A stretch of DNA of 64,000 nt from Deltaproteobacteria bacterium (GTDB lineage Bacteria; Myxococcota_A; Polyangia; JAAYKL01): positions 1 through 64,000 of the forward strand of contig JAUVDV010000023.1 of assembly GCA_030595125.1 (NCBI GenBank). The letters are read 5' to 3'. Made by a program: the position numbers and the translations under genes. Positions within the stretch are counted from its first letter, which is position 1. Every line of letters starts with the position of its first letter. This document shows positions 1 to 64,000 of the stretch, piece by piece. A model generated the notes under the pieces. The model was not told where the DNA came from. It ran no database searches and was given only the letters and a program-made list of their open reading frames with translations.

Positions 1-2
1 CC

Positions 3-1361
3 GGCTGCGGTTTCGAGCAGCAGCTTCAGTCCGCCGCGGCGGCGCTGAGCCGGTCCGACCAGGAGGCCTTCGTTCGAGATGAGTCCCTCCTGGCCATCCT
101 GATTGTCAGCGACGAGTCCGACTGCTCCATGGAGGACGGTCCTGCCATGTTCGCCAGCGATGAAATTCAGGACGAGAGCGGCATCTCCGAAAAGAACATC
201 GCTTGCGGCGAAAATCCAGACTACTTGTACGACATTGAGCATTACTACACCACGTACACAGGGTTCAAAGCCTCTCCCAATAGCGTGATCTTCGCGGCCA
301 TCATCGGCGTGCCCGATGATGGTGATGCCTGTCAGGGCACCGGGGACGCCATTGGCGATTGTCTCGATCATCCCGACATGGAACTTGTTCCTGTGATCAA
401 GGAAAACAGCGCGGGCACCGACACCTGGTACTTCGAGAACGCCTGTACCCGCGGCACCGTGACCCAGGCTCAACCGGGACGTCGCTACGTCAAGCTGGCC
501 AACGAAGAGTTTGGACAAATGAGTTTTGTCTACTCCATTTGCCAGGCTGACTGGGGCCCTGCCATGGAGGAGATCGCGCGTCTCATCGCGTCCAACCTGG
601 CAGGTACCTGCTACGAGAAACCCCTCGACTGGGATCCCGCCACTCAGCAGGCCAAATGCGATGTGGTGGTCGAGTACATCAACCCGAAAGGCGACGATTG
701 TCCCGGCGATTTCGATGACGACGAGCCGGTCGTCATCGAAGAAGAAGAAGACGACGAGGTTGAGCGCACCTTCGTATACTGCCGCATGCCCAAGCTCACG
801 GCGCCCAAGGATTGCGGCGATGAGAACTTCGACTGGGCCGGCCTGGCCGACGAATTTGGCTGGTTCTACTGTGAGAATCTCGGCGTCGAGAACTTCAAGG
901 ACGCGTGCGAGGACGGTGAAGACAACGACGGCGACGGCGATGTGGACTGCGATGATGAAGATTGCCAGTCCTGCCAGTGCTGCGGCGGCGCCGACGCGTG
1001 CACCGGCACTTGCAAGTACATGGTCCAGCTTACCCCGAAAGCCGAGGATGCCGCCAAACAGCTCTCCATCTCCGTGCAGTGCCTGCAGCAGTTCTCATTC
1101 GAGGATCCGAACTGCCAGGAGGACTCCGAGAAGGCGTGCACCGACGAGCTGGACAACGACGGAAACGGCATCTGGGACTGCGACAACGTGAGCGTCGAAG
1201 ATGACGATGAAAACCCGCACTCCGCAGATCCCAACTGCTGCCCCATGATCAGGGAAGGCCTGTCCTGCAAGGAGATCAACACCGATTACTGCGGTGGAGG
1301 CTCTGCCGACAACATCGACGCCTGTTTGGCACACGCTTCCCTGCTCGGTTGTACGCTTTAG
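3..1361 (+). CDS. Secreted VWA-like Cys-rich protein, C-terminal part (cut by window start)
   Basis: The frame is open from base 3, so the true start lies outside the window; 452 residues are visible. The first residues (CGFEQQL) and the following segment ending SDESDCS resemble a stretch I recognise from secreted von Willebrand factor A-type proteins of Myxococcota; that link is from memory of the family. The protein is rich in Cys, Asp and Glu. Two acidic motifs of the form C-x-D-x2-D-N-D-x-D/N-G occur near visible residues 302 and 379, resembling calcium-binding linkers. An acidic run (EEEEDD) lies near residue 245. It is probably secreted or surface-bound, but the signal peptide is not visible. 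No ligand can be inferred. Confidence 0.8.
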   Translation, partial: GCGFEQQLQSAAAALSRSDQEAFVRDESLLAILIVSDESDCSMEDGPAMFASDEIQDESGISEKNIACGENPDYLYDIEHYYTTYTGFKASPNSVIFAAIIGVPDDGDACQGTGDAIGDCLDHPDMELVPVIKENSAGTDTWYFENACTRGTVTQAQPGRRYVKLANEEFGQMSFVYSICQADWGPAMEEIARLIASNLAGTCYEKPLDWDPATQQAKCDVVVEYINPKGDDCPGDFDDDEPVVIEEEEDDEVERTFVYCRMPKLTAPKDCGDENFDWAGLADEFGWFYCENLGVENFKDACEDGEDNDGDGDVDCDDEDCQSCQCCGGADACTGTCKYMVQLTPKAEDAAKQLSISVQCLQQFSFEDPNCQEDSEKACTDELDNDGNGIWDCDNVSVEDDDENPHSADPNCCPMIREGLSCKEINTDYCGGGSADNIDACLAHASLLGCTL

Positions 1362-1388
1362 ATCGCGTTCCTTAAGTCCTTCTCATCC

Positions 1389-2411
1389 ATGAATGATGTT
1401 TGCATCGTCGGAGCCGGTCCGGCGGGAATCTCCTGCGCCACGGAGCTTCTCAAGAACGGCTGCAAAGTGGTTCTGCTCGATCGAAGCGCACAACCGGGGG
1501 GCAAGGCCTGCGGAGGAGGACTCACGGAGGATGCCTGGGAACTCGCCGGGATCGATTCGGGCCGTGTTCCCGACCACGCCCGGGCTTTTCACAGGCTGGT
1601 TGTCGGCGGCAATTCCGTCGAAACCGGCGGGCCGTTCGTGGTGGTGCTGGATCGGCAAAAATGGCAGGCTGCCCGGATCGACGAACTCAGAGATATCGGT
1701 TGTGACGTCAGGTTCAAAGAGCGGTTCACGGGATTTTCCACGGGCAAAGTCAGGACCGATGGAGGATCTTTCAAGTGCGACGTTCTGATCGGCGCCGACG
1801 GTGCATCGTCACGGATTCGCAGGCTTCTTGGTATCCCCTCCGGGCTTGTCGTGAGGGCCTGGCAGGTAACGCTTCCGGCCGGGCATCGGGCCTGCGAGAC
1901 GATCGAAAAAGAAGCTGTGACCGTCCGTTTCGATCATCGACTCTTCGGCTCCGGGTACGCGTGGATCTTTCCAACAGTTGACGGTGTTCGGCTGGGCTGC
2001 GGTGCATCGAACGCCTCTTTGAGCGCGGGGGATCTCAGGGCTTCGTTCTTCTCGTGGATCGAGGAGCTCGGCGTGAGTAAAAACGACGGCAGGGTCCAGT
2101 GCGGCACCATCGGGTGCGGATACGCCGGTCACCGTTTCAAGAATGTCTTTTTGGCCGGTGACGCCGCCGGTCTGGCCTCGCCGGTCACCGGGGAGGGAAT
2201 AACGAGCGCGCTGATATCCGGCCGCGAGGTTGCCCGGGAAATTATAGATCCTTCCTATCGCTCCAAGGAGATCCCGCGGATCGCCGCCCGTCACAGGCGA
2301 ACCCACGACGTCCTTTCGATTCCGTGGATCGGAAGATCCCTTTATCGTTTCGCACCGTCGATCTTGAGGATTCCGTTCATCAGAACCGAAGCGATGGGGA
2401 GGTATGGGTGA
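1389..2411 (+). CDS. FAD-dependent oxidoreductase, geranylgeranyl reductase family
   Basis: A 340-residue flavoprotein. The N-terminus carries a dinucleotide-binding GxGxxG motif (VGAGPAG, residues 7-13) followed by an acidic-ended strand (LLDRS). A GADGASSRIR motif near residue 137 and a GDAAGLASPVTGEGI motif near residue 256 are typical of the geranylgeranyl reductase / ChlP-like branch of p-hydroxybenzoate hydroxylase-fold enzymes. Such enzymes reduce isoprenoid double bonds or hydroxylate small molecules; the substrate here is unknown. The Gly-rich GGKACGGGLT segment after the FAD motif is also usual in this family. It starts 27 bases after the preceding stop and ends 3 bases before the convergent lpxC. 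There is no good Shine-Dalgarno sequence before the ATG. Confidence 0.85.
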   Translation: MNDVCIVGAGPAGISCATELLKNGCKVVLLDRSAQPGGKACGGGLTEDAWELAGIDSGRVPDHARAFHRLVVGGNSVETGGPFVVVLDRQKWQAARIDELRDIGCDVRFKERFTGFSTGKVRTDGGSFKCDVLIGADGASSRIRRLLGIPSGLVVRAWQVTLPAGHRACETIEKEAVTVRFDHRLFGSGYAWIFPTVDGVRLGCGASNASLSAGDLRASFFSWIEELGVSKNDGRVQCGTIGCGYAGHRFKNVFLAGDAAGLASPVTGEGITSALISGREVAREIIDPSYRSKEIPRIAARHRRTHDVLSIPWIGRSLYRFAPSILRIPFIRTEAMGRYG

Positions 2412-2414
2412 GGA

Positions 2415-3221
2415 TCACGACGCTGTTTTGGGGGCAACGCGGCGTACGAGTTCGTGCATGATCCGGTGACCCGGGCGGACGATTTCGAGTCGCGCCAGGG
2501 GCAGCCCTCCCAGAAGGGCAAGATCCCCGATCACGTCCAGCATTTTGTGATGCACCGGTTCGTTGTCGAAGCGAAAACCACCGGGATTGAGGGGGCCGGA
2601 TTTTCCAATTATCAACGCGTTTTCAAGGCTCCCTCCGAGCCCCAATCCGGACGCGAGGATCTGCTCGACCTCACCTTCCATGGCGAACGTGCGCGCCGGC
2701 GCCAGGATCTCCATGAAATCGTCTACCGTGGGCGTAAAGACCATTTGCCGGGATCCTATTTCAATCTCGTCGTACTGAAGAAATATGCTCACGGACAGTT
2801 CTTGCGCAGGAGAGATGCGCGCCACGGAGTCGCCGTGCACGATCTCTGTTTCGGCGTCGATCTCCACGAAGCGTGGCGATGGATGTGCGCCGGCATTGAC
2901 GAGGGCGTTAACCCAGGGCAGCGCGCTTCCGTCCAGGATTGGTATCTCCGGACCTTCCACGTCTACCCTGGCGTCGTTCACCCCGTACCAGAGAAGGGCC
3001 GCCAGGAGATGCTCCACCATGCCAACCCTCGAAGACCCGTAAACCAGGTTGGTAGCCCGGATCGAGTGAGGATCTATCGCGCTCGCCACGGCCGGAATAT
3101 CGCCGGTTGCTGTGGCGAAGACGATCCCGTCTCCCGGGGTTGTCGGCGTGATCGATGTCCGGCACGGGCGGCCCGTGTGAATGCCGACTCCCTCGAGGGA
3201 AAACGGGAGGAAAGTGGACAT
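2415..3221 (-). CDS. lpxC: UDP-3-O-acyl-N-acetylglucosamine deacetylase
   Basis: LpxC performs the committed step of lipid A synthesis, zinc-dependent deacetylation of UDP-3-O-acyl-GlcNAc in the cytoplasm. The 268-residue protein has the two-domain LpxC layout. The first zinc ligand is H71 in VEHLLAAL, followed by the GPEIPILDGSA loop (residues 90-100). The second domain has the H225-K226-x2-D229 motif in HHKMLDVIGD, giving the other two zinc ligands, and H252 in the RPGH segment matches the catalytic histidine. It is slightly shorter than the roughly 300 residues of E. coli LpxC. It lies 5 bases downstream of sppA on the same strand, so the two are probably cotranscribed. Its presence shows an LPS-type outer membrane. 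Confidence 0.97.
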   Translation of the reverse strand: MSTFLPFSLEGVGIHTGRPCRTSITPTTPGDGIVFATATGDIPAVASAIDPHSIRATNLVYGSSRVGMVEHLLAALLWYGVNDARVDVEGPEIPILDGSALPWVNALVNAGAHPSPRFVEIDAETEIVHGDSVARISPAQELSVSIFLQYDEIEIGSRQMVFTPTVDDFMEILAPARTFAMEGEVEQILASGLGLGGSLENALIIGKSGPLNPGGFRFDNEPVHHKMLDVIGDLALLGGLPLARLEIVRPGHRIMHELVRRVAPKTAS

Positions 3222-3226
3222 GGCGC

Positions 3227-4987
3227 CTATCGGACCTCAAAGAAGACAGGGGAGAAAGTCAGCACCTTTTGTCTCTGCAGCAGGGATGCCAGCACGAGGG
3301 CGTTCCTCCCGGCCGGGAAACGGTGGGTCGTGGACAAAAAGACGTTTTGCTGATCGGAGATCTGCTCGCTCAGGATCTCCATGAAGCTCTTGGGTTTGGG
3401 GTGCATCTCCACGGGCGCAGAGGGTAAGCCGGCCAGTTTTCGCGCCCGCTCAATCGCGTCGTGGAAGGTGCCCACCTTGTCGATGAGCCCCTTAGAGAGA
3501 GCCTGGGATCCCGTCCAGACCCTTCCCTGTGCTGCTGCGAGTACTGCCGAGCGATCGAGCTTGCGACCGGTGACCACACGATCGATGAAGATGTCGTATG
3601 TGCTTTTCATCAACCTGGCCACCGCCGAACGCTCCTCCTCATTGAACGGGCGAAACGGGCTGGCCATTGTGGCTCGCTGTCCCCTGGAGAGAGTCTGAGT
3701 GTGTACGCCGAGCTTCTCCATGGCGCCAGCCAGGACCACCTTGCCCCCGACTACTCCGATGGAACCTGTCAGGGTAGATCCGGACGCGTAGATTTCCGTG
3801 GCAGCGCTGGCGATGTAATAGCCACCGGAGGCGGCCACATCCCCCATTGAGACTACAACGGGTTTCTTCTCGGACAGCGACCGCACGGCTTCCCATATGT
3901 TGTCCGAGGCCAGGGCGCTTCCTCCGGGGCTGTCGATGCGGAGGACGACGGCCTTGATTGAATCATCGCGAGTCGCTTCGCTCAGGGTGGTCACAAGGTC
4001 CATGTCGCTGATGACATCCATGCTTCCCAGTAGATCGTCCTTGCTCGATCCTCCGACGATGGGGCCGATGGCAGGTATGACGGCGATTCGAGGATGGGCC
4101 GGTTGCTTGTCCGCGCCATCGGTTTGCCCTCCGAGAAGGCCTACCAGGTCGGTGAAGGACAGGGGCTTTGGGGGCTCCTTGCCGTACTCATCCTGTACGC
4201 CGCCGGGGTATTTATCCTCCATGGTCGCGAGCAGGGCTCCGATAGTGGTCATCTCGTCAGCGAGGCCGATCTTTACTGATTTTGAGGCGGTGTATGGACC
4301 CCCGTCGATGAGTTCGCTAACCTTTTTCCTGTCCAGTTTCCTCCCAGAAGCTATCCCGGCGACGAGGTTTTCGTGCAGTTCGCCCAGCAGGCTCTCCATG
4401 GCCTCCCTGGATTCGGGCGACATGTCGTTGCGAGTAAGCGAGTCTGCGGCGTCCTTGTACTTTCCCTCGTGGAGAATATCGGCGGTTACGCCCATGGAGT
4501 CGAGCAGGTCCTTGAGGAAGATCGCCTCGAGGGAGAGCCCGATGAGATCGATCCCTCCTGCGGGTGCAATGGCGATTTTGGAACAACTTCTCGACGCCAT
4601 CCAGTATGTCAGGTTGTCCGCTTCTTCCAGGTGGCACGTGATCGGTTTGCCGGACTCCCTGAATCTGGAGATCGCATCCCCGATCTCACCGGCGCGTGCC
4701 CAACCGATCTGCGGCGCCAGGAAATGGACAATGACCTCCTGCACCTGAACGTCCTTTGAGGCGCGGTTCAGGAGATCTTCCAGTTTGTACTGGCTCATGG
4801 CCGTGGAGGTCAGAAAGCTGACCGGGTTGGGAAAGCTGGGGATCTCTCCGTCGATCTGGAGAAGGACCGCCACGGGACCGGCGGCTCCCTGAGCGATCGA
4901 GGGATCTTCGCCGTCCAGATCGCAACCGGCAATGGTCGCGAGAAGAACAACGGTCGGGAAAAGGCTCCGCGTAAACGAACTGGGCAT
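3227..4987 (-). CDS. sppA: Signal peptide peptidase SppA, long (67K) form, lipoprotein
   Basis: A 586-residue tandem-domain SppA, the membrane-bound Ser/Lys protease that degrades cleaved signal peptides. The N-terminus is a lipoprotein signal with lipobox TIAGC (Cys22), unlike the E. coli enzyme, which is held by a transmembrane helix. The general-base lysine is K178 in EGKYKDAAD of the N-terminal half, and the nucleophile is S387 in AASGGYYIA of the C-terminal half; this split dyad is characteristic of the long form. A SPGG motif near residue 354 and a TGSIGV segment are also present. It is followed by lpxC after 5 bases and preceded by a TPR protein gene on the same strand. Confidence 0.95.
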   Translation of the reverse strand: MPSSFTRSLFPTVVLLATIAGCDLDGEDPSIAQGAAGPVAVLLQIDGEIPSFPNPVSFLTSTAMSQYKLEDLLNRASKDVQVQEVIVHFLAPQIGWARAGEIGDAISRFRESGKPITCHLEEADNLTYWMASRSCSKIAIAPAGGIDLIGLSLEAIFLKDLLDSMGVTADILHEGKYKDAADSLTRNDMSPESREAMESLLGELHENLVAGIASGRKLDRKKVSELIDGGPYTASKSVKIGLADEMTTIGALLATMEDKYPGGVQDEYGKEPPKPLSFTDLVGLLGGQTDGADKQPAHPRIAVIPAIGPIVGGSSKDDLLGSMDVISDMDLVTTLSEATRDDSIKAVVLRIDSPGGSALASDNIWEAVRSLSEKKPVVVSMGDVAASGGYYIASAATEIYASGSTLTGSIGVVGGKVVLAGAMEKLGVHTQTLSRGQRATMASPFRPFNEEERSAVARLMKSTYDIFIDRVVTGRKLDRSAVLAAAQGRVWTGSQALSKGLIDKVGTFHDAIERARKLAGLPSAPVEMHPKPKSFMEILSEQISDQQNVFLSTTHRFPAGRNALVLASLLQRQKVLTFSPVFFEVR

Positions 4988-5002
4988 TGTCAGATCCTCC
5001 GA

Positions 5003-7456
5003 TTAGTACGGCTGTTCGGGTGCTTCATCCGAAGCAGGTGGCGCGTCCGGGCCGGGCGTCGGCTGCTTCGGCGCTGCCGGGGGTTTGGTGTCACCTGCCG
5101 GGGTGTATGGATTTGGGCTCGAAGGTGGTTGATCCTCCGGGGGGGCGGTGGGCTCCGCCGGTTTTTCGGCGGGTGGGGAATCTCCGGTGCTTGCAGCGGA
5201 TCCCAGTGCCTGTTCGAGCTGCTCGATATTTCTCTTTGCCATGGTGGCATGGCGACCCGACGGGTTCATTGAGAGATATTTCTTGTACCAGGTGAGCGCC
5301 TGATCTTTTTGCCCCTGGGCCTTGTAGGTCTCGGCCAGGCCGATGATGGCCGGTCCATACGAGGGGTTGACTTTGAGCGCACGTCTGAAGTGGGCGATGG
5401 CCTGTCCCTTCGACCCGCGGTCCAGGTAACAGTAGGCCAGGCCGGAGAGCGCCTCGATGTTGCCGGGGGAGCGCGTGAGAACCGCCTCGAAGAGATCGGT
5501 GGCGCCACCGGTATTGCCGTTTTGCTGTAGTTTCGAAGCTCGCATCAGCAACGATTCGGTGCTGCCCCCGGTGGAGACCCCGGCTCCCTTTTGCGCACCG
5601 GGAAGGACCGGCTGGGTCGCGGCGATCTTGGTGTCGCCGTCTGTTGCGACAGCCTCGCCGGTGTCCGTGTCGCCAACCTCTTCCGGATCCCCATCCTCTG
5701 TCGGTTCCTCGTCGGGTGTGTCCCCGGTGTGCAGCAGTACCGGCAGGCCGGCGTCGATCCGGGCCTGAAGCTCGCGAGCGCGCTTGTGATCCGAGTTCAG
5801 GCGAAGGAGCCTGGCCAGGCGCTTTGACGCCTTCTCATTTTTCACCTCGGATGCCAGAACCCTCGCCTCACGGTAGAGGGCGCAGAGCATGTGTTCGTCG
5901 GCGGTCACGGGCGCGAGTATTTTGAGCACCTTCGAAGAATCGGCCTTCTTGTCGATAGCGATCATCGCTGCGAAGTAGTCGGCCTCCACGGCGTTCTGCG
6001 CGGAACGGCCTTTTTCGAGGTGCTTCGAAGCCTTTTCGAGATCGCCGGAAAGCCGGTGAAGATCCGCCGATGCCAGGTGGGCCTCGGCAAGTTCCGGGTC
6101 CGCCTTGAGCGCCTGATCTGACCAGCGCCTGGCCTCTGACAGCCTGGTCTCGAATTCCATGTGCAAGCGCTCGGCTTCTTTGAGATCGGGTTGCGCTCCT
6201 TCGGTTTTGGCGGCCAGTGCCATGGCGTCAACGTTGGCGTCGATCTCCCGATCCAGGTAGTACTGCGCCCAGATCGAGTACATCTGGGCGAGGGCGGCCA
6301 GAGTGAGCGCGTCGTTCTCCTTGAGGGCGAGGGCCTGGTAGTACTCACGGTCTGCTTGTGTGAACGCCGATTCGGTGTCGAGCAGGAAGCTCTCGCGTCC
6401 TTTGAGGTAAAAAGTCTTGTGCCGGCCATCGTCGGACTTGCTGATCATGCCGCCGAGCAGATTATCCACCGTTGGGCGCTGATACATGAACATGTAAAAT
6501 GCGCCTCCCACCAGGGCCAGAACTACCACGAGCACAATCCATCGTCCGACCTTTCGTTTCGGGCCGGGGCGTGCCTGTTTGAACTCTTCCTCGATGGCCG
6601 CAGGAATGTGAGAATCCTTTCGCACCCATGCGGGTCCTTCGGTAGTAACGGGCTGGCCGGCCTCCCAGTGTGCGCTGTCCGAAGAAGTGGGAATCTGTGA
6701 GAGGTCCGGTTCGTGTTGATCGGGACCTGCGGGCGCAACTGCGGGAGCCATGGAATGTGTGAGTTGTTGTGTATCGACCATGGACGGAACCTGCGCAGTG
6801 GACGGAACCTGAATAGCCTGTTGTGTCGGCTCCGACGAGGAGACGCGGGTCGACGGCGACGGCGACGGCGATTGGATGAGCGTTGCGGCGTTGGATATGT
6901 CTTCCGATGCAGCGGACGGCGCGTAGCTGACCACCTCCTGAACCACAGGCCGGGCCATGGGGGGAGCAACAGAGGGGGACGCTGCGAATGGCACCGTGGC
7001 CGGTTTGGCGAATTCGGCGGTAGACGTGCGGGATTCGATTGCCGGCTGCCGCATGGTCGCCTGGTGTGCCTGGGCGTCCGGCGTGTTAGGATATCCTGCC
7101 GCGACCGGGCGTGTACCCGGTCGTATTGCCCTCGACGCCTGGGCCGCGTCGAAGAACGATTTCATCTCAGCGATATCACCGAGGCGTTTCCATTCGCCGT
7201 TTCCCTTGCGTACCTGGTCGTTGGGACTGACCTTGCTGCCTGCGATCCAGTCCTGAAGGGTCGCTATACGATCGAAAGGAAAGGTCGATCCGTCCACCTG
7301 TCGAAGATTCCATGTTTCGTTGGTTCCCGCAGCCGAGGGGGGGAAGGCCTTGAAAACATGACCGCAGGTCGTGCACCGCACCGAGGTGCCCGACGGGCTC
7401 ACCAGAGTTTCGTCCAACGAATACTCTGTTTTACATTTCTCGCATTGAACATCCAT
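5003..7456 (-). CDS. Membrane protein with MJ0042 zinc ribbon, GYF-like domain and TPR repeats
   Basis: An 817-residue multidomain protein. Residues 1-35 form an MJ0042-type zinc ribbon (C5, C8, C28, C31). Residues about 47-100 look like a GYF_2 domain (WNLRQVDG start, WKRLGDI end). A Pro/Ser/Thr-rich cytoplasmic linker of about 180 residues follows, then one transmembrane helix near residues 302-324. The periplasmic part has two TPR blocks (about 380-590 and 650-765) separated by a low-complexity acidic stretch, and ends in a Pro-rich tail. This architecture is frequent in Myxococcota, where some members belong to motility or polarity systems; no specific role is claimed. It lies 15 bases upstream of sppA on the same strand. 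Confidence 0.88.
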   Translation of the reverse strand: MDVQCEKCKTEYSLDETLVSPSGTSVRCTTCGHVFKAFPPSAAGTNETWNLRQVDGSTFPFDRIATLQDWIAGSKVSPNDQVRKGNGEWKRLGDIAEMKSFFDAAQASRAIRPGTRPVAAGYPNTPDAQAHQATMRQPAIESRTSTAEFAKPATVPFAASPSVAPPMARPVVQEVVSYAPSAASEDISNAATLIQSPSPSPSTRVSSSEPTQQAIQVPSTAQVPSMVDTQQLTHSMAPAVAPAGPDQHEPDLSQIPTSSDSAHWEAGQPVTTEGPAWVRKDSHIPAAIEEEFKQARPGPKRKVGRWIVLVVVLALVGGAFYMFMYQRPTVDNLLGGMISKSDDGRHKTFYLKGRESFLLDTESAFTQADREYYQALALKENDALTLAALAQMYSIWAQYYLDREIDANVDAMALAAKTEGAQPDLKEAERLHMEFETRLSEARRWSDQALKADPELAEAHLASADLHRLSGDLEKASKHLEKGRSAQNAVEADYFAAMIAIDKKADSSKVLKILAPVTADEHMLCALYREARVLASEVKNEKASKRLARLLRLNSDHKRARELQARIDAGLPVLLHTGDTPDEEPTEDGDPEEVGDTDTGEAVATDGDTKIAATQPVLPGAQKGAGVSTGGSTESLLMRASKLQQNGNTGGATDLFEAVLTRSPGNIEALSGLAYCYLDRGSKGQAIAHFRRALKVNPSYGPAIIGLAETYKAQGQKDQALTWYKKYLSMNPSGRHATMAKRNIEQLEQALGSAASTGDSPPAEKPAEPTAPPEDQPPSSPNPYTPAGDTKPPAAPKQPTPGPDAPPASDEAPEQPY

Positions 7457-7507
7457 GATCGTGGATTATACAGGCACTTCTACAAAAGAACAGATACACT
7501 CACCTCC

Positions 7508-8323
7508 ATGCGAATGTATCCGTCAAAGGCGATGATTGTGCTGTCCTGGGAGAAGTACGGCCTCATCGTGGTGGGCAATATCGTCTTTTTCGCGCTGCTC
7601 TATTTCATCTCGTACCGTCCCAACAACGACGAGAACCGGGCTGCGGAGTTCCTTAGCATGGCCCAGGAGCAGGAGGCCATAGGCCGAAACGAAGCGGCCA
7701 TGGTGATTTACGACAAAGTCATCCTCACATACCCCGAAACCCGCGCGGCGGGCACGGCGAAGGGACGCCTGCCCAAAGTCAAGAAGCAACTGGCCTCTAT
7801 TCCAAAGGTGGAACCCGAAATGGTACAGCCCAGGCTCGATCTGCAGACCATGCTGGACCGAAGGCCGACCGTCTACCTGGCAACGTTTCTGGCAAAACAC
7901 TACAACGACGATCCGACACAGACCCCCAAGATCCACGAGGCCATCGAAAACTACCTGTGGGTGGCGTCCAATCAAGAGGGGATCGATTTTCGCCGGCTGC
8001 AAAAAGAGAAAGAGTTTTCCACGGATTTTTTTCAGCGGGAGTTCTTCACAATTCGGCCCAGGTGCGTGATGACGCCCGACTGGCTGTACGATGACTTTTT
8101 GGTCAAGAACACCAACTTCTTTGCCTGGCACAATGTGAACATCAAGCTCGTCGTATCGCAGGGAGGTAGCGAGGAGAGTCACGAGGTTCGGGTGCCCTTC
8201 CTCGGGCCCGGGGAGTCCGTCGACATGCTCGAGTTCTGGGTGAGCAGCGGAGAAGGGGTTATCACCTGCAAGGGCGAGTTGACCGCACAGGAGGGCGCCA
8301 CCTCCTGGAGCCAGCAGATCTGA
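7508..8323 (+). CDS. Single-pass membrane protein of unknown function
   Basis: I do not recognise this family. The frame is open much further upstream, but that part overlaps the divergent zinc-ribbon gene and is not protein-like, so I place the start at 7508; 7514 and 7532 are alternatives, the last having an AAAGGCG just before it. From 7508 the protein has 271 residues. One transmembrane helix is visible at about residues 16-35 (ending FFALLYFISY), followed by a helical segment resembling a single TPR (AEFLSMAQ...YDKVILTYPET). The C-terminal half is predicted to be beta-rich and periplasmic. It is divergent from the TPR protein gene, with about 50 bases between them, and convergent with the next gene. 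Confidence 0.72.
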   Translation: MRMYPSKAMIVLSWEKYGLIVVGNIVFFALLYFISYRPNNDENRAAEFLSMAQEQEAIGRNEAAMVIYDKVILTYPETRAAGTAKGRLPKVKKQLASIPKVEPEMVQPRLDLQTMLDRRPTVYLATFLAKHYNDDPTQTPKIHEAIENYLWVASNQEGIDFRRLQKEKEFSTDFFQREFFTIRPRCVMTPDWLYDDFLVKNTNFFAWHNVNIKLVVSQGGSEESHEVRVPFLGPGESVDMLEFWVSSGEGVITCKGELTAQEGATSWSQQI

Positions 8324-8339
8324 CATCCCGTCGGTCGCG

Positions 8340-9464
8340 TCAGGGGACCAGGGCGCTGATGGTGTACCTTTTCCAGTCGACCCCGCCGCGAATGTCGTGG
8401 GACACGGCCCAGAGGGTGAACACGCCGCCCTCCATGGGTGGTATCCAGGTGACTTCGAAGGGGTCGTCGGCTTCTCCATTGTTGCCCGAGCGGTCGGCGT
8501 CGAAGTTTCCCCCGTCCGTGAACCATGAAATGTAGGTCCGTTCGTCCACGGTTTTCCACGCCTCGAATTCTTTTTTTGTATAGGTCTGGAAGCTGTCAGG
8601 GGTAAGGAAGGCCTGGATTTCGGCTCCGTCGCGGCAGCCGTTTTCGCCGTCACAGGTGAAGACGGGAGGTTCGCCGGGCTCGGTCCAGGGGGGGGTGACG
8701 GTCCATGTGTCGCCGATTTTCAAGGAGAGGCTGTCGATCTGAGGTACGGCGTTCTTGTGGTCCGACAGGGAAACCCCGAAGGTTTTCGTGGAGATGATGG
8801 TCTCCACGTTTTCACCCTGGCACAGGGTTTCAATGTCGCTCATCTCTTCGAATGAGCCGAGGGTCTCTTGCAGGACCACGAAGGTGTCGGTGATGATGGT
8901 CTCCAGCTCCTGCTGAGTGATATCTTCGACAAGAAACTGTGCCAGAGCGGTTTGTAACATACCGATAGCCGAGGTGATCTGGGGATCGATCTCGCCCCCG
9001 GCGCACGCGAGAACAAGCATTGTGACGGTTCTCTTGCATGCCGGGTCTTCTCTCCAGTTCTCGTCGGCTTCGACGCCGTCGTCGGAGCACTTGTCTTTGC
9101 GCAAATCATCCAGGTAGTCAGGTGGGACCGCGATGTTCGATCCGTAGCTTGCTATCCCGTTTGTCACCTGGGTGACGGCCGGGAACCAGACGAGATCCAT
9201 CTGGGAACTCGTCATGGAGCTGGGGGTGATGAGCCCCTCCATGGGGAACCACATGACCGTTACGCCCAACTCCTGTGGATCGGCGAACAGGGCCCGCATC
9301 TGCGTGGACTCGCCGGGGGCAAGCTCCGGCGGATCCGCCTGGATTCCGAGTACTCGGAACTTGCTTACCTGGCTTATGGCCTCCATTTCGTCGGCGCAGC
9401 CGAGGAGAGCCGCAAAAACCGCCGAGGAAGCCAGGGCGAGAACGATGATGAGCGCAAATCTCAT
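8340..9464 (-). CDS. Lipoprotein of unknown function
   Basis: The start at 9464 gives a lipoprotein signal peptide, MRFALIIVLALASSAVFAA followed by lipobox ALLGC; an upstream in-frame ATG would put 25 basic, Cys-containing residues in front of the signal and is rejected. The mature protein (about 350 residues) begins with an acidic segment and contains a helical middle part (residues about 180-240, GEIDPQITSAIGMLQTAL region) between beta-rich ends. Several paired cysteines suggest disulfides. The C-terminal segment (PFEVTWIPPMEGG) resembles an Ig-like sandwich. I do not recognise the family. It follows the DUF882 gene by about 50 bases on the same strand. Confidence 0.78.
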   Translation of the reverse strand: MRFALIIVLALASSAVFAALLGCADEMEAISQVSKFRVLGIQADPPELAPGESTQMRALFADPQELGVTVMWFPMEGLITPSSMTSSQMDLVWFPAVTQVTNGIASYGSNIAVPPDYLDDLRKDKCSDDGVEADENWREDPACKRTVTMLVLACAGGEIDPQITSAIGMLQTALAQFLVEDITQQELETIITDTFVVLQETLGSFEEMSDIETLCQGENVETIISTKTFGVSLSDHKNAVPQIDSLSLKIGDTWTVTPPWTEPGEPPVFTCDGENGCRDGAEIQAFLTPDSFQTYTKKEFEAWKTVDERTYISWFTDGGNFDADRSGNNGEADDPFEVTWIPPMEGGVFTLWAVSHDIRGGVDWKRYTISALVP

Positions 9465-9513
9465 GGCGCAATCATAGCACGGCGAAAGACGTCGAATCAC
9501 GCGATCTCCACGA

Positions 9514-10464
9514 TTATTTTTTCGGCTCCTCGGATCCATCGTTGGTGTCGGTGTCCACTGACGGTTCCTCGCCCTCGTCGGGTGGCTCCTCCTTCGGCAG
9601 GGCGCCGAGCAGCTTACCCTTCTTGTTCTTTCTGAGCTTCGGCTCGTCGTGCTTCGGCCTCCATTTTGCGTCGAACTGGAACGCGCTCTTGCGCATTATC
9701 TGTCGCAGGCAGCCCGATTGCCCCGGACCCGAGCGGTCGGCCCAGAAGAAGGATCGCTTGTCGCGTACGTCCAGATGTATGAAGCCGGAGGTGGGGTAGT
9801 AGCCGACGCCAACGTGTCCGAACCTCCTGGCCACTTTCGCCACCCCCGGCAACTTGATTCCCGGAAGCATGATGTCCACGGCTGTTCCGTCGGTGTGGTG
9901 GCTTTCGGCCCCACTGTTTCTGCTCTCTCGATAGCCGGAGATGACGTTGATCTGACGGGCTTTGAATCTGTCGGCCAGCTTGTACAGGAGCTTGATCAAC
10001 CTGGGGTGGATGGGATGTGTTGCGTGTGTGTTCTTGTCGCGCATCAGGTGCTCGATCTGGGCGACCGCCTCCGGATCGAGAGATCCGTCCGGCTCGAAGG
10101 GAAAAATCCGGATGCGTTCCCCGAGATTGACCGAGTACATGGTCAGATCGCGGTAACCGGCTCTCCACCGAGGTTTGGGGATCTTTGGCACCCTTCGCCA
10201 GTTTCGTACCATTTTTTTGTATTGGGGCGATGAGTTGGCTCGGCATCGATGCTTTCGTCGTCTCTTTTTCTTGCTCTTTTTCTTGCTCTTTTTTTTCACC
10301 TCCGGCGTGGATAGTGCCTCTGCGGCGGCCTCCGTGGCAGGCGTGGTCGAGTCATCCACTGCCTGGGAGTTCGCGGGTTTGACATCGTCGGTGTCTTGCA
10401 CACCGAGCGGGCCGGGCCCGGAGGAGATCAATATGAGCATCAGAGTTCCAAACATAGTCATCAT
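9514..10464 (-). CDS. DUF882 / YcbK-like M15-type peptidase
   Basis: A 316-residue exported protein with a short N-terminal hydrophobic signal (MFGTLMLILISSG). A very basic run of Lys/Arg (KKKSKKKSKKKRRRK) lies near residues 57-71. The C-terminal half is the DUF882 domain: the SHHTDGTAVDI motif supplies a zinc ligand His and Asp, and FIHLDVR supplies the second His, as in peptidase M15 / YcbK proteins. Family members cleave peptidoglycan peptide cross-links or are related to DD-carboxypeptidases. The tail is rich in Asp/Glu/Lys. The Lys-rich linker could bind anionic cell-wall polymers or DNA; that is inference. It is divergent from the HD-domain gene. Confidence 0.87.
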   Translation of the reverse strand: MMTMFGTLMLILISSGPGPLGVQDTDDVKPANSQAVDDSTTPATEAAAEALSTPEVKKKSKKKSKKKRRRKHRCRANSSPQYKKMVRNWRRVPKIPKPRWRAGYRDLTMYSVNLGERIRIFPFEPDGSLDPEAVAQIEHLMRDKNTHATHPIHPRLIKLLYKLADRFKARQINVISGYRESRNSGAESHHTDGTAVDIMLPGIKLPGVAKVARRFGHVGVGYYPTSGFIHLDVRDKRSFFWADRSGPGQSGCLRQIMRKSAFQFDAKWRPKHDEPKLRKNKKGKLLGALPKEEPPDEGEEPSVDTDTNDGSEEPKK

Positions 10465-10535
10465 ATACTCCGTTTTACTGAGACTTGTTCATTAAACGAT
10501 GTGTTCATTTCCTTGACTTCCACTTGCGTTTTTCC

Positions 10536-12560
10536 ATGGCAGCGGAGATGATCTCGTTTTCGGAGTATTCATCCGACACCAGAGACGACCGGACACAGCG
10601 ACCATTGATGAGGAACCTGAGAACCAGAACCTACACATCTGTCTTTTCCGGAACGGTGCTCGCCCTCGTTTTTGCGGTTCTGTGGGTCTGCACACAATCC
10701 GTGGAGCTGTGGGTTCCATCCTCGGAGGTGAAGGATGGCGTCGAGGCTCCCGTCACGGTGAGGCTGCCCGGTAATTACTTTCGCATTACAATGTTGCGCA
10801 ACGAGGTTCACTATCTCGCCACCGCATCCTCCACCTGTCCGAACGTCTTTCCACGGGGGGCCAAGGTTTCAGCGGGGACCGAGTGTTCCAAGGTTCTGCA
10901 TGCTTTCGAGGCGGCACGACGGCCCATCAGGCCCACGAGACTACTCGGGTCCTTTGCACTGTTTTTGGTCGTCGGACTGCTCCTGAGCGCCTACATGCGT
11001 CGGGAGGTGATGGGCCGTGCCCGGTGGTTCAGGTGCCAGGTTGCCGTCTTCGTGATCCTCACCGTCATGGCGATGGGCTCGAAAGCTATTCTCCTGTTCA
11101 CGGGCCTGCCCGCCCAGATCCTTCCGGTGGCCATGGTGCCGCTGTTGGCGACCTATTATCTCGGCAGGCGACTGTCGTTCTGCGTGGCCTTCGCGGCTGC
11201 CATTGTCGCCTCGTCGTTGGTGAACTACGACGTGGGCCTCTTCCTCATCTACCTGATGACGGGCGTGGCCTCGGTTGTGGTGCTCGGCTCGCGTCGAAGA
11301 ACCCGCGTACTCGTCAAGGCGGGCGCCATGGCCGCATGGGTCGCGGTCGTATCCACGCTGGTCATCACCCTGGTATTTTCGGGAACGCTCGATATTTACG
11401 ACGACATGACGGAGCATGTGGATCCCAGGTACTCCATCTGGCTGGCCGCTCTGTTCTCCGGTATCGGTTCCGGTCTGGTGGCCATGCTATTCGCTCCCAT
11501 CATAGGCCTGATGGTGGACGAGGTCTCCCGGGGAAGGCTCCTGGATTTGCAAGACCTGGATCATCCGTTGCTGACCAGGTTGAGGGAAAACGCTCCGAGC
11601 ACATGGGAGCACAGCCGGGCCATGGCCAACCTGGCGGAGGCGGCAACCCATGCCATCGGCGGGAACGCTCTCCTGGTCCGAGTCGGCGCCTATTACCACG
11701 ACGTCGGAAAGAGCCTCCGTCCGGAATATTTCATCGAGAACCAGGGCGGCGGCGAGAACCCCCACGACAAGCTGAGCCCTCACGACTCGGCCCGGGCGAT
11801 CTTTCAGCACGTGGTGGAGGGCACCAACATGTTGAGAGATGAAGTGGTGCCCGAGGATGTCATTGAATTTGCCTACAGCCATCATGGCACGGGGCTTCTG
11901 GAGTTCTTCTGGCACAAGAACCTGGCGGACGGAAACTCACAGAATCTGACCGAGGAGGACTTCAGTTACCATGGGCACCGACCGACCACACGGGAGACGG
12001 GCATCCTCATGGTTGTCGACGCAATCGAGGCGGCTGCCCGAACGGTGGATCACCCGGAGAAGTTAGCTTTCGAGAGTCTCGTGCAGAGGATAGTGTTCTC
12101 GAAGCTCTCCCAGGGGCAACTGGACGAAACCTCGCTGACCCTGGCAGATCTCCGCATCGTCTCCAATAACATCGTGGATACGCTGGTCGGCATGTATCAC
12201 GCGCGAATCAAGTATCCCTGGCAGATAGAGAGCACCGGGCTGAGCGCGAGTTCGACTCCCCAGGAAGGATCACCGGTGGTGGCGGACGGAACGGATGCCA
12301 GCGTGCAGGATACAGGTACCGGCGGAAGTTCCCAGCACGCTGTGATCGATTCACTTTCACAGACCGGCAACGGTGCCCCTGTTCCATCCGAGCTCTCACC
12401 GGAGCCCACACCGGAGCCGGTTCGAGAGCCCACACCGGAGCCGGTGCCGAAGCCGATTCAGGAGCAGACTCCAACAACCTTCACGGGACCGGCGCCAACG
12501 GCAAAGCGGAACACCGAGCCCGGGGTTCCTTCCTCAAAGCCGGACGAGAAAAAAAATTAG
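10536..12560 (+). CDS. 7TM-HD family membrane phosphohydrolase (PgpH-like)
   Basis: A polytopic protein with about eight hydrophobic segments in the first half and a cytoplasmic HD domain (about residues 355-545). The HD motifs are HSRAMANL (first His), YYHDVGKS (the HD pair), SPHDSARAI, YSHHGTG and VVDAIEAA (final Asp). This layout matches the 7TM-HD (PgpH) group, whose characterised members hydrolyse cyclic di-AMP. The extracytoplasmic segment between helices 1 and 2 is only about 80 residues, much shorter than in Firmicutes PgpH. The C-terminal tail has Glu-Pro-Thr/Val repeats (PEPTPEPV). Start choice is uncertain: 10536 or 10608 are likelier than the most upstream ATG at 10485. No diadenylate cyclase gene is in this window. 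Confidence 0.9.
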   Translation: MAAEMISFSEYSSDTRDDRTQRPLMRNLRTRTYTSVFSGTVLALVFAVLWVCTQSVELWVPSSEVKDGVEAPVTVRLPGNYFRITMLRNEVHYLATASSTCPNVFPRGAKVSAGTECSKVLHAFEAARRPIRPTRLLGSFALFLVVGLLLSAYMRREVMGRARWFRCQVAVFVILTVMAMGSKAILLFTGLPAQILPVAMVPLLATYYLGRRLSFCVAFAAAIVASSLVNYDVGLFLIYLMTGVASVVVLGSRRRTRVLVKAGAMAAWVAVVSTLVITLVFSGTLDIYDDMTEHVDPRYSIWLAALFSGIGSGLVAMLFAPIIGLMVDEVSRGRLLDLQDLDHPLLTRLRENAPSTWEHSRAMANLAEAATHAIGGNALLVRVGAYYHDVGKSLRPEYFIENQGGGENPHDKLSPHDSARAIFQHVVEGTNMLRDEVVPEDVIEFAYSHHGTGLLEFFWHKNLADGNSQNLTEEDFSYHGHRPTTRETGILMVVDAIEAAARTVDHPEKLAFESLVQRIVFSKLSQGQLDETSLTLADLRIVSNNIVDTLVGMYHARIKYPWQIESTGLSASSTPQEGSPVVADGTDASVQDTGTGGSSQHAVIDSLSQTGNGAPVPSELSPEPTPEPVREPTPEPVPKPIQEQTPTTFTGPAPTAKRNTEPGVPSSKPDEKKN

Positions 12561-12609
12561 AGCGCGCAGCCGAAAATTGCGATAAATTTGTAGTACGAAG
12601 GAGGACGAT

Positions 12610-13182
12610 ATGAAAATTCGATATTTGTTGATTTTACTGGTCGCCAGCGGGTTGTTGCAGGTTGCTTGCGGCAGCGATTCACCTTTACCCTACGACACCG
12701 AGGACGGTGGGACCGGCGACGCGGATTCGGACGGTGACGCGGACGGTGATGGTGACTCCGACACGGACTCCGACACGGACTCCGACACGGACTCCGACAC
12801 GGACTCCGACACGGACTCCGACACGGACTCCGACACGGATTCCGATACTGACACCGATACGGACACCGACACGGGAAGTGTCACTTGCGCGACCCAATAT
12901 ACAGCGTCCGACATCGACGGATACATCGACTGCGATTCCAACCCCACGGAATGCCATATCGGATACAATAGCCAGTCCCACTCTTGCACCATGGTCTGCG
13001 AAGATCACGGCGGCGAGTGCCTCAACGCGTACAACGATGCGTCCGCAGGATGCGGCGTCGGCGGGGGTTACAACTGTGACGGCACGTATTTCTCCACTGC
13101 GGTATGTGTATGTTCGCTGGGATGTGGGGGCGGCCCTCCCTGCACAGGGGGGCAGATCTGTAGCGGCGGCACCTGTAGCTAA
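12610..13182 (+). CDS. Lipoprotein with Asp-Ser/Asp-Thr linker and Cys-rich C-terminus
   Basis: A 190-residue lipoprotein with lipobox VACG (Cys20) and a strong ribosome binding site (GGAGG, 5 bases before ATG). Residues about 30-93 are an uncharged-backbone acidic linker of Gly-Asp, Asp-Ser and Asp-Thr repeats, encoded in part by seven perfect 12-bp tandem copies. The C-terminal 95 residues contain about 14 cysteines and no recognised domain; a small disulfide-bonded module is likely. It probably presents this module outside the cell, the linker acting as a spacer. It is transcribed just after the HD-domain gene (50 bases) but with its own ribosome binding site. Confidence 0.85.
   Translation: MKIRYLLILLVASGLLQVACGSDSPLPYDTEDGGTGDADSDGDADGDGDSDTDSDTDSDTDSDTDSDTDSDTDSDTDSDTDTDTDTDTGSVTCATQYTASDIDGYIDCDSNPTECHIGYNSQSHSCTMVCEDHGGECLNAYNDASAGCGVGGGYNCDGTYFSTAVCVCSLGCGGGPPCTGGQICSGGTCS
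12754..12837 (+). repeat. Seven perfect tandem copies of a 12-bp unit
   Basis: The unit GACTCCGACACG is repeated seven times without a mismatch and encodes Asp-Ser-Asp-Thr inside the acidic linker of the lipoprotein gene at 12610. Degenerate copies continue to about 12875. Since the unit is a multiple of three, copy-number change would lengthen or shorten the linker without shifting the frame. Confidence 0.95.
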
Positions 13183-13221
13183 TAATAGACCTTCAGATTG
13201 ACACTACCCCCCGGAATGTCT

Positions 13222-14250
13222 TCACCAGTCAAAGTATTCCAGGGTGCCGGTGTGTTCGCCGTCCGGAAAAAGTCGACGCTGGTTTGAACCATCAGGATTC
13301 ATCAATATCAATCGATGGTATCCGCCGATCACATGATTGTCGCTGTCTGTGATCCAATCTATCGCGCCGAATAGTATCCGGCTCGCATCGGCGGAGAAAA
13401 GAGTGACTCCCCAACCCGTATCAGTGCTATTGGTCAGCCTCTCCACGTTTCCACTCAGATCGACACGGTGAACATTCCAGGGAGTGAGTTCCTCCCAGTC
13501 CTGTGCGAAACTGGCCGTGTCGAACCAGATCCTGCTGCCTTCGAACCGCGTAAAAAGAATCTGATCGCTGTCAAAACTCCAGCTCGGATCGTGATCAGAC
13601 TGCCAGCCGCTTGTAGTAGTCAATCTCAGCGGGTCAGATCCATCACTGTTCATGGTGTAGATTTCCTCCCGACCGGCTTGCTGTGTATTTCGTGTCGATT
13701 TGAAGACGATCATTGTGCCATCAGGGGACCACTCGGGGTCATTGTTTTCCCATGAGGAATCCGTAAGCTGCACAAGCGCACTTCCGTTATTATCCATTAC
13801 ATAGATATCTGCTGCGCTAAAAGGGTTTCCCTCCGCGTCCCTGAAGGACCCGAACACGATCATGGCGCCGTCTGGCGACCAATCGGGGTGGGCGTCTATT
13901 ACATCATTGTCGGTAAGTTGGGCTTCTTCCCCCGTGGTCAGATCGAGGGTGTATATCTCCCAGGTCAACTGATTACCTTCATCGCCCCCGTTGAAAGCCA
14001 CGCTGCTGCCGTCGAAGGAGATGGCCGGATTGTTTTCATGGCGGTCGTTGTCGGTCAGCCTGGTTATAAGCCCGTTCTTTTCCAGCAGGTACAATTCACC
14101 TTCTGGCGAATCCGCCCTGGACATGAAAACGATTCTTTCATTGGGCTGCTCTTTCCACAGTGCGTACGGATCTTCTTGCGCGACAGGTTCATTGACGCCG
14201 CAAGAGACTCCCAGGATGGCAAGCGCCAACACCGCCCGCAAGGGTGACAT
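13222..14250 (-). CDS. PD40 beta-propeller lipoprotein (TolB-like)
   Basis: Starting at 14250 the protein has 342 residues with a lipoprotein signal (ALAILGVSCG). It is built of WD40-like PD40 repeats, visible as recurring segments such as DNDRHENNPAISFDGS, DAHPDWSPDGAMIVFGSFR, NDPEWSPDGTMIVFKSTR and SDHDPSWSFDSDQILFTRF. This is the C-terminal propeller fold of TolB, without the TolB N-terminal domain. Family members bind proteins or glycans; the partner is unknown. Its ATG overlaps the stop of the upstream response regulator gene (TAATG), indicating translational coupling, which links this surface sensor-like protein to a signalling protein. Confidence 0.85.
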   Translation of the reverse strand: MSPLRAVLALAILGVSCGVNEPVAQEDPYALWKEQPNERIVFMSRADSPEGELYLLEKNGLITRLTDNDRHENNPAISFDGSSVAFNGGDEGNQLTWEIYTLDLTTGEEAQLTDNDVIDAHPDWSPDGAMIVFGSFRDAEGNPFSAADIYVMDNNGSALVQLTDSSWENNDPEWSPDGTMIVFKSTRNTQQAGREEIYTMNSDGSDPLRLTTTSGWQSDHDPSWSFDSDQILFTRFEGSRIWFDTASFAQDWEELTPWNVHRVDLSGNVERLTNSTDTGWGVTLFSADASRILFGAIDWITDSDNHVIGGYHRLILMNPDGSNQRRLFPDGEHTGTLEYFDW

Positions 14251-14675
14251 TATGAAGGAGAATCGGAATCCGCTCGCACGATGGACAGGACGGTCTGGGC
14301 GAGTTTGTCCATGTCGAAGGGTTTCTCTATGAATGCGCACCCGTGCGCCGCGAGGGAATCCAGCAGTTCATTGCGGGGTCTGACGCCCGAGGACAGGATG
14401 ATCCGCGCGTCCGGGTCGTCGGAGATGATTGACTCGAAGGCCGCCTCGCCGCTCATGCCTCTCATTCTCATGTCGAGCATCACCACGTCGATCTCTTCGC
14501 GCCGCTCCCCATAGATACTCAGGGCTCCCTCGCAGGAGTTCACGGAGATTACTTTTCCGCCGAGCTCCTCGATCATCATCACGAGAATCTGAAGCAGACG
14601 CTCCTCGTCGTCAGCCAAGAGAATCGTGAGACCATCGAGCAGAAAGTTCTCGGTGGACTCTGAATTGTGGTCCAT
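14250..14675 (-). CDS. Stand-alone response regulator receiver domain
   Basis: A 141-residue single-domain response regulator with no output domain. The acidic pocket is in LLADDEERLL, the phosphoacceptor Asp in VVMLDMRMRGMSG, the switch Ser in IILSSGV and the conserved Lys in FIEKPFD. I use the ATG at 14675 because the longer form would run into hrcA on the other strand and adds no receiver structure. Such CheY-type proteins relay phosphate or bind partners. No histidine kinase gene is nearby. It is coupled by TAATG to a propeller lipoprotein and divergent from hrcA, 63 bases away. Confidence 0.9.
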   Translation of the reverse strand: MDHNSESTENFLLDGLTILLADDEERLLQILVMMIEELGGKVISVNSCEGALSIYGERREEIDVVMLDMRMRGMSGEAAFESIISDDPDARIILSSGVRPRNELLDSLAAHGCAFIEKPFDMDKLAQTVLSIVRADSDSPS

Positions 14676-14738
14676 ACTTTTGGTTATGAGTCTTTCGATG
14701 CCGGTGTCAAGGGTACCGTTGCGAAAGCCGAGGTGAAA

Positions 14739-15797
14739 ATGAGCAGGAACCTGATAATCGGCGAGCCCCTCGATGAGCGCCAGAAACAAGTTCTTTTTGC
14801 GACCATCGCAAAGTATGTGGAGACCGGGCGACCCGTGAGCTCAAAGTCCCTTTCCACCGGTTTGCTCAAAGAGCTTTCACCGGCGTCGATCCGACGAACA
14901 CTGCAAGATCTCACCCTGATCGGGTTACTGATCCAGCCCCATGTTTCGGCCGGGCGAACACCTACAGATAGTGCATTTCGCATGTTCGTGGACGCCCTGC
15001 GGGAGCCGAGCGTCTCCGTGAATACCGATGATCGCGACGCGCTGTGGGGTAGCATCAGGGGCCTGATTCCCTCGGAAACCGGATCCTGGAGAGAAATGGT
15101 CAGACTCCTGTCCGATCTCTCTACCCAGGCAGCGCTGGTAATAACCCCTGCGGTTTCCGACTCAATCCTTGCGCAACTCAAGTTCATTCCCATAGAGGGA
15201 AGCCGGTTGCTTGCTGTTGTGGTGACCCGCGAGGGGCTCGTGCACAACGCGTATCTCAAATGTGACAAGCCGGTAGAGCGGGGCGAGCTGGAGCGAATTC
15301 ACAACTATCTGGAGGAGGTGACCGCCGGGCACACCCTGAACGAGGTTCGCCACGTGTTGAGGGACGAGATGGTGGACGCAAAGAAGAGATGCGACGACCT
15401 GCGGCACCGGGCGGCAACCCTCGGCTCGGCGGCGCTGGAGTCCAGTCGCGACAGCGTTTCGCAGTTGCTGGTTGAGGGGCGAAGCAAGTTGATCGAGCAG
15501 CCGGAGCTGGAGGGTAGCCTGCGGGAACTGATGTCCAGGCTGGAGGAGAAGGCGCGCATCCTGACTCTCCTCGATCAGGCGGCCGAGTCGGACAGGGGTC
15601 CCCTTGTGATCATCGGTAGCGAGGGGGGGGAGGAGTTCACCGGATGCGCCCTCATCGCGGCTCCTTTCGGGAAGGACGGCTTCCTCGGCAATATCGGAAT
15701 CGTCGGCTCGACCAGGATGAACTATCCGGCCATCATCCCGCTGGTTACACTCTCCGCGCAGCTCCTGTCCGATTCTTTAAAAAAAGTAGAGGAATAA
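14739..15797 (+). CDS. hrcA: Heat-inducible transcription repressor HrcA
   Basis: A 352-residue HrcA. The winged-helix DNA-binding domain occupies about residues 10-75, with the family segments GRPVSSKSL, SPASIRRTL and QPHVSAGRTPTD. The rest is the GAF-like dimerisation domain ending VTLSAQLLSDSLKKVEE. HrcA represses groE and dnaK operons by binding CIRCE operators and depends on GroEL for activity. The ATG at 14739 is preceded by GAGGTG; a longer in-frame start at 14667 lacks family similarity. No grpE, dnaK, dnaJ or groE gene and no CIRCE-like TTAGCACTC-N9-GAGTGCTAA was noticed in this window, so its targets must be elsewhere. Confidence 0.96.
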   Translation: MSRNLIIGEPLDERQKQVLFATIAKYVETGRPVSSKSLSTGLLKELSPASIRRTLQDLTLIGLLIQPHVSAGRTPTDSAFRMFVDALREPSVSVNTDDRDALWGSIRGLIPSETGSWREMVRLLSDLSTQAALVITPAVSDSILAQLKFIPIEGSRLLAVVVTREGLVHNAYLKCDKPVERGELERIHNYLEEVTAGHTLNEVRHVLRDEMVDAKKRCDDLRHRAATLGSAALESSRDSVSQLLVEGRSKLIEQPELEGSLRELMSRLEEKARILTLLDQAAESDRGPLVIIGSEGGEEFTGCALIAAPFGKDGFLGNIGIVGSTRMNYPAIIPLVTLSAQLLSDSLKKVEE

Positions 15798-15927
15798 AAT
15801 AATGCATGCGTGACCAATTGAGACAGATTTCGTGCGCGCCCGCAGAACACGGGCGAGGTATTACGTGAGGTAAGCCGAGGTCGTGTTCGAGGACGAAAGC
15901 CGGAAGATGCCTTGATTGGACACGCAT

Positions 15928-17166
15928 TTACTCGACGGCGCGGCGGATGGCGCCCAGCATGACCATATTGGTTCCTATCATCAGGCCGTGCTCCAGGTAC
16001 GGTTCGCGATTGATCGTTTTTTGCAGAATATAGGCGGACTTCCCGATGTGGGCGAAGCCGTGGTACGCGACGACGGACTTGTTGTCCTCGACCGGCGCTA
16101 TTTGCCAGCGCCATTTCGCGCCCTTGAGATCTCCTTCAATGCCTTCAAGCAAGACTCCCTGGTCGATGGAGGTCATCCTGTTGCGCGAGGTGATGCCGAA
16201 GACAGAGAATCCCAGTGTCCAGGAGAAGTCGATCTCCGTGTCCGTCGCGTCGTGAACCGTTACCTCGGAGATGGCCTTGATCATCTTCTGGTAGTTTTTT
16301 GGAGTGCTGATAGCGTCCAGGACCTTCTGGGCGGGCGCGTTTACCACCTCGATGACTGTAGCTTGTCTCAATCTGCCACCCGATCGAGAGTCGGAGATGA
16401 TCACCTGACCTCTTACCAGAAGCGGCGCGAGTCGCTTTAACTCCGAGGAAGATACGACGCGCATGGTTCCGCCCGCCTTGCCCCGGGTTCGGTGTTTGGC
16501 CAGCTTCTTTCCCCTGGCCATTTTCTCCGCCAGAGACTTCATTCCCTTGATAAGCATCGCGCCGATGGCCACATTCATGGCCTCCCGCATGGCCGGGTTG
16601 CCGCCCACGAGGAAGCGGATCAGCCACTCGGAGCTCTCCACGTCCAGAATGCCCGACAGAACGACAATCGTGTGGTTCTTGCCGTCCTCGTAGAAGTTGA
16701 AAGTAAAGCTGCCCGAACCGATGTTGCTTTTGGTGAAGGCCACGTCCGCACGCCGTGGCGGAAAGAGGGCGATGGTGTTTATCCCGGTGAAACTGAAGAG
16801 CTTGTGGCGCGATGCCCAGGACCAGGCCTTGGCGCCCTCGTGCTCCTGGATGATGATGTTTTCTTTTAGCAATGTGGACAGGTAATAATAGTTTTCGGGA
16901 TCCTCGATCGTCTTGAAGGTTATTTCCCTGGGAGCTTTTACCCGTACGGCCAGCGTCATCGACGTGGGGTTGCCCTTCGCGTCCGTTTCCGACAGGCCCA
17001 CCAGACCGTGTTTTCGGAGCAGGGGCCTTATGGAGTTGAGCTCCTTCTCGGAAAATCCTCCGGGGGCCTTGCCGGCGAAGACGGGTTGATGCAACGCGGC
17101 TATGCACACGAAAATCAGGAGCGATAGATATCGACTAAACCTGCTTGATACGCCAATTAACCCCAT
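15928..17166 (-). CDS. Exported tandem SRPBCC/COQ10-like domain protein
   Basis: The start at 17166 has a good ribosome binding site (AGAGGAGA) and gives a signal peptide (YLSLLIFVCIAALHQPVFAG); 412 residues. Two regions, about residues 75-225 and 265-410, each resemble the helix-grip SRPBCC fold: both begin with a strand on binding residues followed by a segment of the form I-x-D/T-P-x-N-Y (TIEDPENYYYL and AISTPKNYQKM) and end in a long amphipathic helix. Such folds bind lipids or other hydrophobic ligands. Export is unusual for the fold and suggests a periplasmic lipid-handling role; that is inference. It is the last gene of a minus-strand run. Confidence 0.78.
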   Translation of the reverse strand: MGLIGVSSRFSRYLSLLIFVCIAALHQPVFAGKAPGGFSEKELNSIRPLLRKHGLVGLSETDAKGNPTSMTLAVRVKAPREITFKTIEDPENYYYLSTLLKENIIIQEHEGAKAWSWASRHKLFSFTGINTIALFPPRRADVAFTKSNIGSGSFTFNFYEDGKNHTIVVLSGILDVESSEWLIRFLVGGNPAMREAMNVAIGAMLIKGMKSLAEKMARGKKLAKHRTRGKAGGTMRVVSSSELKRLAPLLVRGQVIISDSRSGGRLRQATVIEVVNAPAQKVLDAISTPKNYQKMIKAISEVTVHDATDTEIDFSWTLGFSVFGITSRNRMTSIDQGVLLEGIEGDLKGAKWRWQIAPVEDNKSVVAYHGFAHIGKSAYILQKTINREPYLEHGLMIGTNMVMLGAIRRAVE

Positions 17167-17221
17167 GGGTTCTCCTCTCTGGGGTATTGGACGTTGCACC
17201 GGGTGCTCGAATTCAGCTTCA

Positions 17222-17677
17222 TCAGGGACAACAGCTCTTCCGACCCGCCTCGCAACACTTTTTAAGATCTCCGCGCCCGTCTTCTTCGTTGCCCTGGGCG
17301 ATGAGCGCCCGCCCCCGCAGCTCCAGCACTTCCATGTCACCGGGATTGGTCAGCACCAGCACGTCGGCGATGGCCACCGCATCTTGTGCGCGGTTTTGTG
17401 AAAGGGCCTTTTTGGTCGCATCGAGCAGGTCGTTGCGCCCGGTTGCCCCCTCCTCCAGAATTCCGTCAGGGGCATTGCCTATTTCACCGACAAGAGGAGG
17501 CGCGACCAGCCCCGAGAGCAGCTCTCCGGAGGGCCCCTCGCGCAAGTCGGTCTTTTCGATTTTCTCGTCCGGTTGACTGTTTGAGATTGTTTCGGCGACG
17601 GGCGATGACCCGTTGCAACCCATGCAAAGGCAAATGAATAGTAGTAACCCCATCCCGGCCATATATTTAGTTTTCAT
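17222..17677 (-). CDS. Small TPR-like lipoprotein
   Basis: A 151-residue lipoprotein with lipobox LCMGC. The C-terminal 70 residues form a helix pair resembling one TPR unit (LSQNRAQDAVAIADVLVLTNPGD... region) and end in a Cys-rich segment (KKCCEAGRKSCCP). The middle is acidic and probably flexible. It starts 2 bases after the stop of the upstream barrel gene and is likely translated from the same message. Function unknown; small TPR lipoproteins often assist outer-membrane assembly. Confidence 0.75.
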   Translation of the reverse strand: MKTKYMAGMGLLLFICLCMGCNGSSPVAETISNSQPDEKIEKTDLREGPSGELLSGLVAPPLVGEIGNAPDGILEEGATGRNDLLDATKKALSQNRAQDAVAIADVLVLTNPGDMEVLELRGRALIAQGNEEDGRGDLKKCCEAGRKSCCP

Positions 17678-17679
17678 GT

Positions 17680-18222
17680 CTAGTAGAACTTCATGCCGAT
17701 GGTGAAACCGATGGCAACCACGTCCTCGATGTTGTCCAGAAGGAAGTAGTCCCCTTCGATGGCAAAATCGATGGCCCAGTTTGAGTTGACGAAGAACTCG
17801 TAGCCCACGCCGAGGGACACATCCATACCCAGGGTCATGCTCTTCCCCATGACGTCCTCCTCGGGAAACATGAAGGCGAGCCCACCGGCGAGCCGCATAA
17901 AGATGGCGTCGCTCAGGAAGAAATTGAACTCGGGTCCGGGCACCAGATACCAGTTGGAGTTTCCGTCGACGAGCTGGAACCTGACATCAAGGTCCAGGGC
18001 AAAGGTGACCCGCTTGGTGGGAGCGCCCCCTATCTGGACGTCCAGCAGCATGTCGCCGCCAACCTTGTCGTTTTGAATTGCGGCGCCGCCGCCGATCCCG
18101 ACCCCCGCGAACAGCCCCCGCCGATCCTGGTAGCCGTCCAGGGCAGACGCATCGGCTGCGACGAAGAGCGAGAGCGCCGCGACCGTAAATGCGACGCACT
18201 TTACGATAAGTATTTTTTTCAT
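17680..18222 (-). CDS. Small outer-membrane beta-barrel protein
   Basis: A 180-residue protein with a Sec signal peptide ending in ADASA-LDG and alternating hydrophobic/polar strands throughout; it ends in a terminal aromatic (IGMKFY), the usual recognition signal for the barrel-assembly machinery. The size fits an eight-stranded OmpA/OmpX-type barrel. The ATG has a GGAGG 7 bases upstream. It lies in the same run as LpoB-like and COG3014 genes. One copy of the 34-bp direct repeat lies just upstream, at 18248. Confidence 0.82.
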   Translation of the reverse strand: MKKILIVKCVAFTVAALSLFVAADASALDGYQDRRGLFAGVGIGGGAAIQNDKVGGDMLLDVQIGGAPTKRVTFALDLDVRFQLVDGNSNWYLVPGPEFNFFLSDAIFMRLAGGLAFMFPEEDVMGKSMTLGMDVSLGVGYEFFVNSNWAIDFAIEGDYFLLDNIEDVVAIGFTIGMKFY

Positions 18223-18247
18223 AATTGTTCCTCCGTAGTCATCTTAA

Positions 18248-18281
18248 CGCATGGACGCGACCGATACGACGGAAAATCCGC
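18248..18281. repeat. 34-bp direct repeat, copy A
   Basis: Perfectly identical to 19459-19492. On the minus strand it encodes FSVVSVASM-type tail codons plus most of the following Arg codon; in this copy that Arg codon is also followed directly by TAA (18244-18246), so the copy reproduces the end of the COG3014 gene. It sits between the SUMF1-like gene and the barrel gene and is not part of an intact gene. Confidence 0.95.
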
Positions 18282-18328
18282 ACCGGTTGCGGATTACGTT
18301 TTCGTAGTTTGAAGGGCGCGAAGACCGC

Positions 18329-19417
18329 TCACTTCCCGGCGTCGACTCCCGCGTCGGGTTGTGGTGGGGGATTCAGGGTTCGTACCGGACGGAAGCCGGT
18401 GTCGATAAATCTATAATAAGGACTGGTTCCGAATTGATAAGCAACAGTGACTCGACAAGCCATCCGTCGGTAGGAACCGCCTCGGAGATCCCTTCGATTC
18501 CCCTCGCCGTCTCCGACCGGATCGATAACATCTCCAGTTTGACCTACAGTTTCTTCCAGGCTCAGTCCTTTGTAAACATAGTCCGTCCACTCCCAGATGT
18601 TTCCCAGCATATCATGCAGTCCCCATTCGTTGGGCTGCTTCAGGCCGACCGGCTTTATCTCGGTGGTGTTGTTGCAGTACCACATTATATCTTCCGCCGA
18701 TGGCTCCTCTTCACATACGTATCCCTCGGTCGTGATTTCTCCGTTGTAGTTTGAGGTAGTGGTTCCAGCCCGCGCGGCGTACTCCCACTCTGCTGATGTG
18801 GGCAGCCGGTAGCCTGGGCATTCGTAGAAGTTTGGGTACTTGTGCACATCGTGAGTACAATTGAAGGTGTTATCGCCACATCCCCAAACGTCCTCCGGCG
18901 GGCAGCCGTCGCCGATGGTTCCGGTGCAACCGGTGAGATTGTAGCACGTGTCCAGGTCTTCTTGCTGCGAGAGATAGTTACAGTACGCGAGCGCTTCGAA
19001 CCAGTCGATGAAACCCACCGGTTTGCTTACGTTGTGGGGAGTTGTTGATGGGTTCGGGAAGCCCGCAGTTGTCCACTCTTCCTGAGTGATCTCCTGTTGC
19101 CTTATAATGAAAGAATGGGTCAGTGTAACTTGTGTTTGCTTGTCCTGAAATACTCCACTACACGGGACGTCGTCTTCCTCTCCAAAAATATAGCATCCAT
19201 TAGGTGTCGTACACCAACCGTCATTACAGTCCTCAACTACTGTGGGATGAACGCAGTCATCTGTATCTGTATCTGTATCGGCATCTGTGTCATTATCCGA
19301 ATCTGTGTCTGTGTCTGTGTCGGTATCCGTCCCCGAGTCCGGGCCGCTCCCGCTGTTGCTCGAACAACTGGGGCAGCCCATGAGGATGGACAAAGCAACA
19401 AGGAGTACTATCTTCAT
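18329..19417 (-). CDS. Acidic-linker lipoprotein with SUMF1 / FGE-like domain
   Basis: A 362-residue lipoprotein; the ATG at 19417 follows a GGAGG and gives signal peptide with lipobox LMGC. A linker of Asp-Thr/Asp-Asn/Asp-Ala repeats (about residues 28-55) precedes a formylglycine-generating-enzyme-sulfatase (SUMF1) domain. Diagnostic segments are YRLPTSAEWEYAARAG, PNEWGLHDMLGNIWEW and DLRGGSYRR. The C-terminus ends GFRPVRTL, without the Cys expected next to FRC in true FGE, so sulfatase activation is unlikely; most bacterial members are structural or ligand-binding. The gene is bracketed by a perfect 34-bp direct repeat and has lower GC than its neighbours, suggesting it was inserted into the surrounding operon. 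Confidence 0.88.
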   Translation of the reverse strand: MKIVLLVALSILMGCPSCSSNSGSGPDSGTDTDTDTDTDSDNDTDADTDTDTDDCVHPTVVEDCNDGWCTTPNGCYIFGEEDDVPCSGVFQDKQTQVTLTHSFIIRQQEITQEEWTTAGFPNPSTTPHNVSKPVGFIDWFEALAYCNYLSQQEDLDTCYNLTGCTGTIGDGCPPEDVWGCGDNTFNCTHDVHKYPNFYECPGYRLPTSAEWEYAARAGTTTSNYNGEITTEGYVCEEEPSAEDIMWYCNNTTEIKPVGLKQPNEWGLHDMLGNIWEWTDYVYKGLSLEETVGQTGDVIDPVGDGEGNRRDLRGGSYRRMACRVTVAYQFGTSPYYRFIDTGFRPVRTLNPPPQPDAGVDAGK

Positions 19418-19454
19418 TTTACTCCTCCCACACCTGGAACTCGTTAAACAACCA

Positions 19455-20855
19455 TTATCGCATGGACGCGACCGATACGACGGAAAATCCGCCGGGGGGT
19501 ACGTTGACCGTCTTGTCGACTTGTGTCGATCCGGCCTGGCCGGAGAAGGCCACGGACACCTTGTGCTTTCCGGCGGGGACTTCCTTCCTGGACACAAGGA
19601 TCATCGAGGGGAGCGTCACCCACGACCGGGTGTCGGGAGTGTCCGCGGCGGTCATGGCGCCCTCGACGGCAAACTGGGCGAGCAGCGCCAGTCCGCTTGC
19701 GGCGCCACCCGCTTTTGCCCCCTGGTTGGCCGCCTCGCCGACCACCGCCCGGGTGATCATCCGGGTGATGGCAGCCACCATGAGGGTCCCCTTGATTCGA
19801 TCCCAGGCGTCGATCACCAGTTCTGTGACGTTCTCGCCCAGCTCCGCCGCGATGGGTTCGCCATCCACCGTCACCCGGGCGCGTTTGAATCTTGGGCGGG
19901 TCTTCTTCATCACCGGGAACATGACCCATTTGAGAAGTCCCTTGGCGGACAGCTCGTTCGCCCTGCTCGAGTTGCCGGAACTCAGGGCAGGGCCGTACAT
20001 CACGTGAGCGGCGATCACCAGCGCCGCGCCTATCGGGATTCGCCTGGCCTGTTTGTGGGGCGCCAGGCCCAGGGACGTCACCACCAGGATCGTGCCCGTC
20101 TTTTGGGAATTCTTCTCGCAGATCGGTCCGGGCGATCCTTCCTCCACGGGCTCCAGCAGCTTCTCGATCCGGTCCGTGCGGTAGGTGTCGCATGCCGCGA
20201 GCCGCCGTATCGGAGCGATGAGGGATGGGTGATCACCCGCCTCAAGCGCGCTGTCGTAATGACCCAGAGCTTGCTCTCTTCGGCCGGACATCTCGAAGGT
20301 GAAGCCCGCCAGGTAATCGCCAAGGCCGAGCCCGGCCTCGTCGGGAGAGACCTGGTCCTTCAGATAATCCTGCATGATTGTGAACCGGCGGGCCTCGACG
20401 CGGGCGCTCTCCAGATCGCCGATGGAGAGATAGTTGATCATGTTGAGCGTGTTGAGCAGGAGCTTCTCGTGAGGGGGCGCCTTGTATACGGTGGAGTCGT
20501 CGGAGAAGAGCCACTTGCCGATGTTTCCGGCGGTGTCGTTCTTGACGTCCAGCATCTCCAGATGTTTGTCGGAGATCCGCAAATCGAGAGCAGACGATTT
20601 GTAGCCGCCGAGCCCCTGCTTGATGGTGCCCCGCTCCAGAACCAGGAGGGCGTTCTCGCCATCCAGATCGATGGGGTAGTGGTCGGATTCCTCCACCTCC
20701 AGGGCCTTGTTCGCCATGTGAAGAGCGCGAAGCTCGTTTCCGGCCAGCAGGGAAGAGCGGATTTCCTTGACGTCGCCCTCGTATCCCGCGCAGGCGCCGA
20801 GAACGAGCGTGATCAAGACTGCGGCAAGGTTGCAGATTGTGCCCGGGCGAATCAT
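19455..20855 (-). CDS. COG3014-family TPR-like lipoprotein
   Basis: A 466-residue lipoprotein (lipobox LGACA). The first half is helical and TPR-like, with the family-typical segment NTLNMINYLSIGDLESARVE around residues 135-155, which I recognise from COG3014 proteins. A Gly/Ala-rich helical segment (about 350-395) could associate with the membrane, and the last 80 residues are beta-rich (PAGKHKVSVAFSG, PPGGFSVVSV), like a small Ig sandwich. COG3014 genes commonly neighbour LpoB-type genes, as here: the LpoB-like gene is 3 bases upstream on the same strand. A role with LpoB in envelope or peptidoglycan control is inferred from this pairing only. Confidence 0.85.
   Translation of the reverse strand: MIRPGTICNLAAVLITLVLGACAGYEGDVKEIRSSLLAGNELRALHMANKALEVEESDHYPIDLDGENALLVLERGTIKQGLGGYKSSALDLRISDKHLEMLDVKNDTAGNIGKWLFSDDSTVYKAPPHEKLLLNTLNMINYLSIGDLESARVEARRFTIMQDYLKDQVSPDEAGLGLGDYLAGFTFEMSGRREQALGHYDSALEAGDHPSLIAPIRRLAACDTYRTDRIEKLLEPVEEGSPGPICEKNSQKTGTILVVTSLGLAPHKQARRIPIGAALVIAAHVMYGPALSSGNSSRANELSAKGLLKWVMFPVMKKTRPRFKRARVTVDGEPIAAELGENVTELVIDAWDRIKGTLMVAAITRMITRAVVGEAANQGAKAGGAASGLALLAQFAVEGAMTAADTPDTRSWVTLPSMILVSRKEVPAGKHKVSVAFSGQAGSTQVDKTVNVPPGGFSVVSVASMR
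19459..19492. repeat. 34-bp direct repeat, copy B
   Basis: Perfectly identical to 18248-18281. This copy forms the last codons of the intact COG3014-family gene (...GFSVVSVASMR-stop). The two copies are about 1.2 kb apart, in the same orientation, and flank the SUMF1-like lipoprotein gene. Confidence 0.95.
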
Positions 20856-20858
20856 CCT

Positions 20859-21455
20859 CTATTTGACGAGGCCTTTTGTGAGGTTTGCCTCATTTTGCCA
20901 TCGCACTATTCCCGTTTCCACTTCGACCACCTTCATGAACAGGAAGTACTGGACGCGTCGCTCCCCTTCTGCGCGCTCGGCCGCGTCGTGCACCTTTCCC
21001 GTGAGAAAAAACTTGGCTCCGAGCTGTCGCCCCACCTGGGTTGCGTGGGATTCGTTGAAGGCCGCGCCCTGTTGCGTCTTGACCTCCTCGATGAGCAGCA
21101 ACTGGCGCTCGTGATCCACGATGGTCGCGACGCCGCCGTTGATGAGATTGGTTTCCATCTTTGAAAGCAGGGCGTCGAGTTGATCGCGCACGTGCTCGCT
21201 CGTCTCGTTTGCGATTGGGAAGATGGACACGACCGGGGGCTCCGGCTCGGTCTTCCACTTGGCGACGATCGCCGATTCCATGAGGGACTTGATGTTCTGG
21301 TCGAAGAGCTTTTCCAGATCTTTCTTGTCGAGCCCGGTGCTCATGGCGTAGTCGTCGAGCCCCTCCACCTCGTCGCCGCGCACGAAAGTTGGGCCGCAGC
21401 CGAAGGTTCCCGCCGCGATGACGGCGATTGTCACGAGTGTAATGAGTGTTTTCAT
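20859..21455 (-). CDS. LpoB-like penicillin-binding-protein activator lipoprotein
   Basis: A 198-residue lipoprotein with lipobox TFGC and a ribosome binding site (AAGGGACG). The domain from about residue 70 has the LpoB/COG3417 layout: PPVVSIFPIANETSEHV strand-loop, a helix with DQLDALLSKMETNLIN, the VDHERQ motif and AKFFLTGKVHD. LpoB reaches through the periplasm to activate class A PBP1b in enterobacteria; whether this protein does so is unknown, as LpoB-like proteins with COG3014 partners form a distinct group. It is the first gene of the minus-strand run. Confidence 0.87.
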   Translation of the reverse strand: MKTLITLVTIAVIAAGTFGCGPTFVRGDEVEGLDDYAMSTGLDKKDLEKLFDQNIKSLMESAIVAKWKTEPEPPVVSIFPIANETSEHVRDQLDALLSKMETNLINGGVATIVDHERQLLLIEEVKTQQGAAFNESHATQVGRQLGAKFFLTGKVHDAAERAEGERRVQYFLFMKVVEVETGIVRWQNEANLTKGLVK

Positions 21456-21692
21456 AGTTTACGTCCCTTTCTTAAATTAACGGTTCCGATGGTATCACAA
21501 AATGAAGATTTCAAGTTGCTACCTTATTGTTGTTTGTAGGTTCGGTTATCGACATGGCGCCGATCCCACATGCCGTCGCACTGGCCTCCTTGCAGGCGAA
21601 CGAGTTTCGAGGAAAGAAAAGAAGGAAGTGTGGCATTGTTGGCCAAAGCAATATGAAAACGGTGGAGAGAAAGCCAGATTTAACACCCAGGC

Positions 21693-21718
21693 TTATTCCG
21701 GCCATTTGGCCGGAATAA
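21693..21718. promoter_or_regulatory. Perfect 12-bp inverted repeat before the DUF4185-like gene
   Basis: TTATTCCGGCCA and its exact reverse complement TGGCCGGAATAA are separated by 2 bases, forming a 12-bp GC-rich stem or a dyad operator. It ends only a few bases before the Shine-Dalgarno (AAAGGAG) of the gene starting at 21736. There is no T-run, so it is not a standard intrinsic terminator. It could be an operator or a 5'-UTR stem affecting ribosome loading or mRNA stability. Confidence 0.7.
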
Positions 21719-21735
21719 AGCGAAAGGAGTCGACT

Positions 21736-22812
21736 ATGTCACACGTAGCAAAACGTTCCATTCTCGGCGGAGTTGCCGTTGTGCGCACAGTGGCGTTGCT
21801 GGTTCTGACGGTGGGCATTGTTTCGCCGTCCGTCGCCTCGGCTCTCGACCCGCCCGATCCCTTGAACGTCCTTTTCGTCGCCAACGGGTACTATAATCAA
21901 GAGGATGAAATCGAGGATCATTTCATCGACCTTGGCTACACGGTGACGGTCATGAAGAGTTATCAGGTAAGGGGCACGACGAATCTCGCGCCGTACGACC
22001 TCATCGTTCTCACCGAGTTCGCGCCGGGCGTGTCAACGTCCGGAATCAATAACATCAAGGCTTCGGATAAGCCGTTGCTGATCGTCGAGTACTGGGACTT
22101 CTGGTACTCGTACCGGTTCGGGCTGACCGCAACCGAGGATTGCGGCTACGTGGGCACGGACACTATCACCGCGATAAACGAAGGCTATAACGAGCTCACG
22201 AGTAGGGTCGGCGTCGAGGCGCTCGTATACCAGCCGTATTACACGGTGTACGGTATCCACATATCGGACGTGGAGCCCGGAATAACTCCTCTGTACTGGA
22301 GTTCGGAGTATTTCGACGAGGTGGCGGTGCTCATCGACCCGGTGAATAAGATCGCCGCGACCGGAGTGTACGACACGCTAAAATACACGAACGACGCGTG
22401 GAAAATGTTCGACACGCTCGTGGAACTTATCGCGCCCGTGGATACCGGACGCGAAACGATAAGTGACGTGGCCGAGGCTTATATGGAGTCCGGCATCATA
22501 GAATTCCTGTCCCTTGTCGAGCAGGACTTGGAACGGGATCCAAATTCCTGGACCTTCGAGGAAGTGGAAGAAGAGGCATGGTTGATCACCACAGAGTGGA
22601 GGTTGATGGATCTATGGGGTCCCATAACGGAGGCAGTCAACGGGATTTTTCATTTAGAAAACGCATTGCTTGATCCATCATACGGCCACAATACGCGACC
22701 AAACTATAGTGACGAATACTGGTTTCTCGGAGGTACAGACAGGAATACTCTAGCCCCATTTACTCGGTTCCTCATTACAAGGAATATCATGGAGGCACCG
22801 ACCTCGGTATGA
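21736..22812 (+). CDS. Exported protein, 5' part of a probably frameshifted DUF4185-like gene
   Basis: The ATG at 21736 has an AAAGGAG site and gives a Sec signal peptide (VALLVLTVGIVSPSVASA). The first 230 residues resemble a ThuA/GATase-like alpha-beta domain: LNVLFVANGYY start, YDLIVLTEFAPG, PLLIVEYWDFWY. A helical linker follows. The frame stops at 22812 just as the +1-neighbour frame begins to encode the GGTDLG start of a DUF4185-like propeller. The last 25 codons or so (TLAPFTRFLITRN...) therefore look like out-of-frame reading. Read with the next gene, this would be one protein of about 770 residues. Lower GC than the surroundings suggests horizontal acquisition or relaxed selection. 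Confidence 0.7.
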   Translation: MSHVAKRSILGGVAVVRTVALLVLTVGIVSPSVASALDPPDPLNVLFVANGYYNQEDEIEDHFIDLGYTVTVMKSYQVRGTTNLAPYDLIVLTEFAPGVSTSGINNIKASDKPLLIVEYWDFWYSYRFGLTATEDCGYVGTDTITAINEGYNELTSRVGVEALVYQPYYTVYGIHISDVEPGITPLYWSSEYFDEVAVLIDPVNKIAATGVYDTLKYTNDAWKMFDTLVELIAPVDTGRETISDVAEAYMESGIIEFLSLVEQDLERDPNSWTFEEVEEEAWLITTEWRLMDLWGPITEAVNGIFHLENALLDPSYGHNTRPNYSDEYWFLGGTDRNTLAPFTRFLITRNIMEAPTSV

Positions 22813-24041
22813 GCGTGGAGTTTCAGGGGAGAACCATTTACTACATGGGCGACACTCGGACGGGATTTCATCCGCTGTTCGATTGTCCCGGAGATGCCAA
22901 CTGCAACGATATGATGGCGATTTCATGGGACAACACTCCGGAGGACGGCGTCAACGTGCTCATTGTAGAATCGGCCCTCAATAGCGGCATATTCCTGCCG
23001 CAGATGGTGCCTGGTGTGCACTATGATATCGCCCCGGAGCTTGAACCGACCTCCTCCGGCTTCTGGGGCGACAAAACATTGTACGGTTACATCGAACCTC
23101 AATACACCGTGCCCACAGGCGTGGTGGTGGCGCATCCGACGTTCTTGGGTTTTCCATTTGAAATGGTGATGTTGTGGTACTCCACGGCTATTCACCCGGG
23201 TGGAAGTTACCCACCTAGAGAAATCGACAGCAGTGATCCCAGGACACGACCTACTTCATGGACCGGCTGCTCGTTTGACGGCCTCAACTTTTATAAATGC
23301 TATCCCAATGTGCCCCCGTTCTCGATCGATGAAACATCTCCCTACAACGAACCTGCTCGCTTCATCCAGGTTGCGGCGATCGAGATCACTGCGGCGGATT
23401 TCGAGTCCGTGTGCCCGGGCGGAGACTCCAGGTTTTGCAATTTGTACAACGCTTCCGTGCCGGCAACCGCAAGGGGCGGTTTACTGCTTTACGGCTCCGG
23501 TCGACCATACCGAAAGAGCGGGTTGTTTCTGGCGTATATAAGAAATGTGGATATCTTCAAGGAAACCGCCTCAGGCAAACCGACCGTCTGGTATTGGAAC
23601 GGCTCGGATTGGTCAACGAATGAACAAGACGCGGTATCGCTGACCCACTACCCCGGAGCCCCACTGTGTGACAACTATATGAATGAAAACGAATGCTGGC
23701 CTTATGTAGAAGCCGATCGAATCGATCTCTTCGGCGAGTTGTCCGCCAAGCTGATCCGTTCCGCCAGCAGCGAGGAGAGCGTTATCGTTCTGATGTCAAA
23801 TCACTTAATGAACGACCCTGATGATGAAAACGTTCGTGCCCGCACGGCCCGGTTGTCGACACCCTGGATCGTTTCAGGTCCCTCGCCAACAGGAACAAGA
23901 GGTTACGGCCCGTACATCATAGACGAGTACATCGAGCACGATGGCTACACGGGGGACATCGGTCTGTACCACGTAATTTCCGTGTGGGGCGACGGACCAT
24001 ACGGTGTGTACACAGGGTACGAGGAGGTTGCATGGCCGTAA
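22809..24041 (+). CDS. DUF4185-like beta-propeller, 3' part of the split gene
   Basis: The only ATG in this frame (22809) overlaps the previous stop (ATGA) but sits inside a conserved motif: the same frame encodes GGTDLG immediately upstream, then MSVEF, YYMGDT and DMMAISWDNTPEDGV, which together match the start of DUF4185 glycosidase-like propellers (GTDLG ... GDT ... D-x-A). The frame stays open back to 22713 with no ATG, GTG or TTG and no ribosome binding site before 22809. The N-terminus of this domain is therefore coded upstream of the apparent start, so the two frames are best read as one disrupted gene. The remaining 400 residues are beta-rich with several aromatic-rich blades. Confidence 0.72.
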   Translation: MSVEFQGRTIYYMGDTRTGFHPLFDCPGDANCNDMMAISWDNTPEDGVNVLIVESALNSGIFLPQMVPGVHYDIAPELEPTSSGFWGDKTLYGYIEPQYTVPTGVVVAHPTFLGFPFEMVMLWYSTAIHPGGSYPPREIDSSDPRTRPTSWTGCSFDGLNFYKCYPNVPPFSIDETSPYNEPARFIQVAAIEITAADFESVCPGGDSRFCNLYNASVPATARGGLLLYGSGRPYRKSGLFLAYIRNVDIFKETASGKPTVWYWNGSDWSTNEQDAVSLTHYPGAPLCDNYMNENECWPYVEADRIDLFGELSAKLIRSASSEESVIVLMSNHLMNDPDDENVRARTARLSTPWIVSGPSPTGTRGYGPYIIDEYIEHDGYTGDIGLYHVISVWGDGPYGVYTGYEEVAWP

Positions 24042-25042
24042 ATAGAGTGGCCGTTTTGGGGCCGATGTTCTTGCTCTGCACTACCGTGGCCGTGTGCGGT
24101 TGTTGGTTGGGAGGCGGTCAGAGCGGTACACCGGACGGCGGCGATGTCGATTCCGATAGCGATACCGACGCGGATGGTGACACCGACACGGATGCAGATA
24201 CCGATACCGACACGGACACCGACACCGAATTCACCTGCGAGGGTGTGCTCCACTTTCCGGACCCCAACTTCGAATTGTCCGTGTGCTTGAGCCTGGGCAT
24301 ATTCGACAACACTACAGACACTTGCACCGCAGACATCCTTGCCGAGGACGTCGCCGAGATAACATACTTCGTTTCTATCGCATCGGTGGCGTACGTTTCG
24401 GCGCCTGAACACTACATAACCGATCTTACCGGATTGGAGTGCATGCCGAATCTCATTACGGTTAAAATTGAGGGTAACTACTCTTCCTTCGATCTCTCCC
24501 CACTGGCCGGCGCGAGCGCGTTGGAAGCCCTGTACGCAGGCGAGAACCAGATAGACGATCTATCGCCTCTGGCCGGACTTACCCAACTCTTTTATCTGGA
24601 CCTGTACCACAACGAAATCTCGGATGTTTCACCGCTTTCCGGCTTGACCCAACTCATCGGGCTCGTGTTGAGTAGAAACTTGATCTCCGATGTATCGCCA
24701 TTGTCCTCCCTCAATAATTTAGACAGCCTATCCCTCAGTAAAAATGAGATATCGGACATCGACCCGCTCGCGTCCCTAACTGGCCTATGGAGCCTCGGCC
24801 TCAGGGAAAACGACATATCGTACATCGACGCCGTGGCTTCGATGACCGGCCTTGATACCATTTATTTTTGGATGAACAACGTTACCGACCTTACCCCGCT
24901 GGTGAACAACGCATCTTTCGCCGATGGTTGCTACGCCGATTTCACGGACAACCCTATCGATTGCGACGACCAAGCCGCGAACATTGCGACGTTGAAAGAC
25001 AGAGGCGTACATCTGGTCTGCGACTGCAGCGCGTGCGATTAG
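24032..25042 (+). CDS. Acidic-linker lipoprotein with internalin-type leucine-rich repeats
   Basis: The ATG at 24032 follows GAGGAGG and overlaps the preceding stop by 10 bases. The 336-residue protein has a lipobox (VCGC), a linker of Asp-Ser/Asp-Thr/Asp-Ala repeats (about residues 35-68), a Cys-containing cap, and about seven 22-residue leucine-rich repeats (about 145-300) of the internalin type, e.g. LSPLAGLTQLFYLDLYHNEI and ISDVSPLSGLTQLIGLVLS. A Cys-rich C-terminal cap ends the domain. Such LRRs bind proteins; the ligand is unknown. Overlap with the DUF4185-like gene suggests coexpression. Confidence 0.88.
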   Translation: MAVNRVAVLGPMFLLCTTVAVCGCWLGGGQSGTPDGGDVDSDSDTDADGDTDTDADTDTDTDTDTEFTCEGVLHFPDPNFELSVCLSLGIFDNTTDTCTADILAEDVAEITYFVSIASVAYVSAPEHYITDLTGLECMPNLITVKIEGNYSSFDLSPLAGASALEALYAGENQIDDLSPLAGLTQLFYLDLYHNEISDVSPLSGLTQLIGLVLSRNLISDVSPLSSLNNLDSLSLSKNEISDIDPLASLTGLWSLGLRENDISYIDAVASMTGLDTIYFWMNNVTDLTPLVNNASFADGCYADFTDNPIDCDDQAANIATLKDRGVHLVCDCSACD

Positions 25043-25155
25043 TAAGAGGTCACATGGCCTAAAGGAATGAATTCAGTCACCCTTGTTCCGCGTGGTGTTC
25101 ACCAATCAACCTTATTGTTGTTCAATGTGGGGTCTATGGGCTATTCTACGCGGCA

Positions 25156-25773
25156 ATGATGACTGAAAACGAATCCTCAAACGACAAGAACGTGGAAGCG
25201 CGGATCGACGGACACCTGGCCCGCAGGTTGAGCTGGGCGCCGATCCGGGTGGTGGCGATCATTACGGGGTTTGCGCTCGTTCGCGGGGTGCTGGCGTTGA
25301 TCGGGCGCTTCCTGCTGATGCTGAGACGACGCGCAATTGTGACGGTGAGCGGCGGATCGATGACCCTCGACGTCAAGTGGTCCATCATGGGAAAGGTGTT
25401 TCGCGAGACAAGGACCGTTTCGCCCATCGAATCCCTCGAGGCGGCCAGGTTTGAGAATCGTAAACGCTACGTTCATCTCCTCATCGGCTTCGGCTGTCTG
25501 GCTGTCGGCGTGTGGGTGGGTGTGCAGTATCTCGTGGACGGGCTGAGGTCCGGATATCCGTTGCTGGCGCTCGTCGGCGCGGGAATCGTGGCAGCCGGGG
25601 TGATCGTGGATCTGGCGCTTTACCAGTGGGTGTCGCAGGGCGACGGAAGGAACCGCGTTATTCTGGTCATGGGGCCATGGCGCACGCGCGTCTGTGGAGT
25701 TGTCCGCGAGGATGGCGAGCGTTTCGTCGAGTCCGTGCGCAAAGGCTGGAGGAACTCTTCTTCCCGTAAGTAA
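25156..25773 (+). CDS. Membrane protein of unknown function, coupled to ArsA-like ATPase
   Basis: A 205-residue protein with a hydrophobic segment at about residues 30-55 and a pair at about 115-165; between them is a soluble beta-rich loop (RRAIVTVSGGSMTLDV...). The C-terminal 40 residues are basic and probably cytoplasmic. I do not recognise the family. Its stop overlaps the start of the ArsA-like ATPase (TAATG), so the two are translationally coupled and probably work together. Confidence 0.75.
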   Translation: MMTENESSNDKNVEARIDGHLARRLSWAPIRVVAIITGFALVRGVLALIGRFLLMLRRRAIVTVSGGSMTLDVKWSIMGKVFRETRTVSPIESLEAARFENRKRYVHLLIGFGCLAVGVWVGVQYLVDGLRSGYPLLALVGAGIVAAGVIVDLALYQWVSQGDGRNRVILVMGPWRTRVCGVVREDGERFVESVRKGWRNSSSRK

Positions 25774-26699
25774 TGGTAGACCTCTTCGACAAGCGGTTCG
25801 TCGTCGTCGCCGGCAAGGGCGGCGTGGGAAGGACCACGGTGTCGATGATTCTGGGTGTGTGCGCGGCAAAGATGGGCAAGCGTACGCTGGTCTGTCTCAC
25901 CAACGCGCCCCTTCGCTACTCCGAGCTTCTCGGAGGGGTGACCCTCGAGAATGGCATTCACAAGGCGAACGAGAACCTCCACGTGGTCAACCTCAATCCG
26001 GTGTCGTCTCGTGAGGAGTACGGTCTCATGGTCCTTCCGAGCAGGACCCTTCACCGGATAGTCTTTGGTAGCAGGCTGGTCAACGCGTTCTTCGATGCGG
26101 TGCCCGGGTTGGCGCAGTGGTCCATGCTCGGCAAGGCAACACACCATGCCCTCAATGAAACGGACGGCGTACCCGAGTACGATCTGGTTGTTTTCGATTC
26201 CCCTGCCACTGGCCACGGCCTGGATATTCTCTCGCTCCCCGGGGCGATAGTTTCAGCTGTGCCAGCCGGGAGAATACGGGAGGAGGCGGCGCAACGCGTG
26301 GAGATCATGAAAGACCGTTCGCGGTTCGAGGTGATCCCGGTGACCATTCCCGAGGAGATGCCGGTCAGCGAGGTGCTCGAGCTGCTGGAGGCGTTGAACG
26401 AGCGCGGTTTCCCGGTGGAGCGGGTAGTAATAAACATGATCGCTGCCTCGGAAGCTTCCGAGGAGTTGGAAAATCTGGTGGGCGAAGTGGAGTCGTGTAA
26501 GCCCATCCCCGACTGGCTCCTTCCGTCCGCGGTGGAGGTGGGGGCCCGGCGGGAGCATGATGAGAGCATGAAACGTCTGAAGTCCCTTGTTACCGTGCCG
26601 TTGATAGAGTTGCCGATGATTTCACGGAGCGGTCTCGACGAGGGATCGTTGCTGAGGCTGGCCCGGGAGTTTTACGCGAAGCTGAAGAATGAAAACTAG
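25773..26699 (+). CDS. ArsA/GET3-like ATPase with Arg in the P-loop
   Basis: A 308-residue SIMIBI-class ATPase. The deviant Walker A is GKGGVGRTT (residues 14-22): the signature Lys15 is present, but the usual P-loop Lys before TT is Arg20. Switch-type motifs follow: YDLVVFDSPATGHGL (Walker B/switch II with D and the TGH element) and RIREEA. This matches ArsA/GET3-family proteins, which in bacteria include arsenite pump ATPases and many uncharacterised ones. It lacks the second ATPase domain of classical ArsA and has no ars genes near it. It is coupled by TAATG to a membrane protein gene and its last 4 bases overlap a convergent gene. Confidence 0.85.
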   Translation: MVDLFDKRFVVVAGKGGVGRTTVSMILGVCAAKMGKRTLVCLTNAPLRYSELLGGVTLENGIHKANENLHVVNLNPVSSREEYGLMVLPSRTLHRIVFGSRLVNAFFDAVPGLAQWSMLGKATHHALNETDGVPEYDLVVFDSPATGHGLDILSLPGAIVSAVPAGRIREEAAQRVEIMKDRSRFEVIPVTIPEEMPVSEVLELLEALNERGFPVERVVINMIAASEASEELENLVGEVESCKPIPDWLLPSAVEVGARREHDESMKRLKSLVTVPLIELPMISRSGLDEGSLLRLAREFYAKLKNEN

Positions 26700-27286
26700 C
26701 GTTTGAGTTCGGACGCGGATCGGGTGGTCACGAAGAGTCTGACCGGCCACTGTCGATAGTAGGCCCCGTCGAGCAACACGCCGCCCATGTCGTCGTAGTC
26801 GCATACCATTTCCTCGTCGTCGTTTTCCTTGCAGCGGACCTTGCCGTAGACGCGCATCAGGGTGCCCGGCTGTATCTTGTCCAGGCTGGCTGCGGTGTCC
26901 TCGGGGCGAAGATCGAGGAGCGCGGAGAAAGAGCCCGAACTCCGAAAGTGAACGGTCACCCGGCAAGATCTGATGGAATCGGAGCTGCACAAGTGACGTG
27001 GCTGGTGCTTCCGGTGTGCCATCCGAACCTCGTACTTGCCGTCGTCCTTTGGAGTTACCTTCTGCACGACGCCGAACCACCCGATGAGCTTGTCCTCGTA
27101 GTCGGCCGGGTCGGTGTTGACGGCCTCGTAGGTGAAGGCCTTGGATTGCTCCCAGAAATCATCCTCGTCGCCGAGGGGCACATATTTTTTGGCGAATCCG
27201 TACTGGCCCGCGCCGCATCCTATCGCGAGGAGGGCCGCGGCGATCAGTACAATCGTTGTTCCTGTTTTCTTATTGGCTGTTGTCAT
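26696..27286 (-). CDS. Lipoprotein of unknown function
   Basis: A 196-residue lipoprotein (lipobox LLAIGC). The mature part contains an OB-like stretch: KLIGWFGVVQKV, a Cys-Cys containing loop, then GTLMRVYGKVRCKE, which resembles nucleic-acid- or metal-binding OB folds seen in periplasmic proteins, though this is weak. The C-terminus has a DGAYYRQWPVRLF segment. It is convergent with the ArsA-like gene (4-base overlap) and lies 8 bases downstream of the next small gene on the same strand. Confidence 0.75.
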   Translation of the reverse strand: MTTANKKTGTTIVLIAAALLAIGCGAGQYGFAKKYVPLGDEDDFWEQSKAFTYEAVNTDPADYEDKLIGWFGVVQKVTPKDDGKYEVRMAHRKHQPRHLCSSDSIRSCRVTVHFRSSGSFSALLDLRPEDTAASLDKIQPGTLMRVYGKVRCKENDDEEMVCDYDDMGGVLLDGAYYRQWPVRLFVTTRSASELKR

Positions 27287-27294
27287 GATGAATA

Positions 27295-27606
27295 TTATTC
27301 CTCGAATCGCTCCCTCAGGGATCCGATTTCAGCGAGTTGCTCCTGGTATTGCTGGACTATTACCGTCTTTTCTTCGATGGCCTGGTGATACGAGGCAATC
27401 TCTCCCTGGATCCTCACGATTTCGTTGGTCACTTCGTCCTGCCGAAGCGTCGCGGCTTCGAGCAGCGCCGGGATATTGATCCCAGTGCTCTCCAGGGTCT
27501 GTCGGACAATACTGACCACCATTTTCTGGTTGGATCTGTCGGATGGGATTTGTCGTAACAGCGTAAGGGCCTGATCGACACCGTAGTTAACTGGTCCCTG
27601 ATTCAT
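27295..27606 (-). CDS. Small helical/coiled-coil protein
   Basis: A 103-residue soluble protein with no signal peptide. Residues about 45-100 form a heptad-rich helix (VTNEIVRIQGEIASYHQAIEE... region), suggesting a dimeric coiled coil. The N-terminal half contains a short helical motif (GVDQALTLLRQIPSDRSNQKMVVSIVRQTL region, residues 9-38). No family recognised. It is followed closely by a lipoprotein gene and divergent from yajC, with a 203-base gap between starts. Confidence 0.72.
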   Translation of the reverse strand: MNQGPVNYGVDQALTLLRQIPSDRSNQKMVVSIVRQTLESTGINIPALLEAATLRQDEVTNEIVRIQGEIASYHQAIEEKTVIVQQYQEQLAEIGSLRERFEE

Positions 27607-27720
27607 TTGAATCTCCTTGAAAAATGCATCTGTTGAGATGGAAAACTGTATCTTTCATTCCGCTCACGGTCAATGTCCATCAACGTCTGAATCCGGCTGC
27701 ATAAAGACGAAAACGTTTGC

Positions 27721-27749
27721 TTGACCCTTATATTGCCTTTTGGTAGTAG
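27721..27749 (+). promoter_or_regulatory. Possible sigma-70-type promoter for yajC-secDF
   Basis: TTGACC (27721-27726) is separated by 17 bases from TAGTAG (27744-27749), about 60 bases before the yajC start. The -35 match is good, the -10 match weak. It lies in the gap between divergent genes and is the only candidate I saw for this operon. Confidence 0.35.
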
Positions 27750-27809
27750 TGGTCGGCCTTTTTACCGGGGTATTCCGGCGCGTGTACGTGCGATTATAAG
27801 GAGTTACAA

Positions 27810-28238
27810 GTGACAAACGCCATTTTTACATCTACTTTCGCGTTGGCCCAACCGGCGGGCGCGGGGGCTTCGGCCGGCGGGGAAGCGCCTGCTACGGGTG
27901 TTGAAGGCGCTTCCGAGACCGGAGCGCCGAGCGGAGGGTCTCCCAGCCCGTGCGGAAGCATGAGTTCTCCGACTTCGATCATAATGATGGTTGTCATGTT
28001 CGCCGTGTTTTATTTCCTTCTCATCAGGCCCCAGCAGAAGAAGGCGAAGGACCACCAGAAGATGTTGAGCGCGATTCAAAAGGGCGTCGAGGTCGTGACC
28101 AACGGCGGGATGATCGGCCGGGTGACGGGTATTTCGGACAAGACGCTGACCATCGAGATTTCCGAGAAGGTGCGTGTGCGAGTGCTCAGATCGCAGGTAG
28201 GCGGCCTGTACAGCGCGGATAACCCGGAGAAAAAATAG
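27810..28238 (+). CDS. yajC: Preprotein translocase subunit YajC
   Basis: A 142-residue protein starting at GTG with an AAGGAG site. After a long Ala/Gly/Pro/Ser-rich N-terminal extension (about 45 residues, unusual for YajC) comes the single transmembrane helix (MMVVMFAVFYFLLI) followed by the signature RPQQKKAKDHQ and the cytoplasmic domain with VVTNGGMIGRV. YajC associates with SecDF in the Sec holo-translocon. Its stop overlaps the secD start (TAGTG). Confidence 0.97.
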   Translation: MTNAIFTSTFALAQPAGAGASAGGEAPATGVEGASETGAPSGGSPSPCGSMSSPTSIIMMVVMFAVFYFLLIRPQQKKAKDHQKMLSAIQKGVEVVTNGGMIGRVTGISDKTLTIEISEKVRVRVLRSQVGGLYSADNPEKK

Positions 28239-30070
28239 TGGAACGCAAGTGGATTTGGCGAGTCATTTTTACTTCGCTTCTGATCATTCTGGCTGTCGCG
28301 GCGTCCGTGACCACCATCGTGGACAAGCCCGCCGGCAAGGACGGCAAGGATCCCCTCCCAGGGTTTATTAGAGATTGGTTCCCGGGTATCAACCTCGGTC
28401 TCGATCTCCAGGGTGGCCTGAGGCTTATCTACGAAGTGGAAGTCGAGGCGGCGGTCGAGGACAAGCGCAATCACATGGCCGATGCCATTGTCGACACGCT
28501 GGCCGAGAAGGGCGAGATCACGGGAGTAAAAATCAAGCGCAGCAGGGAAGCCGATTACAAGTTCGATCTGATCTTCCCTTCCGAGGCTGTTCGCTCTTCG
28601 CAGGACGCAAAAGACATACTCAAGGATTTCAGGCGGTCCGTCATCGTCGAGATGGAGGAGGGCGCCACTTCCCACATGACCCTCCTGGAGGATCTGGTCG
28701 ATGAGACCAGGCAGATGGCCGTCAAGCAGGCCATCGAGACCATCGGCAACCGGATCGACGAGCTCGGCCTGGTAAACACGAGCGTCGTTCCCCGTGGGAT
28801 TGACATCATCGTGGAGATTCCCGGTGTCGATGAGAAACAGGTGGCTCGCATCAAGCGGATCATCAGCCAGACTGCCCGTCTGGAGTTCAAGATCGTGGAC
28901 GAGATCGGCTCCAAGGAATTTTTCGGCGGTGAAAAGATAACGGAGAAGCTCAAGGCCGAGAAGGATAAGGGCGGGCCGGTCAAGATCAAGCAGGAGCGGG
29001 TGTCGGCGGGTGATGACGGCCAGGTCGTTTCATATTACCTGGAGGCGAAAAACGATCCCAAGGGCAAGAGCGGCCGGCAACTCCTCAAGGCCTTCCTCAA
29101 GGACGTCGAGGTTCCGGACAATCGTACCATAGCCTACGAGGAAGAACGAATGCGCGACGGCGCGGGCAACCCCACCGCCGACGTATCGTGGAGAACCTAC
29201 TACCTGGAGAGAACCGCCGGGATCACCGGTGAGTACGTGGACAGCGCGGCGGTATACAACGACGACAATACGGGTCAGCCGTACGTCTCCCTCTCCTTCA
29301 GCCAGGCCGGCGGAAAAATGTTCGGCGACCTGACCGAGGCCAACGTCAAGCGGCGCATGGCGATCCAGCTCGACGACAAGATACAATCCGCTCCCACCAT
29401 TCAGGAGAAGATTCCAGGTGGGCAGGCCAGGATCACTCTGGGCGGGTTCGAGTCTTATCAGAAACTGTACCAGGACGCCCAGGATCTGGTCGTGGTGCTT
29501 CGCGCCGGCGCCCTGCCCGCGCCCGTCAAGCCGGTGACCGAGACCACCATCGGTCCGGCCCTGGGACATGATTCCATCGAGATGGGTTCGTTGGCGTTCA
29601 TGATCGCGGGCATCGTGATCATTCTTTTCATGCTCCTTTACTACAGGGGAGCCGGGGTCGCGGCCGATGTGGCCCTCATCTCCAACGCAATATTCATCGC
29701 CGGTATCCTCGGGGGAGTGGGAGCCACTCTCACACTGCCGGGTATTGCGGGGATCATTCTTACCATCGGAATGGCGGTGGACGCGAACGTCATCATATAC
29801 GAACGCATTCGCGAAGAGCTGCGCGGGGGCAAGTCACCGCGGGCCGCAGTGGATGCCGGATACAAGAGAGCCTTCTGGACTATTTTCGACGCGCAGATAA
29901 CTACTTTCATCGCGGGCGTCGTGATGTTGCAATACGGCACTGGCGCCATCAAGGGCTTTGCCGTTACCTTGCTGATCGGCATTGTGGCCAGCATGTTCTC
30001 GGCCATTTTCATCAGCCGGATTGTGTTGGATTTCATGACCCGTCGCAGGACGGAGAACCTGAGTATCTGA
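28238..30070 (+). CDS. secD: Protein translocase subunit SecD
   Basis: A 610-residue RND-like subunit that uses proton motive force to drive late steps of protein export. TM1 is at the N-terminus, then the LGLDLQGGLRL motif, a large periplasmic P1 region (about residues 60-430) and five TM helices with the conserved GMAVDANVIIYERIREEL segment (proton path). It starts at GTG overlapping the yajC stop. The periplasmic region contains a long charged insert around residues 230-300. secF follows after 4 bases. Confidence 0.98.
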   Translation: MERKWIWRVIFTSLLIILAVAASVTTIVDKPAGKDGKDPLPGFIRDWFPGINLGLDLQGGLRLIYEVEVEAAVEDKRNHMADAIVDTLAEKGEITGVKIKRSREADYKFDLIFPSEAVRSSQDAKDILKDFRRSVIVEMEEGATSHMTLLEDLVDETRQMAVKQAIETIGNRIDELGLVNTSVVPRGIDIIVEIPGVDEKQVARIKRIISQTARLEFKIVDEIGSKEFFGGEKITEKLKAEKDKGGPVKIKQERVSAGDDGQVVSYYLEAKNDPKGKSGRQLLKAFLKDVEVPDNRTIAYEEERMRDGAGNPTADVSWRTYYLERTAGITGEYVDSAAVYNDDNTGQPYVSLSFSQAGGKMFGDLTEANVKRRMAIQLDDKIQSAPTIQEKIPGGQARITLGGFESYQKLYQDAQDLVVVLRAGALPAPVKPVTETTIGPALGHDSIEMGSLAFMIAGIVIILFMLLYYRGAGVAADVALISNAIFIAGILGGVGATLTLPGIAGIILTIGMAVDANVIIYERIREELRGGKSPRAAVDAGYKRAFWTIFDAQITTFIAGVVMLQYGTGAIKGFAVTLLIGIVASMFSAIFISRIVLDFMTRRRTENLSI

Positions 30071-30074
30071 GCCC

Positions 30075-31307
30075 ATGCAGTTTTTCAAGAAGACAACAGA
30101 GTTCGATTTTATGATCCGACGGAAGTTTTTCCTGGTGCTGTCCGGGATAGCCGTCCTGCTGTGTCTCGGCGCCATTTTCGGAGTTGGTCCCAAGTTCGGG
30201 ATCGACTTCATGGGCGGAACCGAGATCCAGGTGAATTTCAAGGGGAAGGTGGGGTCGGCCCAGATTCGAAACACGCTTGCGAAGCTCGGTTTTATCGGAA
30301 GCGACGTCCAGACTTTCGGGGCGCACGAGTCCGAGTACCTGATACGGCTTCAGGCCATCTCCGCCGTCTCCGATGAGCAGGCCAAAGCGTCCGAGGCACA
30401 GGTAGGGAAGGCCCTGGAGGGCAACGAGGTCAGCCGCTTCGAAGTGTCTCCCGGTGGGGACAAGCTCACTGTGCGCATTGCCAGGGAGGTCGAGATCACC
30501 AGACTGGAATCGGTGGTGAAGGATGCGGGGTTCGTCCTGGCCGAGCATATTTCGGAGCCGGTCGCGGTGCAGAAGGTTGAGAACGATGAGCCCGAAGAGG
30601 CTGCTGATGCGAAAGAAGGGGGAGACGCCAAGTATTGTGAGAGCGTGACCTGCACCTGGCCGCATCAGAACATGCGTGTCTACGAGATCAATCTAAAGGG
30701 CGTATCGGAGAGGGTCATGGACGGGCTTCGGGCAGAGCCCTTTGGAGCGGGGGCCGTCAAGATGAGGTCCGAGTGGGTCGGCCCCAAAGTGGGCGATCAG
30801 CTGAGGGTGGCGGGCGTCTCGTCCCTGGGGTTCGCCCTTCTGTTCATCATGCTCTACATCGCGGTTCGTTTCGACCTGAGGTTCGCGCCCGGCGCGGTGG
30901 TGGCGTTGATCCACGATGTCATCATCACCCTGGGTATTTTTACGGTGCTCAGAATCGACGTTACCCTGGCGACGGTGGCGGCCCTGCTGACCGTCGTGGG
31001 CTACTCGCTCAATGATACCATCGTTGTGTTCGACCGTATCAGGGAGAACCTGGGCAAGGTCCGGGAGCGGAAGATGGAGCACGTGATCAACCTCTCTATC
31101 AACCAGACCCTGAGCCGCACGATACTGACATCCATGACAACTCTTCTTGTGGTCACGGTGCTGTTGACCGTAGGCTGGAACACCACCATCAGAGATTTCG
31201 CCGTGGCGCTCCTCATCGGAGTCCTCATCGGTACTTACTCTTCCATCTTTGTCGCCTCGCCGGTCGTGGGCTGGCTCGACACACGTTTTAGCAAGAAAAA
31301 GGCGTAG
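30075..31307 (+). CDS. secF: Protein translocase subunit SecF
   Basis: A 410-residue SecF. Motifs: GPKFGIDFMGGTEIQV after TM1, and the C-terminal TM bundle with LLTVVGYSLNDTIVVFDRIREN, the functional equivalent of the SecD proton-path segment. The periplasmic loop is longer than in E. coli (323 residues in total there), with a Glu/Asp-rich insert and two Cys (residues about 170-200). It partners SecD and YajC. Confidence 0.98.
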   Translation: MQFFKKTTEFDFMIRRKFFLVLSGIAVLLCLGAIFGVGPKFGIDFMGGTEIQVNFKGKVGSAQIRNTLAKLGFIGSDVQTFGAHESEYLIRLQAISAVSDEQAKASEAQVGKALEGNEVSRFEVSPGGDKLTVRIAREVEITRLESVVKDAGFVLAEHISEPVAVQKVENDEPEEAADAKEGGDAKYCESVTCTWPHQNMRVYEINLKGVSERVMDGLRAEPFGAGAVKMRSEWVGPKVGDQLRVAGVSSLGFALLFIMLYIAVRFDLRFAPGAVVALIHDVIITLGIFTVLRIDVTLATVAALLTVVGYSLNDTIVVFDRIRENLGKVRERKMEHVINLSINQTLSRTILTSMTTLLVVTVLLTVGWNTTIRDFAVALLIGVLIGTYSSIFVASPVVGWLDTRFSKKKA

Positions 31308-31309
31308 CA

Positions 31310-33022
31310 GTGCTTCCTCAGGCGACATGGAGAGTCGCCGGGCCCGACGTTCAGGCGGTGGACGGCCTCGTCGACGGGTTGGGGGTCAGCCGGATCCTGG
31401 CCACATGCCTGGTGAACAGGGGCCTTGGCGAGATCGATGCGGCGCGTGATCACCTGGAACCCAGACTCGCGCGGCTCCTTCTTCCCGGAAAAATGGCCGG
31501 TCTCTCTGACGGCGCAGAACGCGCAGTGGAGGCCATAAGGCAAAAAGAGCGGGTTGGTGTGTTCGGCGACTATGACGTGGACGGTGTGGCCAGCGCCGCG
31601 CTGGTGGTGAACTTTTTACGGGAGCTGTCGGTGGAGACCGAGACCATTATCGCGGACAGGTTCACCGGGGGATACGGTCTGGGGCCTGATGTGGTCGAGC
31701 GTCTGGTGAAATCCGGGTGTAGCCTCATCATAGTTGTCGACTGCGGGACCAGTGACCACGAAGCAATGGAGCGGGCGGCCGAGCTGGGAGTCGATGTGAT
31801 TGTCATTGACCACCATCGGGTGGAGGGTTCCCATCCAAATGCGCTGGCGTTCATCAATCCACAGCGCGCCGATTGTGATTTTCCGGACAAGACAATGGCT
31901 GCCGTGGGGCTGGCCTTCTACTTCGCGGCGGCCGTTCGAGCCAGGTTGGTGGAGTTGGGCCGCCTGGGGCGAGATGGCGTGGATCCGCGATCTCTGCTGG
32001 ATCTGGTGGCGCTTGGCACCGTTGCCGACGTTGCGCTACTCAAGGGAAATAACAGGATCATGGTAAGTTACGGGTTGCGCCAGATGTCCGCCTCCAGGAG
32101 GCCCGGGGTCGATGCGCTGTTCAGAACCAGCAAGATCAGAGCCGACAAGATCCGCGCAAACCACATCTCCTTCCAGCTTGCTCCGAGGTTGAACGCTGCG
32201 GGGAGAGTGGCTGATGCGTACGATGCGTTCGATCTCCTGGTGTCTGGTGGTGGTGGGCATTGCGCGATGCTCGCAAAGAAGCTGGAGAAGTTGACCAGGG
32301 AACGCCGCAGGATCGAGGAGAAGGTAACCGAGGAGGCCAGACGACAGATCGAACAGATGAAAATGCAGGATCAACCCGCGCTGGTCCTTGCCGGGGACGG
32401 CTGGCACCCGGGTGTGATCGGAATAGTGGCCGCGAAACTGGTGGAGGAGTTCTCGAAGCCGTCCTACGTGATTGGTTTCGACGGTGACGTGGGAGTCGGC
32501 TCGGCGCGTGCTTCGGGTCTGTTAAATCTTCATCAGAGTCTTGTTGAGGCCGCGCACACACTCGTACGCTACGGGGGGCACAAGGAAGCTGCGGGGTTCA
32601 TGGTCAGGCGCACCGAGCTGGAAAATCTGAAAAGTGCGCTGGTTGATTTCGCGAGGAGTGAATCGACGGTGCTGCAGGATACCCAGATGGTGTGCGACTC
32701 CGGCCTGAACGCGTCACAGTTGAAGATACAACTCCTCGAAGATCTGGATCGACTAGGCCCCTTCGGCAACGGCAACCCCGAGCCGGTATTCGAGATCACA
32801 GGTCTCGATGTCCTTGAAAGCCGAGTGGTCGGTGCCAATCATCTGAAGCTGGAACTCAAGACGCCTACCGGATCCGTTTCTGCCTTTGGTCCCCGCATGG
32901 GTCATTTTTCCAGGAACCTTCCACCCATGATCCGCGTTGCTGCGTCGTTGTCCGAAGATGAGTGGCGGGGGCAAGGTACTCTCGAACTCAGGCTCGTTTG
33001 CCCCCCAATCCCGGATGCTTGA
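31310..33022 (+). CDS. recJ: Single-stranded-DNA-specific exonuclease RecJ
   Basis: A 570-residue DHH-family 5'-3' ssDNA exonuclease used in recombination and mismatch repair. Motifs: FGDYDVDGVAS (motif I, residues about 84-94), VVDCGTSD (motif II), VIVIDHHR (DHH, motif III), then DHHA1 with GGHKEAAGF, and an OB fold near the end (PFGNGNPEPVFEI). It starts at GTG two bases after the secF stop. Linkage of recJ to secDF occurs in many Gram-negative genomes. Confidence 0.97.
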   Translation: MLPQATWRVAGPDVQAVDGLVDGLGVSRILATCLVNRGLGEIDAARDHLEPRLARLLLPGKMAGLSDGAERAVEAIRQKERVGVFGDYDVDGVASAALVVNFLRELSVETETIIADRFTGGYGLGPDVVERLVKSGCSLIIVVDCGTSDHEAMERAAELGVDVIVIDHHRVEGSHPNALAFINPQRADCDFPDKTMAAVGLAFYFAAAVRARLVELGRLGRDGVDPRSLLDLVALGTVADVALLKGNNRIMVSYGLRQMSASRRPGVDALFRTSKIRADKIRANHISFQLAPRLNAAGRVADAYDAFDLLVSGGGGHCAMLAKKLEKLTRERRRIEEKVTEEARRQIEQMKMQDQPALVLAGDGWHPGVIGIVAAKLVEEFSKPSYVIGFDGDVGVGSARASGLLNLHQSLVEAAHTLVRYGGHKEAAGFMVRRTELENLKSALVDFARSESTVLQDTQMVCDSGLNASQLKIQLLEDLDRLGPFGNGNPEPVFEITGLDVLESRVVGANHLKLELKTPTGSVSAFGPRMGHFSRNLPPMIRVAASLSEDEWRGQGTLELRLVCPPIPDA

Positions 33023-33026
33023 GCCT

Positions 33027-33113
<87 letters not shown>

Positions 33114-33162
33114 GTTTCAGGGCAATTGGTCATACATCAACCGTCGTCAGTGTCAACATACC

Positions 33163-35865
33163 TTAAGAATCATCGGGCTTGGTTTGCGGCTTTTTCTTGA
33201 TGACGCTGTTCATGACAGCTTCTATCTCGAGTTCCGCGCCTATTGCGTCGTCGGTGTTGGGCTTCAGCTTGACGGTCGGTAAGTCATCGTTCACATCGCC
33301 ATCGTCCTTCAGGTCATCGACCATGTCGTCGGTGATCTGTCCGCCCGCCTCCGCTATCAGGGCGGCTATGTCAAGCTCCCGCGTAACCAGCGATTTGCGC
33401 GTCATCGTTTCGTCGTCGTCCCGAACCTCTTGCGCGGTGGGATCCTCGTCCGGAATGATTCCGAGATTTTTCGCGCGCTCCCTCCTGAGCAGGGCGGCCA
33501 GGATCTTGAGGTTTTTCTTTCGGTTCTCCAGAGATCGGTTTTTCTTCTCATCGTTGTCGCGAAGCCGGTCGCGCTCCGCGGAGATCTCGTTGATCAGGAC
33601 CTCCTGTTCGGCCAGGGTGCGCTGGAAATCGGTTGTGGTACCTTCCTTGGAACCACTTGCGGCGCTTGCCGCCACCTGGGCCTGTAGCCTGACGACTTCT
33701 TCTCGAAGTTCCCAGATCTCTCCCTGGCGGGACTCCAACAGGGAGTTGGTTTGTCTGAGTTCCGTCTCAAGATCCTCCCTGACAAGGAGAAGCTCCGTTT
33801 CGTTCTCCTCCCGCAGGCGCTCCAGCTCCGAATTCATTTCACCAATTCGCTGGCCCACGTCCATGGCGCGGACATCGGCTCCCTCTTCCGATTTTGCGAG
33901 CGCAAATAACGCACTGGTGATGTCATTCTTCAACTCCAACGCCTGTTTCCCGGATTCCGCGAGGCCCGTTTCCAGTTCGACGTTATGCGCGTGGGATTCC
34001 GCGAGATCGGATTCGGACACGGTGAGCCGGCCCTTCATGTCGGTGATCGTGGTCTCCAGTTCCGTTTTTTCAACGTTGAGTCTCTGGTGGAGGTCCTCCA
34101 GTTCCGATACCGCAGTCTCGGCTACGATTGCCCGTTGCCGCGCGGTTTTTGAAGAGCTCGCCTCCGGGCGGAGCTGCCCGATTGTCTCCTGTAGAGCAGC
34201 GGTCTGTTTGTGGGCTTCCTCGAGGGAGTTCGCCAGAGAATCGGCCCGTTCGCGGGAAGACTCCAATTCCGCGAGCTTGATCTCCGACTCCTGGAGGGCA
34301 CTGTGGATTTCCTCCAGCTTTTTCTGGCTTGATGCTGTTCTCTCCTCTGCCTCATTTGCGCGGCTCGAGAGAAGGGCGATTGTGTGCTCCTGTCGATCGA
34401 TCTCATCCGCCTTTGCCTGCACAGCCCGACCGAGTTCTTCGGAAACCTCGCGCAGCTGGGTCTGCACATTGCGGGTCTCGAGTATCGCCGCGTTTCTCTT
34501 CGACATCTCCTCGAGCACCTGTCGGTGCTCTTCGTCTATCCTGCTTTCGAGGCGTTCCCGTTCCGTCGATGCGTGCTCGCGGATTCTTTCCATCTCCGCT
34601 TCGAGGGAGGAAACATCAGCCTCGGAGTCCGCCGCCACGCCGATCTTGATGTCGAGACGCCTTATCTGTTCCCGCGCTGACACCAGTTCCCGGCGCTGTT
34701 TGCCGGCTTCCTTGTGAAAAGCCGCGAGTTCCTCCTGCGTTCCGGCGAGTTCCTCCACTACATCGTCCAATTCGCGCTGCTTGGTTTTTAGCCTGGCCTG
34801 GGCCTCGTGTAGCTCGGTCACAAGTTTCTGGCGCTCGCCTTCGTTGTCCTCTCGCTCCTGTTGCGCCAGCCCGTCCATTCTGCGGGCGTCCTCGATCTGT
34901 TTTTCGAGCATTCGAATTTGGCGTTTCGCCGTGTGAAGTTCGTCGAGGTTGCGGCTGTGTTCACCTGCCTGGCGCTCGGAGGCGATTTCCATGTCCTCCA
35001 GCATTTTTTTTCGCCGGGCTACGTCACCTTCCAGTTCCGAAAACTGTTTTGCCCGGTCGGCGAGATCGCGACCGTCCAGCTCGGTCTTCGTGAGCTGATC
35101 GGTAAGCTGTGCAATGCGCTGTTTGAGGGAATCTACGTCGCGCAGTCGCCTGTCGCTTTCCTGCCTGACCAGGGAGACGGTACCTTCGAGCTTTTCCACC
35201 CGGGCGCGAACCTGATCCGACAGGGTTCGGAAGGGGAGCTGGGCGATAAGAGTATCGTCCACGCGCTGGAATTTGGGCGAACAAACTGCCAGGAAATGAC
35301 TGGGTACCTCGCCGCCTTCCGGAATCATTCGGTCATCCAGCACGGGACCGTCTCGGTTTGGTCGCCTCCCGAGGGGCGTGAGAGTAGCTCCGTGAAGCGG
35401 TTGCTGGGAAAAGAGCATTACATGAGGGAAATGACGTCGGAGGTTTCGTTCGAACTCCAGAAAATCGGGGAAATTCGAATGCGATTGAATGTCCAGGCCG
35501 ACGGCATCCCGATTTGGGATGGTAATGGCTATTACACCCGATGGGTTGATCAGGTTGCGTGCCGATTTGACCAGTTGCTCGATTTCGTCTCCAGAGCCGA
35601 TTTTTCCAGGCGCGGTTACGAGCACCAGATCGAAAGACCCTCCCAGGACAGGCAGGTTGTATGGGTCGGCAACCAGGCGAGCGATCTTCCCGCTTTCGTC
35701 GCCGAAGTGATCTGCGATGTTCTTCTGAACCACGACAGTCAATCTTGCGCTGCGTGCAAGGAAGGTCGCTCCCTGCTCGCTCGGCGGAAGGAGATCGATG
35801 GCCCTGCCTCCTTTGGCGAAGCGCTCGCAAAAAAGGTAGGGAGTGATATGTGATCCTGCGTCCAT
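33163..35865 (-). CDS. Methyltransferase-like domain fused to long coiled coil
   Basis: A 900-residue cytoplasmic protein. Residues about 1-220 have a Rossmann methyltransferase-like order (RAIDLLPPSEQG, LVADPYNLPVLGGSFDLVLVTAP, NLINPSGVIAITIPN), but the Gly-rich SAM motif I is replaced by LLPPSEQ, so catalysis is doubtful. Residues about 225-800 are almost continuous coiled coil rich in Glu, Arg, Leu and Gln. The tail (810-900) is acidic with Asp-rich segments. Similar fusions occur in Myxococcota; a scaffold or cytoskeleton-like role is inference. The start codon ATG at 35865 precedes a domain without signal peptide. tRNA-Leu lies downstream on the same strand. Confidence 0.82.
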   Translation of the reverse strand: MDAGSHITPYLFCERFAKGGRAIDLLPPSEQGATFLARSARLTVVVQKNIADHFGDESGKIARLVADPYNLPVLGGSFDLVLVTAPGKIGSGDEIEQLVKSARNLINPSGVIAITIPNRDAVGLDIQSHSNFPDFLEFERNLRRHFPHVMLFSQQPLHGATLTPLGRRPNRDGPVLDDRMIPEGGEVPSHFLAVCSPKFQRVDDTLIAQLPFRTLSDQVRARVEKLEGTVSLVRQESDRRLRDVDSLKQRIAQLTDQLTKTELDGRDLADRAKQFSELEGDVARRKKMLEDMEIASERQAGEHSRNLDELHTAKRQIRMLEKQIEDARRMDGLAQQEREDNEGERQKLVTELHEAQARLKTKQRELDDVVEELAGTQEELAAFHKEAGKQRRELVSAREQIRRLDIKIGVAADSEADVSSLEAEMERIREHASTERERLESRIDEEHRQVLEEMSKRNAAILETRNVQTQLREVSEELGRAVQAKADEIDRQEHTIALLSSRANEAEERTASSQKKLEEIHSALQESEIKLAELESSRERADSLANSLEEAHKQTAALQETIGQLRPEASSSKTARQRAIVAETAVSELEDLHQRLNVEKTELETTITDMKGRLTVSESDLAESHAHNVELETGLAESGKQALELKNDITSALFALAKSEEGADVRAMDVGQRIGEMNSELERLREENETELLLVREDLETELRQTNSLLESRQGEIWELREEVVRLQAQVAASAASGSKEGTTTDFQRTLAEQEVLINEISAERDRLRDNDEKKNRSLENRKKNLKILAALLRRERAKNLGIIPDEDPTAQEVRDDDETMTRKSLVTRELDIAALIAEAGGQITDDMVDDLKDDGDVNDDLPTVKLKPNTDDAIGAELEIEAVMNSVIKKKPQTKPDDS

Positions 35866-35907
35866 CAGAACTTTGGATACTAGTACGTCAACGGCCTTTC
35901 ATTAAAC

Positions 35908-35963
35908 AAAAAAAACGGCGAACTCGATGGATGTGGGGGGGTCATCCGGAACGAATTCGCCGT
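35908..35963 (-). terminator. Intrinsic terminator downstream of the beta-barrel gene
   Basis: On the minus strand ACGGCGAA pairs with TTCGCCGT; the stem extends inward with TCG/CGA and GGATG/CATCC around a C-rich loop, and eight T residues follow directly. It ends transcription coming from the barrel gene ending at 36205. Confidence 0.75.
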
Positions 35964-36118
35964 CTTTCGACGGAAACATATTGCAAATTGTATGCCCTGG
36001 TTCGGTGAAGGCATATAAAATCGGCGATGGTCTTGAGTTCAATAATGAAATGGAGGTGAGTCGATTTGTGCTGACGATGAAAAATTCAACTGGCCCGGCA
36101 ATGGCGATTTCACGGATG

Positions 36119-36143
36119 AAAAAAATCTTTCAATACGGAAAGA
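36119..36143 (-). terminator. Weak hairpin with T-run after the beta-barrel gene
   Basis: On the minus strand TCTTTC/GAAAGA encloses a 6-base loop and is followed by seven T residues, about 60 bases after the stop at 36205. The stem is short and AT-rich, so termination may be partial. Confidence 0.4.
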
Positions 36144-36204
36144 AAACGGGTTCCGAATTGTTGTCGGCAAGTGATTTTAAAGGTGCGTCAGGATGGCTGG
36201 GATT

Positions 36205-37074
36205 TTAGAAAATGTAGGAAGCGCGCAGACCCGTCTGGAATCCGAGACCGAATCCGGCGTCCGCATATATGGCCACGTGGCGGTGGGGTTTGAACCTCAT
36301 GCCGAACAGGAAATTGACCCACGGAACGATGCCGGTGGGAAGGTCGTAGACTTCGCCGTACTCCTCTCCGGGGTTGCACCAGGTGTCAGCGTCGCTCGGT
36401 CCAGAGCACTTCACCAGCGGCTGGTTCTCCGCCGACTCCGTTCGGACGATGTCACCGAAGGGGATCCCGAGGCCCAGGCCGGCCCCGTAGGTGATGGCGA
36501 ACCAGTCGGTGATCGAGGTGCTCCAGATGAAGTCCACGGTGATCAGCAGTGCCTTGAGGTCGTTGGTGACCACCTCCCAGCTACCGCCGTCTTCGTCGCT
36601 CCCCTTGAAGGCCACGGTGTCTTTCCAGCCGAGCCCCATGTACCAGATCGCGGCGGTGATATCGAAACCGTCCTTGCGGTAGGTGAACTCAGGACCGATT
36701 CCCACATTGTTGATAAGAAGGTGTCTGCCGTCGCTGGTCTGTATGTCCACACCGAACATACCGAGAAACCACTCCGGTATCATGACCCACCTCAACCGCA
36801 GGCCCACCGCGAAGTACTTTGTCTCCGGGTCTTCGTAAAGACCGGTGCCCGTCTCTTCCGTCGGCGCTGCCAGAGCCTTTTCTTCCTCGGTTTCCTCACC
36901 GGCGAGGAAAGTGTCCTCCTCGTTTTCTTCCTCGTTATCCTGCGCGGACTCTTCCCCGGGGTCCGTCTCTTCCATGTCTCCGAAGCCCATTTGCCCGTCA
37001 TCCTGGGCCGTGGCCGGTATCGCCAGCGCGATGACAGCCGCGAAAACCACGAACATGAAATAAACCTGGTTCAT
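36205..37074 (-). CDS. Outer-membrane protein with acidic N-terminal region
   Basis: A 289-residue exported protein with signal peptide ending PATA-QDD and a GGAG site before ATG. The first 60 mature residues are very acidic (Glu/Asp about half), then a region of alternating strands (VGLRLRWVMIP, VGIGPEFTYRK, WFAITYGAGLGLGIPFG) typical of a beta-barrel, ending in aromatic ASYIF. The size suggests 8-12 strands. The acidic region is presumably periplasmic or surface-exposed. The paired Cys (VKCSGP and TWCNPG) may form a disulfide. Confidence 0.82.
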   Translation of the reverse strand: MNQVYFMFVVFAAVIALAIPATAQDDGQMGFGDMEETDPGEESAQDNEEENEEDTFLAGEETEEEKALAAPTEETGTGLYEDPETKYFAVGLRLRWVMIPEWFLGMFGVDIQTSDGRHLLINNVGIGPEFTYRKDGFDITAAIWYMGLGWKDTVAFKGSDEDGGSWEVVTNDLKALLITVDFIWSTSITDWFAITYGAGLGLGIPFGDIVRTESAENQPLVKCSGPSDADTWCNPGEEYGEVYDLPTGIVPWVNFLFGMRFKPHRHVAIYADAGFGLGFQTGLRASYIF

Positions 37075-37135
37075 GAAATTCTCCTCGCAGTGTGGGTGTG
37101 TTCGAATCGCAGTATAGGCTCATGAGCGCTGTGGC

Positions 37136-38071
37136 TCAAGAGTGGCCGACAAATTCCGGGTCCTGGATCCATCCAACCTCGAGCCGGGCTGCGCGAACGC
37201 ACTCGACGGCCTCTTCCCATTCGAGGGAAGTGATCTCGCGGGAGAGCAGGTCGTGATCTGATGCCTTGTGGGCCGGAAAGTACTGGCACATGAGACTGAC
37301 CGGGACGTTCCGGCCAAGTTCGTTACTTATGAACTCCATCACGCGCCGGGTGCCGCCGAGTTTACCGGGAAGGACTAGATGGCGGATCAGCACACCCCGC
37401 GTGGATATGCCGTGTTCGTCTGTCGCCAATGGACCCACCTGATCCAGCATCTTCATCGCGGCCCCGGTGGCTGTTCTCCAGTAGTCCGTTGCTCCGGAGA
37501 TCTCCATGGCTACCCGGTCGTCTGCGTACTTGATGTCGGTGAGGTATATATCGACCGTTCCTCGCAGCAATTCTATGGTCTGTGCCGTTTCGTATCCGGA
37601 GGTGTTCCAGACCACCGGGATCTTCATTCCCTGCGTCCTTGCTCGTCGCACGGCATCGACGATCTCCGGGGCATACTGTGTGCCCGTTACGCAGTTAACG
37701 TTGTGGACGCCTCGCTTCTCGAGCTGGAGCATCCGTCGGGATATCCTGTCGACGGTTGTGGGAGTGCCGACGGCGAGTCGACTGATGGGAAAGTTCTGGC
37801 AGTACGAGCACGCCAGCGGACAACCGGAGAAGAAAAAAGTTGCGGATCCGTTGTGGCCGCTGATGGGCGGTTCCTCCCCCCGGTGGATGGTTGCTGCCGC
37901 CAGCATGATCGTGGATCCCGCGCCGCATCGGCCGATCTCTCCATCAGCGCGTATCGCACCGCAGTGTTCAGGGCACAGGTTGCAGCCGTCGGATGTCGAG
38001 GAGTCGAGGTTGTGGCGGAAGATGTCTGGATCGTCGGGCACGCTACTTGACGACGGACCCCTTGTCGTCAT
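37136..38071 (-). CDS. PflX-type radical SAM protein
   Basis: A 311-residue radical SAM protein of the PflA-homologous COG1313 group. The N-terminus has the family CNLCPEHC and GRCG cysteines (C33, C37, C49) and EEPPISGHNGS; the radical SAM CxxxCxxC is C84, C88, C91 in GCPLACSYCQN. Following segments (CVTGTQYAPEIVDAV, VWNTSGYE, DIYLTDIKYAD) fit the TIM barrel of glycyl-radical activating-enzyme homologues. No glycyl-radical enzyme is nearby, and most of this group have no assigned substrate. The start overlaps the upstream small gene by 29 bases. Confidence 0.9.
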   Translation of the reverse strand: MTTRGPSSSSVPDDPDIFRHNLDSSTSDGCNLCPEHCGAIRADGEIGRCGAGSTIMLAAATIHRGEEPPISGHNGSATFFFSGCPLACSYCQNFPISRLAVGTPTTVDRISRRMLQLEKRGVHNVNCVTGTQYAPEIVDAVRRARTQGMKIPVVWNTSGYETAQTIELLRGTVDIYLTDIKYADDRVAMEISGATDYWRTATGAAMKMLDQVGPLATDEHGISTRGVLIRHLVLPGKLGGTRRVMEFISNELGRNVPVSLMCQYFPAHKASDHDLLSREITSLEWEEAVECVRAARLEVGWIQDPEFVGHS

Positions 38072-38384
38072 CGCCGGCGTCGGTTTCCCTGATGAGATCT
38101 CCGGATTCCTTTTTGATGGCGCGCAGAAGATCTTCCATTCTCCCCACGGCGCGCTTCAGGTCATCGACGTCCGATTGGGTGGCCAGCTCCAGCAACGTGG
38201 TGAGTTTTTCTTTGTGTGTTCTCCACCCGTCGGAAAACTTTATGGGAAGCGACATTGCCTTCTCCAGGATGATCCCCGCCTTCTCGCTCTCCATCATCTT
38301 GGCAACCGTCGGAGATTGCATCAGCTCCATTCCCTTTGCCAGGAGCTTTTCCTTTACCTCGTCGATCATTTTCTTCCCTTTCAT
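38043..38384 (-). CDS. Small helical protein of unknown function
   Basis: A 113-residue soluble protein, nearly all helical, with a segment QSDVDDLKRAVGRMEDLLRAI (about residues 70-90) resembling the C-terminal helix of phasin-like proteins; this is only a similarity of pattern. The ATG at 38369 with AAAGGGAAG upstream may be the real start rather than 38384. Its end overlaps the radical SAM gene by 29 bases, implying coupled translation. Confidence 0.72.
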   Translation of the reverse strand: MKGKKMIDEVKEKLLAKGMELMQSPTVAKMMESEKAGIILEKAMSLPIKFSDGWRTHKEKLTTLLELATQSDVDDLKRAVGRMEDLLRAIKKESGDLIRETDAGDDDKGSVVK

Positions 38385-38451
38385 GAAGCACTGTTATCGT
38401 TTGTGTCGGGCAGATATAGATTTGCGCACCGAAGATGTCAACGCCTCCGGA

Positions 38452-39474
38452 TCAATTCAGGGGCAAGGGCATCTGGGTGGGACTCTTTACGTGATGTACG
38501 CGGATTCCGGCCTTTTCGATCATGGAGGCGGTGGTCGCGTCGCAACAGGGGCCGAGGGCTACCTGTGATGCTCCGGTCTGCTTGACGTACGAGACCAATC
38601 CCGGCCGATCCTCCTTCTCGCCGAGGCGGAAGGATATGGATGCCCAGCGGGGCGCCGTGCGCCCGGGACCGACGTGCGCCGTCGAGCCGCCGGTTTGGTC
38701 GAAGAACGGGCTTTTGGGCCAGAGATGATCGAGGTGCAGAACCGCGCCTTCAGTGGGCCATGTCTGGTTGAGCCGGACCATACGCGGGACGGCGAACCCC
38801 ATGGGCTCCACCCGTCGAAGCATTTCAAAAAGCGGGCGGCTTGCGTGGATCGTGCATTCCAACTTGGAGAGGATCCAGGCCGCGTCGAGGGCCGCCAGGT
38901 TGTTGTTACACACCACCGTCGGAATCCGTCCACCGGCAAGTTGTTCGGTCGTCCATTCGGCCAGGCGCCTGGAGGAGGTACGCGCGGAGGGAGGTTTGGG
39001 TTCGGCGGGAGGGGTGTCGAGGATGAGGAGATCGCATTTGGGAACTTCGGCCACGGGGGAGTGCAGCGGTGGTGACAGGCGAACGCCGGAGCAGTACAGA
39101 ATACGGCGGTTGCCGAAGCCGATCTCCAGCTGGGCCGCGCCCGGTCCGAGACCCGAGGACAGCAGTCGGATGTCCATTCGGCCGAGGCGCACCTTGCGCT
39201 CGTATTCCAGAGTGAGGGAATCGAGGCCTCGCGATTGTGTCGCGATCGCGGCGGCGGTGAACGGCGTGGACAGCACCCGGCATTCCCTGGTCGGGATGGG
39301 GTCGTCGATGCTCGAGAGAAAAAGAAGACCCGGGTTGGTGGATCCCACGAAACCCAGGGGTGTGCCAATGAGCCGGAAGCCTCGATCGAAGGTAATACCC
39401 CTGGGCCAGCGGTCAATGAACATGGGCTGGATCAGATCGCCACGGGTATGGGATGGGCGTCTCGTTTTTGACAC
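38452..39474 (-). CDS. Degenerate metallo-beta-lactamase-fold nuclease homologue
   Basis: A 340-residue protein starting at GTG (39474) or ATG (39423). Alignment by eye to ligase-associated/SNM1-type beta-CASP exonucleases shows shared order: STPFTAAAI where these have the ATP/ET-A segment, LLSSGLGPGAAQLEIG in place of the AGHIxGSAQ motif, ILYCSGV for the GD strand, and CDLLILDTP for the CD-x-E strand. The HxHxDH zinc motif and the AGH histidine are missing, so the protein is probably not a zinc nuclease. The tail has GPCCDATT. Isolated on the minus strand between unrelated genes. Confidence 0.7.
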   Translation of the reverse strand: MSKTRRPSHTRGDLIQPMFIDRWPRGITFDRGFRLIGTPLGFVGSTNPGLLFLSSIDDPIPTRECRVLSTPFTAAAIATQSRGLDSLTLEYERKVRLGRMDIRLLSSGLGPGAAQLEIGFGNRRILYCSGVRLSPPLHSPVAEVPKCDLLILDTPPAEPKPPSARTSSRRLAEWTTEQLAGGRIPTVVCNNNLAALDAAWILSKLECTIHASRPLFEMLRRVEPMGFAVPRMVRLNQTWPTEGAVLHLDHLWPKSPFFDQTGGSTAHVGPGRTAPRWASISFRLGEKEDRPGLVSYVKQTGASQVALGPCCDATTASMIEKAGIRVHHVKSPTQMPLPLN

Positions 39475-39687
39475 GACTTTAAGCTAGGTAACCAATAGAA
39501 AGCTGTCAAGTAGTCATGTTTAAAAGACAATTCATGGTGCACTACTTCGTGCTGAATAGGTTGGCGCGAGATGTAGTCGAATACTGGAAGAAGAAAATTC
39601 TTGGACGATCTCTTGACGCGAGGTTGATGTGGAGGAATTGTTGCCCGGGCTGAAGCTGGAAATACTATGGAAGACGAAAAGGAGTTG

Positions 39688-40434
39688 ATGGTGAAAACCA
39701 AAAATCTAGTCATCGCATTGATTGTCACGTTGACATGGGCGGGAAACGTTGCGGCGGGCGAGGTGGAAGATGTGCTGGCCAAGGCGGACAGCAACCTTAC
39801 CGATGTCAAGGATCAAACCTATAATGCGGAACTCGAGGTCATTCGAGATGGAAAGATTATAAAAACGCTCAAGTTCACCGCGAAGCTCAAGGGCGTCACC
39901 ATGAGGGTAGTCAAGTTCACGGCGCCGGGTGATGTTCGCGGCATGTCGCTTCTCACAACTGCGGACGGCCTCATGTACGTGTATCTACCCAGCTACAAGC
40001 GGGTACGCAGGGTGGCGGCTCACGTGCGGAACCAGGGTTTCATGGGTACGGACATCTCTCCGGACGAGATGGCGTCGGGCGCAATTTCCGATGGGTGGCA
40101 CGCCAAGATCGTCAGTCAAGACGACGAGGTGTGGGTGCTCGAGCTCAAGCCCAAGGCCGGAAACGAAACCACATATTCCAGGCAAATCGTCACCGTTTCC
40201 AAGGAGCACGAGGGCGTGGAAAAGGTGGAGAGCTACAACAGCGAGGGCAAGCTGGTGAAGTCCCAGGTACGCAAAGAGTGGAAATCGTTTGGTGTGATCT
40301 ACATACCCACGGTTTTTACCTATACCGACAACCGCACGGGTTCCATAACGATCATACGTTTTCTTGGCTGCGAGGTTAACAAGGGTATTCCGGATAGCGC
40401 GTTCACACAGCGAGCATTGATGCGTGGTGATTGA
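39688..40434 (+). CDS. LolA-like outer-membrane lipoprotein-sorting protein
   Basis: A 248-residue exported protein; the ATG at 39688 lies 3 bases after AAGGAG (ATG at 39667 would add 7 residues). Signal peptide ends NVAAGE. The mature part has the open-barrel pattern of the COG2834 group (VKDQTYNAELEVIRDGK, FTAPGDVRGMSLLT, YVYLPSYKRVRRV, GVIYIPTVFTYTD), which bind lipids or carry lipoproteins across the periplasm. These homologues often sit beside RND-type exporters, but here the next gene is a binding-protein-like one, starting 16 bases after this stop. Confidence 0.85.
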   Translation: MVKTKNLVIALIVTLTWAGNVAAGEVEDVLAKADSNLTDVKDQTYNAELEVIRDGKIIKTLKFTAKLKGVTMRVVKFTAPGDVRGMSLLTTADGLMYVYLPSYKRVRRVAAHVRNQGFMGTDISPDEMASGAISDGWHAKIVSQDDEVWVLELKPKAGNETTYSRQIVTVSKEHEGVEKVESYNSEGKLVKSQVRKEWKSFGVIYIPTVFTYTDNRTGSITIIRFLGCEVNKGIPDSAFTQRALMRGD

Positions 40435-40450
40435 TGGATCGGAGGAACGT

Positions 40451-41284
40451 TTGAGAAGAAATGCGCCGAAAATAGTGTTGGTGATGGCCATGATGTTTGG
40501 GCTGGTCGCCTCGGTGTCAGCGGACGTAAAGGATATGCTGTTCTGTCTCCCCGGGTTTCCCGGGACCACTTCCCAGGCCCAGCCGTACATAGACAAGATG
40601 CTGCGTCACCTGGAGGGCAAGCTCGCTCTGGCGCAGGGAACCATGACGGGTACCTACCTGCCGGACGGCGACAAGTCCGAAAAAAAACTCGCCGGCAGCA
40701 AACCCGATCTGGCGCTCGTGGGTCCGTCCATTCTGGCGGGTAGTCACAAGGCCATGGGAATGAAGGTCATCGCAAAGGTTGAGATCAATGGTCGCGGCCA
40801 GGAGACCTACTCTGTGATCACAGCGAAGGGAGGCCCGTCGAGCCTCGCCGATCTTGCGGGGAAGACCGTTTCAGGGGCGGTGGTTCATGATGAAAAGTAT
40901 GTTCACAACGTGCTTCTCGACAGAAAGTTGGCCGCGGGAAACCTCACCCTTATGTCCCAGAAACGCCCGTTGAAATCCCTTCGTGACGTGGCGCGCGGAA
41001 AGGTCGACGCCGCCATCGTGGACAGGTCGGTGGTCGATCACATGAGCGAACTCGACTTCGCGGGCGATCTGCAGGTCATCTACACATCCGTGCCGGTACC
41101 CGCTCCAGCGGTGGTGGTGATGGGCGAAGGGAAGGCGCACGCCGCAAAATTGAAGAGCGTCCTGGTGGGCCTGTGCAAGAGAGCCGACGGCAAGGACCTG
41201 TGCAAGACCCTCACTATCACTTCCATCAACCCCGCCTCCGACGCGGACTACAAGAGCCTGTACAAACGATACAACAGGAAATGA
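40451..41284 (+). CDS. PhnD-like periplasmic binding protein
   Basis: I choose TTG at 40451 since a GGAGG lies 6 bases upstream and the resulting protein (277 residues) starts with a clean signal peptide (KIVLVMAMMFGLVASVSA). The mature part has the PhnD/SsuA-like layout: DLALVGPSILAGS, SSLADLAGKTVSGAVV, SLRDVARGKVDAAIVDRSVVDH. Typical ligands are phosphonates, phosphite or other small anions, but the N-terminal strand is shorter than in transporters and no ABC permease or ATPase gene is near. A sensory or orphan role is possible. Confidence 0.82.
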   Translation: MRRNAPKIVLVMAMMFGLVASVSADVKDMLFCLPGFPGTTSQAQPYIDKMLRHLEGKLALAQGTMTGTYLPDGDKSEKKLAGSKPDLALVGPSILAGSHKAMGMKVIAKVEINGRGQETYSVITAKGGPSSLADLAGKTVSGAVVHDEKYVHNVLLDRKLAAGNLTLMSQKRPLKSLRDVARGKVDAAIVDRSVVDHMSELDFAGDLQVIYTSVPVPAPAVVVMGEGKAHAAKLKSVLVGLCKRADGKDLCKTLTITSINPASDADYKSLYKRYNRK

Positions 41285-41324
41285 AGCCGTTGCCAATCCT
41301 CGTGTTTACGGCTAGAAACCGCTC

Positions 41325-42065
41325 ATGACGGATCCTTCCTTCACTACCATGAGGGCCATCAGAATAGAGTCGGGTGAGAGCCTGCCGGACGCGGCGGATC
41401 GCGCAATCGAAGATCTGGGACTGGAGTTCTGCGACGTGACCGGTTTCGGTCGCCTGGAGTGGGTGGAGTTGAAGGGCGATTCAAATGGCCCACCGATCAG
41501 GATGCAGGGGCCTTTCGATTTGCTGGATCTCAAGGGACGGGTCAGGCGGGTCGGCAGTGTGATCATGTCCGAATACGTGTGCACGATCTCCCATGTCGCC
41601 CACGGCGAGATTCATGTATTCGGTGGTGGGCTCGAGCGGGCCGTGGTCGATTTTGCGGAGTTGACCTTCATTCCCCTGGTTCTCGCGAAGGGCGCGACTG
41701 TGGCGAAAGACGGCGTAGCGAAAGAGACTGACACAGGGCAGGACGCACCCCCTCCCACTGCCCCCTCACCGGTGAAAGACGACGCTTCGAAGTGGTCTCT
41801 CGCACTGGCCGAGTCCCGACGCCTGGAACGCGAGGGCGCCGCCGCGAACTGGGACGACGTGGAGCCGGTGATACCCGCCCGCGGAGACATAGTGAACCAT
41901 CGGCAATTCGGTCGCTGCGATGTCGTCAGGGTGGACGGCGAGCACATCTCCTTGCGAAAGCCCGACAGGAGGGTGGTCCAGCTCGGACTCGCCATCCTGG
42001 TTTTCGAACCAGCCGGCGAGCAGGACGGCAAGGACGTCTACAACGTCGCCGTCACACGATTCTGA
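41325..42065 (+). CDS. PPC/DUF296 domain protein with extra C-terminal domain
   Basis: A 246-residue cytoplasmic protein. Residues about 5-125 are a PPC (DUF296) domain: GESLPDAADRAI, CDVTGFGRLEWVEL, VGSVIMSEYVCTISHVAHGEIHVFGG region and VDFAELTFIPL. In plants PPC domains join AT-hooks; bacterial versions have no agreed function. The C-terminal part (about 185-246, starting ARGDIVNHRQFGRCDVV) looks like a small SH3/CarD-like barrel, an arrangement I associate with Myxococcota. A Pro/Ala-rich linker joins the two. Nucleic-acid binding is possible but not shown. Confidence 0.8.
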   Translation: MTDPSFTTMRAIRIESGESLPDAADRAIEDLGLEFCDVTGFGRLEWVELKGDSNGPPIRMQGPFDLLDLKGRVRRVGSVIMSEYVCTISHVAHGEIHVFGGGLERAVVDFAELTFIPLVLAKGATVAKDGVAKETDTGQDAPPPTAPSPVKDDASKWSLALAESRRLEREGAAANWDDVEPVIPARGDIVNHRQFGRCDVVRVDGEHISLRKPDRRVVQLGLAILVFEPAGEQDGKDVYNVAVTRF

Positions 42066-42077
42066 ACGGAGGTCGCA

Positions 42078-43193
42078 ATGTCTTTTCGAGTTCTCGTTGT
42101 TGCTCTTTTTTCATTCACTCTGGTTCTCTGGTCATGCAGTGACGAGAAAAAGAAGGACACTCCGGACGCCGGTGGAGATTCGGGGCCTGACACTGATACA
42201 GATGCGGACGTCGCGCCGTATGATTTCGAGGCGCAGGCGCCCTGGTACCTCTGTCCTGAAGAAGAGTTCCCCGAGGGTGCCACTATCGTCACAGCCTTCG
42301 ATCAGACCTATCAATACTTTGGTGACGAAGATAGAAGGACAGTTGAATCCATAGTTGATTTTCCCGAACCGGCAGACTGGGCGCAAGTTGGAATGTGGTT
42401 CAATCTGGAATGCCCGGAAAGCGGACTTTGCGATCACTGGGACCGCGCCGGTAGCGTACAGCTGGTTCTGAACCCGCAAGATGACCCTGGTGAGTGGCAG
42501 CAGATTGAGCTGTTCCGGCACATGACTCCCTACAAGATCGAGATGTGCCAGTACATTGACGTCACGCCGATGGCCGATCTACTCACGGGCCAACAGACTC
42601 TGACTTCTTTTATCGACACATGGGTCGGGCCGGGTCATTCCAACGGTGAGGGTTGGCGCGTATCCGTTAATTTCGTCTTCTACCCCGGAGCGAACGAAGG
42701 CGCGGACGAGATCATCAATATTTGGGGAAGACGTAACATCAATGTCGGAGATACTGATCCTGCGGCGAACGTCGACTCTCAGATCGATCCGGTCACCGTT
42801 TCCATTCCGGCTGATGCAACCAAAGTAGAAGCTCACATTACAGCGACCGGCCATGGTTTCGGTTTTACCTCAAACTGCGCAGAATTCTGCGAGATGCGCC
42901 AGGATGTCATGGTCAACGGAACTATCCATTCTGTGAATCCCTGGCGTGACGACTGCGCACAAAACCCCATAAGCCCGCAGTACGGTACCTGGGAATACAA
43001 CCGGAACGGCTGGTGTCCGGGCGCAATTCAGATTGGCGATAATATAGATATTACCGACTCGATAAATGTCGGCGCTGATAACACCATCGATTTTGACATC
43101 CTCAGGTCAGATGGCACCGAGTACGACAACATCAGCACCGCTGATGGAACCCCATACGAGATCATCGCGCTGAGACTCTACGTTTACAAATAG
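42078..43193 (+). CDS. PNGase F-like lipoprotein
   Basis: A 371-residue lipoprotein (lipobox LWSC, Cys20) with a short acidic linker (DTDTDADV) and a GGAGG site. The body aligns with Elizabethkingia PNGase F, which cleaves N-glycans from Asn: ECPESGLCDHWDRAGSV (PNGase F NECPNKTCDEWDR), HMTPY, DVTPMADLLTG, ATGHG, CAEFC, and NPISPQYGTWEYNRNGWCPG. The catalytic Asp60 is present (D122) and Glu206 is present (E269), but Glu118 is replaced by Asp (D180 in FIDTW). The fold is likely a pair of beta-sandwiches with conserved cysteines. Surface location through the lipid anchor is expected; target glycoproteins are unknown. Confidence 0.9.
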   Translation: MSFRVLVVALFSFTLVLWSCSDEKKKDTPDAGGDSGPDTDTDADVAPYDFEAQAPWYLCPEEEFPEGATIVTAFDQTYQYFGDEDRRTVESIVDFPEPADWAQVGMWFNLECPESGLCDHWDRAGSVQLVLNPQDDPGEWQQIELFRHMTPYKIEMCQYIDVTPMADLLTGQQTLTSFIDTWVGPGHSNGEGWRVSVNFVFYPGANEGADEIINIWGRRNINVGDTDPAANVDSQIDPVTVSIPADATKVEAHITATGHGFGFTSNCAEFCEMRQDVMVNGTIHSVNPWRDDCAQNPISPQYGTWEYNRNGWCPGAIQIGDNIDITDSINVGADNTIDFDILRSDGTEYDNISTADGTPYEIIALRLYVYK

Positions 43194-43245
43194 CGCGGAA
43201 GTTAAAGATTGGGACTATTGAGGACGCTGTACGCTACCGAAAATT

Positions 43246-43277
43246 TTGCTATCTCCCGACTCATTTTACGATATAAT
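43246..43277 (+). promoter_or_regulatory. Possible promoter for the Spy-like gene
   Basis: A perfect TATAAT occurs at 43272-43277, 40 bases before the start codon, with TTGCTA at 43246-43251 but at a 20-base spacing, which is longer than usual. The exact -10 in an AT-rich gap after an unrelated gene makes this the most likely transcription start for the gene at 43317. Confidence 0.4.
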
Positions 43278-43316
43278 ACTTTATGTTCAAGTATTGAAAA
43301 CCGGGAGGAGTGAACA

Positions 43317-43913
43317 ATGTCACTGACACGACCCAAGCTCTTGCTGCTCTTGACCTTCGTGGGAACGATGCTCATCGCGGCAAACTTGCAAGCACAGGAT
43401 CGCAGAAACTGCATGTTCGGACCACGCATGATTCATGCTCTGGGGTTGACCGGGGCGCAACAGGACAAGGTCGACAGTCTCCATACGAAGACCCTGGATA
43501 GCCTGGAAGATGTCTACGATGAGATCGACGAGGAGGAACAGCGTCTCTCATCGTTGTACAAGTCACCCGATGCCAACAAGAAGAAGATCACAGCTACCCT
43601 CAATCGCCTCGATTCACTCGAGCAACAGATTGATGAGAACTGGCTCAGGTTCCGTGAAGACGTAATGGATCTGCTTACCGATGAGCAGCTCGAGACGTAC
43701 AATCGCTACTACTCGCGTGGATCTGGCCCGGGCGCCGATGCCGACGACGACGACTTGTGGTGGGGACGCGGCAGAGGCCGGGGTTACGGCTACGGCAGAG
43801 GTGGGGGTAACGGTTATGGCAGGGGCGGCCGGGGCTACGGCTATGGCAGAGGCCGGGGTAACGGTTATGGCCGGGGTGGCCGGGGCTACGGCAGAGGGTG
43901 GCGATACAGATGA
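43317..43913 (+). CDS. Spy/CpxP-like periplasmic protein with Gly/Arg/Tyr repeat tail
   Basis: A 198-residue exported protein (signal peptide ending NLQAQ) with GGGAGGAG before ATG. Residues about 38-130 are helical with the LTGAQQDKVDSL and LTDEQLETYNRYY segments that match the LTxxQ motifs of Spy/CpxP proteins, periplasmic chaperones or metal-stress proteins. Residues 150-198 form an unusual low-complexity tail of GRGYGYG-type sequence including two 17-residue tandem repeats (156-172, 173-189). Acidic residues (DADDDD) precede the tail. The tail resembles RGG/GYG regions that bind nucleic acid or phase-separate; in the periplasm it may instead bind glycans or metals. This is speculation. 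Confidence 0.83.
   Translation: MSLTRPKLLLLLTFVGTMLIAANLQAQDRRNCMFGPRMIHALGLTGAQQDKVDSLHTKTLDSLEDVYDEIDEEEQRLSSLYKSPDANKKKITATLNRLDSLEQQIDENWLRFREDVMDLLTDEQLETYNRYYSRGSGPGADADDDDLWWGRGRGRGYGYGRGGGNGYGRGGRGYGYGRGRGNGYGRGGRGYGRGWRYR
43782..43883 (+). repeat. Two tandem 51-bp repeats in the Gly/Arg/Tyr tail
   Basis: Two adjacent 51-bp units, each encoding a 17-residue GYGYGRG-x-GNGYGRGGR, differ by one residue. They form the end of the Spy-like gene. Confidence 0.85.
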
Positions 43914-44020
43914 CGCCGGCGGGGGTGGCTACGGAGGTAGCCGCTCGATGATGTGAAATCCAAACTCCATACGGGGCCTCTCCGGTTGCTAGTAATCTGG
44001 CCACAACGTACACTCCCGAA

Positions 44021-45031
44021 ATGATCACGCGCGCGCCATTCATCATGACGATGTTTCTTTTCATTGGGGCCTGCAGCGGTCCTGGTGAACCATCGTCGGG
44101 CGAGCAGGAGGGCGGCCCGTTTTTGAGGTGTGGCCCCACCCGGGACGACGGCGTGAAAGAGAGCTTCAAGCTGGCGCCGCTGGTCGTTAGACGAGATGGG
44201 TACGAGTTGGAAGTGCGCGGAATAGAGCGCGGCGTGGTGGTGCTCGGCCTGCTCGCGGGGATCAACGAGCCCAACCCGGCTACCATGGAAAACCTGACCT
44301 TTTTCCTGCAGAGGTTCAAGGCGGCCGGGGTCCAGGCGGTCGTGGTAGCGGGGGGAGTCGGGCTCCTGAAGGGTGAGATGGAAGGGATCCTCGCGGGGCT
44401 CGCAAAGGCCCCTGTGCCCGTGTTCATCAGTCCCGGCGCACAGGAGAGCCTGGACGTGTTTCGCGAGTCCATCGAGAAGGCCGGCAAGAAGAGCCCACAG
44501 CTCATCGATATGACGGTAGTGCGGCGCGTACGAATGGGGCATATCTCCCTGATCAGTCTCCCGGGCTATCACGACGCTTTTTATCTCGAGGCAAGGGAGA
44601 GAGGATGCTCGTACGAGCCGGGGGATCTTGCGGACGTGGCCTCGCTGGCAAAGGGCGACAGGACAACAGTCATCGTCTCGGCTTCTCCACCGCTGGGGAA
44701 AGGCGTTCACTCGGTGGATCGGGGTCGGGGAGGGGTGAACATTGGTGACACGGCGCTCGAGAGGATGTTGGTCGGGGCGCAAATCAAATTCGGTCTCTTC
44801 GGGCATGTCTACGAATCGGGAGGGCAGGCGACGCAGGAGGATGGAAAGACACCGGCGGCGCAGGGGGTATGGCACGATACGCTATACGTTCAGGCCGGCG
44901 CCGTTGAAGCGGTTCCGCTGACGTTGGTGGAGGGCGGTTCTTCGGTGGGGATGGCGCAAGTGGTGGAGTTGTCGGGCAATCGCGGTCGGTTCAGGACAAT
45001 TTTTGCTACGGGGTCCAACGGAAGGAAGTAG
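44021..45031 (+). CDS. Lipoprotein with degenerate calcineurin-like phosphoesterase fold
   Basis: A 336-residue lipoprotein (lipobox IGACS). The order VVVLGLLAG..., AVVVAGGVGLL, VFISPGAQES and FGLFGHVYESGG parallels the D-x-H, GD, GNH and GH-x-H motifs of metallophosphatases, but the metal ligands are mostly replaced (AGI, AGG, SPGA, GHVY), so catalysis is improbable. Such inactive homologues may bind ligands on the surface. Alternatively the likeness is only of fold. No operon partner is evident; the next gene starts 123 bases later. Confidence 0.75.
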   Translation: MITRAPFIMTMFLFIGACSGPGEPSSGEQEGGPFLRCGPTRDDGVKESFKLAPLVVRRDGYELEVRGIERGVVVLGLLAGINEPNPATMENLTFFLQRFKAAGVQAVVVAGGVGLLKGEMEGILAGLAKAPVPVFISPGAQESLDVFRESIEKAGKKSPQLIDMTVVRRVRMGHISLISLPGYHDAFYLEARERGCSYEPGDLADVASLAKGDRTTVIVSASPPLGKGVHSVDRGRGGVNIGDTALERMLVGAQIKFGLFGHVYESGGQATQEDGKTPAAQGVWHDTLYVQAGAVEAVPLTLVEGGSSVGMAQVVELSGNRGRFRTIFATGSNGRK

Positions 45032-45154
45032 AACCTTGCAGGTGCACAGTCCTTGTGAATGCGTTCAACGTTGATTATCATCCTCATTTGATAACAACCA
45101 TTATAAGTTGCCGATGATGAGTGATTGGGCATTGGCAACCCGGAGGTTTTCGAG

Positions 45155-47047
45155 GTGGCGATAAATTGTAAGATGTGCGGCACGTCCAACGACGACAATA
45201 TTCAATTCTGCGGCGCCTGCGGCAGCCCGTTGAAAGGGGACCCCGGACAGGTTCGGCAAGAGGCTCCCAAGGCGAAGGGGCTTCCGGCCAAGACAATGAT
45301 GTTCGGCGTGTCCCCCGTTGCGGCGAAACCGGCGCAACCGGCGCCGGCGGCTGCCAAGCAGGCTCCCATGGCGGCGGTTACTCCAGCGGCGACACCGGCG
45401 GCACAGCAGAAAAAGGCTCTGGAGAACCAGCGAACCGTTATGGGGGTTCCCGCCGTTGTGGTGGCACCTCCCGCGAGTCAACCGGCTGCGGTCACGCCCG
45501 CGCCCATGGTAAAACCGGCGCCGGCGGCTGCCGCGTCTGCTCCTGTCATGTCAACAGAGGAAGCGCTCAAGGCGAAGCGAACCGTTCTGGGAATGCCGGC
45601 GGTGACCGGCGAGGCGCTTGAGGAAGCGGCCAAACAAGTGGTGGCACCGGCTCAACCGGCTCAACCTGTCCGCCAGCCGACGGCCCCGACAACGCCCCTC
45701 GAACCGGTGGCAAAGCCCGCTGCCGACGTACCCCTGGAGGAAGAATACCATTCAGATACCGATCCGGCCGACGAGTGGCCCGACGAGGCCGAGCCGCCGC
45801 CGCGCAAGTCCGGCAGTGGGCTCCTGATCGTAGCTATCATCGCCGGCGTCGTGGTGGCCATAGGTGCCGGCCTCCTCGTCTACCTTCTCGTATTCAGGGG
45901 AAGCAGCGAACTGAAACCCCAGGTGTTTCCTTCGCCGAGTGGAGACAGTCTCAGTGTGGTCCTCACCTTCAATGGCGCTCCCGTCGGCACCACAGTGCAG
46001 GCGCATGGACAGACAGTTCCGGTCAGTAACGGTCAGGTCCGCTTCGATCTTCCCATGAATCAACTGGCTCTGGGAGTGAACCCGGTGCAGGTCATCTACA
46101 CCGAGCCCCAGAAGAGCCCGGAGATGCGCACCTTTACGGTAGTCTTGCGGCACTCGGTATCCACGGACTTGAGCGGCCTCGCGACCGCGCAGCCGTTCTT
46201 CCGTTTGAACTTCCAGGTGGCGCCGGGGATCCAGCTGGCGATAGGCGGGCGACCGGTGCAGGCCGTGAACGGCGCATTTGCACACCAGGTTCCACTCTCC
46301 CATGTACAGGCCGCGGATTCCGAGACCGGAGATAACCTGATCCACCGGGTTTCCTTTCAGCTGACGGACGCCGATGGGAGCATCGAGCAGGGACAGCAGG
46401 TGGTCACGATACCGGTCACGTCGCTGCGGCTCGATCGCCCTGCGGACAAGGCTGTGGTGGCCATGGAGTCGGTGACATGTTCCGGCTCCGCCGAGGAGGG
46501 AGCCACGGTCACGGTAAACGAGGAGGTTGTCGGGGTGACGGCGGCCGGCTTCAACAGCACGGTTTCCCTGGCGGCGATCGGAGAGCACTTCATTACGGTG
46601 GTCGCGCGCGCGCCGGGCAAGGCGCCAAGAACCAGGACCTTAAAGGTGACCCGAATCCAGAGCCTCGACACCGCCATAGCTGAGTGGTCCTCGGATCTGG
46701 ACGGAGGCCTGAATTACCCGACTCTGGCCCGGGATCCGAATGTCTACGCGGGCAAGAAAGTCAATTTCAAGGGTCGCGTCGTCAATATCAGCACCGAGGA
46801 AGGGGTTACCGCGTTCCTGCTCTACGTGGGCGAGGGATGCCCCGTCGGGGCCAAGTGTGCGGTCTACGTGGCCTTCAGAGGCGAGACCGATGCCGGGCTT
46901 CAGTCCATGGTCAGCGTATACGGTACCGTTCGAGGTACCTGGGACGTGGATCTGCAAGGTGGACGCAAGGAAACGATGCCGGCTCTCGATGCCGATTTCG
47001 TTGTCAGGACGGATAACAAGAAATCCAAGAAGCGCAAAAAGCGATAA
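45155..47047 (+). CDS. Zinc-ribbon, single-TM protein with beta-sandwich periplasmic region
   Basis: A GTG start at 45155, 8 bases after GGAGG, gives a 630-residue protein beginning with a zinc ribbon (C5, C8, C19, C22 in MAINCKMCG...CGACG). A Pro/Ala-rich cytoplasmic linker of about 190 residues includes repeated TVMG/TVLG motifs (MMFGV, RTVMGVPAV, RTVLGMPAV). One TM helix lies at about 220-243. The external part is beta-rich, Ig-like modules around 255-500, and an OB-like C-terminal segment (GKKVNFKGRVVNI). The RTVxGxPAV motifs could be kinase phosphorylation targets or FHA-binding sites; the adjacent gene is a Ser/Thr kinase with the same kind of zinc ribbon. This link is inference. Confidence 0.85.
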   Translation: MAINCKMCGTSNDDNIQFCGACGSPLKGDPGQVRQEAPKAKGLPAKTMMFGVSPVAAKPAQPAPAAAKQAPMAAVTPAATPAAQQKKALENQRTVMGVPAVVVAPPASQPAAVTPAPMVKPAPAAAASAPVMSTEEALKAKRTVLGMPAVTGEALEEAAKQVVAPAQPAQPVRQPTAPTTPLEPVAKPAADVPLEEEYHSDTDPADEWPDEAEPPPRKSGSGLLIVAIIAGVVVAIGAGLLVYLLVFRGSSELKPQVFPSPSGDSLSVVLTFNGAPVGTTVQAHGQTVPVSNGQVRFDLPMNQLALGVNPVQVIYTEPQKSPEMRTFTVVLRHSVSTDLSGLATAQPFFRLNFQVAPGIQLAIGGRPVQAVNGAFAHQVPLSHVQAADSETGDNLIHRVSFQLTDADGSIEQGQQVVTIPVTSLRLDRPADKAVVAMESVTCSGSAEEGATVTVNEEVVGVTAAGFNSTVSLAAIGEHFITVVARAPGKAPRTRTLKVTRIQSLDTAIAEWSSDLDGGLNYPTLARDPNVYAGKKVNFKGRVVNISTEEGVTAFLLYVGEGCPVGAKCAVYVAFRGETDAGLQSMVSVYGTVRGTWDVDLQGGRKETMPALDADFVVRTDNKKSKKRKKR

Positions 47048-47066
47048 GCGCTCTTTAGGGAATCTC

Positions 47067-49145
47067 TTGAGCAAGTGCCCATACTGCCACGACACCGTCG
47101 AGATGGAGGCGGCCTTCTGCGGCGCCTGTGGAAATCGACTGTCAACCGAGGATGGCGCCTCTGCGGTCCCCGCCGATCCGTTGATCGGCCTGGTCATCGA
47201 TGAACGGTACCGAATAATCGATCTCATCGGACGGGGTGGGATGGGCGCGGTCTACCGGGTCGAGCACCTCAAGATGGGCAAGATAATGGCGATGAAGCTC
47301 CTCCACGGGGAGCTCTCCCAGGACATGGACGTGGCCCGCCGTTTCGAACGGGAAGCTCACGCGGTGAGTCGGTTGTCTCATGTCAACAACGTGTCCGTGT
47401 TCGACTTCGGCTCTCATCAGGGAATGATGTACCTGGTGATGGAGTACATCGACGGTCTTGATCTATCGGAGGTACTTCGAACCGAAGGCGTGCTGCCGTT
47501 GGGACGCGTGCTCAACATCATGGTGCAGGTCTGCTCCGGCCTGATAGATGCGCACAACAAGGGGATAATACACCGGGATCTGAAGCCGGAGAACATTATC
47601 GTCTACCAGTCCCAGGACCAGCCCGAGTTTGTGAAGGTCGTCGACTTCGGGCTGGCGAAACTTCGCAGCGGGAAAGTCGGGACAAACATCACTCAGCAGG
47701 GCTCCCTCGTCGGCACTCCGTACTACATGGCGCCGGAGCATATCCGTGAGGAGGGGGTCGACGCCAGGACGGACGTGTACGCGCTAGGCGCGGTGATGCA
47801 CAAGCTCCTTTCCGGAGAGACGCCATTCACGGCGAGCACTCCCATGGGCATTATCACCAAGCACCTCACAGAGGATGTGGCGCCCCCGTCCATCAAGTTC
47901 CCGGATCTGGAAATCCCCCCGCTTGCGGATGACATCATCCTCAAGGCCATGGCAAAAGCTCCCGGCGATCGCTACTCGTCGGCGCTGGAGATGAGACGTG
48001 CTCTCGCCGACCTCGCGGCCCAGATAGATCCGGGCTCGGTGGCGTCCAGGTTCACTGCGGCGCGGGAAGGGTCCGTCTGGCAAATGGGTGACCAGGGAGC
48101 CCGGGATCACGATCCGAGCCGGTGGAATATGGGCGAGACACCGGTAATGACTCAGCTCCCGGTGACTGCGGGCGAGAAGCCCCTCATGCCGACCGGACCT
48201 GTAAAGGCCCATCCTTCCACGGTGCAGATCGGCGCGGTGGAAATGCCCGTTGGCACCAAGTCGGACGTGATCAAATTTGAAAAGAGCATCAGGAGAAAGC
48301 GCGTCTGGACTGTCATTCTGCTGTCGCTTCTGGGTTTGGGAATCCTCGCGGGGGGAGCCTATCTGTTTTTGGTGTACGGCCGGGACAACAGTATTCCCAC
48401 CGCCGAGACCGAACCCAACGACACCATCGCAACCGCCGACACCCTCATCCCCGGCATACAGCTGAGCGGGTATATCGTCGCCGACGGCTCCAACGCGGAT
48501 GTCGACTGGTATCGCCTGAATGGACCCCCAAAGGGTGCCTGGGCGTTGGAGGTGCAGATCAGCGGGGTTCCATCGGCGGATATCGCGCTTCAGATCATAG
48601 AACCCGACGGCTCGGATCCACTGGCGGAGGCAAACAGAGAAGGTGCGGGTGGGCTGGAGGAAATTCATCCCATAGTGATCGATAAGCCAACTGTCTTCCT
48701 GGCGGTTCAGGAAGTGCGCAGGCCGGGTGTGCCCCCTGGAACCTTCAACACACAGCCATACGGTCTGCTATATCGGATGTACGATTCCTCCACAGTGGAG
48801 CGGGAGCCCAACGACACAATGTCGACGGCGACCGCCGCGAGAATCGGAACTCCAATCCAGGGACGGCTCGACTCTGACGTCGACGCGGACTGGTATTGTC
48901 TCCCCGCAGGGCAACAGACATCGATGGTTCAGGTGTCGGGAACAATCGGAGTGGACATAGTTCTGGGATTGGTAACGGGAGAAAACGCCAGAGAAGTGGT
49001 GATAAACAACGCCGTGACAGGCCAGGGTGAGGTCATATCGTTGACGCCGGGTCCCGGTCCAGTGTGTGTTGCCGTAAGAAGGATTCCGCCCACCGGCGAT
49101 GGTGATTCATCATCCGGATATCCATACCAGATACTGTTCCAGTGA
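47067..49145 (+). CDS. Zinc-ribbon Ser/Thr protein kinase with TM and two PPC-like domains
   Basis: The TTG at 47067, 7 bases after TAGGG, gives 692 residues starting with a zinc ribbon (C4, C7, C18, C21). The Hanks kinase domain follows: GRGGMG (55-60, Gly loop), K77, HRDLKPEN (169-176) and DFG (193-195), all catalytic residues present. Activation loop: GSLVGTPYYMAPE. After a linker come a TM helix (about 412-435) and two extracytoplasmic beta-sandwich domains with the EPNDT and D-x-DWY motifs of prepeptidase C-terminal (PPC) domains. Expected role: transmembrane signalling to the previous gene's product, which shares zinc-ribbon design. The queA start overlaps its end (GTGA). Confidence 0.93.
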   Translation: MSKCPYCHDTVEMEAAFCGACGNRLSTEDGASAVPADPLIGLVIDERYRIIDLIGRGGMGAVYRVEHLKMGKIMAMKLLHGELSQDMDVARRFEREAHAVSRLSHVNNVSVFDFGSHQGMMYLVMEYIDGLDLSEVLRTEGVLPLGRVLNIMVQVCSGLIDAHNKGIIHRDLKPENIIVYQSQDQPEFVKVVDFGLAKLRSGKVGTNITQQGSLVGTPYYMAPEHIREEGVDARTDVYALGAVMHKLLSGETPFTASTPMGIITKHLTEDVAPPSIKFPDLEIPPLADDIILKAMAKAPGDRYSSALEMRRALADLAAQIDPGSVASRFTAAREGSVWQMGDQGARDHDPSRWNMGETPVMTQLPVTAGEKPLMPTGPVKAHPSTVQIGAVEMPVGTKSDVIKFEKSIRRKRVWTVILLSLLGLGILAGGAYLFLVYGRDNSIPTAETEPNDTIATADTLIPGIQLSGYIVADGSNADVDWYRLNGPPKGAWALEVQISGVPSADIALQIIEPDGSDPLAEANREGAGGLEEIHPIVIDKPTVFLAVQEVRRPGVPPGTFNTQPYGLLYRMYDSSTVEREPNDTMSTATAARIGTPIQGRLDSDVDADWYCLPAGQQTSMVQVSGTIGVDIVLGLVTGENAREVVINNAVTGQGEVISLTPGPGPVCVAVRRIPPTGDGDSSSGYPYQILFQ

Positions 49146-50194
49146 AAGCCGAACTCTTCGATTACATGCTCCCGGCGGAGTTAATAGCATCTCACCCGGC
49201 GAAGCGCAGGGACGGCTCGCGGCTGATTGTGGTCGATCCGGCAAGCGGACAGATCACCCACGCCCGCATGGAGGATCTCGTATCCCACCTTCCACCCGGA
49301 TCGCTCCTTGTGGCCAATGATACTCGGGTCATTCCAGCCCGCCTGCGCGCACAACGGCCGACGGGAGGAGCGGTGGAGGTGCTTTTCGTGCGACCCGTGG
49401 ACGGCGACGAGAGATCGTGCCGTTGGAACGCCCTCGCCAGGGCTAACAAGCCGCTCAGGGTTGGCGATCCGATCGATCTGGGCTTCGGGCTCGGCGCCAG
49501 GGTTGAACGAAAGCTCGAGCGTGGGCAGGTGGAGCTGGTTGTGAATCGCGCGCAGAAAGAACTTCGCGATCATCTGGAGATGCACGGTGAGGTGCCGTTG
49601 CCGCCGTATATCAAGCGGGCTCCCGTAATCGAGGACAGGGAGCGCTATCAGACGGTTTATGCCCATCACGACGGATCGGTGGCGGCGCCGACCGCCGGGC
49701 TTCACTTCACCCCCGAGCTGATCGACGCGGTGGGCGAGGTCGGTTGTGAGATCTGCTATGTGACGCTTCATGTGGGCCCCGGCACGTTTCGGCCGATAAC
49801 CACGGAAAATCTGGAAGACCACGAGATGGACGAGGAGTATTTCTCTATATCCGCAAGCACGGCGGCGACCGTCAACGACGGTATCGAGCGCGGTCGACCG
49901 ATCATCGCCGTCGGCACGACCGTGATTCGGACGCTGGAAGGGAGCTTCGCGAGGAGCGGCAGGTTGGAAGAGTCACAAGGGTTCACCCGGATCTTCATCT
50001 CGCCTCCGTTCGAGTTTCGGGTTGCCAATGGCCTGCTGACCAATTTTCATCTGCCGAGGTCCACCTTGATGTGTCTGGTTTGCGCCCTTGCGGGGCGGGA
50101 GTTGATAATGGCCGCGTACGAGGAAGCTGTTTCGCGAAGGTACCGATTTTACAGCTATGGAGATGCGATGTTGATCTTGCCGGGGAAGAGATGA
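49142..50194 (+). CDS. queA: tRNA preQ1(34) S-adenosylmethionine ribosyltransferase-isomerase
   Basis: A 350-residue QueA: starts at GTG overlapping the kinase stop. Motifs FDYMLPAELIASHP, SLLVANDTRVIPAR, AAPTAGLHFT, HVGPGTFRP, NFHLPRSTL. It transfers the ribosyl part of SAM to preQ1 in tRNA, forming epoxyqueuosine. tgt overlaps its stop (ATGA), and the two enzymes act in succession: Tgt inserts preQ1, then QueA modifies it. queG/queC-F are not in this window. Confidence 0.98.
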   Translation: MKAELFDYMLPAELIASHPAKRRDGSRLIVVDPASGQITHARMEDLVSHLPPGSLLVANDTRVIPARLRAQRPTGGAVEVLFVRPVDGDERSCRWNALARANKPLRVGDPIDLGFGLGARVERKLERGQVELVVNRAQKELRDHLEMHGEVPLPPYIKRAPVIEDRERYQTVYAHHDGSVAAPTAGLHFTPELIDAVGEVGCEICYVTLHVGPGTFRPITTENLEDHEMDEEYFSISASTAATVNDGIERGRPIIAVGTTVIRTLEGSFARSGRLEESQGFTRIFISPPFEFRVANGLLTNFHLPRSTLMCLVCALAGRELIMAAYEEAVSRRYRFYSYGDAMLILPGKR

Positions 50195-51306
50195 CGCCGG
50201 AATTTAGACTCACGGTTAGGGCCACCGATGGGGACGCTCGTTCGGGAGTGATCTCCACCGGGCGCGGTCTGGTGCCTACCCCTGCTTTCATGCCCGTGGG
50301 GACAAGAGCATCGGTCAAGGCGGTCGATCCGGACGAGGTGCGCTCGAGCGGGGCGTCAATCCTGCTGGGCAACACCTACCACCTGATGCTTCGGCCGGGC
50401 GCGCAGATCATCGAGCGGGCGGGAGGCCTCGCCCGGTTCATGGGTTGGAACGGTCCCACGCTTACGGATTCGGGCGGCTTTCAGGTTTTCAGCCTGGGCG
50501 AGCGGGTGAAGATCACCGATGACGGTGTCGTTTTCTCCTCGCACATCGATGGCGATCGGGTCGAGCTGACGCCCGCAAGAGCGATCGAGATCCAGGCGGC
50601 TCTGGGGTCGGACATCGCCATGGTTCTGGACGAATGCCCGCACGGAGAAGCGAGCCGGGAAGAGGTGATCCGCGCCATGGAACGGACTACTCTCTGGGCG
50701 AAGGGCCAGGTGAGCTTGGAGCGGGCAAAGGGCCAGGCGCTGTTCGGGATCGTGCAGGGTGGCACTCATGTGGATCTGAGGTTGTCTCATCTGGAAGAGC
50801 TTGCGCAGATGGATTTTGACGGCATCGCTCTCGGTGGGCTCTCGGTGGGTGAGCCGGTGCCCGAAATGTACCGGGTGCTACGCGAGGTTTGTCCCCGCAT
50901 GCCGGCGGACAGGCCCAGGTATCTCATGGGAGTGGGGACACCGGATGACATCCTGGAGGCGATATCTCATGGCGTGGACATGTTCGATTGTGTGATGCCG
51001 ACGCGAAACGCCCGCAACGGACAGGTGTTCGTTCACGGGGGCAGGATAAACATCAAGCAAGCCAGGTACGCGGAGGATCCGCGCCCCATCGAGCCGGGCT
51101 GCACCTGTCCGTGTTGTTCCAGGTTCGCTCGACGGTATCTGCGGCATCTCTTCTTGTCGGGAGAGATGCTGGTATACAGGTTGCTCACGCTGCACAACCT
51201 TCACCATTATGGGGAGTGCACCGCCGGAGCGAGGGAAGCCATCGAGAAAGGCGGTTTCGAGGCATTTCGAAAGTCGTGGGGAACACCCCGGGTGGATGAT
51301 CTCTGA
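50191..51306 (+). CDS. tgt: tRNA-guanine(34) transglycosylase
   Basis: The ATG at 50191 overlaps the queA stop (ATGA), giving 371 residues; a longer in-frame start is inside queA. Motifs: TLTDSGGFQVFSLG (nucleophile region), GIVQGG, GGLSVGEP, GVGTPDDI and the zinc site CTCPCCSR...H near the C-terminus. It exchanges guanine 34 for preQ1 in tRNAs with GUN anticodons. Operon with queA. In many genomes these genes directly precede yajC-secDF; here they are about 20 kb away. Confidence 0.98.
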   Translation: MTPEFRLTVRATDGDARSGVISTGRGLVPTPAFMPVGTRASVKAVDPDEVRSSGASILLGNTYHLMLRPGAQIIERAGGLARFMGWNGPTLTDSGGFQVFSLGERVKITDDGVVFSSHIDGDRVELTPARAIEIQAALGSDIAMVLDECPHGEASREEVIRAMERTTLWAKGQVSLERAKGQALFGIVQGGTHVDLRLSHLEELAQMDFDGIALGGLSVGEPVPEMYRVLREVCPRMPADRPRYLMGVGTPDDILEAISHGVDMFDCVMPTRNARNGQVFVHGGRINIKQARYAEDPRPIEPGCTCPCCSRFARRYLRHLFLSGEMLVYRLLTLHNLHHYGECTAGAREAIEKGGFEAFRKSWGTPRVDDL

Positions 51307-51317
51307 ATCGGAGCGGC

Positions 51318-51358
51318 GTCAAAACATCTGGCAAGTTGCTTCTTTGAGTTGTTTTGAC
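51318..51358. promoter_or_regulatory. 9-bp inverted repeat overlapping a TTGACA box
   Basis: GTCAAAACA (51318-51326) and its reverse complement TGTTTTGAC (51350-51358) lie after tgt. The right arm overlaps a perfect TTGACA (51354-51359); a TAATAA follows at a 21-base distance. Candidate operator plus promoter for the lipoprotein gene at 51411. Confidence 0.45.
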
Positions 51359-51410
51359 AAAAGACGGCTCGTCTGCACACTAATAAATGAAACGTAATGG
51401 AGGACCATAA

Positions 51411-52541
51411 ATGACAAAAACTATATTTTCTCTGGTGTTGGCGGCGATGGTGATCGCCTGGAGTGGTTGCGAAGCCACCAACGACTTCGATCCGAGTTCC
51501 GACACGGACACGGATACGGATACTGACACAGATACGGATACAGACACGGATTCGGACTCGGATGGAGATGGAGACGGTGACTCGGACTCTGACGGCGGGG
51601 TTTCGGGGGACGGAGGCGTAATCGATATGGATTGCTCCGCGTGCCCGGCGGTGGGACCGACCATGGAGAACATGCTCTGCGCCATCGACCTTTGCGATTT
51701 TACCTACGTTGTATCCAATGACTACCTGACTCCCATTGCAGCGCCCACCTGCGCCCTGGAGGATACATACGAGGCGGTGAATCATTTTGGAGCGGTCACC
51801 AACGGTCTGGCGCCGCAGAAGAACGATTCATATGCGTTGATGGCCTCCGGGACGGCGTTGGGAACTTCTCACTCGCAGAATCTGTGCGGAGGTAACAGCC
51901 TGCTCGATCCCTGGACCACCGAGACAACCTTTATCTACGACGTCATGGAATGGCAATTGGTGATAACCGCGCCGTCCAACGCCCAGGCGTTCAGGATGAA
52001 GTACGTGTTCTTCTCCGAGGAGTACGACGATTACATAATGGGCACGGTGAACGACAAGTTCTACATTATACTCCAGGCTGGCAGCACCGACGGGGGCAAC
52101 GCCAAGGTCATCAACTTCACCGAATGCCGTGATCCCCTGAACTACTCCGACTTTACCTGCCAGCCCGGCGATACCTCGTGTACTCCCGGGGAGGAGTACT
52201 GTTTCATCGCCATCAACTCCGCCCTGTCGGAGTGCTGCTGGTATCCAACCGGATCGTTCTACGCTCCGAACCCCGGAGATCCGCCGTGTCCACTTGGAAC
52301 CTGGACCACCGACATCTCCGGCACCGGGTTCGAGTGCGCCACAGATGTGGGGTCGGATGGCTCTACCACGGGTTCCTCCACGGGATGGCTGCAGACCGCG
52401 TGGCCCATCACCGGAGGAGAAACGTTTGTTTTGACCTTCCACATTCACGACACGGGAGACGGGGTATGGGATTCCGAGGTGATCCTCGACTCCTTCGAGT
52501 TCCTCGCCACTCCAGAGCAGGGAACCACGCCCATCGAGTAG
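51411..52541 (+). CDS. Acidic-linker lipoprotein with choice-of-anchor L-like domain
   Basis: A 376-residue lipoprotein (lipobox WSGC) with a GGAGG site. Residues about 26-65 are a linker of Asp-Thr/Asp-Ser/Asp-Gly repeats. The body has the choice-of-anchor L pattern: ASGTALGT, AFRMKYVFFSEEYDDYI, NDKFYIIL, FCFIAINS-like EYCFIAINSAL, GWLQTAWPITGGETFVLTFHIHDTGD, WDSEVILDSFEF. This beta-sandwich is found in secreted proteins with various C-terminal anchors; here the N-terminal lipid provides the anchor. It has 10 or more cysteines. An intrinsic terminator lies about 265 bases downstream. Confidence 0.88.
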   Translation: MTKTIFSLVLAAMVIAWSGCEATNDFDPSSDTDTDTDTDTDTDTDTDSDSDGDGDGDSDSDGGVSGDGGVIDMDCSACPAVGPTMENMLCAIDLCDFTYVVSNDYLTPIAAPTCALEDTYEAVNHFGAVTNGLAPQKNDSYALMASGTALGTSHSQNLCGGNSLLDPWTTETTFIYDVMEWQLVITAPSNAQAFRMKYVFFSEEYDDYIMGTVNDKFYIILQAGSTDGGNAKVINFTECRDPLNYSDFTCQPGDTSCTPGEEYCFIAINSALSECCWYPTGSFYAPNPGDPPCPLGTWTTDISGTGFECATDVGSDGSTTGSSTGWLQTAWPITGGETFVLTFHIHDTGDGVWDSEVILDSFEFLATPEQGTTPIE

Positions 52542-52916
52542 GTACCTGGAACCTATCTCAGCAGACTCTCACCTTCGTTTTCGCAAAAGTCCTGTTCACA
52601 TCTGAAAAAGCGAGAACAAATACGCCGGAAGCTCGATCGGAAAACACCTCTGAAAGTTCAATGATTTCTTGAAAATCCATTTCTTGGGAAGTTGGCACGA
52701 TTTTGGCTTATGGGAACCAGTCGTTATCGGTTTCACGGTTTGCGCGTCGCTCTCCCTCCTGCGACATCGTGAGTGGTGAAAATTTCAATAAAACCCCACC
52801 CCAGCGGTTCCGAATGTCTTTTTCGGGACCGGTCCTTTTTTTTTGAGTTATTTACGACACCTTCCCCCATCGCGGGTCCAACAAGTGATAACATTTTTGA
52901 AAAGGGAGGTATCGAA
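52542..52916. other. Intergenic region with a terminator, no gene
   Basis: A 375-base AT-richer gap between two plus-strand lipoprotein genes. It holds a probable intrinsic terminator (52806-52844) and the ribosome binding site of the next gene; no credible gene was seen. Confidence 0.6.
52806..52844 (+). terminator. Intrinsic terminator
   Basis: GGTTCCGAA pairs with TTCGGGACC (one G-T wobble) around a 7-base loop; after GGTCC follow nine T residues. It is downstream of the choice-of-anchor L gene, before the gene at 52917. Confidence 0.6.
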
Positions 52917-53747
52917 ATGAAGAAAAGAACAGCTGTTGTATTAGTGTTTCTGCTGCCGTTCATGTTCGGTTTCGGGAAGTGCGGCGAAGAGGCGTTGACC
53001 TCCTCCGAGGCGCTCCAGTCGCTGGAAGAGGTTGTTCTGTCGACCCAGATGACAGTCCTCACGTCGGGGTCGGTGGAGATAGCGACGAACTTCACGATAG
53101 GGCAGGCCGCGCAAGCCGCCGCCGAAGAGTTGGGGGTTTTTATTGAAAACCAGATGCCCTGCGCCGAGATCACCCTGGTAGACGCCACGTTGACCATCGA
53201 GTACGGCGTCCATCCGGGCAACTGTGAATACAACGGCCAGGAGTATTCGGGCAGCCACTCCATCACCGTGGTGTCCGCGTCCGTGGGCAACCTGGTGGTG
53301 GACCACGAGTGGGAGGATCTTTCCAACGGGCGCATCAGCGTCACCGGTGATGCCACGGTGACCTGGAGCTCCGAGGACTCCAGCCGCAATGTTGTTCACG
53401 AGCTGGTCTGGACCCGGATCATCAATGGAAAGGTAATCACGGGTGGGGGCAACCGAACCCAGACCGTTCTGAACGGCAGTTTGTTTAACGGGTTCACCTC
53501 GGACGGGAACCGGTACTGGACTTCGGATCGGGGCGACTGGGATCTCGATATCGACAACGTTGAGATTCGCTGGGAAGATCCGGTTCCCCAATCGGGTACC
53601 TACACGCTGGATACGCCCTTCGACAAATCCGCGTCCCTCTCCTTTGAGCGACTGGACGACGATACGATAGAGGTGACCATCGCCAGCGGCGAAGAGGAGT
53701 TCAGCTTCGAGGTCTCAAAGCTCGGAGTAGTCAGTGATTCCGACTGA
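52917..53747 (+). CDS. Exported protein of unknown function
   Basis: A 276-residue protein; the ATG at 52917 follows GGGAGGT. The N-terminus is a signal peptide (VLVFLLPFMFGFGKCG) in which Cys after GK may be lipidated, although the lipobox is poor. The mature part is beta-rich with repeated polar strands (VTWSSEDSSR, NGRISVTGDATVTW, GTYTLDTPFDKSASLSFE). It resembles many myxobacterial secreted beta-sandwiches but no specific family was recognised. Convergent with the Cys-repeat gene, 2 bases apart. Confidence 0.78.
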   Translation: MKKRTAVVLVFLLPFMFGFGKCGEEALTSSEALQSLEEVVLSTQMTVLTSGSVEIATNFTIGQAAQAAAEELGVFIENQMPCAEITLVDATLTIEYGVHPGNCEYNGQEYSGSHSITVVSASVGNLVVDHEWEDLSNGRISVTGDATVTWSSEDSSRNVVHELVWTRIINGKVITGGGNRTQTVLNGSLFNGFTSDGNRYWTSDRGDWDLDIDNVEIRWEDPVPQSGTYTLDTPFDKSASLSFERLDDDTIEVTIASGEEEFSFEVSKLGVVSDSD

Positions 53748-53749
53748 GA

Positions 53750-55066
53750 TTAGTTTGTTCCTGCGGATGCCTGGGCGCTGGCCTGCACGTTGACGGAGAC
53801 TTTCACGTTCGCCTGAAGGCTGGTCGCCGCGTCGAACGCTCCCTTGAACGGGTTCGCGACGCACGTGGTAAGCCGCGCCGCCTGGTTTGCCGATCCACTG
53901 GTCATGGCCTTGACGCTCCCCTTCACGCCGTTCACGACGGTCTTGATCTGCCCGGACGCCTTGACGAGATTGTTCTTCATCCCGATGGATACTTTCAGGA
54001 TGGCGGGCAGATTCGCCTGGAGCGCGGCCTTCAGCTTGCCGGCTGCCTTCATGTCCTTCGCCCCGACAAAGGTTACCGCCACTCTGGCCGGCACGCACTT
54101 GAGCTTGGCGCTCACCCTGGCATTGCACTCCGCCTCACATTCGGCGGACATCTTCGGGGGTTTGGCCTCGCCCGTACAGTGGGGTGCCTTCATCTCCACG
54201 CTGCAGCCGCCGGTACAGGTTCCCGAGCACCTGGCGGAGCCTTTTATCTTGCACTCACCCTTGCACGAGCCTGTGCACGACCCGTGCGCACCCGCGTGAC
54301 ATTTGCCCTCGCACTTGCCCGTACAGCTCGCCTTGCCGCGTGTGGATGATCCGTCACATTTCCCCTCGCATTCGCCGTCGCACCTTCCGGAGAACCCGGC
54401 CGTGCAGGTGCCCTCGCAGGTGCCGTTACACGACGCGCCCGCGTTCATCTCGCACGACCCAGAGCAATTGGCCTCACACTTGCCCGAGAGCTTTCCGCCC
54501 TCGCACTTGACGTCCACTTTTCCGGGCGTGATGTTCGCATCGCAATCGGCGGCGCACTTTCCCATGACGTCCATGGATGCCGCGCAACGGGGCGGCTGGA
54601 TGCTCAACTTGAACTTCCCGCCTGCCTTTGCCTTCAGCTGCTTGATGGCGTTTGCGGCTGCGTTGCACGCCGACCTGGCGTCGTTGCCCGGGTTTGCCCC
54701 CAGATCCCTGGCAAGACGTCCACATGCGCCCTTGAGATCGGCCTCGACGCTCCTTGAGAGGTTCTTGAGTTCGACGGAGGCCTTCAGCGCAGCCTCCAGC
54801 CTTCCCGCCGCTCTCGCGTCTACGCCGAATTCCTTTGCGAAGTTCACCCTGGAGATGGCGCTCACGCTGGCCAGATTGGGGCAATTCGCCGCAGCGTTGG
54901 CAATGTCCCCGAGGCCCATTCCGCCGCCGGATCCGGATCCCGACGCGTTGCCCTCGCCGCTACCATCCAGGTCCAGGTTCATGCCCCCGCAATAGGGTAA
55001 AACCGCCAATCCCAATCCCGCCAGTACGACCGGCAGGACCAACAACAGTCCGTGTTTGTGCTTCAT
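53750..55066 (-). CDS. Cys-repeat protein with CxxxCxxxC modules, exported
   Basis: A 438-residue exported protein; the ATG at 55066 gives a hydrophobic signal (LLLVLPVVLAGLGLAVLPYCGG) whose Cys may be lipidated. Two helical domains flank a central Cys-rich region (about residues 185-310). In it, about six units of 16-19 residues have C-x3-C-x3-C then 5-8 other residues, e.g. CNGTCEGTC, CDGECEGKC, CTGKCEGKC, CTGSCKGEC, CSGTCTGGC. The flanking helical domains resemble each other (DARAAGRLEAALKASVEL and DMKAAGKLKAALQANL), suggesting an internal duplication. Metal binding or a disulfide rod are both possible. Similar proteins occur in Myxococcota, without known function. Confidence 0.87.
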   Translation of the reverse strand: MKHKHGLLLVLPVVLAGLGLAVLPYCGGMNLDLDGSGEGNASGSGSGGGMGLGDIANAAANCPNLASVSAISRVNFAKEFGVDARAAGRLEAALKASVELKNLSRSVEADLKGACGRLARDLGANPGNDARSACNAAANAIKQLKAKAGGKFKLSIQPPRCAASMDVMGKCAADCDANITPGKVDVKCEGGKLSGKCEANCSGSCEMNAGASCNGTCEGTCTAGFSGRCDGECEGKCDGSSTRGKASCTGKCEGKCHAGAHGSCTGSCKGECKIKGSARCSGTCTGGCSVEMKAPHCTGEAKPPKMSAECEAECNARVSAKLKCVPARVAVTFVGAKDMKAAGKLKAALQANLPAILKVSIGMKNNLVKASGQIKTVVNGVKGSVKAMTSGSANQAARLTTCVANPFKGAFDAATSLQANVKVSVNVQASAQASAGTN

Positions 55067-55158
55067 GGGTTTATCCTTTCCCCAAAACCTTTTATTTTGA
55101 TTGTGATAGTATCCCCGATGATGCTTGTCCAACATTGTTTTTTCGCAAGGAGCTTGTC

Positions 55159-55347
55159 ATGGGCATAATCGATGCTCTCAAAAAAGCGATTGGTGTTGAC
55201 GATCCGGAGCAGCCGTCCGAGAAGCTCCGTCGGAACGATCCCTGCTGGTGCGGAAGTGGAAAGAAGTACAAGCGGTGCCACATGGAGTCCGATGAGAGAA
55301 GGTACTCGGCAGCACGGGCCGCAAAGGTCTGCAAGGGACCCACCTGA
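55159..55347 (+). CDS. Small SEC-C motif protein
   Basis: A 62-residue protein: ATG at 55159 with AAGGAG upstream. The zinc-binding SEC-C motif is C29, C31, C40, H41 in RNDPCWCGSGKKYKRCH, as at the C-terminus of SecA and in many small stand-alone proteins. No SecA domain is present. SEC-C can bind SecB, ribosome or other proteins. It precedes hutU by 39 bases. Confidence 0.85.
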   Translation: MGIIDALKKAIGVDDPEQPSEKLRRNDPCWCGSGKKYKRCHMESDERRYSAARAAKVCKGPT

Positions 55348-55386
55348 GGGGTCTAGCGGGACGAGTTTCGTCCAGGGAGTTGGCAG

Positions 55387-57414
<2,028 letters not shown>

Positions 57415-57430
57415 GCTGAATCTTCTTTTT

Positions 57431-58255
57431 TTACTTCCACCCCACCAGATAGGCGATCCAGGCTTCGGTGTTGACAGTGCTTTTTAAGGGGCGGATCACG
57501 TCATCCTGATCGTCCCACCATGTTTCCACCTTTGCGAACCCGGCGTCGACCATGGCGTCCCGGAGCTCCGGCAGAGACCAGAGACGCCAATCGTAGCTGA
57601 ACGCCCTCTCCATCCTGGTGCCGTCGTGAAAGTGAAAATGTATATGGCAAACAGTGCGGTTATTGATGGGATCGAACGACTCCTGCTCCCACACGTACTT
57701 GAAATCTCCCATGTCTCTTTGCGCCTCGAGCATGAACTGAGCGTCCGGCCCCCCGTGGAGGTCGAGGAGAAGGAAGCCGTCGTCGCAAAGGGCCGCACGG
57801 GCCGATTTCAGGTAGGCCACGAGCTGTGTTCGATCATGGAACTCGCTGTACGAAAAGTTCAGCGCGGCGATGACATCGAAGTCGGAGCCCGTGCTCCCTT
57901 TGACGTCTTTTACCACCAGTTCCACGCGCGCGGCGTCGTTGTCGAGCGTCTCGATGTTGTGTTTCGCTCCCCAGTCGAGGGTGGATCGGTCGATGTCCAC
58001 ACCCACCGCAGTACGCGCGGGGTCGCTACGGACCCAGTCGGCGCAAATGATGGCCGTGCCACAGAAATCCTCCCGCAACTTGAGCGCAGTTCCGTCGCGT
58101 CTGGTTTTGATAACGTTGTCGATGAGATCTATCGTGGTTTTTGAGTCCTGAACCGAGATCTGGTAGAGGTCGTGTCGATCGGCGGTCGGCGCGCTAAACC
58201 GGGGCTCCACCTGTCTGGGAACAAAATTCTTTTTCTTTAGTTTTTTTCTACTCAT
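57431..58255 (-). CDS. Class I SAM-dependent methyltransferase
   Basis: A 274-residue methyltransferase: start at 58255 (MSRKKLKKK), 8 bases overlapping the upstream rarA end. Motifs: FCGTAIICADWVR (motif I in place of the usual E/D-x-G-x-G), VGVDIDRSTLDWG (motif II, acidic), FDVIAALNFSYSEF (motif IV), LLLDLHGG. This matches a group with an LREDFCGTA signature, common in bacteria, substrate not known. Basic N-terminus may contact nucleic acid. Coupled to rarA by overlap. Confidence 0.88.
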   Translation of the reverse strand: MSRKKLKKKNFVPRQVEPRFSAPTADRHDLYQISVQDSKTTIDLIDNVIKTRRDGTALKLREDFCGTAIICADWVRSDPARTAVGVDIDRSTLDWGAKHNIETLDNDAARVELVVKDVKGSTGSDFDVIAALNFSYSEFHDRTQLVAYLKSARAALCDDGFLLLDLHGGPDAQFMLEAQRDMGDFKYVWEQESFDPINNRTVCHIHFHFHDGTRMERAFSYDWRLWSLPELRDAMVDAGFAKVETWWDDQDDVIRPLKSTVNTEAWIAYLVGWK

Positions 58256-59585
58256 CGCTGTTCTCATGTTTGATCCGAAGCTCACGAAGTCGGGCGGCGA
58301 TCCTGGTTTCGACGCCGCTGTCGCGAGGTTCGTAATAGCGTTTGCCGGCGAGCTCGTCCGGCAGATAGGTCTCCCCGGGCGCGTGCCCGTCCTCGTCGTG
58401 CGGATAGCGGTATTCCCGACCATAGCCCCACTCTTTCATGTGTGATGTCGGGGCATTTCTGAGCTTGAGAGGCACCTGCAATGGTCCGTGCTCGCGGATG
58501 TCGCCGCGAGGACCGGAGATGGCGTTTACCTGGGCGTTGGATTTCGCGGCACAGGCGAGGTACGTGCAAGCCTGGGCGAGGGGGTAGGCGCCCTCGGGCA
58601 TTCCCACCCGCTGGTACGCGGCGTCTGCAGCCATGATCACCTGCAGGGCGTGGGGGTCGGCGTTGCCGATGTCCTCGGAGGCGAATATGATCATGCGCCG
58701 CAGGACGAAGAGAGGGTCTTCCCCCGCGTCGATCATGCGAAACATCCAGTAGAGCGCGGCGTCCGGATCGGAGCCCCTCAGGCTTTTAATGAAGGCCGAG
58801 ATTACGTTGTAGTGCTCCTCGCCGGCCTTGTCGTAGAGGAGCGCTTTTGACTGGGCCGCCTCCTGCGCGCAGGCCATATCAACCACAAACGGCTTTTCAC
58901 CATCCATTGCGTGCCGGACCGACAGATCGAGCGTTGCCAGCGCGTGTCTGGCGTCTCCGCGAGCGCCGGCCGCCATGAAATCGAGCGCGTCGTCTGCGAC
59001 TTCCACGTTTGCCAGGGCCAACCCGCGATCAGAGTCGCCCAGAGCGCGCTTGAGGATTTTTTTGAGCGCCTCCGTGTCCAGGGGTTCGAGGGTCAGCACC
59101 TTGCAACGGGACAGGAGCGCGGAGATCACCGAGAACGACGGGTTTTCCGTGGTGGCTCCTATCAGCGTGACCACACCCTTCTCCACGCTGGGAAGAAGCG
59201 CGTCCTGCTGGGCCTTGTTGAACCGGTGTATCTCGTCGATGAAGAGGATGGTTCGCTTTCGAAAGGCGCGGCGTTGCTCGCTCGCGTCCTTGATCAGCGC
59301 GCGCACTTCCTTGACGGTGCCGCCCACCGCAGACAGGGAGACGAACGTTGCACCGGTATGGTTGGCCAGCACCCGGGAGAGGGTGGTCTTGCCCGTGCCG
59401 GGAGGCCCCCAGAGGATGAGGGAGGGGACACGATCGGCCATGATGGCCCGCTCGAGAAATCGCCCCTTGCCGAGGATGTGCTCCTGGCCCTCGAACTGGT
59501 CCAGGGAGTTCGGCCGCATCCTGTCTGCGAGGGGGGTTAGGGTGTGGTCGCCGTCCACGGCTCTGGAAAAAAGATCCTCTGTCAT
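58248..59585 (-). CDS. rarA: Replication-associated recombination protein A (RarA/MgsA)
   Basis: A 445-residue AAA+ ATPase related to clamp loaders, acting at stalled forks. N-terminal PLADRMRPNSLDQFEGQEH; Walker A GPPGTGKTT, Walker B TILFIDEIHRFNKAQQDALL, sensor 1 LIGATTENPSF, and the C-terminal tetramerisation domain with SAFIKSLRGSDPDAALYWMFRMI and YPHDEDGH near the end. The ATG at 59585 fits family length; a longer start is not conserved. rpmB lies 63 bases upstream. Confidence 0.96.
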   Translation of the reverse strand: MTEDLFSRAVDGDHTLTPLADRMRPNSLDQFEGQEHILGKGRFLERAIMADRVPSLILWGPPGTGKTTLSRVLANHTGATFVSLSAVGGTVKEVRALIKDASEQRRAFRKRTILFIDEIHRFNKAQQDALLPSVEKGVVTLIGATTENPSFSVISALLSRCKVLTLEPLDTEALKKILKRALGDSDRGLALANVEVADDALDFMAAGARGDARHALATLDLSVRHAMDGEKPFVVDMACAQEAAQSKALLYDKAGEEHYNVISAFIKSLRGSDPDAALYWMFRMIDAGEDPLFVLRRMIIFASEDIGNADPHALQVIMAADAAYQRVGMPEGAYPLAQACTYLACAAKSNAQVNAISGPRGDIREHGPLQVPLKLRNAPTSHMKEWGYGREYRYPHDEDGHAPGETYLPDELAGKRYYEPRDSGVETRIAARLRELRIKHENSDE

Positions 59586-59603
59586 CGGGGCATTGTACAG
59601 TAG

Positions 59604-59623
59604 GGGCGACGCCCGCGTCGCCC
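59604..59623. repeat. Short inverted repeat (REP-like) between rpmB and rarA
   Basis: GGGCGACG and CGTCGCCC are exact complements separated by four bases, with flanking GTAGG on one side. No T-run follows, so it is not an intrinsic terminator. It resembles dispersed palindromic elements found in many genomes, but only one copy was seen here. Confidence 0.55.
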
Positions 59624-59648
59624 TGATCTCGTCATCCAAGGTCTGAAA

Positions 59649-59843
59649 CTAGTTGGGGCGCTTCTCGATCTTGCCGGAACGCAGGCAGCGTGTGCAGATG
59701 CGGACGCGCTTGTGAGTTCCGTTGACGACGGCCCTCACCTTCTGGAGGTTTGGCTTGGAGACCCGTCTGGTCCTGCGATTCGAGTGGCTTACCCTGTTTC
59801 CCGACATGGGACTCTTGCCGCATATTTCACATTTGCTTGACAT
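59649..59843 (-). CDS. rpmB: 50S ribosomal protein bL28, zinc-binding form
   Basis: A 64-residue bL28 starting at 59843 ([10 protein letters not shown]). It has the CxxC pairs C5/C8 and C50/C53 of the zinc-binding (C+) type and family segments [14 protein letters not shown] and [11 protein letters not shown]-like [14 protein letters not shown]. Zinc-type L28 is replaced by a Cys-less paralogue in some bacteria under zinc limitation. rpmG, often its neighbour, is absent here. Confidence 0.96.
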
Positions 59844-59940
59844 TGTTTTTTCCTTGTACCGATTCGAGCGGACGGTTCGTAGCATTATTGTCGTATCTGA
59901 GCAAGGGATTTACTGGGATTTGTGTTCACTTTGGATGGGT

Positions 59941-62376
59941 CTACTCGGGGCCGGGAATGCAGAACACGTCGGGGATCAGGGCGCTATTGTTACCCTCGAC
60001 ACATTCGGTGTTCTCCCCCGAGCCGGTGCCGTCGTCGTCCGCTATGGCCGTGACGTCTACCGCGTTTGCCGCCGAGATCGGCGGGGAATCCCATGTACAG
60101 TTGAGTATTTCGCAGTCTCCGGGTGGAATTATTGCAGCTGTATCGGAGAGGCACACGAGGGCAGGGCTATCGTAGAACGCCACCGGTACGCCGGCGCCCA
60201 CGGACTGAGTGCCCCGGTTGCAGACCTCGACCTGCAGGATTGCATGACCTTCCGAGTTGCAAGTGAACTGACCGTCTTGCGCGGTCATGTCCGGGGAGGA
60301 GAAGGGCGTGGCGTCCCCCTGTACGTTTTGTCTAAAGTGGTTCATATCGCTCACGAGCCAGTTCTGGTTCCAGCTGGAGGTTGGAAGGACGGTTCCGTCC
60401 TCCTCGATATGCGTCACCGAGTATGCGTGCTGGCTCCAGATGGTGCGAGAGCCGACCCATCGATCCGCCACGTCGGAATAGACCCTGATCCCGTTGTACG
60501 ATCCGAGCCACTCGGCACGGCACGTATCGCCGGTGCCCGGTGTTGTCGTCGGCGGCGGGGCGCAGACGAACCCGGTGCCGGCGCCGCCACAATCTGCATC
60601 CGATGCGCAGCGACAGTAGCTCATGTCGCAGTTGCCGCTGATGCAGTCGGCGTTTGTGTCGCAGCGTAGCCCCTTGAATAACGGATCCATGGGGTTGCCA
60701 AGGGGGCTCGTCGGATACGTCAAGGTGCCCATGGTCGTGGGTACGGTGCCGCAATTCATATTGGAGGGCACGATCAGCTCTGCGTTGAAGTCGCCGTCCA
60801 CGTCGGCAACAATCGGGTTCTCGTTCCAGGTGCAGGACGAGTGATACTGGCTGAAGACCACCTCGCCTGTCTGCCCGTCGTATACCCGGGTAAATGCTTC
60901 GTCTGCGTAAATGGCCTCAACGCGCCCGTCGCCCTCGAAATCAAACAGGGACGAACCTGTCCTGTTGGAGGAATGATCCTGCGATGGTTGCCACCAAAGT
61001 ACTCCGTTTGTGTTCAGAGATCCGCAGAAGACCATGTCCGGAAGGCCCGTGCAGTCGGGGTCGAATACAGCGATGGAGTCGGATCCCGAGCACGATACCT
61101 CGGCCAGGCCGTCGCCGTCGAAATCGCCGACTGTCGGCGGACCGCCCCCCTGCCCGGACGGCATGTTCACCGGTCCAAAAATCAGGCGACCGTCCATGGT
61201 GGTTATTCTTACCGAGGGCGCCGTGACGACGACTATCTCCGCGATCCCGTCCAGCGTCATGCGGTCGTCCTGTGTCGGATCGGCGCCGTACGTACCGAAG
61301 TCGGCAATTGCGATGTATCCCATCGTGCCGCCGCTCCATACCTCCTGCCAGGATTGGCTCGTGGTGTCGAAACGATACAGCTCCGCACCGGTGGCCATCT
61401 CTACCGACGGATTGCCGAGAGTGTCGAGTTCGCCGTCCAGATCGCCGACCACCGGGTAACCGGCGCCGGAGTACATGTGTCCCGTCAGGCCCAACCCGTC
61501 ATCCAGAACATTACAGTCGGCGTCGTAAATGATGCCGCCGGACATGATCTCGGGTGAGCCGTCATCGTCCAGATCGAATACGGACGGCGCGGACCAACCG
61601 CTCGATTGTGCGGCGAAGCTCAGGGAGCCCTGGCAATGAACCTCAAAGGCGTCCAGGGTATCGTTGTATCGATAGGCTATAATTCCACCGTACCCGGTAT
61701 GGGCGATGATCTCGGCGTGTCCGTCCAGATCCAGATCGGCGATCGCCGGTGAGTTGCATCCGTTCAACTGGCTGCCCACGTTGTACTGAAGACTGCAGGT
61801 GCTGCCGTCGAGCACCCGGATCACGCCGTGAGAACCGAGGTAAAAGCCGGCCGACCCGTCATCGCCGTCATAGGTCATCACGATGATGGACGGGCTTATT
61901 GTGCTCGGGTCATCGTCGAAATCAAAGTCCACTACCATCGGGGTGCTGAGAATCCTGACGTGATCGGGGTATGGATCGGCAGTCGGTGGAACGGTGAACT
62001 CACATTGTATACCCGGCTGGAACAGGCCTGCGATAGACATCTGGGTGCAATCCGTGTCGAACTCGCCTTCGCCCCAGGGAACACAGGTTCCTTCGTCGCA
62101 GTAACTGTCTTCCTGGCATTCCTGGTTGTCCACGCAATCGCCCTGATCGGGGATGCATTCACCCTCGTGACAGATCTCGTCATCCTCGCAACAGACATCT
62201 CCACACCAGCCCTCGGGACAGTCCTCTGTGCTTGTGTCCGTATCCCCATCCGTATCCCCATCCGTGTCCGAGTCGCTGTCGGTATCGTTTCCGCCGTCCA
62301 GGGATGATATTGGCGCCGTTCCTCCGCTCTCACAGGCCCAGAGCCCCAGCGCCGAAACAATCAGGATCCATCTCAT
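59941..62376 (-). CDS. Large lipoprotein with FG-GAP/VCBS-type propeller
   Basis: An 811-residue lipoprotein; start 62376 with GAGGAGG and lipobox LWACE. After a short Asp-Thr/Asp-Ser/Asp-Gly linker (residues about 30-50) comes a Cys-rich stretch (CPEGWCGDVCCEDDEIC) and then a long region with FG-GAP/VCBS-like D-x-D-x-DG motifs (e.g. VVDFDFDDD, IADLDLDGHAEI, VFDLDDDGSPEI, VGDFDGDGLAEV, LFDFEGDGRVEA, VADVDGDFNAEL), forming a calcium-binding beta-propeller. A second Cys-rich part and a beta-sandwich (VEVCNRGTQSVGAGV) end the protein. Surface adhesion or polysaccharide binding is typical of this fold. An adjoining upstream gene also encodes a repeat lipoprotein. Confidence 0.9.
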   Translation of the reverse strand: MRWILIVSALGLWACESGGTAPISSLDGGNDTDSDSDTDGDTDGDTDTSTEDCPEGWCGDVCCEDDEICHEGECIPDQGDCVDNQECQEDSYCDEGTCVPWGEGEFDTDCTQMSIAGLFQPGIQCEFTVPPTADPYPDHVRILSTPMVVDFDFDDDPSTISPSIIVMTYDGDDGSAGFYLGSHGVIRVLDGSTCSLQYNVGSQLNGCNSPAIADLDLDGHAEIIAHTGYGGIIAYRYNDTLDAFEVHCQGSLSFAAQSSGWSAPSVFDLDDDGSPEIMSGGIIYDADCNVLDDGLGLTGHMYSGAGYPVVGDLDGELDTLGNPSVEMATGAELYRFDTTSQSWQEVWSGGTMGYIAIADFGTYGADPTQDDRMTLDGIAEIVVVTAPSVRITTMDGRLIFGPVNMPSGQGGGPPTVGDFDGDGLAEVSCSGSDSIAVFDPDCTGLPDMVFCGSLNTNGVLWWQPSQDHSSNRTGSSLFDFEGDGRVEAIYADEAFTRVYDGQTGEVVFSQYHSSCTWNENPIVADVDGDFNAELIVPSNMNCGTVPTTMGTLTYPTSPLGNPMDPLFKGLRCDTNADCISGNCDMSYCRCASDADCGGAGTGFVCAPPPTTTPGTGDTCRAEWLGSYNGIRVYSDVADRWVGSRTIWSQHAYSVTHIEEDGTVLPTSSWNQNWLVSDMNHFRQNVQGDATPFSSPDMTAQDGQFTCNSEGHAILQVEVCNRGTQSVGAGVPVAFYDSPALVCLSDTAAIIPPGDCEILNCTWDSPPISAANAVDVTAIADDDGTGSGENTECVEGNNSALIPDVFCIPGPE

Positions 62377-62404
62377 TAGAACTCCTCCTCGCGCAATCCG
62401 GACC

Positions 62405-63916
62405 CTATGGTCCCGGAAGCAGTCGATAACGTACCGATGAGCCCGAGTCATCCGGAGAGGAGCCGCTGTTGTCCTCCCAGGCCGAAAAGAACCACTCCTC
62501 CACGCTGCAGATCTCGGGAGTGATCTGGGCATCCATGAATGTCGTATTGATCTGGAAATCATCACCCTCTGATGTGAGGTCGGTAGTGAGCGGATCGGCG
62601 TCGGCCGAGAACACGCGGCCCATGATTCCTGAACCGGATCCGTCAGAAGCGCTCCAGTCCTGCCAGCTCACGGCGAACCGCCCGTCCGGCATATCGGTCG
62701 GAACGGGAAGCTGCTGACCCTCTGACATTGTGGTGTTGATCTGGAAGTCCTCGTCGGAGGACGTGATGGCGTTTTCTCTTCCGGCGCCCTCTTCGTCCAG
62801 CAATCGCCCTCTTATTCCATAGTAATAGACATCCTCGGTCAGGCTGTTGTCGGTCCAGACCACGACCGCACCCAGTCCGGGCTGAACGGCTATCCGCGGT
62901 GTGGCCTGCATTCCCGTGATGGTTGTGTTTATCAGGAAATCGTCTCCCGGACCGATGACGCCGCCGTCCTCATCGAGCAGAACACCGACCACTCCGTACC
63001 CGTCAGTGTCCAGGTCACCCGATGCGTCGGCCCAGACCACCAGGTATCGATCTCCGAGCCAGGCGACGTCCGGCTGGAATTGATTGGAGGTGGTGTGCAT
63101 GTTGATCTGAAAGGCGTTGTCGTCAGCGGTCTGCGAGTTTACGCGTGGTGTCGCGTCTGCGTCGAACAGCCTGCCCTTGATCCCGTAGCCGTCAACATCA
63201 GCGCCACCGGCGTTGTTGTCGACCCAGACTGCGAGAAATCCTCCGCTGTCATCGACTGCGACTGCGGGGTTCTGCTGGTCATCTTCCTGAATCGAGCTGA
63301 GGCAGAAATCGTCCTCCTGATCTGATTGTGACGGATCCAGCAGGCGACCTCGAACATCGAGGGAGTTGACGGTGTCCTGCCCGTCGTCGGTCCACACTAC
63401 GATAATGGTTTCGTCAGGCCGAAGCGCGACCCGGGGACGGGACTGGTTGCCTTGCGTGGTCGTGTTGACGGCGAATTCCTCATCGTCGCCGCCGAACGCG
63501 TTGACCGGCATTCCATCCGCGCCGAAAACACGCATGCGCACGCCGGCTCCGTTCTCCTCGGTTCCGCTCCAGTCCGAGAACGCGAGGAACACACGATCTG
63601 TGCTGCAGGTCAGGCTCGGTTCGCGCTGGTCACCATCGTACACGGTGTTCGCGACGTAATCCCAGTCGTCATTCAATGTGCAAGTGGAGTTGCAGCCGTC
63701 CCCGGAGATCAGGTTCCCATCGTCGCAGACCTCGTCGCCCTCGGTTACGTTGTTTCCGCATTCCGACGGATCCGACTCGCTATCGGTGTCGGAATCGGAG
63801 TCGGAGTCGGTGCCGCTGTCCTTGTCTCCGAGTTCGGGCGATGCTGTTTTGCAACTCGACAACATGACTATCGTCATCAATGCAAAAATTAACCTGCAAA
63901 TTCGTTTCATGGTCAC
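62405..63916 (-). CDS. Lipoprotein with DUF4215-like Cys motif and propeller repeats
   Basis: I use GTG at 63916 (GGAGG 7 bases upstream) but ATG at 63910 is also possible. The signal ends in lipobox LSSC; an Asp-Ser/Asp-Thr linker follows. A Myxococcus-type Cys motif, CGNNVTEGDEVCDDGN...GDGC, occupies about residues 48-80. The rest contains about six repeats of about 60 residues, each with DDxF-x-INTT, a variable part, then VVW-x-D/N (e.g. DDFLINTT, VVVWTDNS; EDFQINTT, AVSWQDWS), and D-GYGI-x-GRL linkers. This is a seven- or six-bladed propeller-like array. Probably cell-surface. It precedes the FG-GAP lipoprotein by 28 bases on the same strand. Confidence 0.9.
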   Translation of the reverse strand: MTMKRICRLIFALMTIVMLSSCKTASPELGDKDSGTDSDSDSDTDSESDPSECGNNVTEGDEVCDDGNLISGDGCNSTCTLNDDWDYVANTVYDGDQREPSLTCSTDRVFLAFSDWSGTEENGAGVRMRVFGADGMPVNAFGGDDEEFAVNTTTQGNQSRPRVALRPDETIIVVWTDDGQDTVNSLDVRGRLLDPSQSDQEDDFCLSSIQEDDQQNPAVAVDDSGGFLAVWVDNNAGGADVDGYGIKGRLFDADATPRVNSQTADDNAFQINMHTTSNQFQPDVAWLGDRYLVVWADASGDLDTDGYGVVGVLLDEDGGVIGPGDDFLINTTITGMQATPRIAVQPGLGAVVVWTDNSLTEDVYYYGIRGRLLDEEGAGRENAITSSDEDFQINTTMSEGQQLPVPTDMPDGRFAVSWQDWSASDGSGSGIMGRVFSADADPLTTDLTSEGDDFQINTTFMDAQITPEICSVEEWFFSAWEDNSGSSPDDSGSSVRYRLLPGP

Positions 63917-64000
63917 TTTGCGTCCTCCCAAAGAGCTTAGTTTGAAATGCACCCGATAATGATGATTCCATGTGAAAATACAGCTATATATAAAAAACTA

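Follow-up and report, generated by a model that had tools for sequence, protein, structure and literature searches.

A long target duplication probably marks the entry of a lipoprotein gene into an LpoB-COG3014-barrel operon

Insertion with long target duplication was proposed after comparison of Helicobacter pylori genomes, where it frequently involves restriction-modification genes (Nobusato et al., 2000, Gene 259:99-108, as related in PMC1643837, PMC4978471 and PMC3031569). Where these three citing papers take it up, they treat it only as a suggested mechanism of gene mobility, and restriction-modification cargo is usual in the original examples rather than a structural requirement. With the H. 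pylori cases so described, the locus presented here shares a polymorphic insert, a long and variable direct duplication of the target, and a single copy in a relative. It lies in the 64-kb stretch of DNA that was analysed (the window), where a lipoprotein gene stands between two copies of the end of a COG3014-type gene. This case and its recurrences elsewhere in the genome are probably insertions with long target duplication, the lipoprotein gene having entered the LpoB-COG3014-barrel operon in the ancestor of the genus.

The repeat pair and the interrupted operon

The features of the locus are as follows; gene calls are codon-usage predictions made in this analysis.

20859..21455, minus strand: LpoB (PF13036, by Pfam), upstream operon member
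19455..20855, minus strand: target of the insertion, a COG3014-type protein gene (466 aa)
19455..19492, minus strand: copy 1 of the repeat, the current working COG3014 3' end with stop codon
18282..19454: inserted segment, 1173 bp, 52.9% GC
18329..19417, minus strand: inserted gene for an FGE/SUMF1-domain (PF03781) lipoprotein, 362 aa, with lipobox-like signal, Asp/Thr/Ser repeat linker and C-tail RTLNPPPQPDAGVDAGK
18275..18295: hairpin with 8-bp stem, one arm being the start of copy 2; of marginal significance, resembling a terminator on the plus strand
18244..18281, minus strand: copy 2, where COG3014 originally ended (34 exact nt and a TAA), now separated from the gene and still contiguous with the barrel-gene leader
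18225..18281, minus strand: copy 2 with the barrel-gene leader and ribosome-binding region; no variation among three species over 58 alignment columns
17680..18222, minus strand: small beta-barrel outer-membrane protein gene, next in the ancestral operon (weak OMP_b-brl match)
17222..17677, minus strand: TPR-like small lipoprotein, conserved in the operon
15928..17340, minus strand: START/polyketide-cyclase-like protein, conserved in the operon; true start probably within the ORF

Direct comparison within the window confirms the identity of 18248-18281 and 19459-19492 given in the first-pass annotation (34/34 nt). The copies are in direct orientation, and the extended pair (18244-18281 and 19455-19492) matches at 37 of 38 positions, with one mismatch and TAA in both. 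Read on the minus strand, copy 1 (...CCATGCGATAA) is the true end of COG3014, the 466-aa ORF closing where the annotation had placed the gene end. Copy 2 (...CCATGCGTTAA) shares that frame, is preceded by no gene, and runs on into TTAAGATGACTACGGAGG and then the barrel start. This continuity with the barrel leader makes copy 2 the old gene end and copy 1 the new junction. The copy at 18248 is thus detached and followed by TAA in frame, as had been noted, but it is the original end and not a secondary tail.

Low-complexity sequence aside, the window has no other direct repeat of 20 nt or longer with a spacing of 0.15-12 kb, and chance cannot explain a complex 34-mer that recurs 1.2 kb away. Two sister species, G001 and G002, also have both copies, each on an independent contig and with 0 mismatches in 33, so the pair is not an assembly artefact of a single MAG. 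In each of the three genus members (these two and G000, which holds the window) the repeat is found just twice.

Comparison with related genomes, which the first-pass annotation had proposed, gives the polarity. COG3014 directly adjoins the barrel gene in L024-L028 and L030-L032, eight genomes that represent at least seven other genera and, in one case, another family; none of these eight has a second copy of the COG3014 end, each having a single 3' end. The order LpoB, COG3014, barrel is kept outside the genus, usually followed by the TPR-like and/or the START-like gene, which bears out the earlier view that the lipoprotein gene interrupts this operon. The uninterrupted single-copy junctions demonstrate that the lipoprotein gene is the insertion. 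Together with its deviant codon use, they uphold the cassette insertion that the annotation had suggested; the bracketed gene is indeed lower in GC, at 53.1% with a GC3 of 0.575, against a GC3 of 0.78-0.81 in LpoB, COG3014 and the barrel gene.

All three genus genomes (3/3) hold both repeat copies, and the insertion is therefore ancestral to them; an empty COG3014 site is absent from these three. Conservation of both repeats in every close relative, which had been named as an argument against insertion, is true inside the genus, yet one relative has different cargo and the other genera are empty. It consequently dates the insertion and does not refute it. In the nearest genus (G006, L023), the same COG3014-barrel junction holds an unrelated 2.1-kb insert without flanking repeats, consisting of two paralogous small lipoproteins and a third gene. 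The spot is therefore permissive to independent inserts.

The inserted protein and its exchange within the genus

The only Pfam match of the inserted protein is FGE-sulfatase (PF03781, E 1.5e-31), and the best solved-structure match is Treponema denticola TvpA (PDB 2y3c, E 2e-20). In an alignment with 6muj made by eye, the first FGE active-site cysteine is absent and one cysteine lies near the second position. The protein is probably a non-enzymatic surface binding lipoprotein. DGRs employ the FGE-type C-type-lectin fold for variable ligand binding (PMC6328139), and the likeness to TvpA and other FGE-type DGR variable proteins lies in this variable fold and in the closest solved structure. A DGR-type reverse transcriptase is not found in the genus: the two full-length RVT_1 hits (G000 and G001) are group-II-intron-like (QGGVVSP), G002 has none, and the search also gave one partial G000 match (C99) that lies outside the group-II-intron-like assignment. 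Diversification of the FGE lipoprotein by a DGR was rejected on this ground; in contrast to DGR systems, variation here comes from dispersed paralogs and replacement at the locus. Further lipoproteins with Asp/Ser/Thr repeat linkers are encoded at 12610-13182 and 23984-25042 of the window, and such linkers occur at dozens of places across the three genus genomes.

Between the repeats, G001 has an orthologous lipoprotein, here called type A. G002 has a repeat spacing of 2.35 kb, occupied by a type B FGE gene and an extra 247-aa gene with a 42-bp tandem-repeat tract, and its left joint differs by three bases (GCGTTAG vs. GCGATAA). The lipoprotein genes between the repeats diverge by 23-38%, while flanks, signal/linker and C-tail remain similar. 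The type B protein of G002 shares 90% amino acid identity with a dispersed G001 paralog and 58-63% with type A at the orthologous locus, which demonstrates cargo replacement in one sister species. Five such G001 paralogs are missing from the orthologous G000 and G002 sites. The absences at sister sites and the swap between types indicate that FGE lipoproteins are gained, lost and exchanged quickly in the genus.

The G001 family comprises members on C458, C99, C497, C260, C29 and C11 (L101-L106); the C-tail RTLNPP(P/A)QPDAGVDAGK is seen in five, and C11 is an N-terminal fragment only. The family's absence at orthologous sites of the sister species points to fast surface-protein turnover. Clean repeat-bracketed copies were not found at the other G001 FGE paralogs, where the left flanks are replaced too and the gene is missing from the sister sites. 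On either side of a further FGE lipoprotein gene stands a copy of CCCAAGGGTGCCAGACACATTTTT (L064:4149-4172 and 5130-5153), possibly REP-like; this motif is dispersed, and the pair was discarded as an insertion scar. The 247-aa protein (MASKSTVQRQKSS...) belongs to a multi-copy, dispersed family with no Pfam match, found at L021:5800-6543 (minus strand), at L101:3255-3998 and on G000 contigs C111, C26, C191, C10, C187, C101 and C21. Several copies of its gene are followed by the GC-rich 42-bp tandem-repeat tract, and the gene sits before the FGE lipoprotein in G002 and at G001 C458.

Related duplications in the same genome

A search of 1.59 Mb of MAG contigs, about 30% of the G000 genome, was made for direct repeats 0.3-8 kb apart that are isolated and not dispersed, with paralogous genes, tandem-repeat genes and dispersed motifs removed from the candidates. 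In this 1.59 Mb, 11 loci have 12 duplications of 35-88 nt that bracket inserts of 0.76-3.06 kb, the range of duplication lengths being set in part by the effective repeat window of the search (about 30-160 nt); matches above this length had the look of repeat proteins or paralogs, or were left aside. At least ten loci besides COG3014 thus share its architecture. Coordinates in the list refer to G000 contigs, and domain names come from Pfam and PADLOC where searched, and otherwise from reading the sequence.

COG3014 locus (window): FGE lipoprotein
C173:86642/88909: dnaK; metallophosphoesterase lipoprotein and RAYT-like gene
C173, second gene, 98579/100277: radical-SAM-like gene bracketed
C198, 55071-59079: lipoprotein end in two successive diverged copies; flotillin-like pair and another lipoprotein
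C32, 20929/21772: radical-SAM-like gene end; ORF6N gene bracketed
C100, 13877/15878: RNA-methyltransferase-like gene end; AAA_21 ATPase and HEC-01B-like partner
C75, 20913/22665: ABC-F ATPase bracketed
C101, C167 and C26: intergenic DNA targets
C113: the target is a gene leader

The inserts carry lipoproteins, defence-like genes and an ABC-F ATPase. Pfam and PADLOC name FGE, metallophosphoesterase, ORF6N, AAA_21 with a HEC-01B-like partner, SLFN_AlbA_2 and ABC-F among them, and find no restriction-modification cargo. The AAA_21 and HEC-01B-like genes (L225:14061-15856, on C100) are a candidate anti-phage pair, and the target duplication there is 62 nt. At C198, the successive diverged gene-end copies suggest repeated insertion at one gene. 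Eight of the 12 duplications, that of dnaK included, span a stop codon, as do 4.9% of random same-length segments and 31% of segments that are not gene-internal (P 0.012). Among non-disruptive sites the excess is mild, and agrees with selection against parting genes from their leaders. Repeats of a SEC-C motif on C113 and of lipoprotein signal peptides on C103 were put down to paralogy and discarded. G002, over 299 kb, gave no event other than COG3014, and 80 kb of a distant genome gave none. A palindromic element of about 55 bp (CTTCCCCTTCCCCCTCGCAGGGGAAGGCCGGGATGGGG) at C32:21848-21900 is dispersed and in high copy across the genus, with dozens of sites in G001 and G002.

For each locus, the outer flanks joined with one copy were searched for in the sister genomes. 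A contiguous single-copy site is present for four of the further loci: C167 and C100 in both G001 and G002, C101 in G002, and C32 in G001. At C100 and C32, both copies share G000-specific substitutions that are missing in the sister species; the duplicated DNA therefore came from the recipient, and the insertion took place after the species had split. Had the second copy come with the donor, as an att site or a gene end, such substitutions would not be expected unless conversion followed. No clean empty site is found at dnaK, the 98-kb locus of C173 or C75, because the sister species differ downstream.

Competing origins, a possible route and known systems

The anatomy of the COG3014 locus fits what a site-specific integrative element (ICE, IME or CIME-like) would leave behind after its integrase had joined it at the COG3014 3' end and was later lost, the 34 bp being attL/attR cores. 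IMEs recombine between direct repeats of 8-60 bp, often non-disruptively at housekeeping 3' ends, and decayed CIMEs retain just the att sites (PMC5704250); in Dehalococcoides, islands that lack integration modules have repeats of this kind (PMC3146451). However, no integrase occurs in the inserts inspected, and inserts of 0.8-3 kb at 11 unrelated targets, some of them intergenic, would demand many integrases, all lost. The second copies at C100 and C32 have the recipient's substitutions, whereas an attP would bring its own sequence. A site-specific mobile element carrying the repeat core was discarded as a candidate: the 26-nt core has zero exact matches among 2.9 million viral contigs (IMG/VR), and the repeat stands at just two copies in each of three genomes. 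An integrative remnant is accordingly unlikely. We regard as less likely still a transposase that makes long variable target duplications, in the manner of IS1549 and IS1634, insertion sequences with documented direct repeats of 8-514 bp (PMC2266710). A RAYT-like protein, recognised by eye and without Pfam match, is encoded in the dnaK insert, but the 12 inserts have no terminal inverted repeats beyond the random level, no end motif in common and no shared gene.

The repeat might instead be maintained as a functional site, either a regulatory leader or a recombination site, and not be an insertion scar. Over 58 columns, copy 2 and the leader show no change among three species in which 23% of four-fold sites vary (34 invariant sites at that rate have P ~1e-4), and scarless excision would be possible between perfect repeats. 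Yet the 58 nt include the ribosome-binding region, and the same alignment has invariant runs of 47-86 nt in flanking coding DNA, for which reason the invariance is given no weight; we read it as leader constraint or conversion and build nothing on it. No promoter-like site is found within the repeat, and a functional site would explain its upkeep and not its origin, so that this reading appears highly improbable. Tandem duplication and later divergence of the COG3014 end, the other origin offered in the first-pass annotation, agrees with the direct orientation of the copies, but its probability is close to negligible: merely 34-38 nt of COG3014 are duplicated, with sharp edges, the intervening gene is foreign and has no relation to COG3014, and other genera have an empty, single-copy junction.

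For insertion with long target duplication, the reading preferred here, the remaining routes are template switching, illegitimate recombination or some further enzyme. Capture by NHEJ was rejected, Ku being absent from the genus. We favour template switching or illegitimate recombination, although the sequences are compatible with several routes. A replication fork or repair patch would leave the target at one point, and foreign DNA, perhaps taken up by the cell, would then be copied or ligated in. Synthesis resuming 35-90 bp behind the point of departure would produce the target duplication, with the COG3014 end rebuilt on one side and the old end and barrel leader staying on the other. The duplicated stretch holds the COG3014 end with its stop codon, so neither neighbour is damaged. 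A 35-90 bp duplication that rebuilds the upstream gene needs no targeting to 3' ends; selection would retain insertions at 3' ends and in intergenic DNA, since they do no harm there. The lipoprotein gene would later have been exchanged by recombination through the conserved signal/linker and tail. The range of 35-88 nt is narrower than free template switching predicts and could hint at a dedicated enzyme, but the search itself favours 30-160 nt. It is conceivable, if rather doubtful, that enzyme-driven acquisition is active in the lineage, taking up arbitrary 0.8-3 kb cassettes with 35-90 bp duplications and no terminal signals, and thereby supplying an exchangeable repertoire of surface lipoproteins and defence genes.

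The eleven readable events, four with sister-species empty sites, provide material for inferring duplication lengths, junctions and cargo. They show a route by which genes can enter operons of apparently important genes (dnaK, the RNA-methyltransferase-like gene, the LpoB operon) without damage. Detached tails may be misannotated automatically as pseudogenes or att remnants, and the recurring scar points to a poorly understood mode of bacterial gene uptake.

ICEs, IMEs and CIMEs resemble these loci in having direct repeats of similar length (here 34-38 bp, at the COG3014 3' end) and in possible tandem accretion, as with the two successive copies at C198 (PMC5704250; Dehalococcoides ssrA islands, PMC3146451). 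They differ in that here no integrase is found, each locus has another target, the inserts are very small and, at two loci, the duplicated DNA belongs to the recipient. IS1549 and IS1634 share the long variable target duplications (PMC2266710), but are insertion sequences with terminal repeats and a transposase, whereas the inserts here lack terminal repeats. Compared with the H. pylori cases as the citing papers relate them, the cargo consists of lipoproteins, defence-like genes, ABC-F and others, in place of the restriction-modification genes frequent there, and 30% of one genome yields 11 loci, most of them at the 3' ends of genes and one with later cargo exchange. The COG3014 insertion is accordingly filed as a variant of insertion with long target duplication, with other cargo, many events per genome and subsequent exchange of the cargo.
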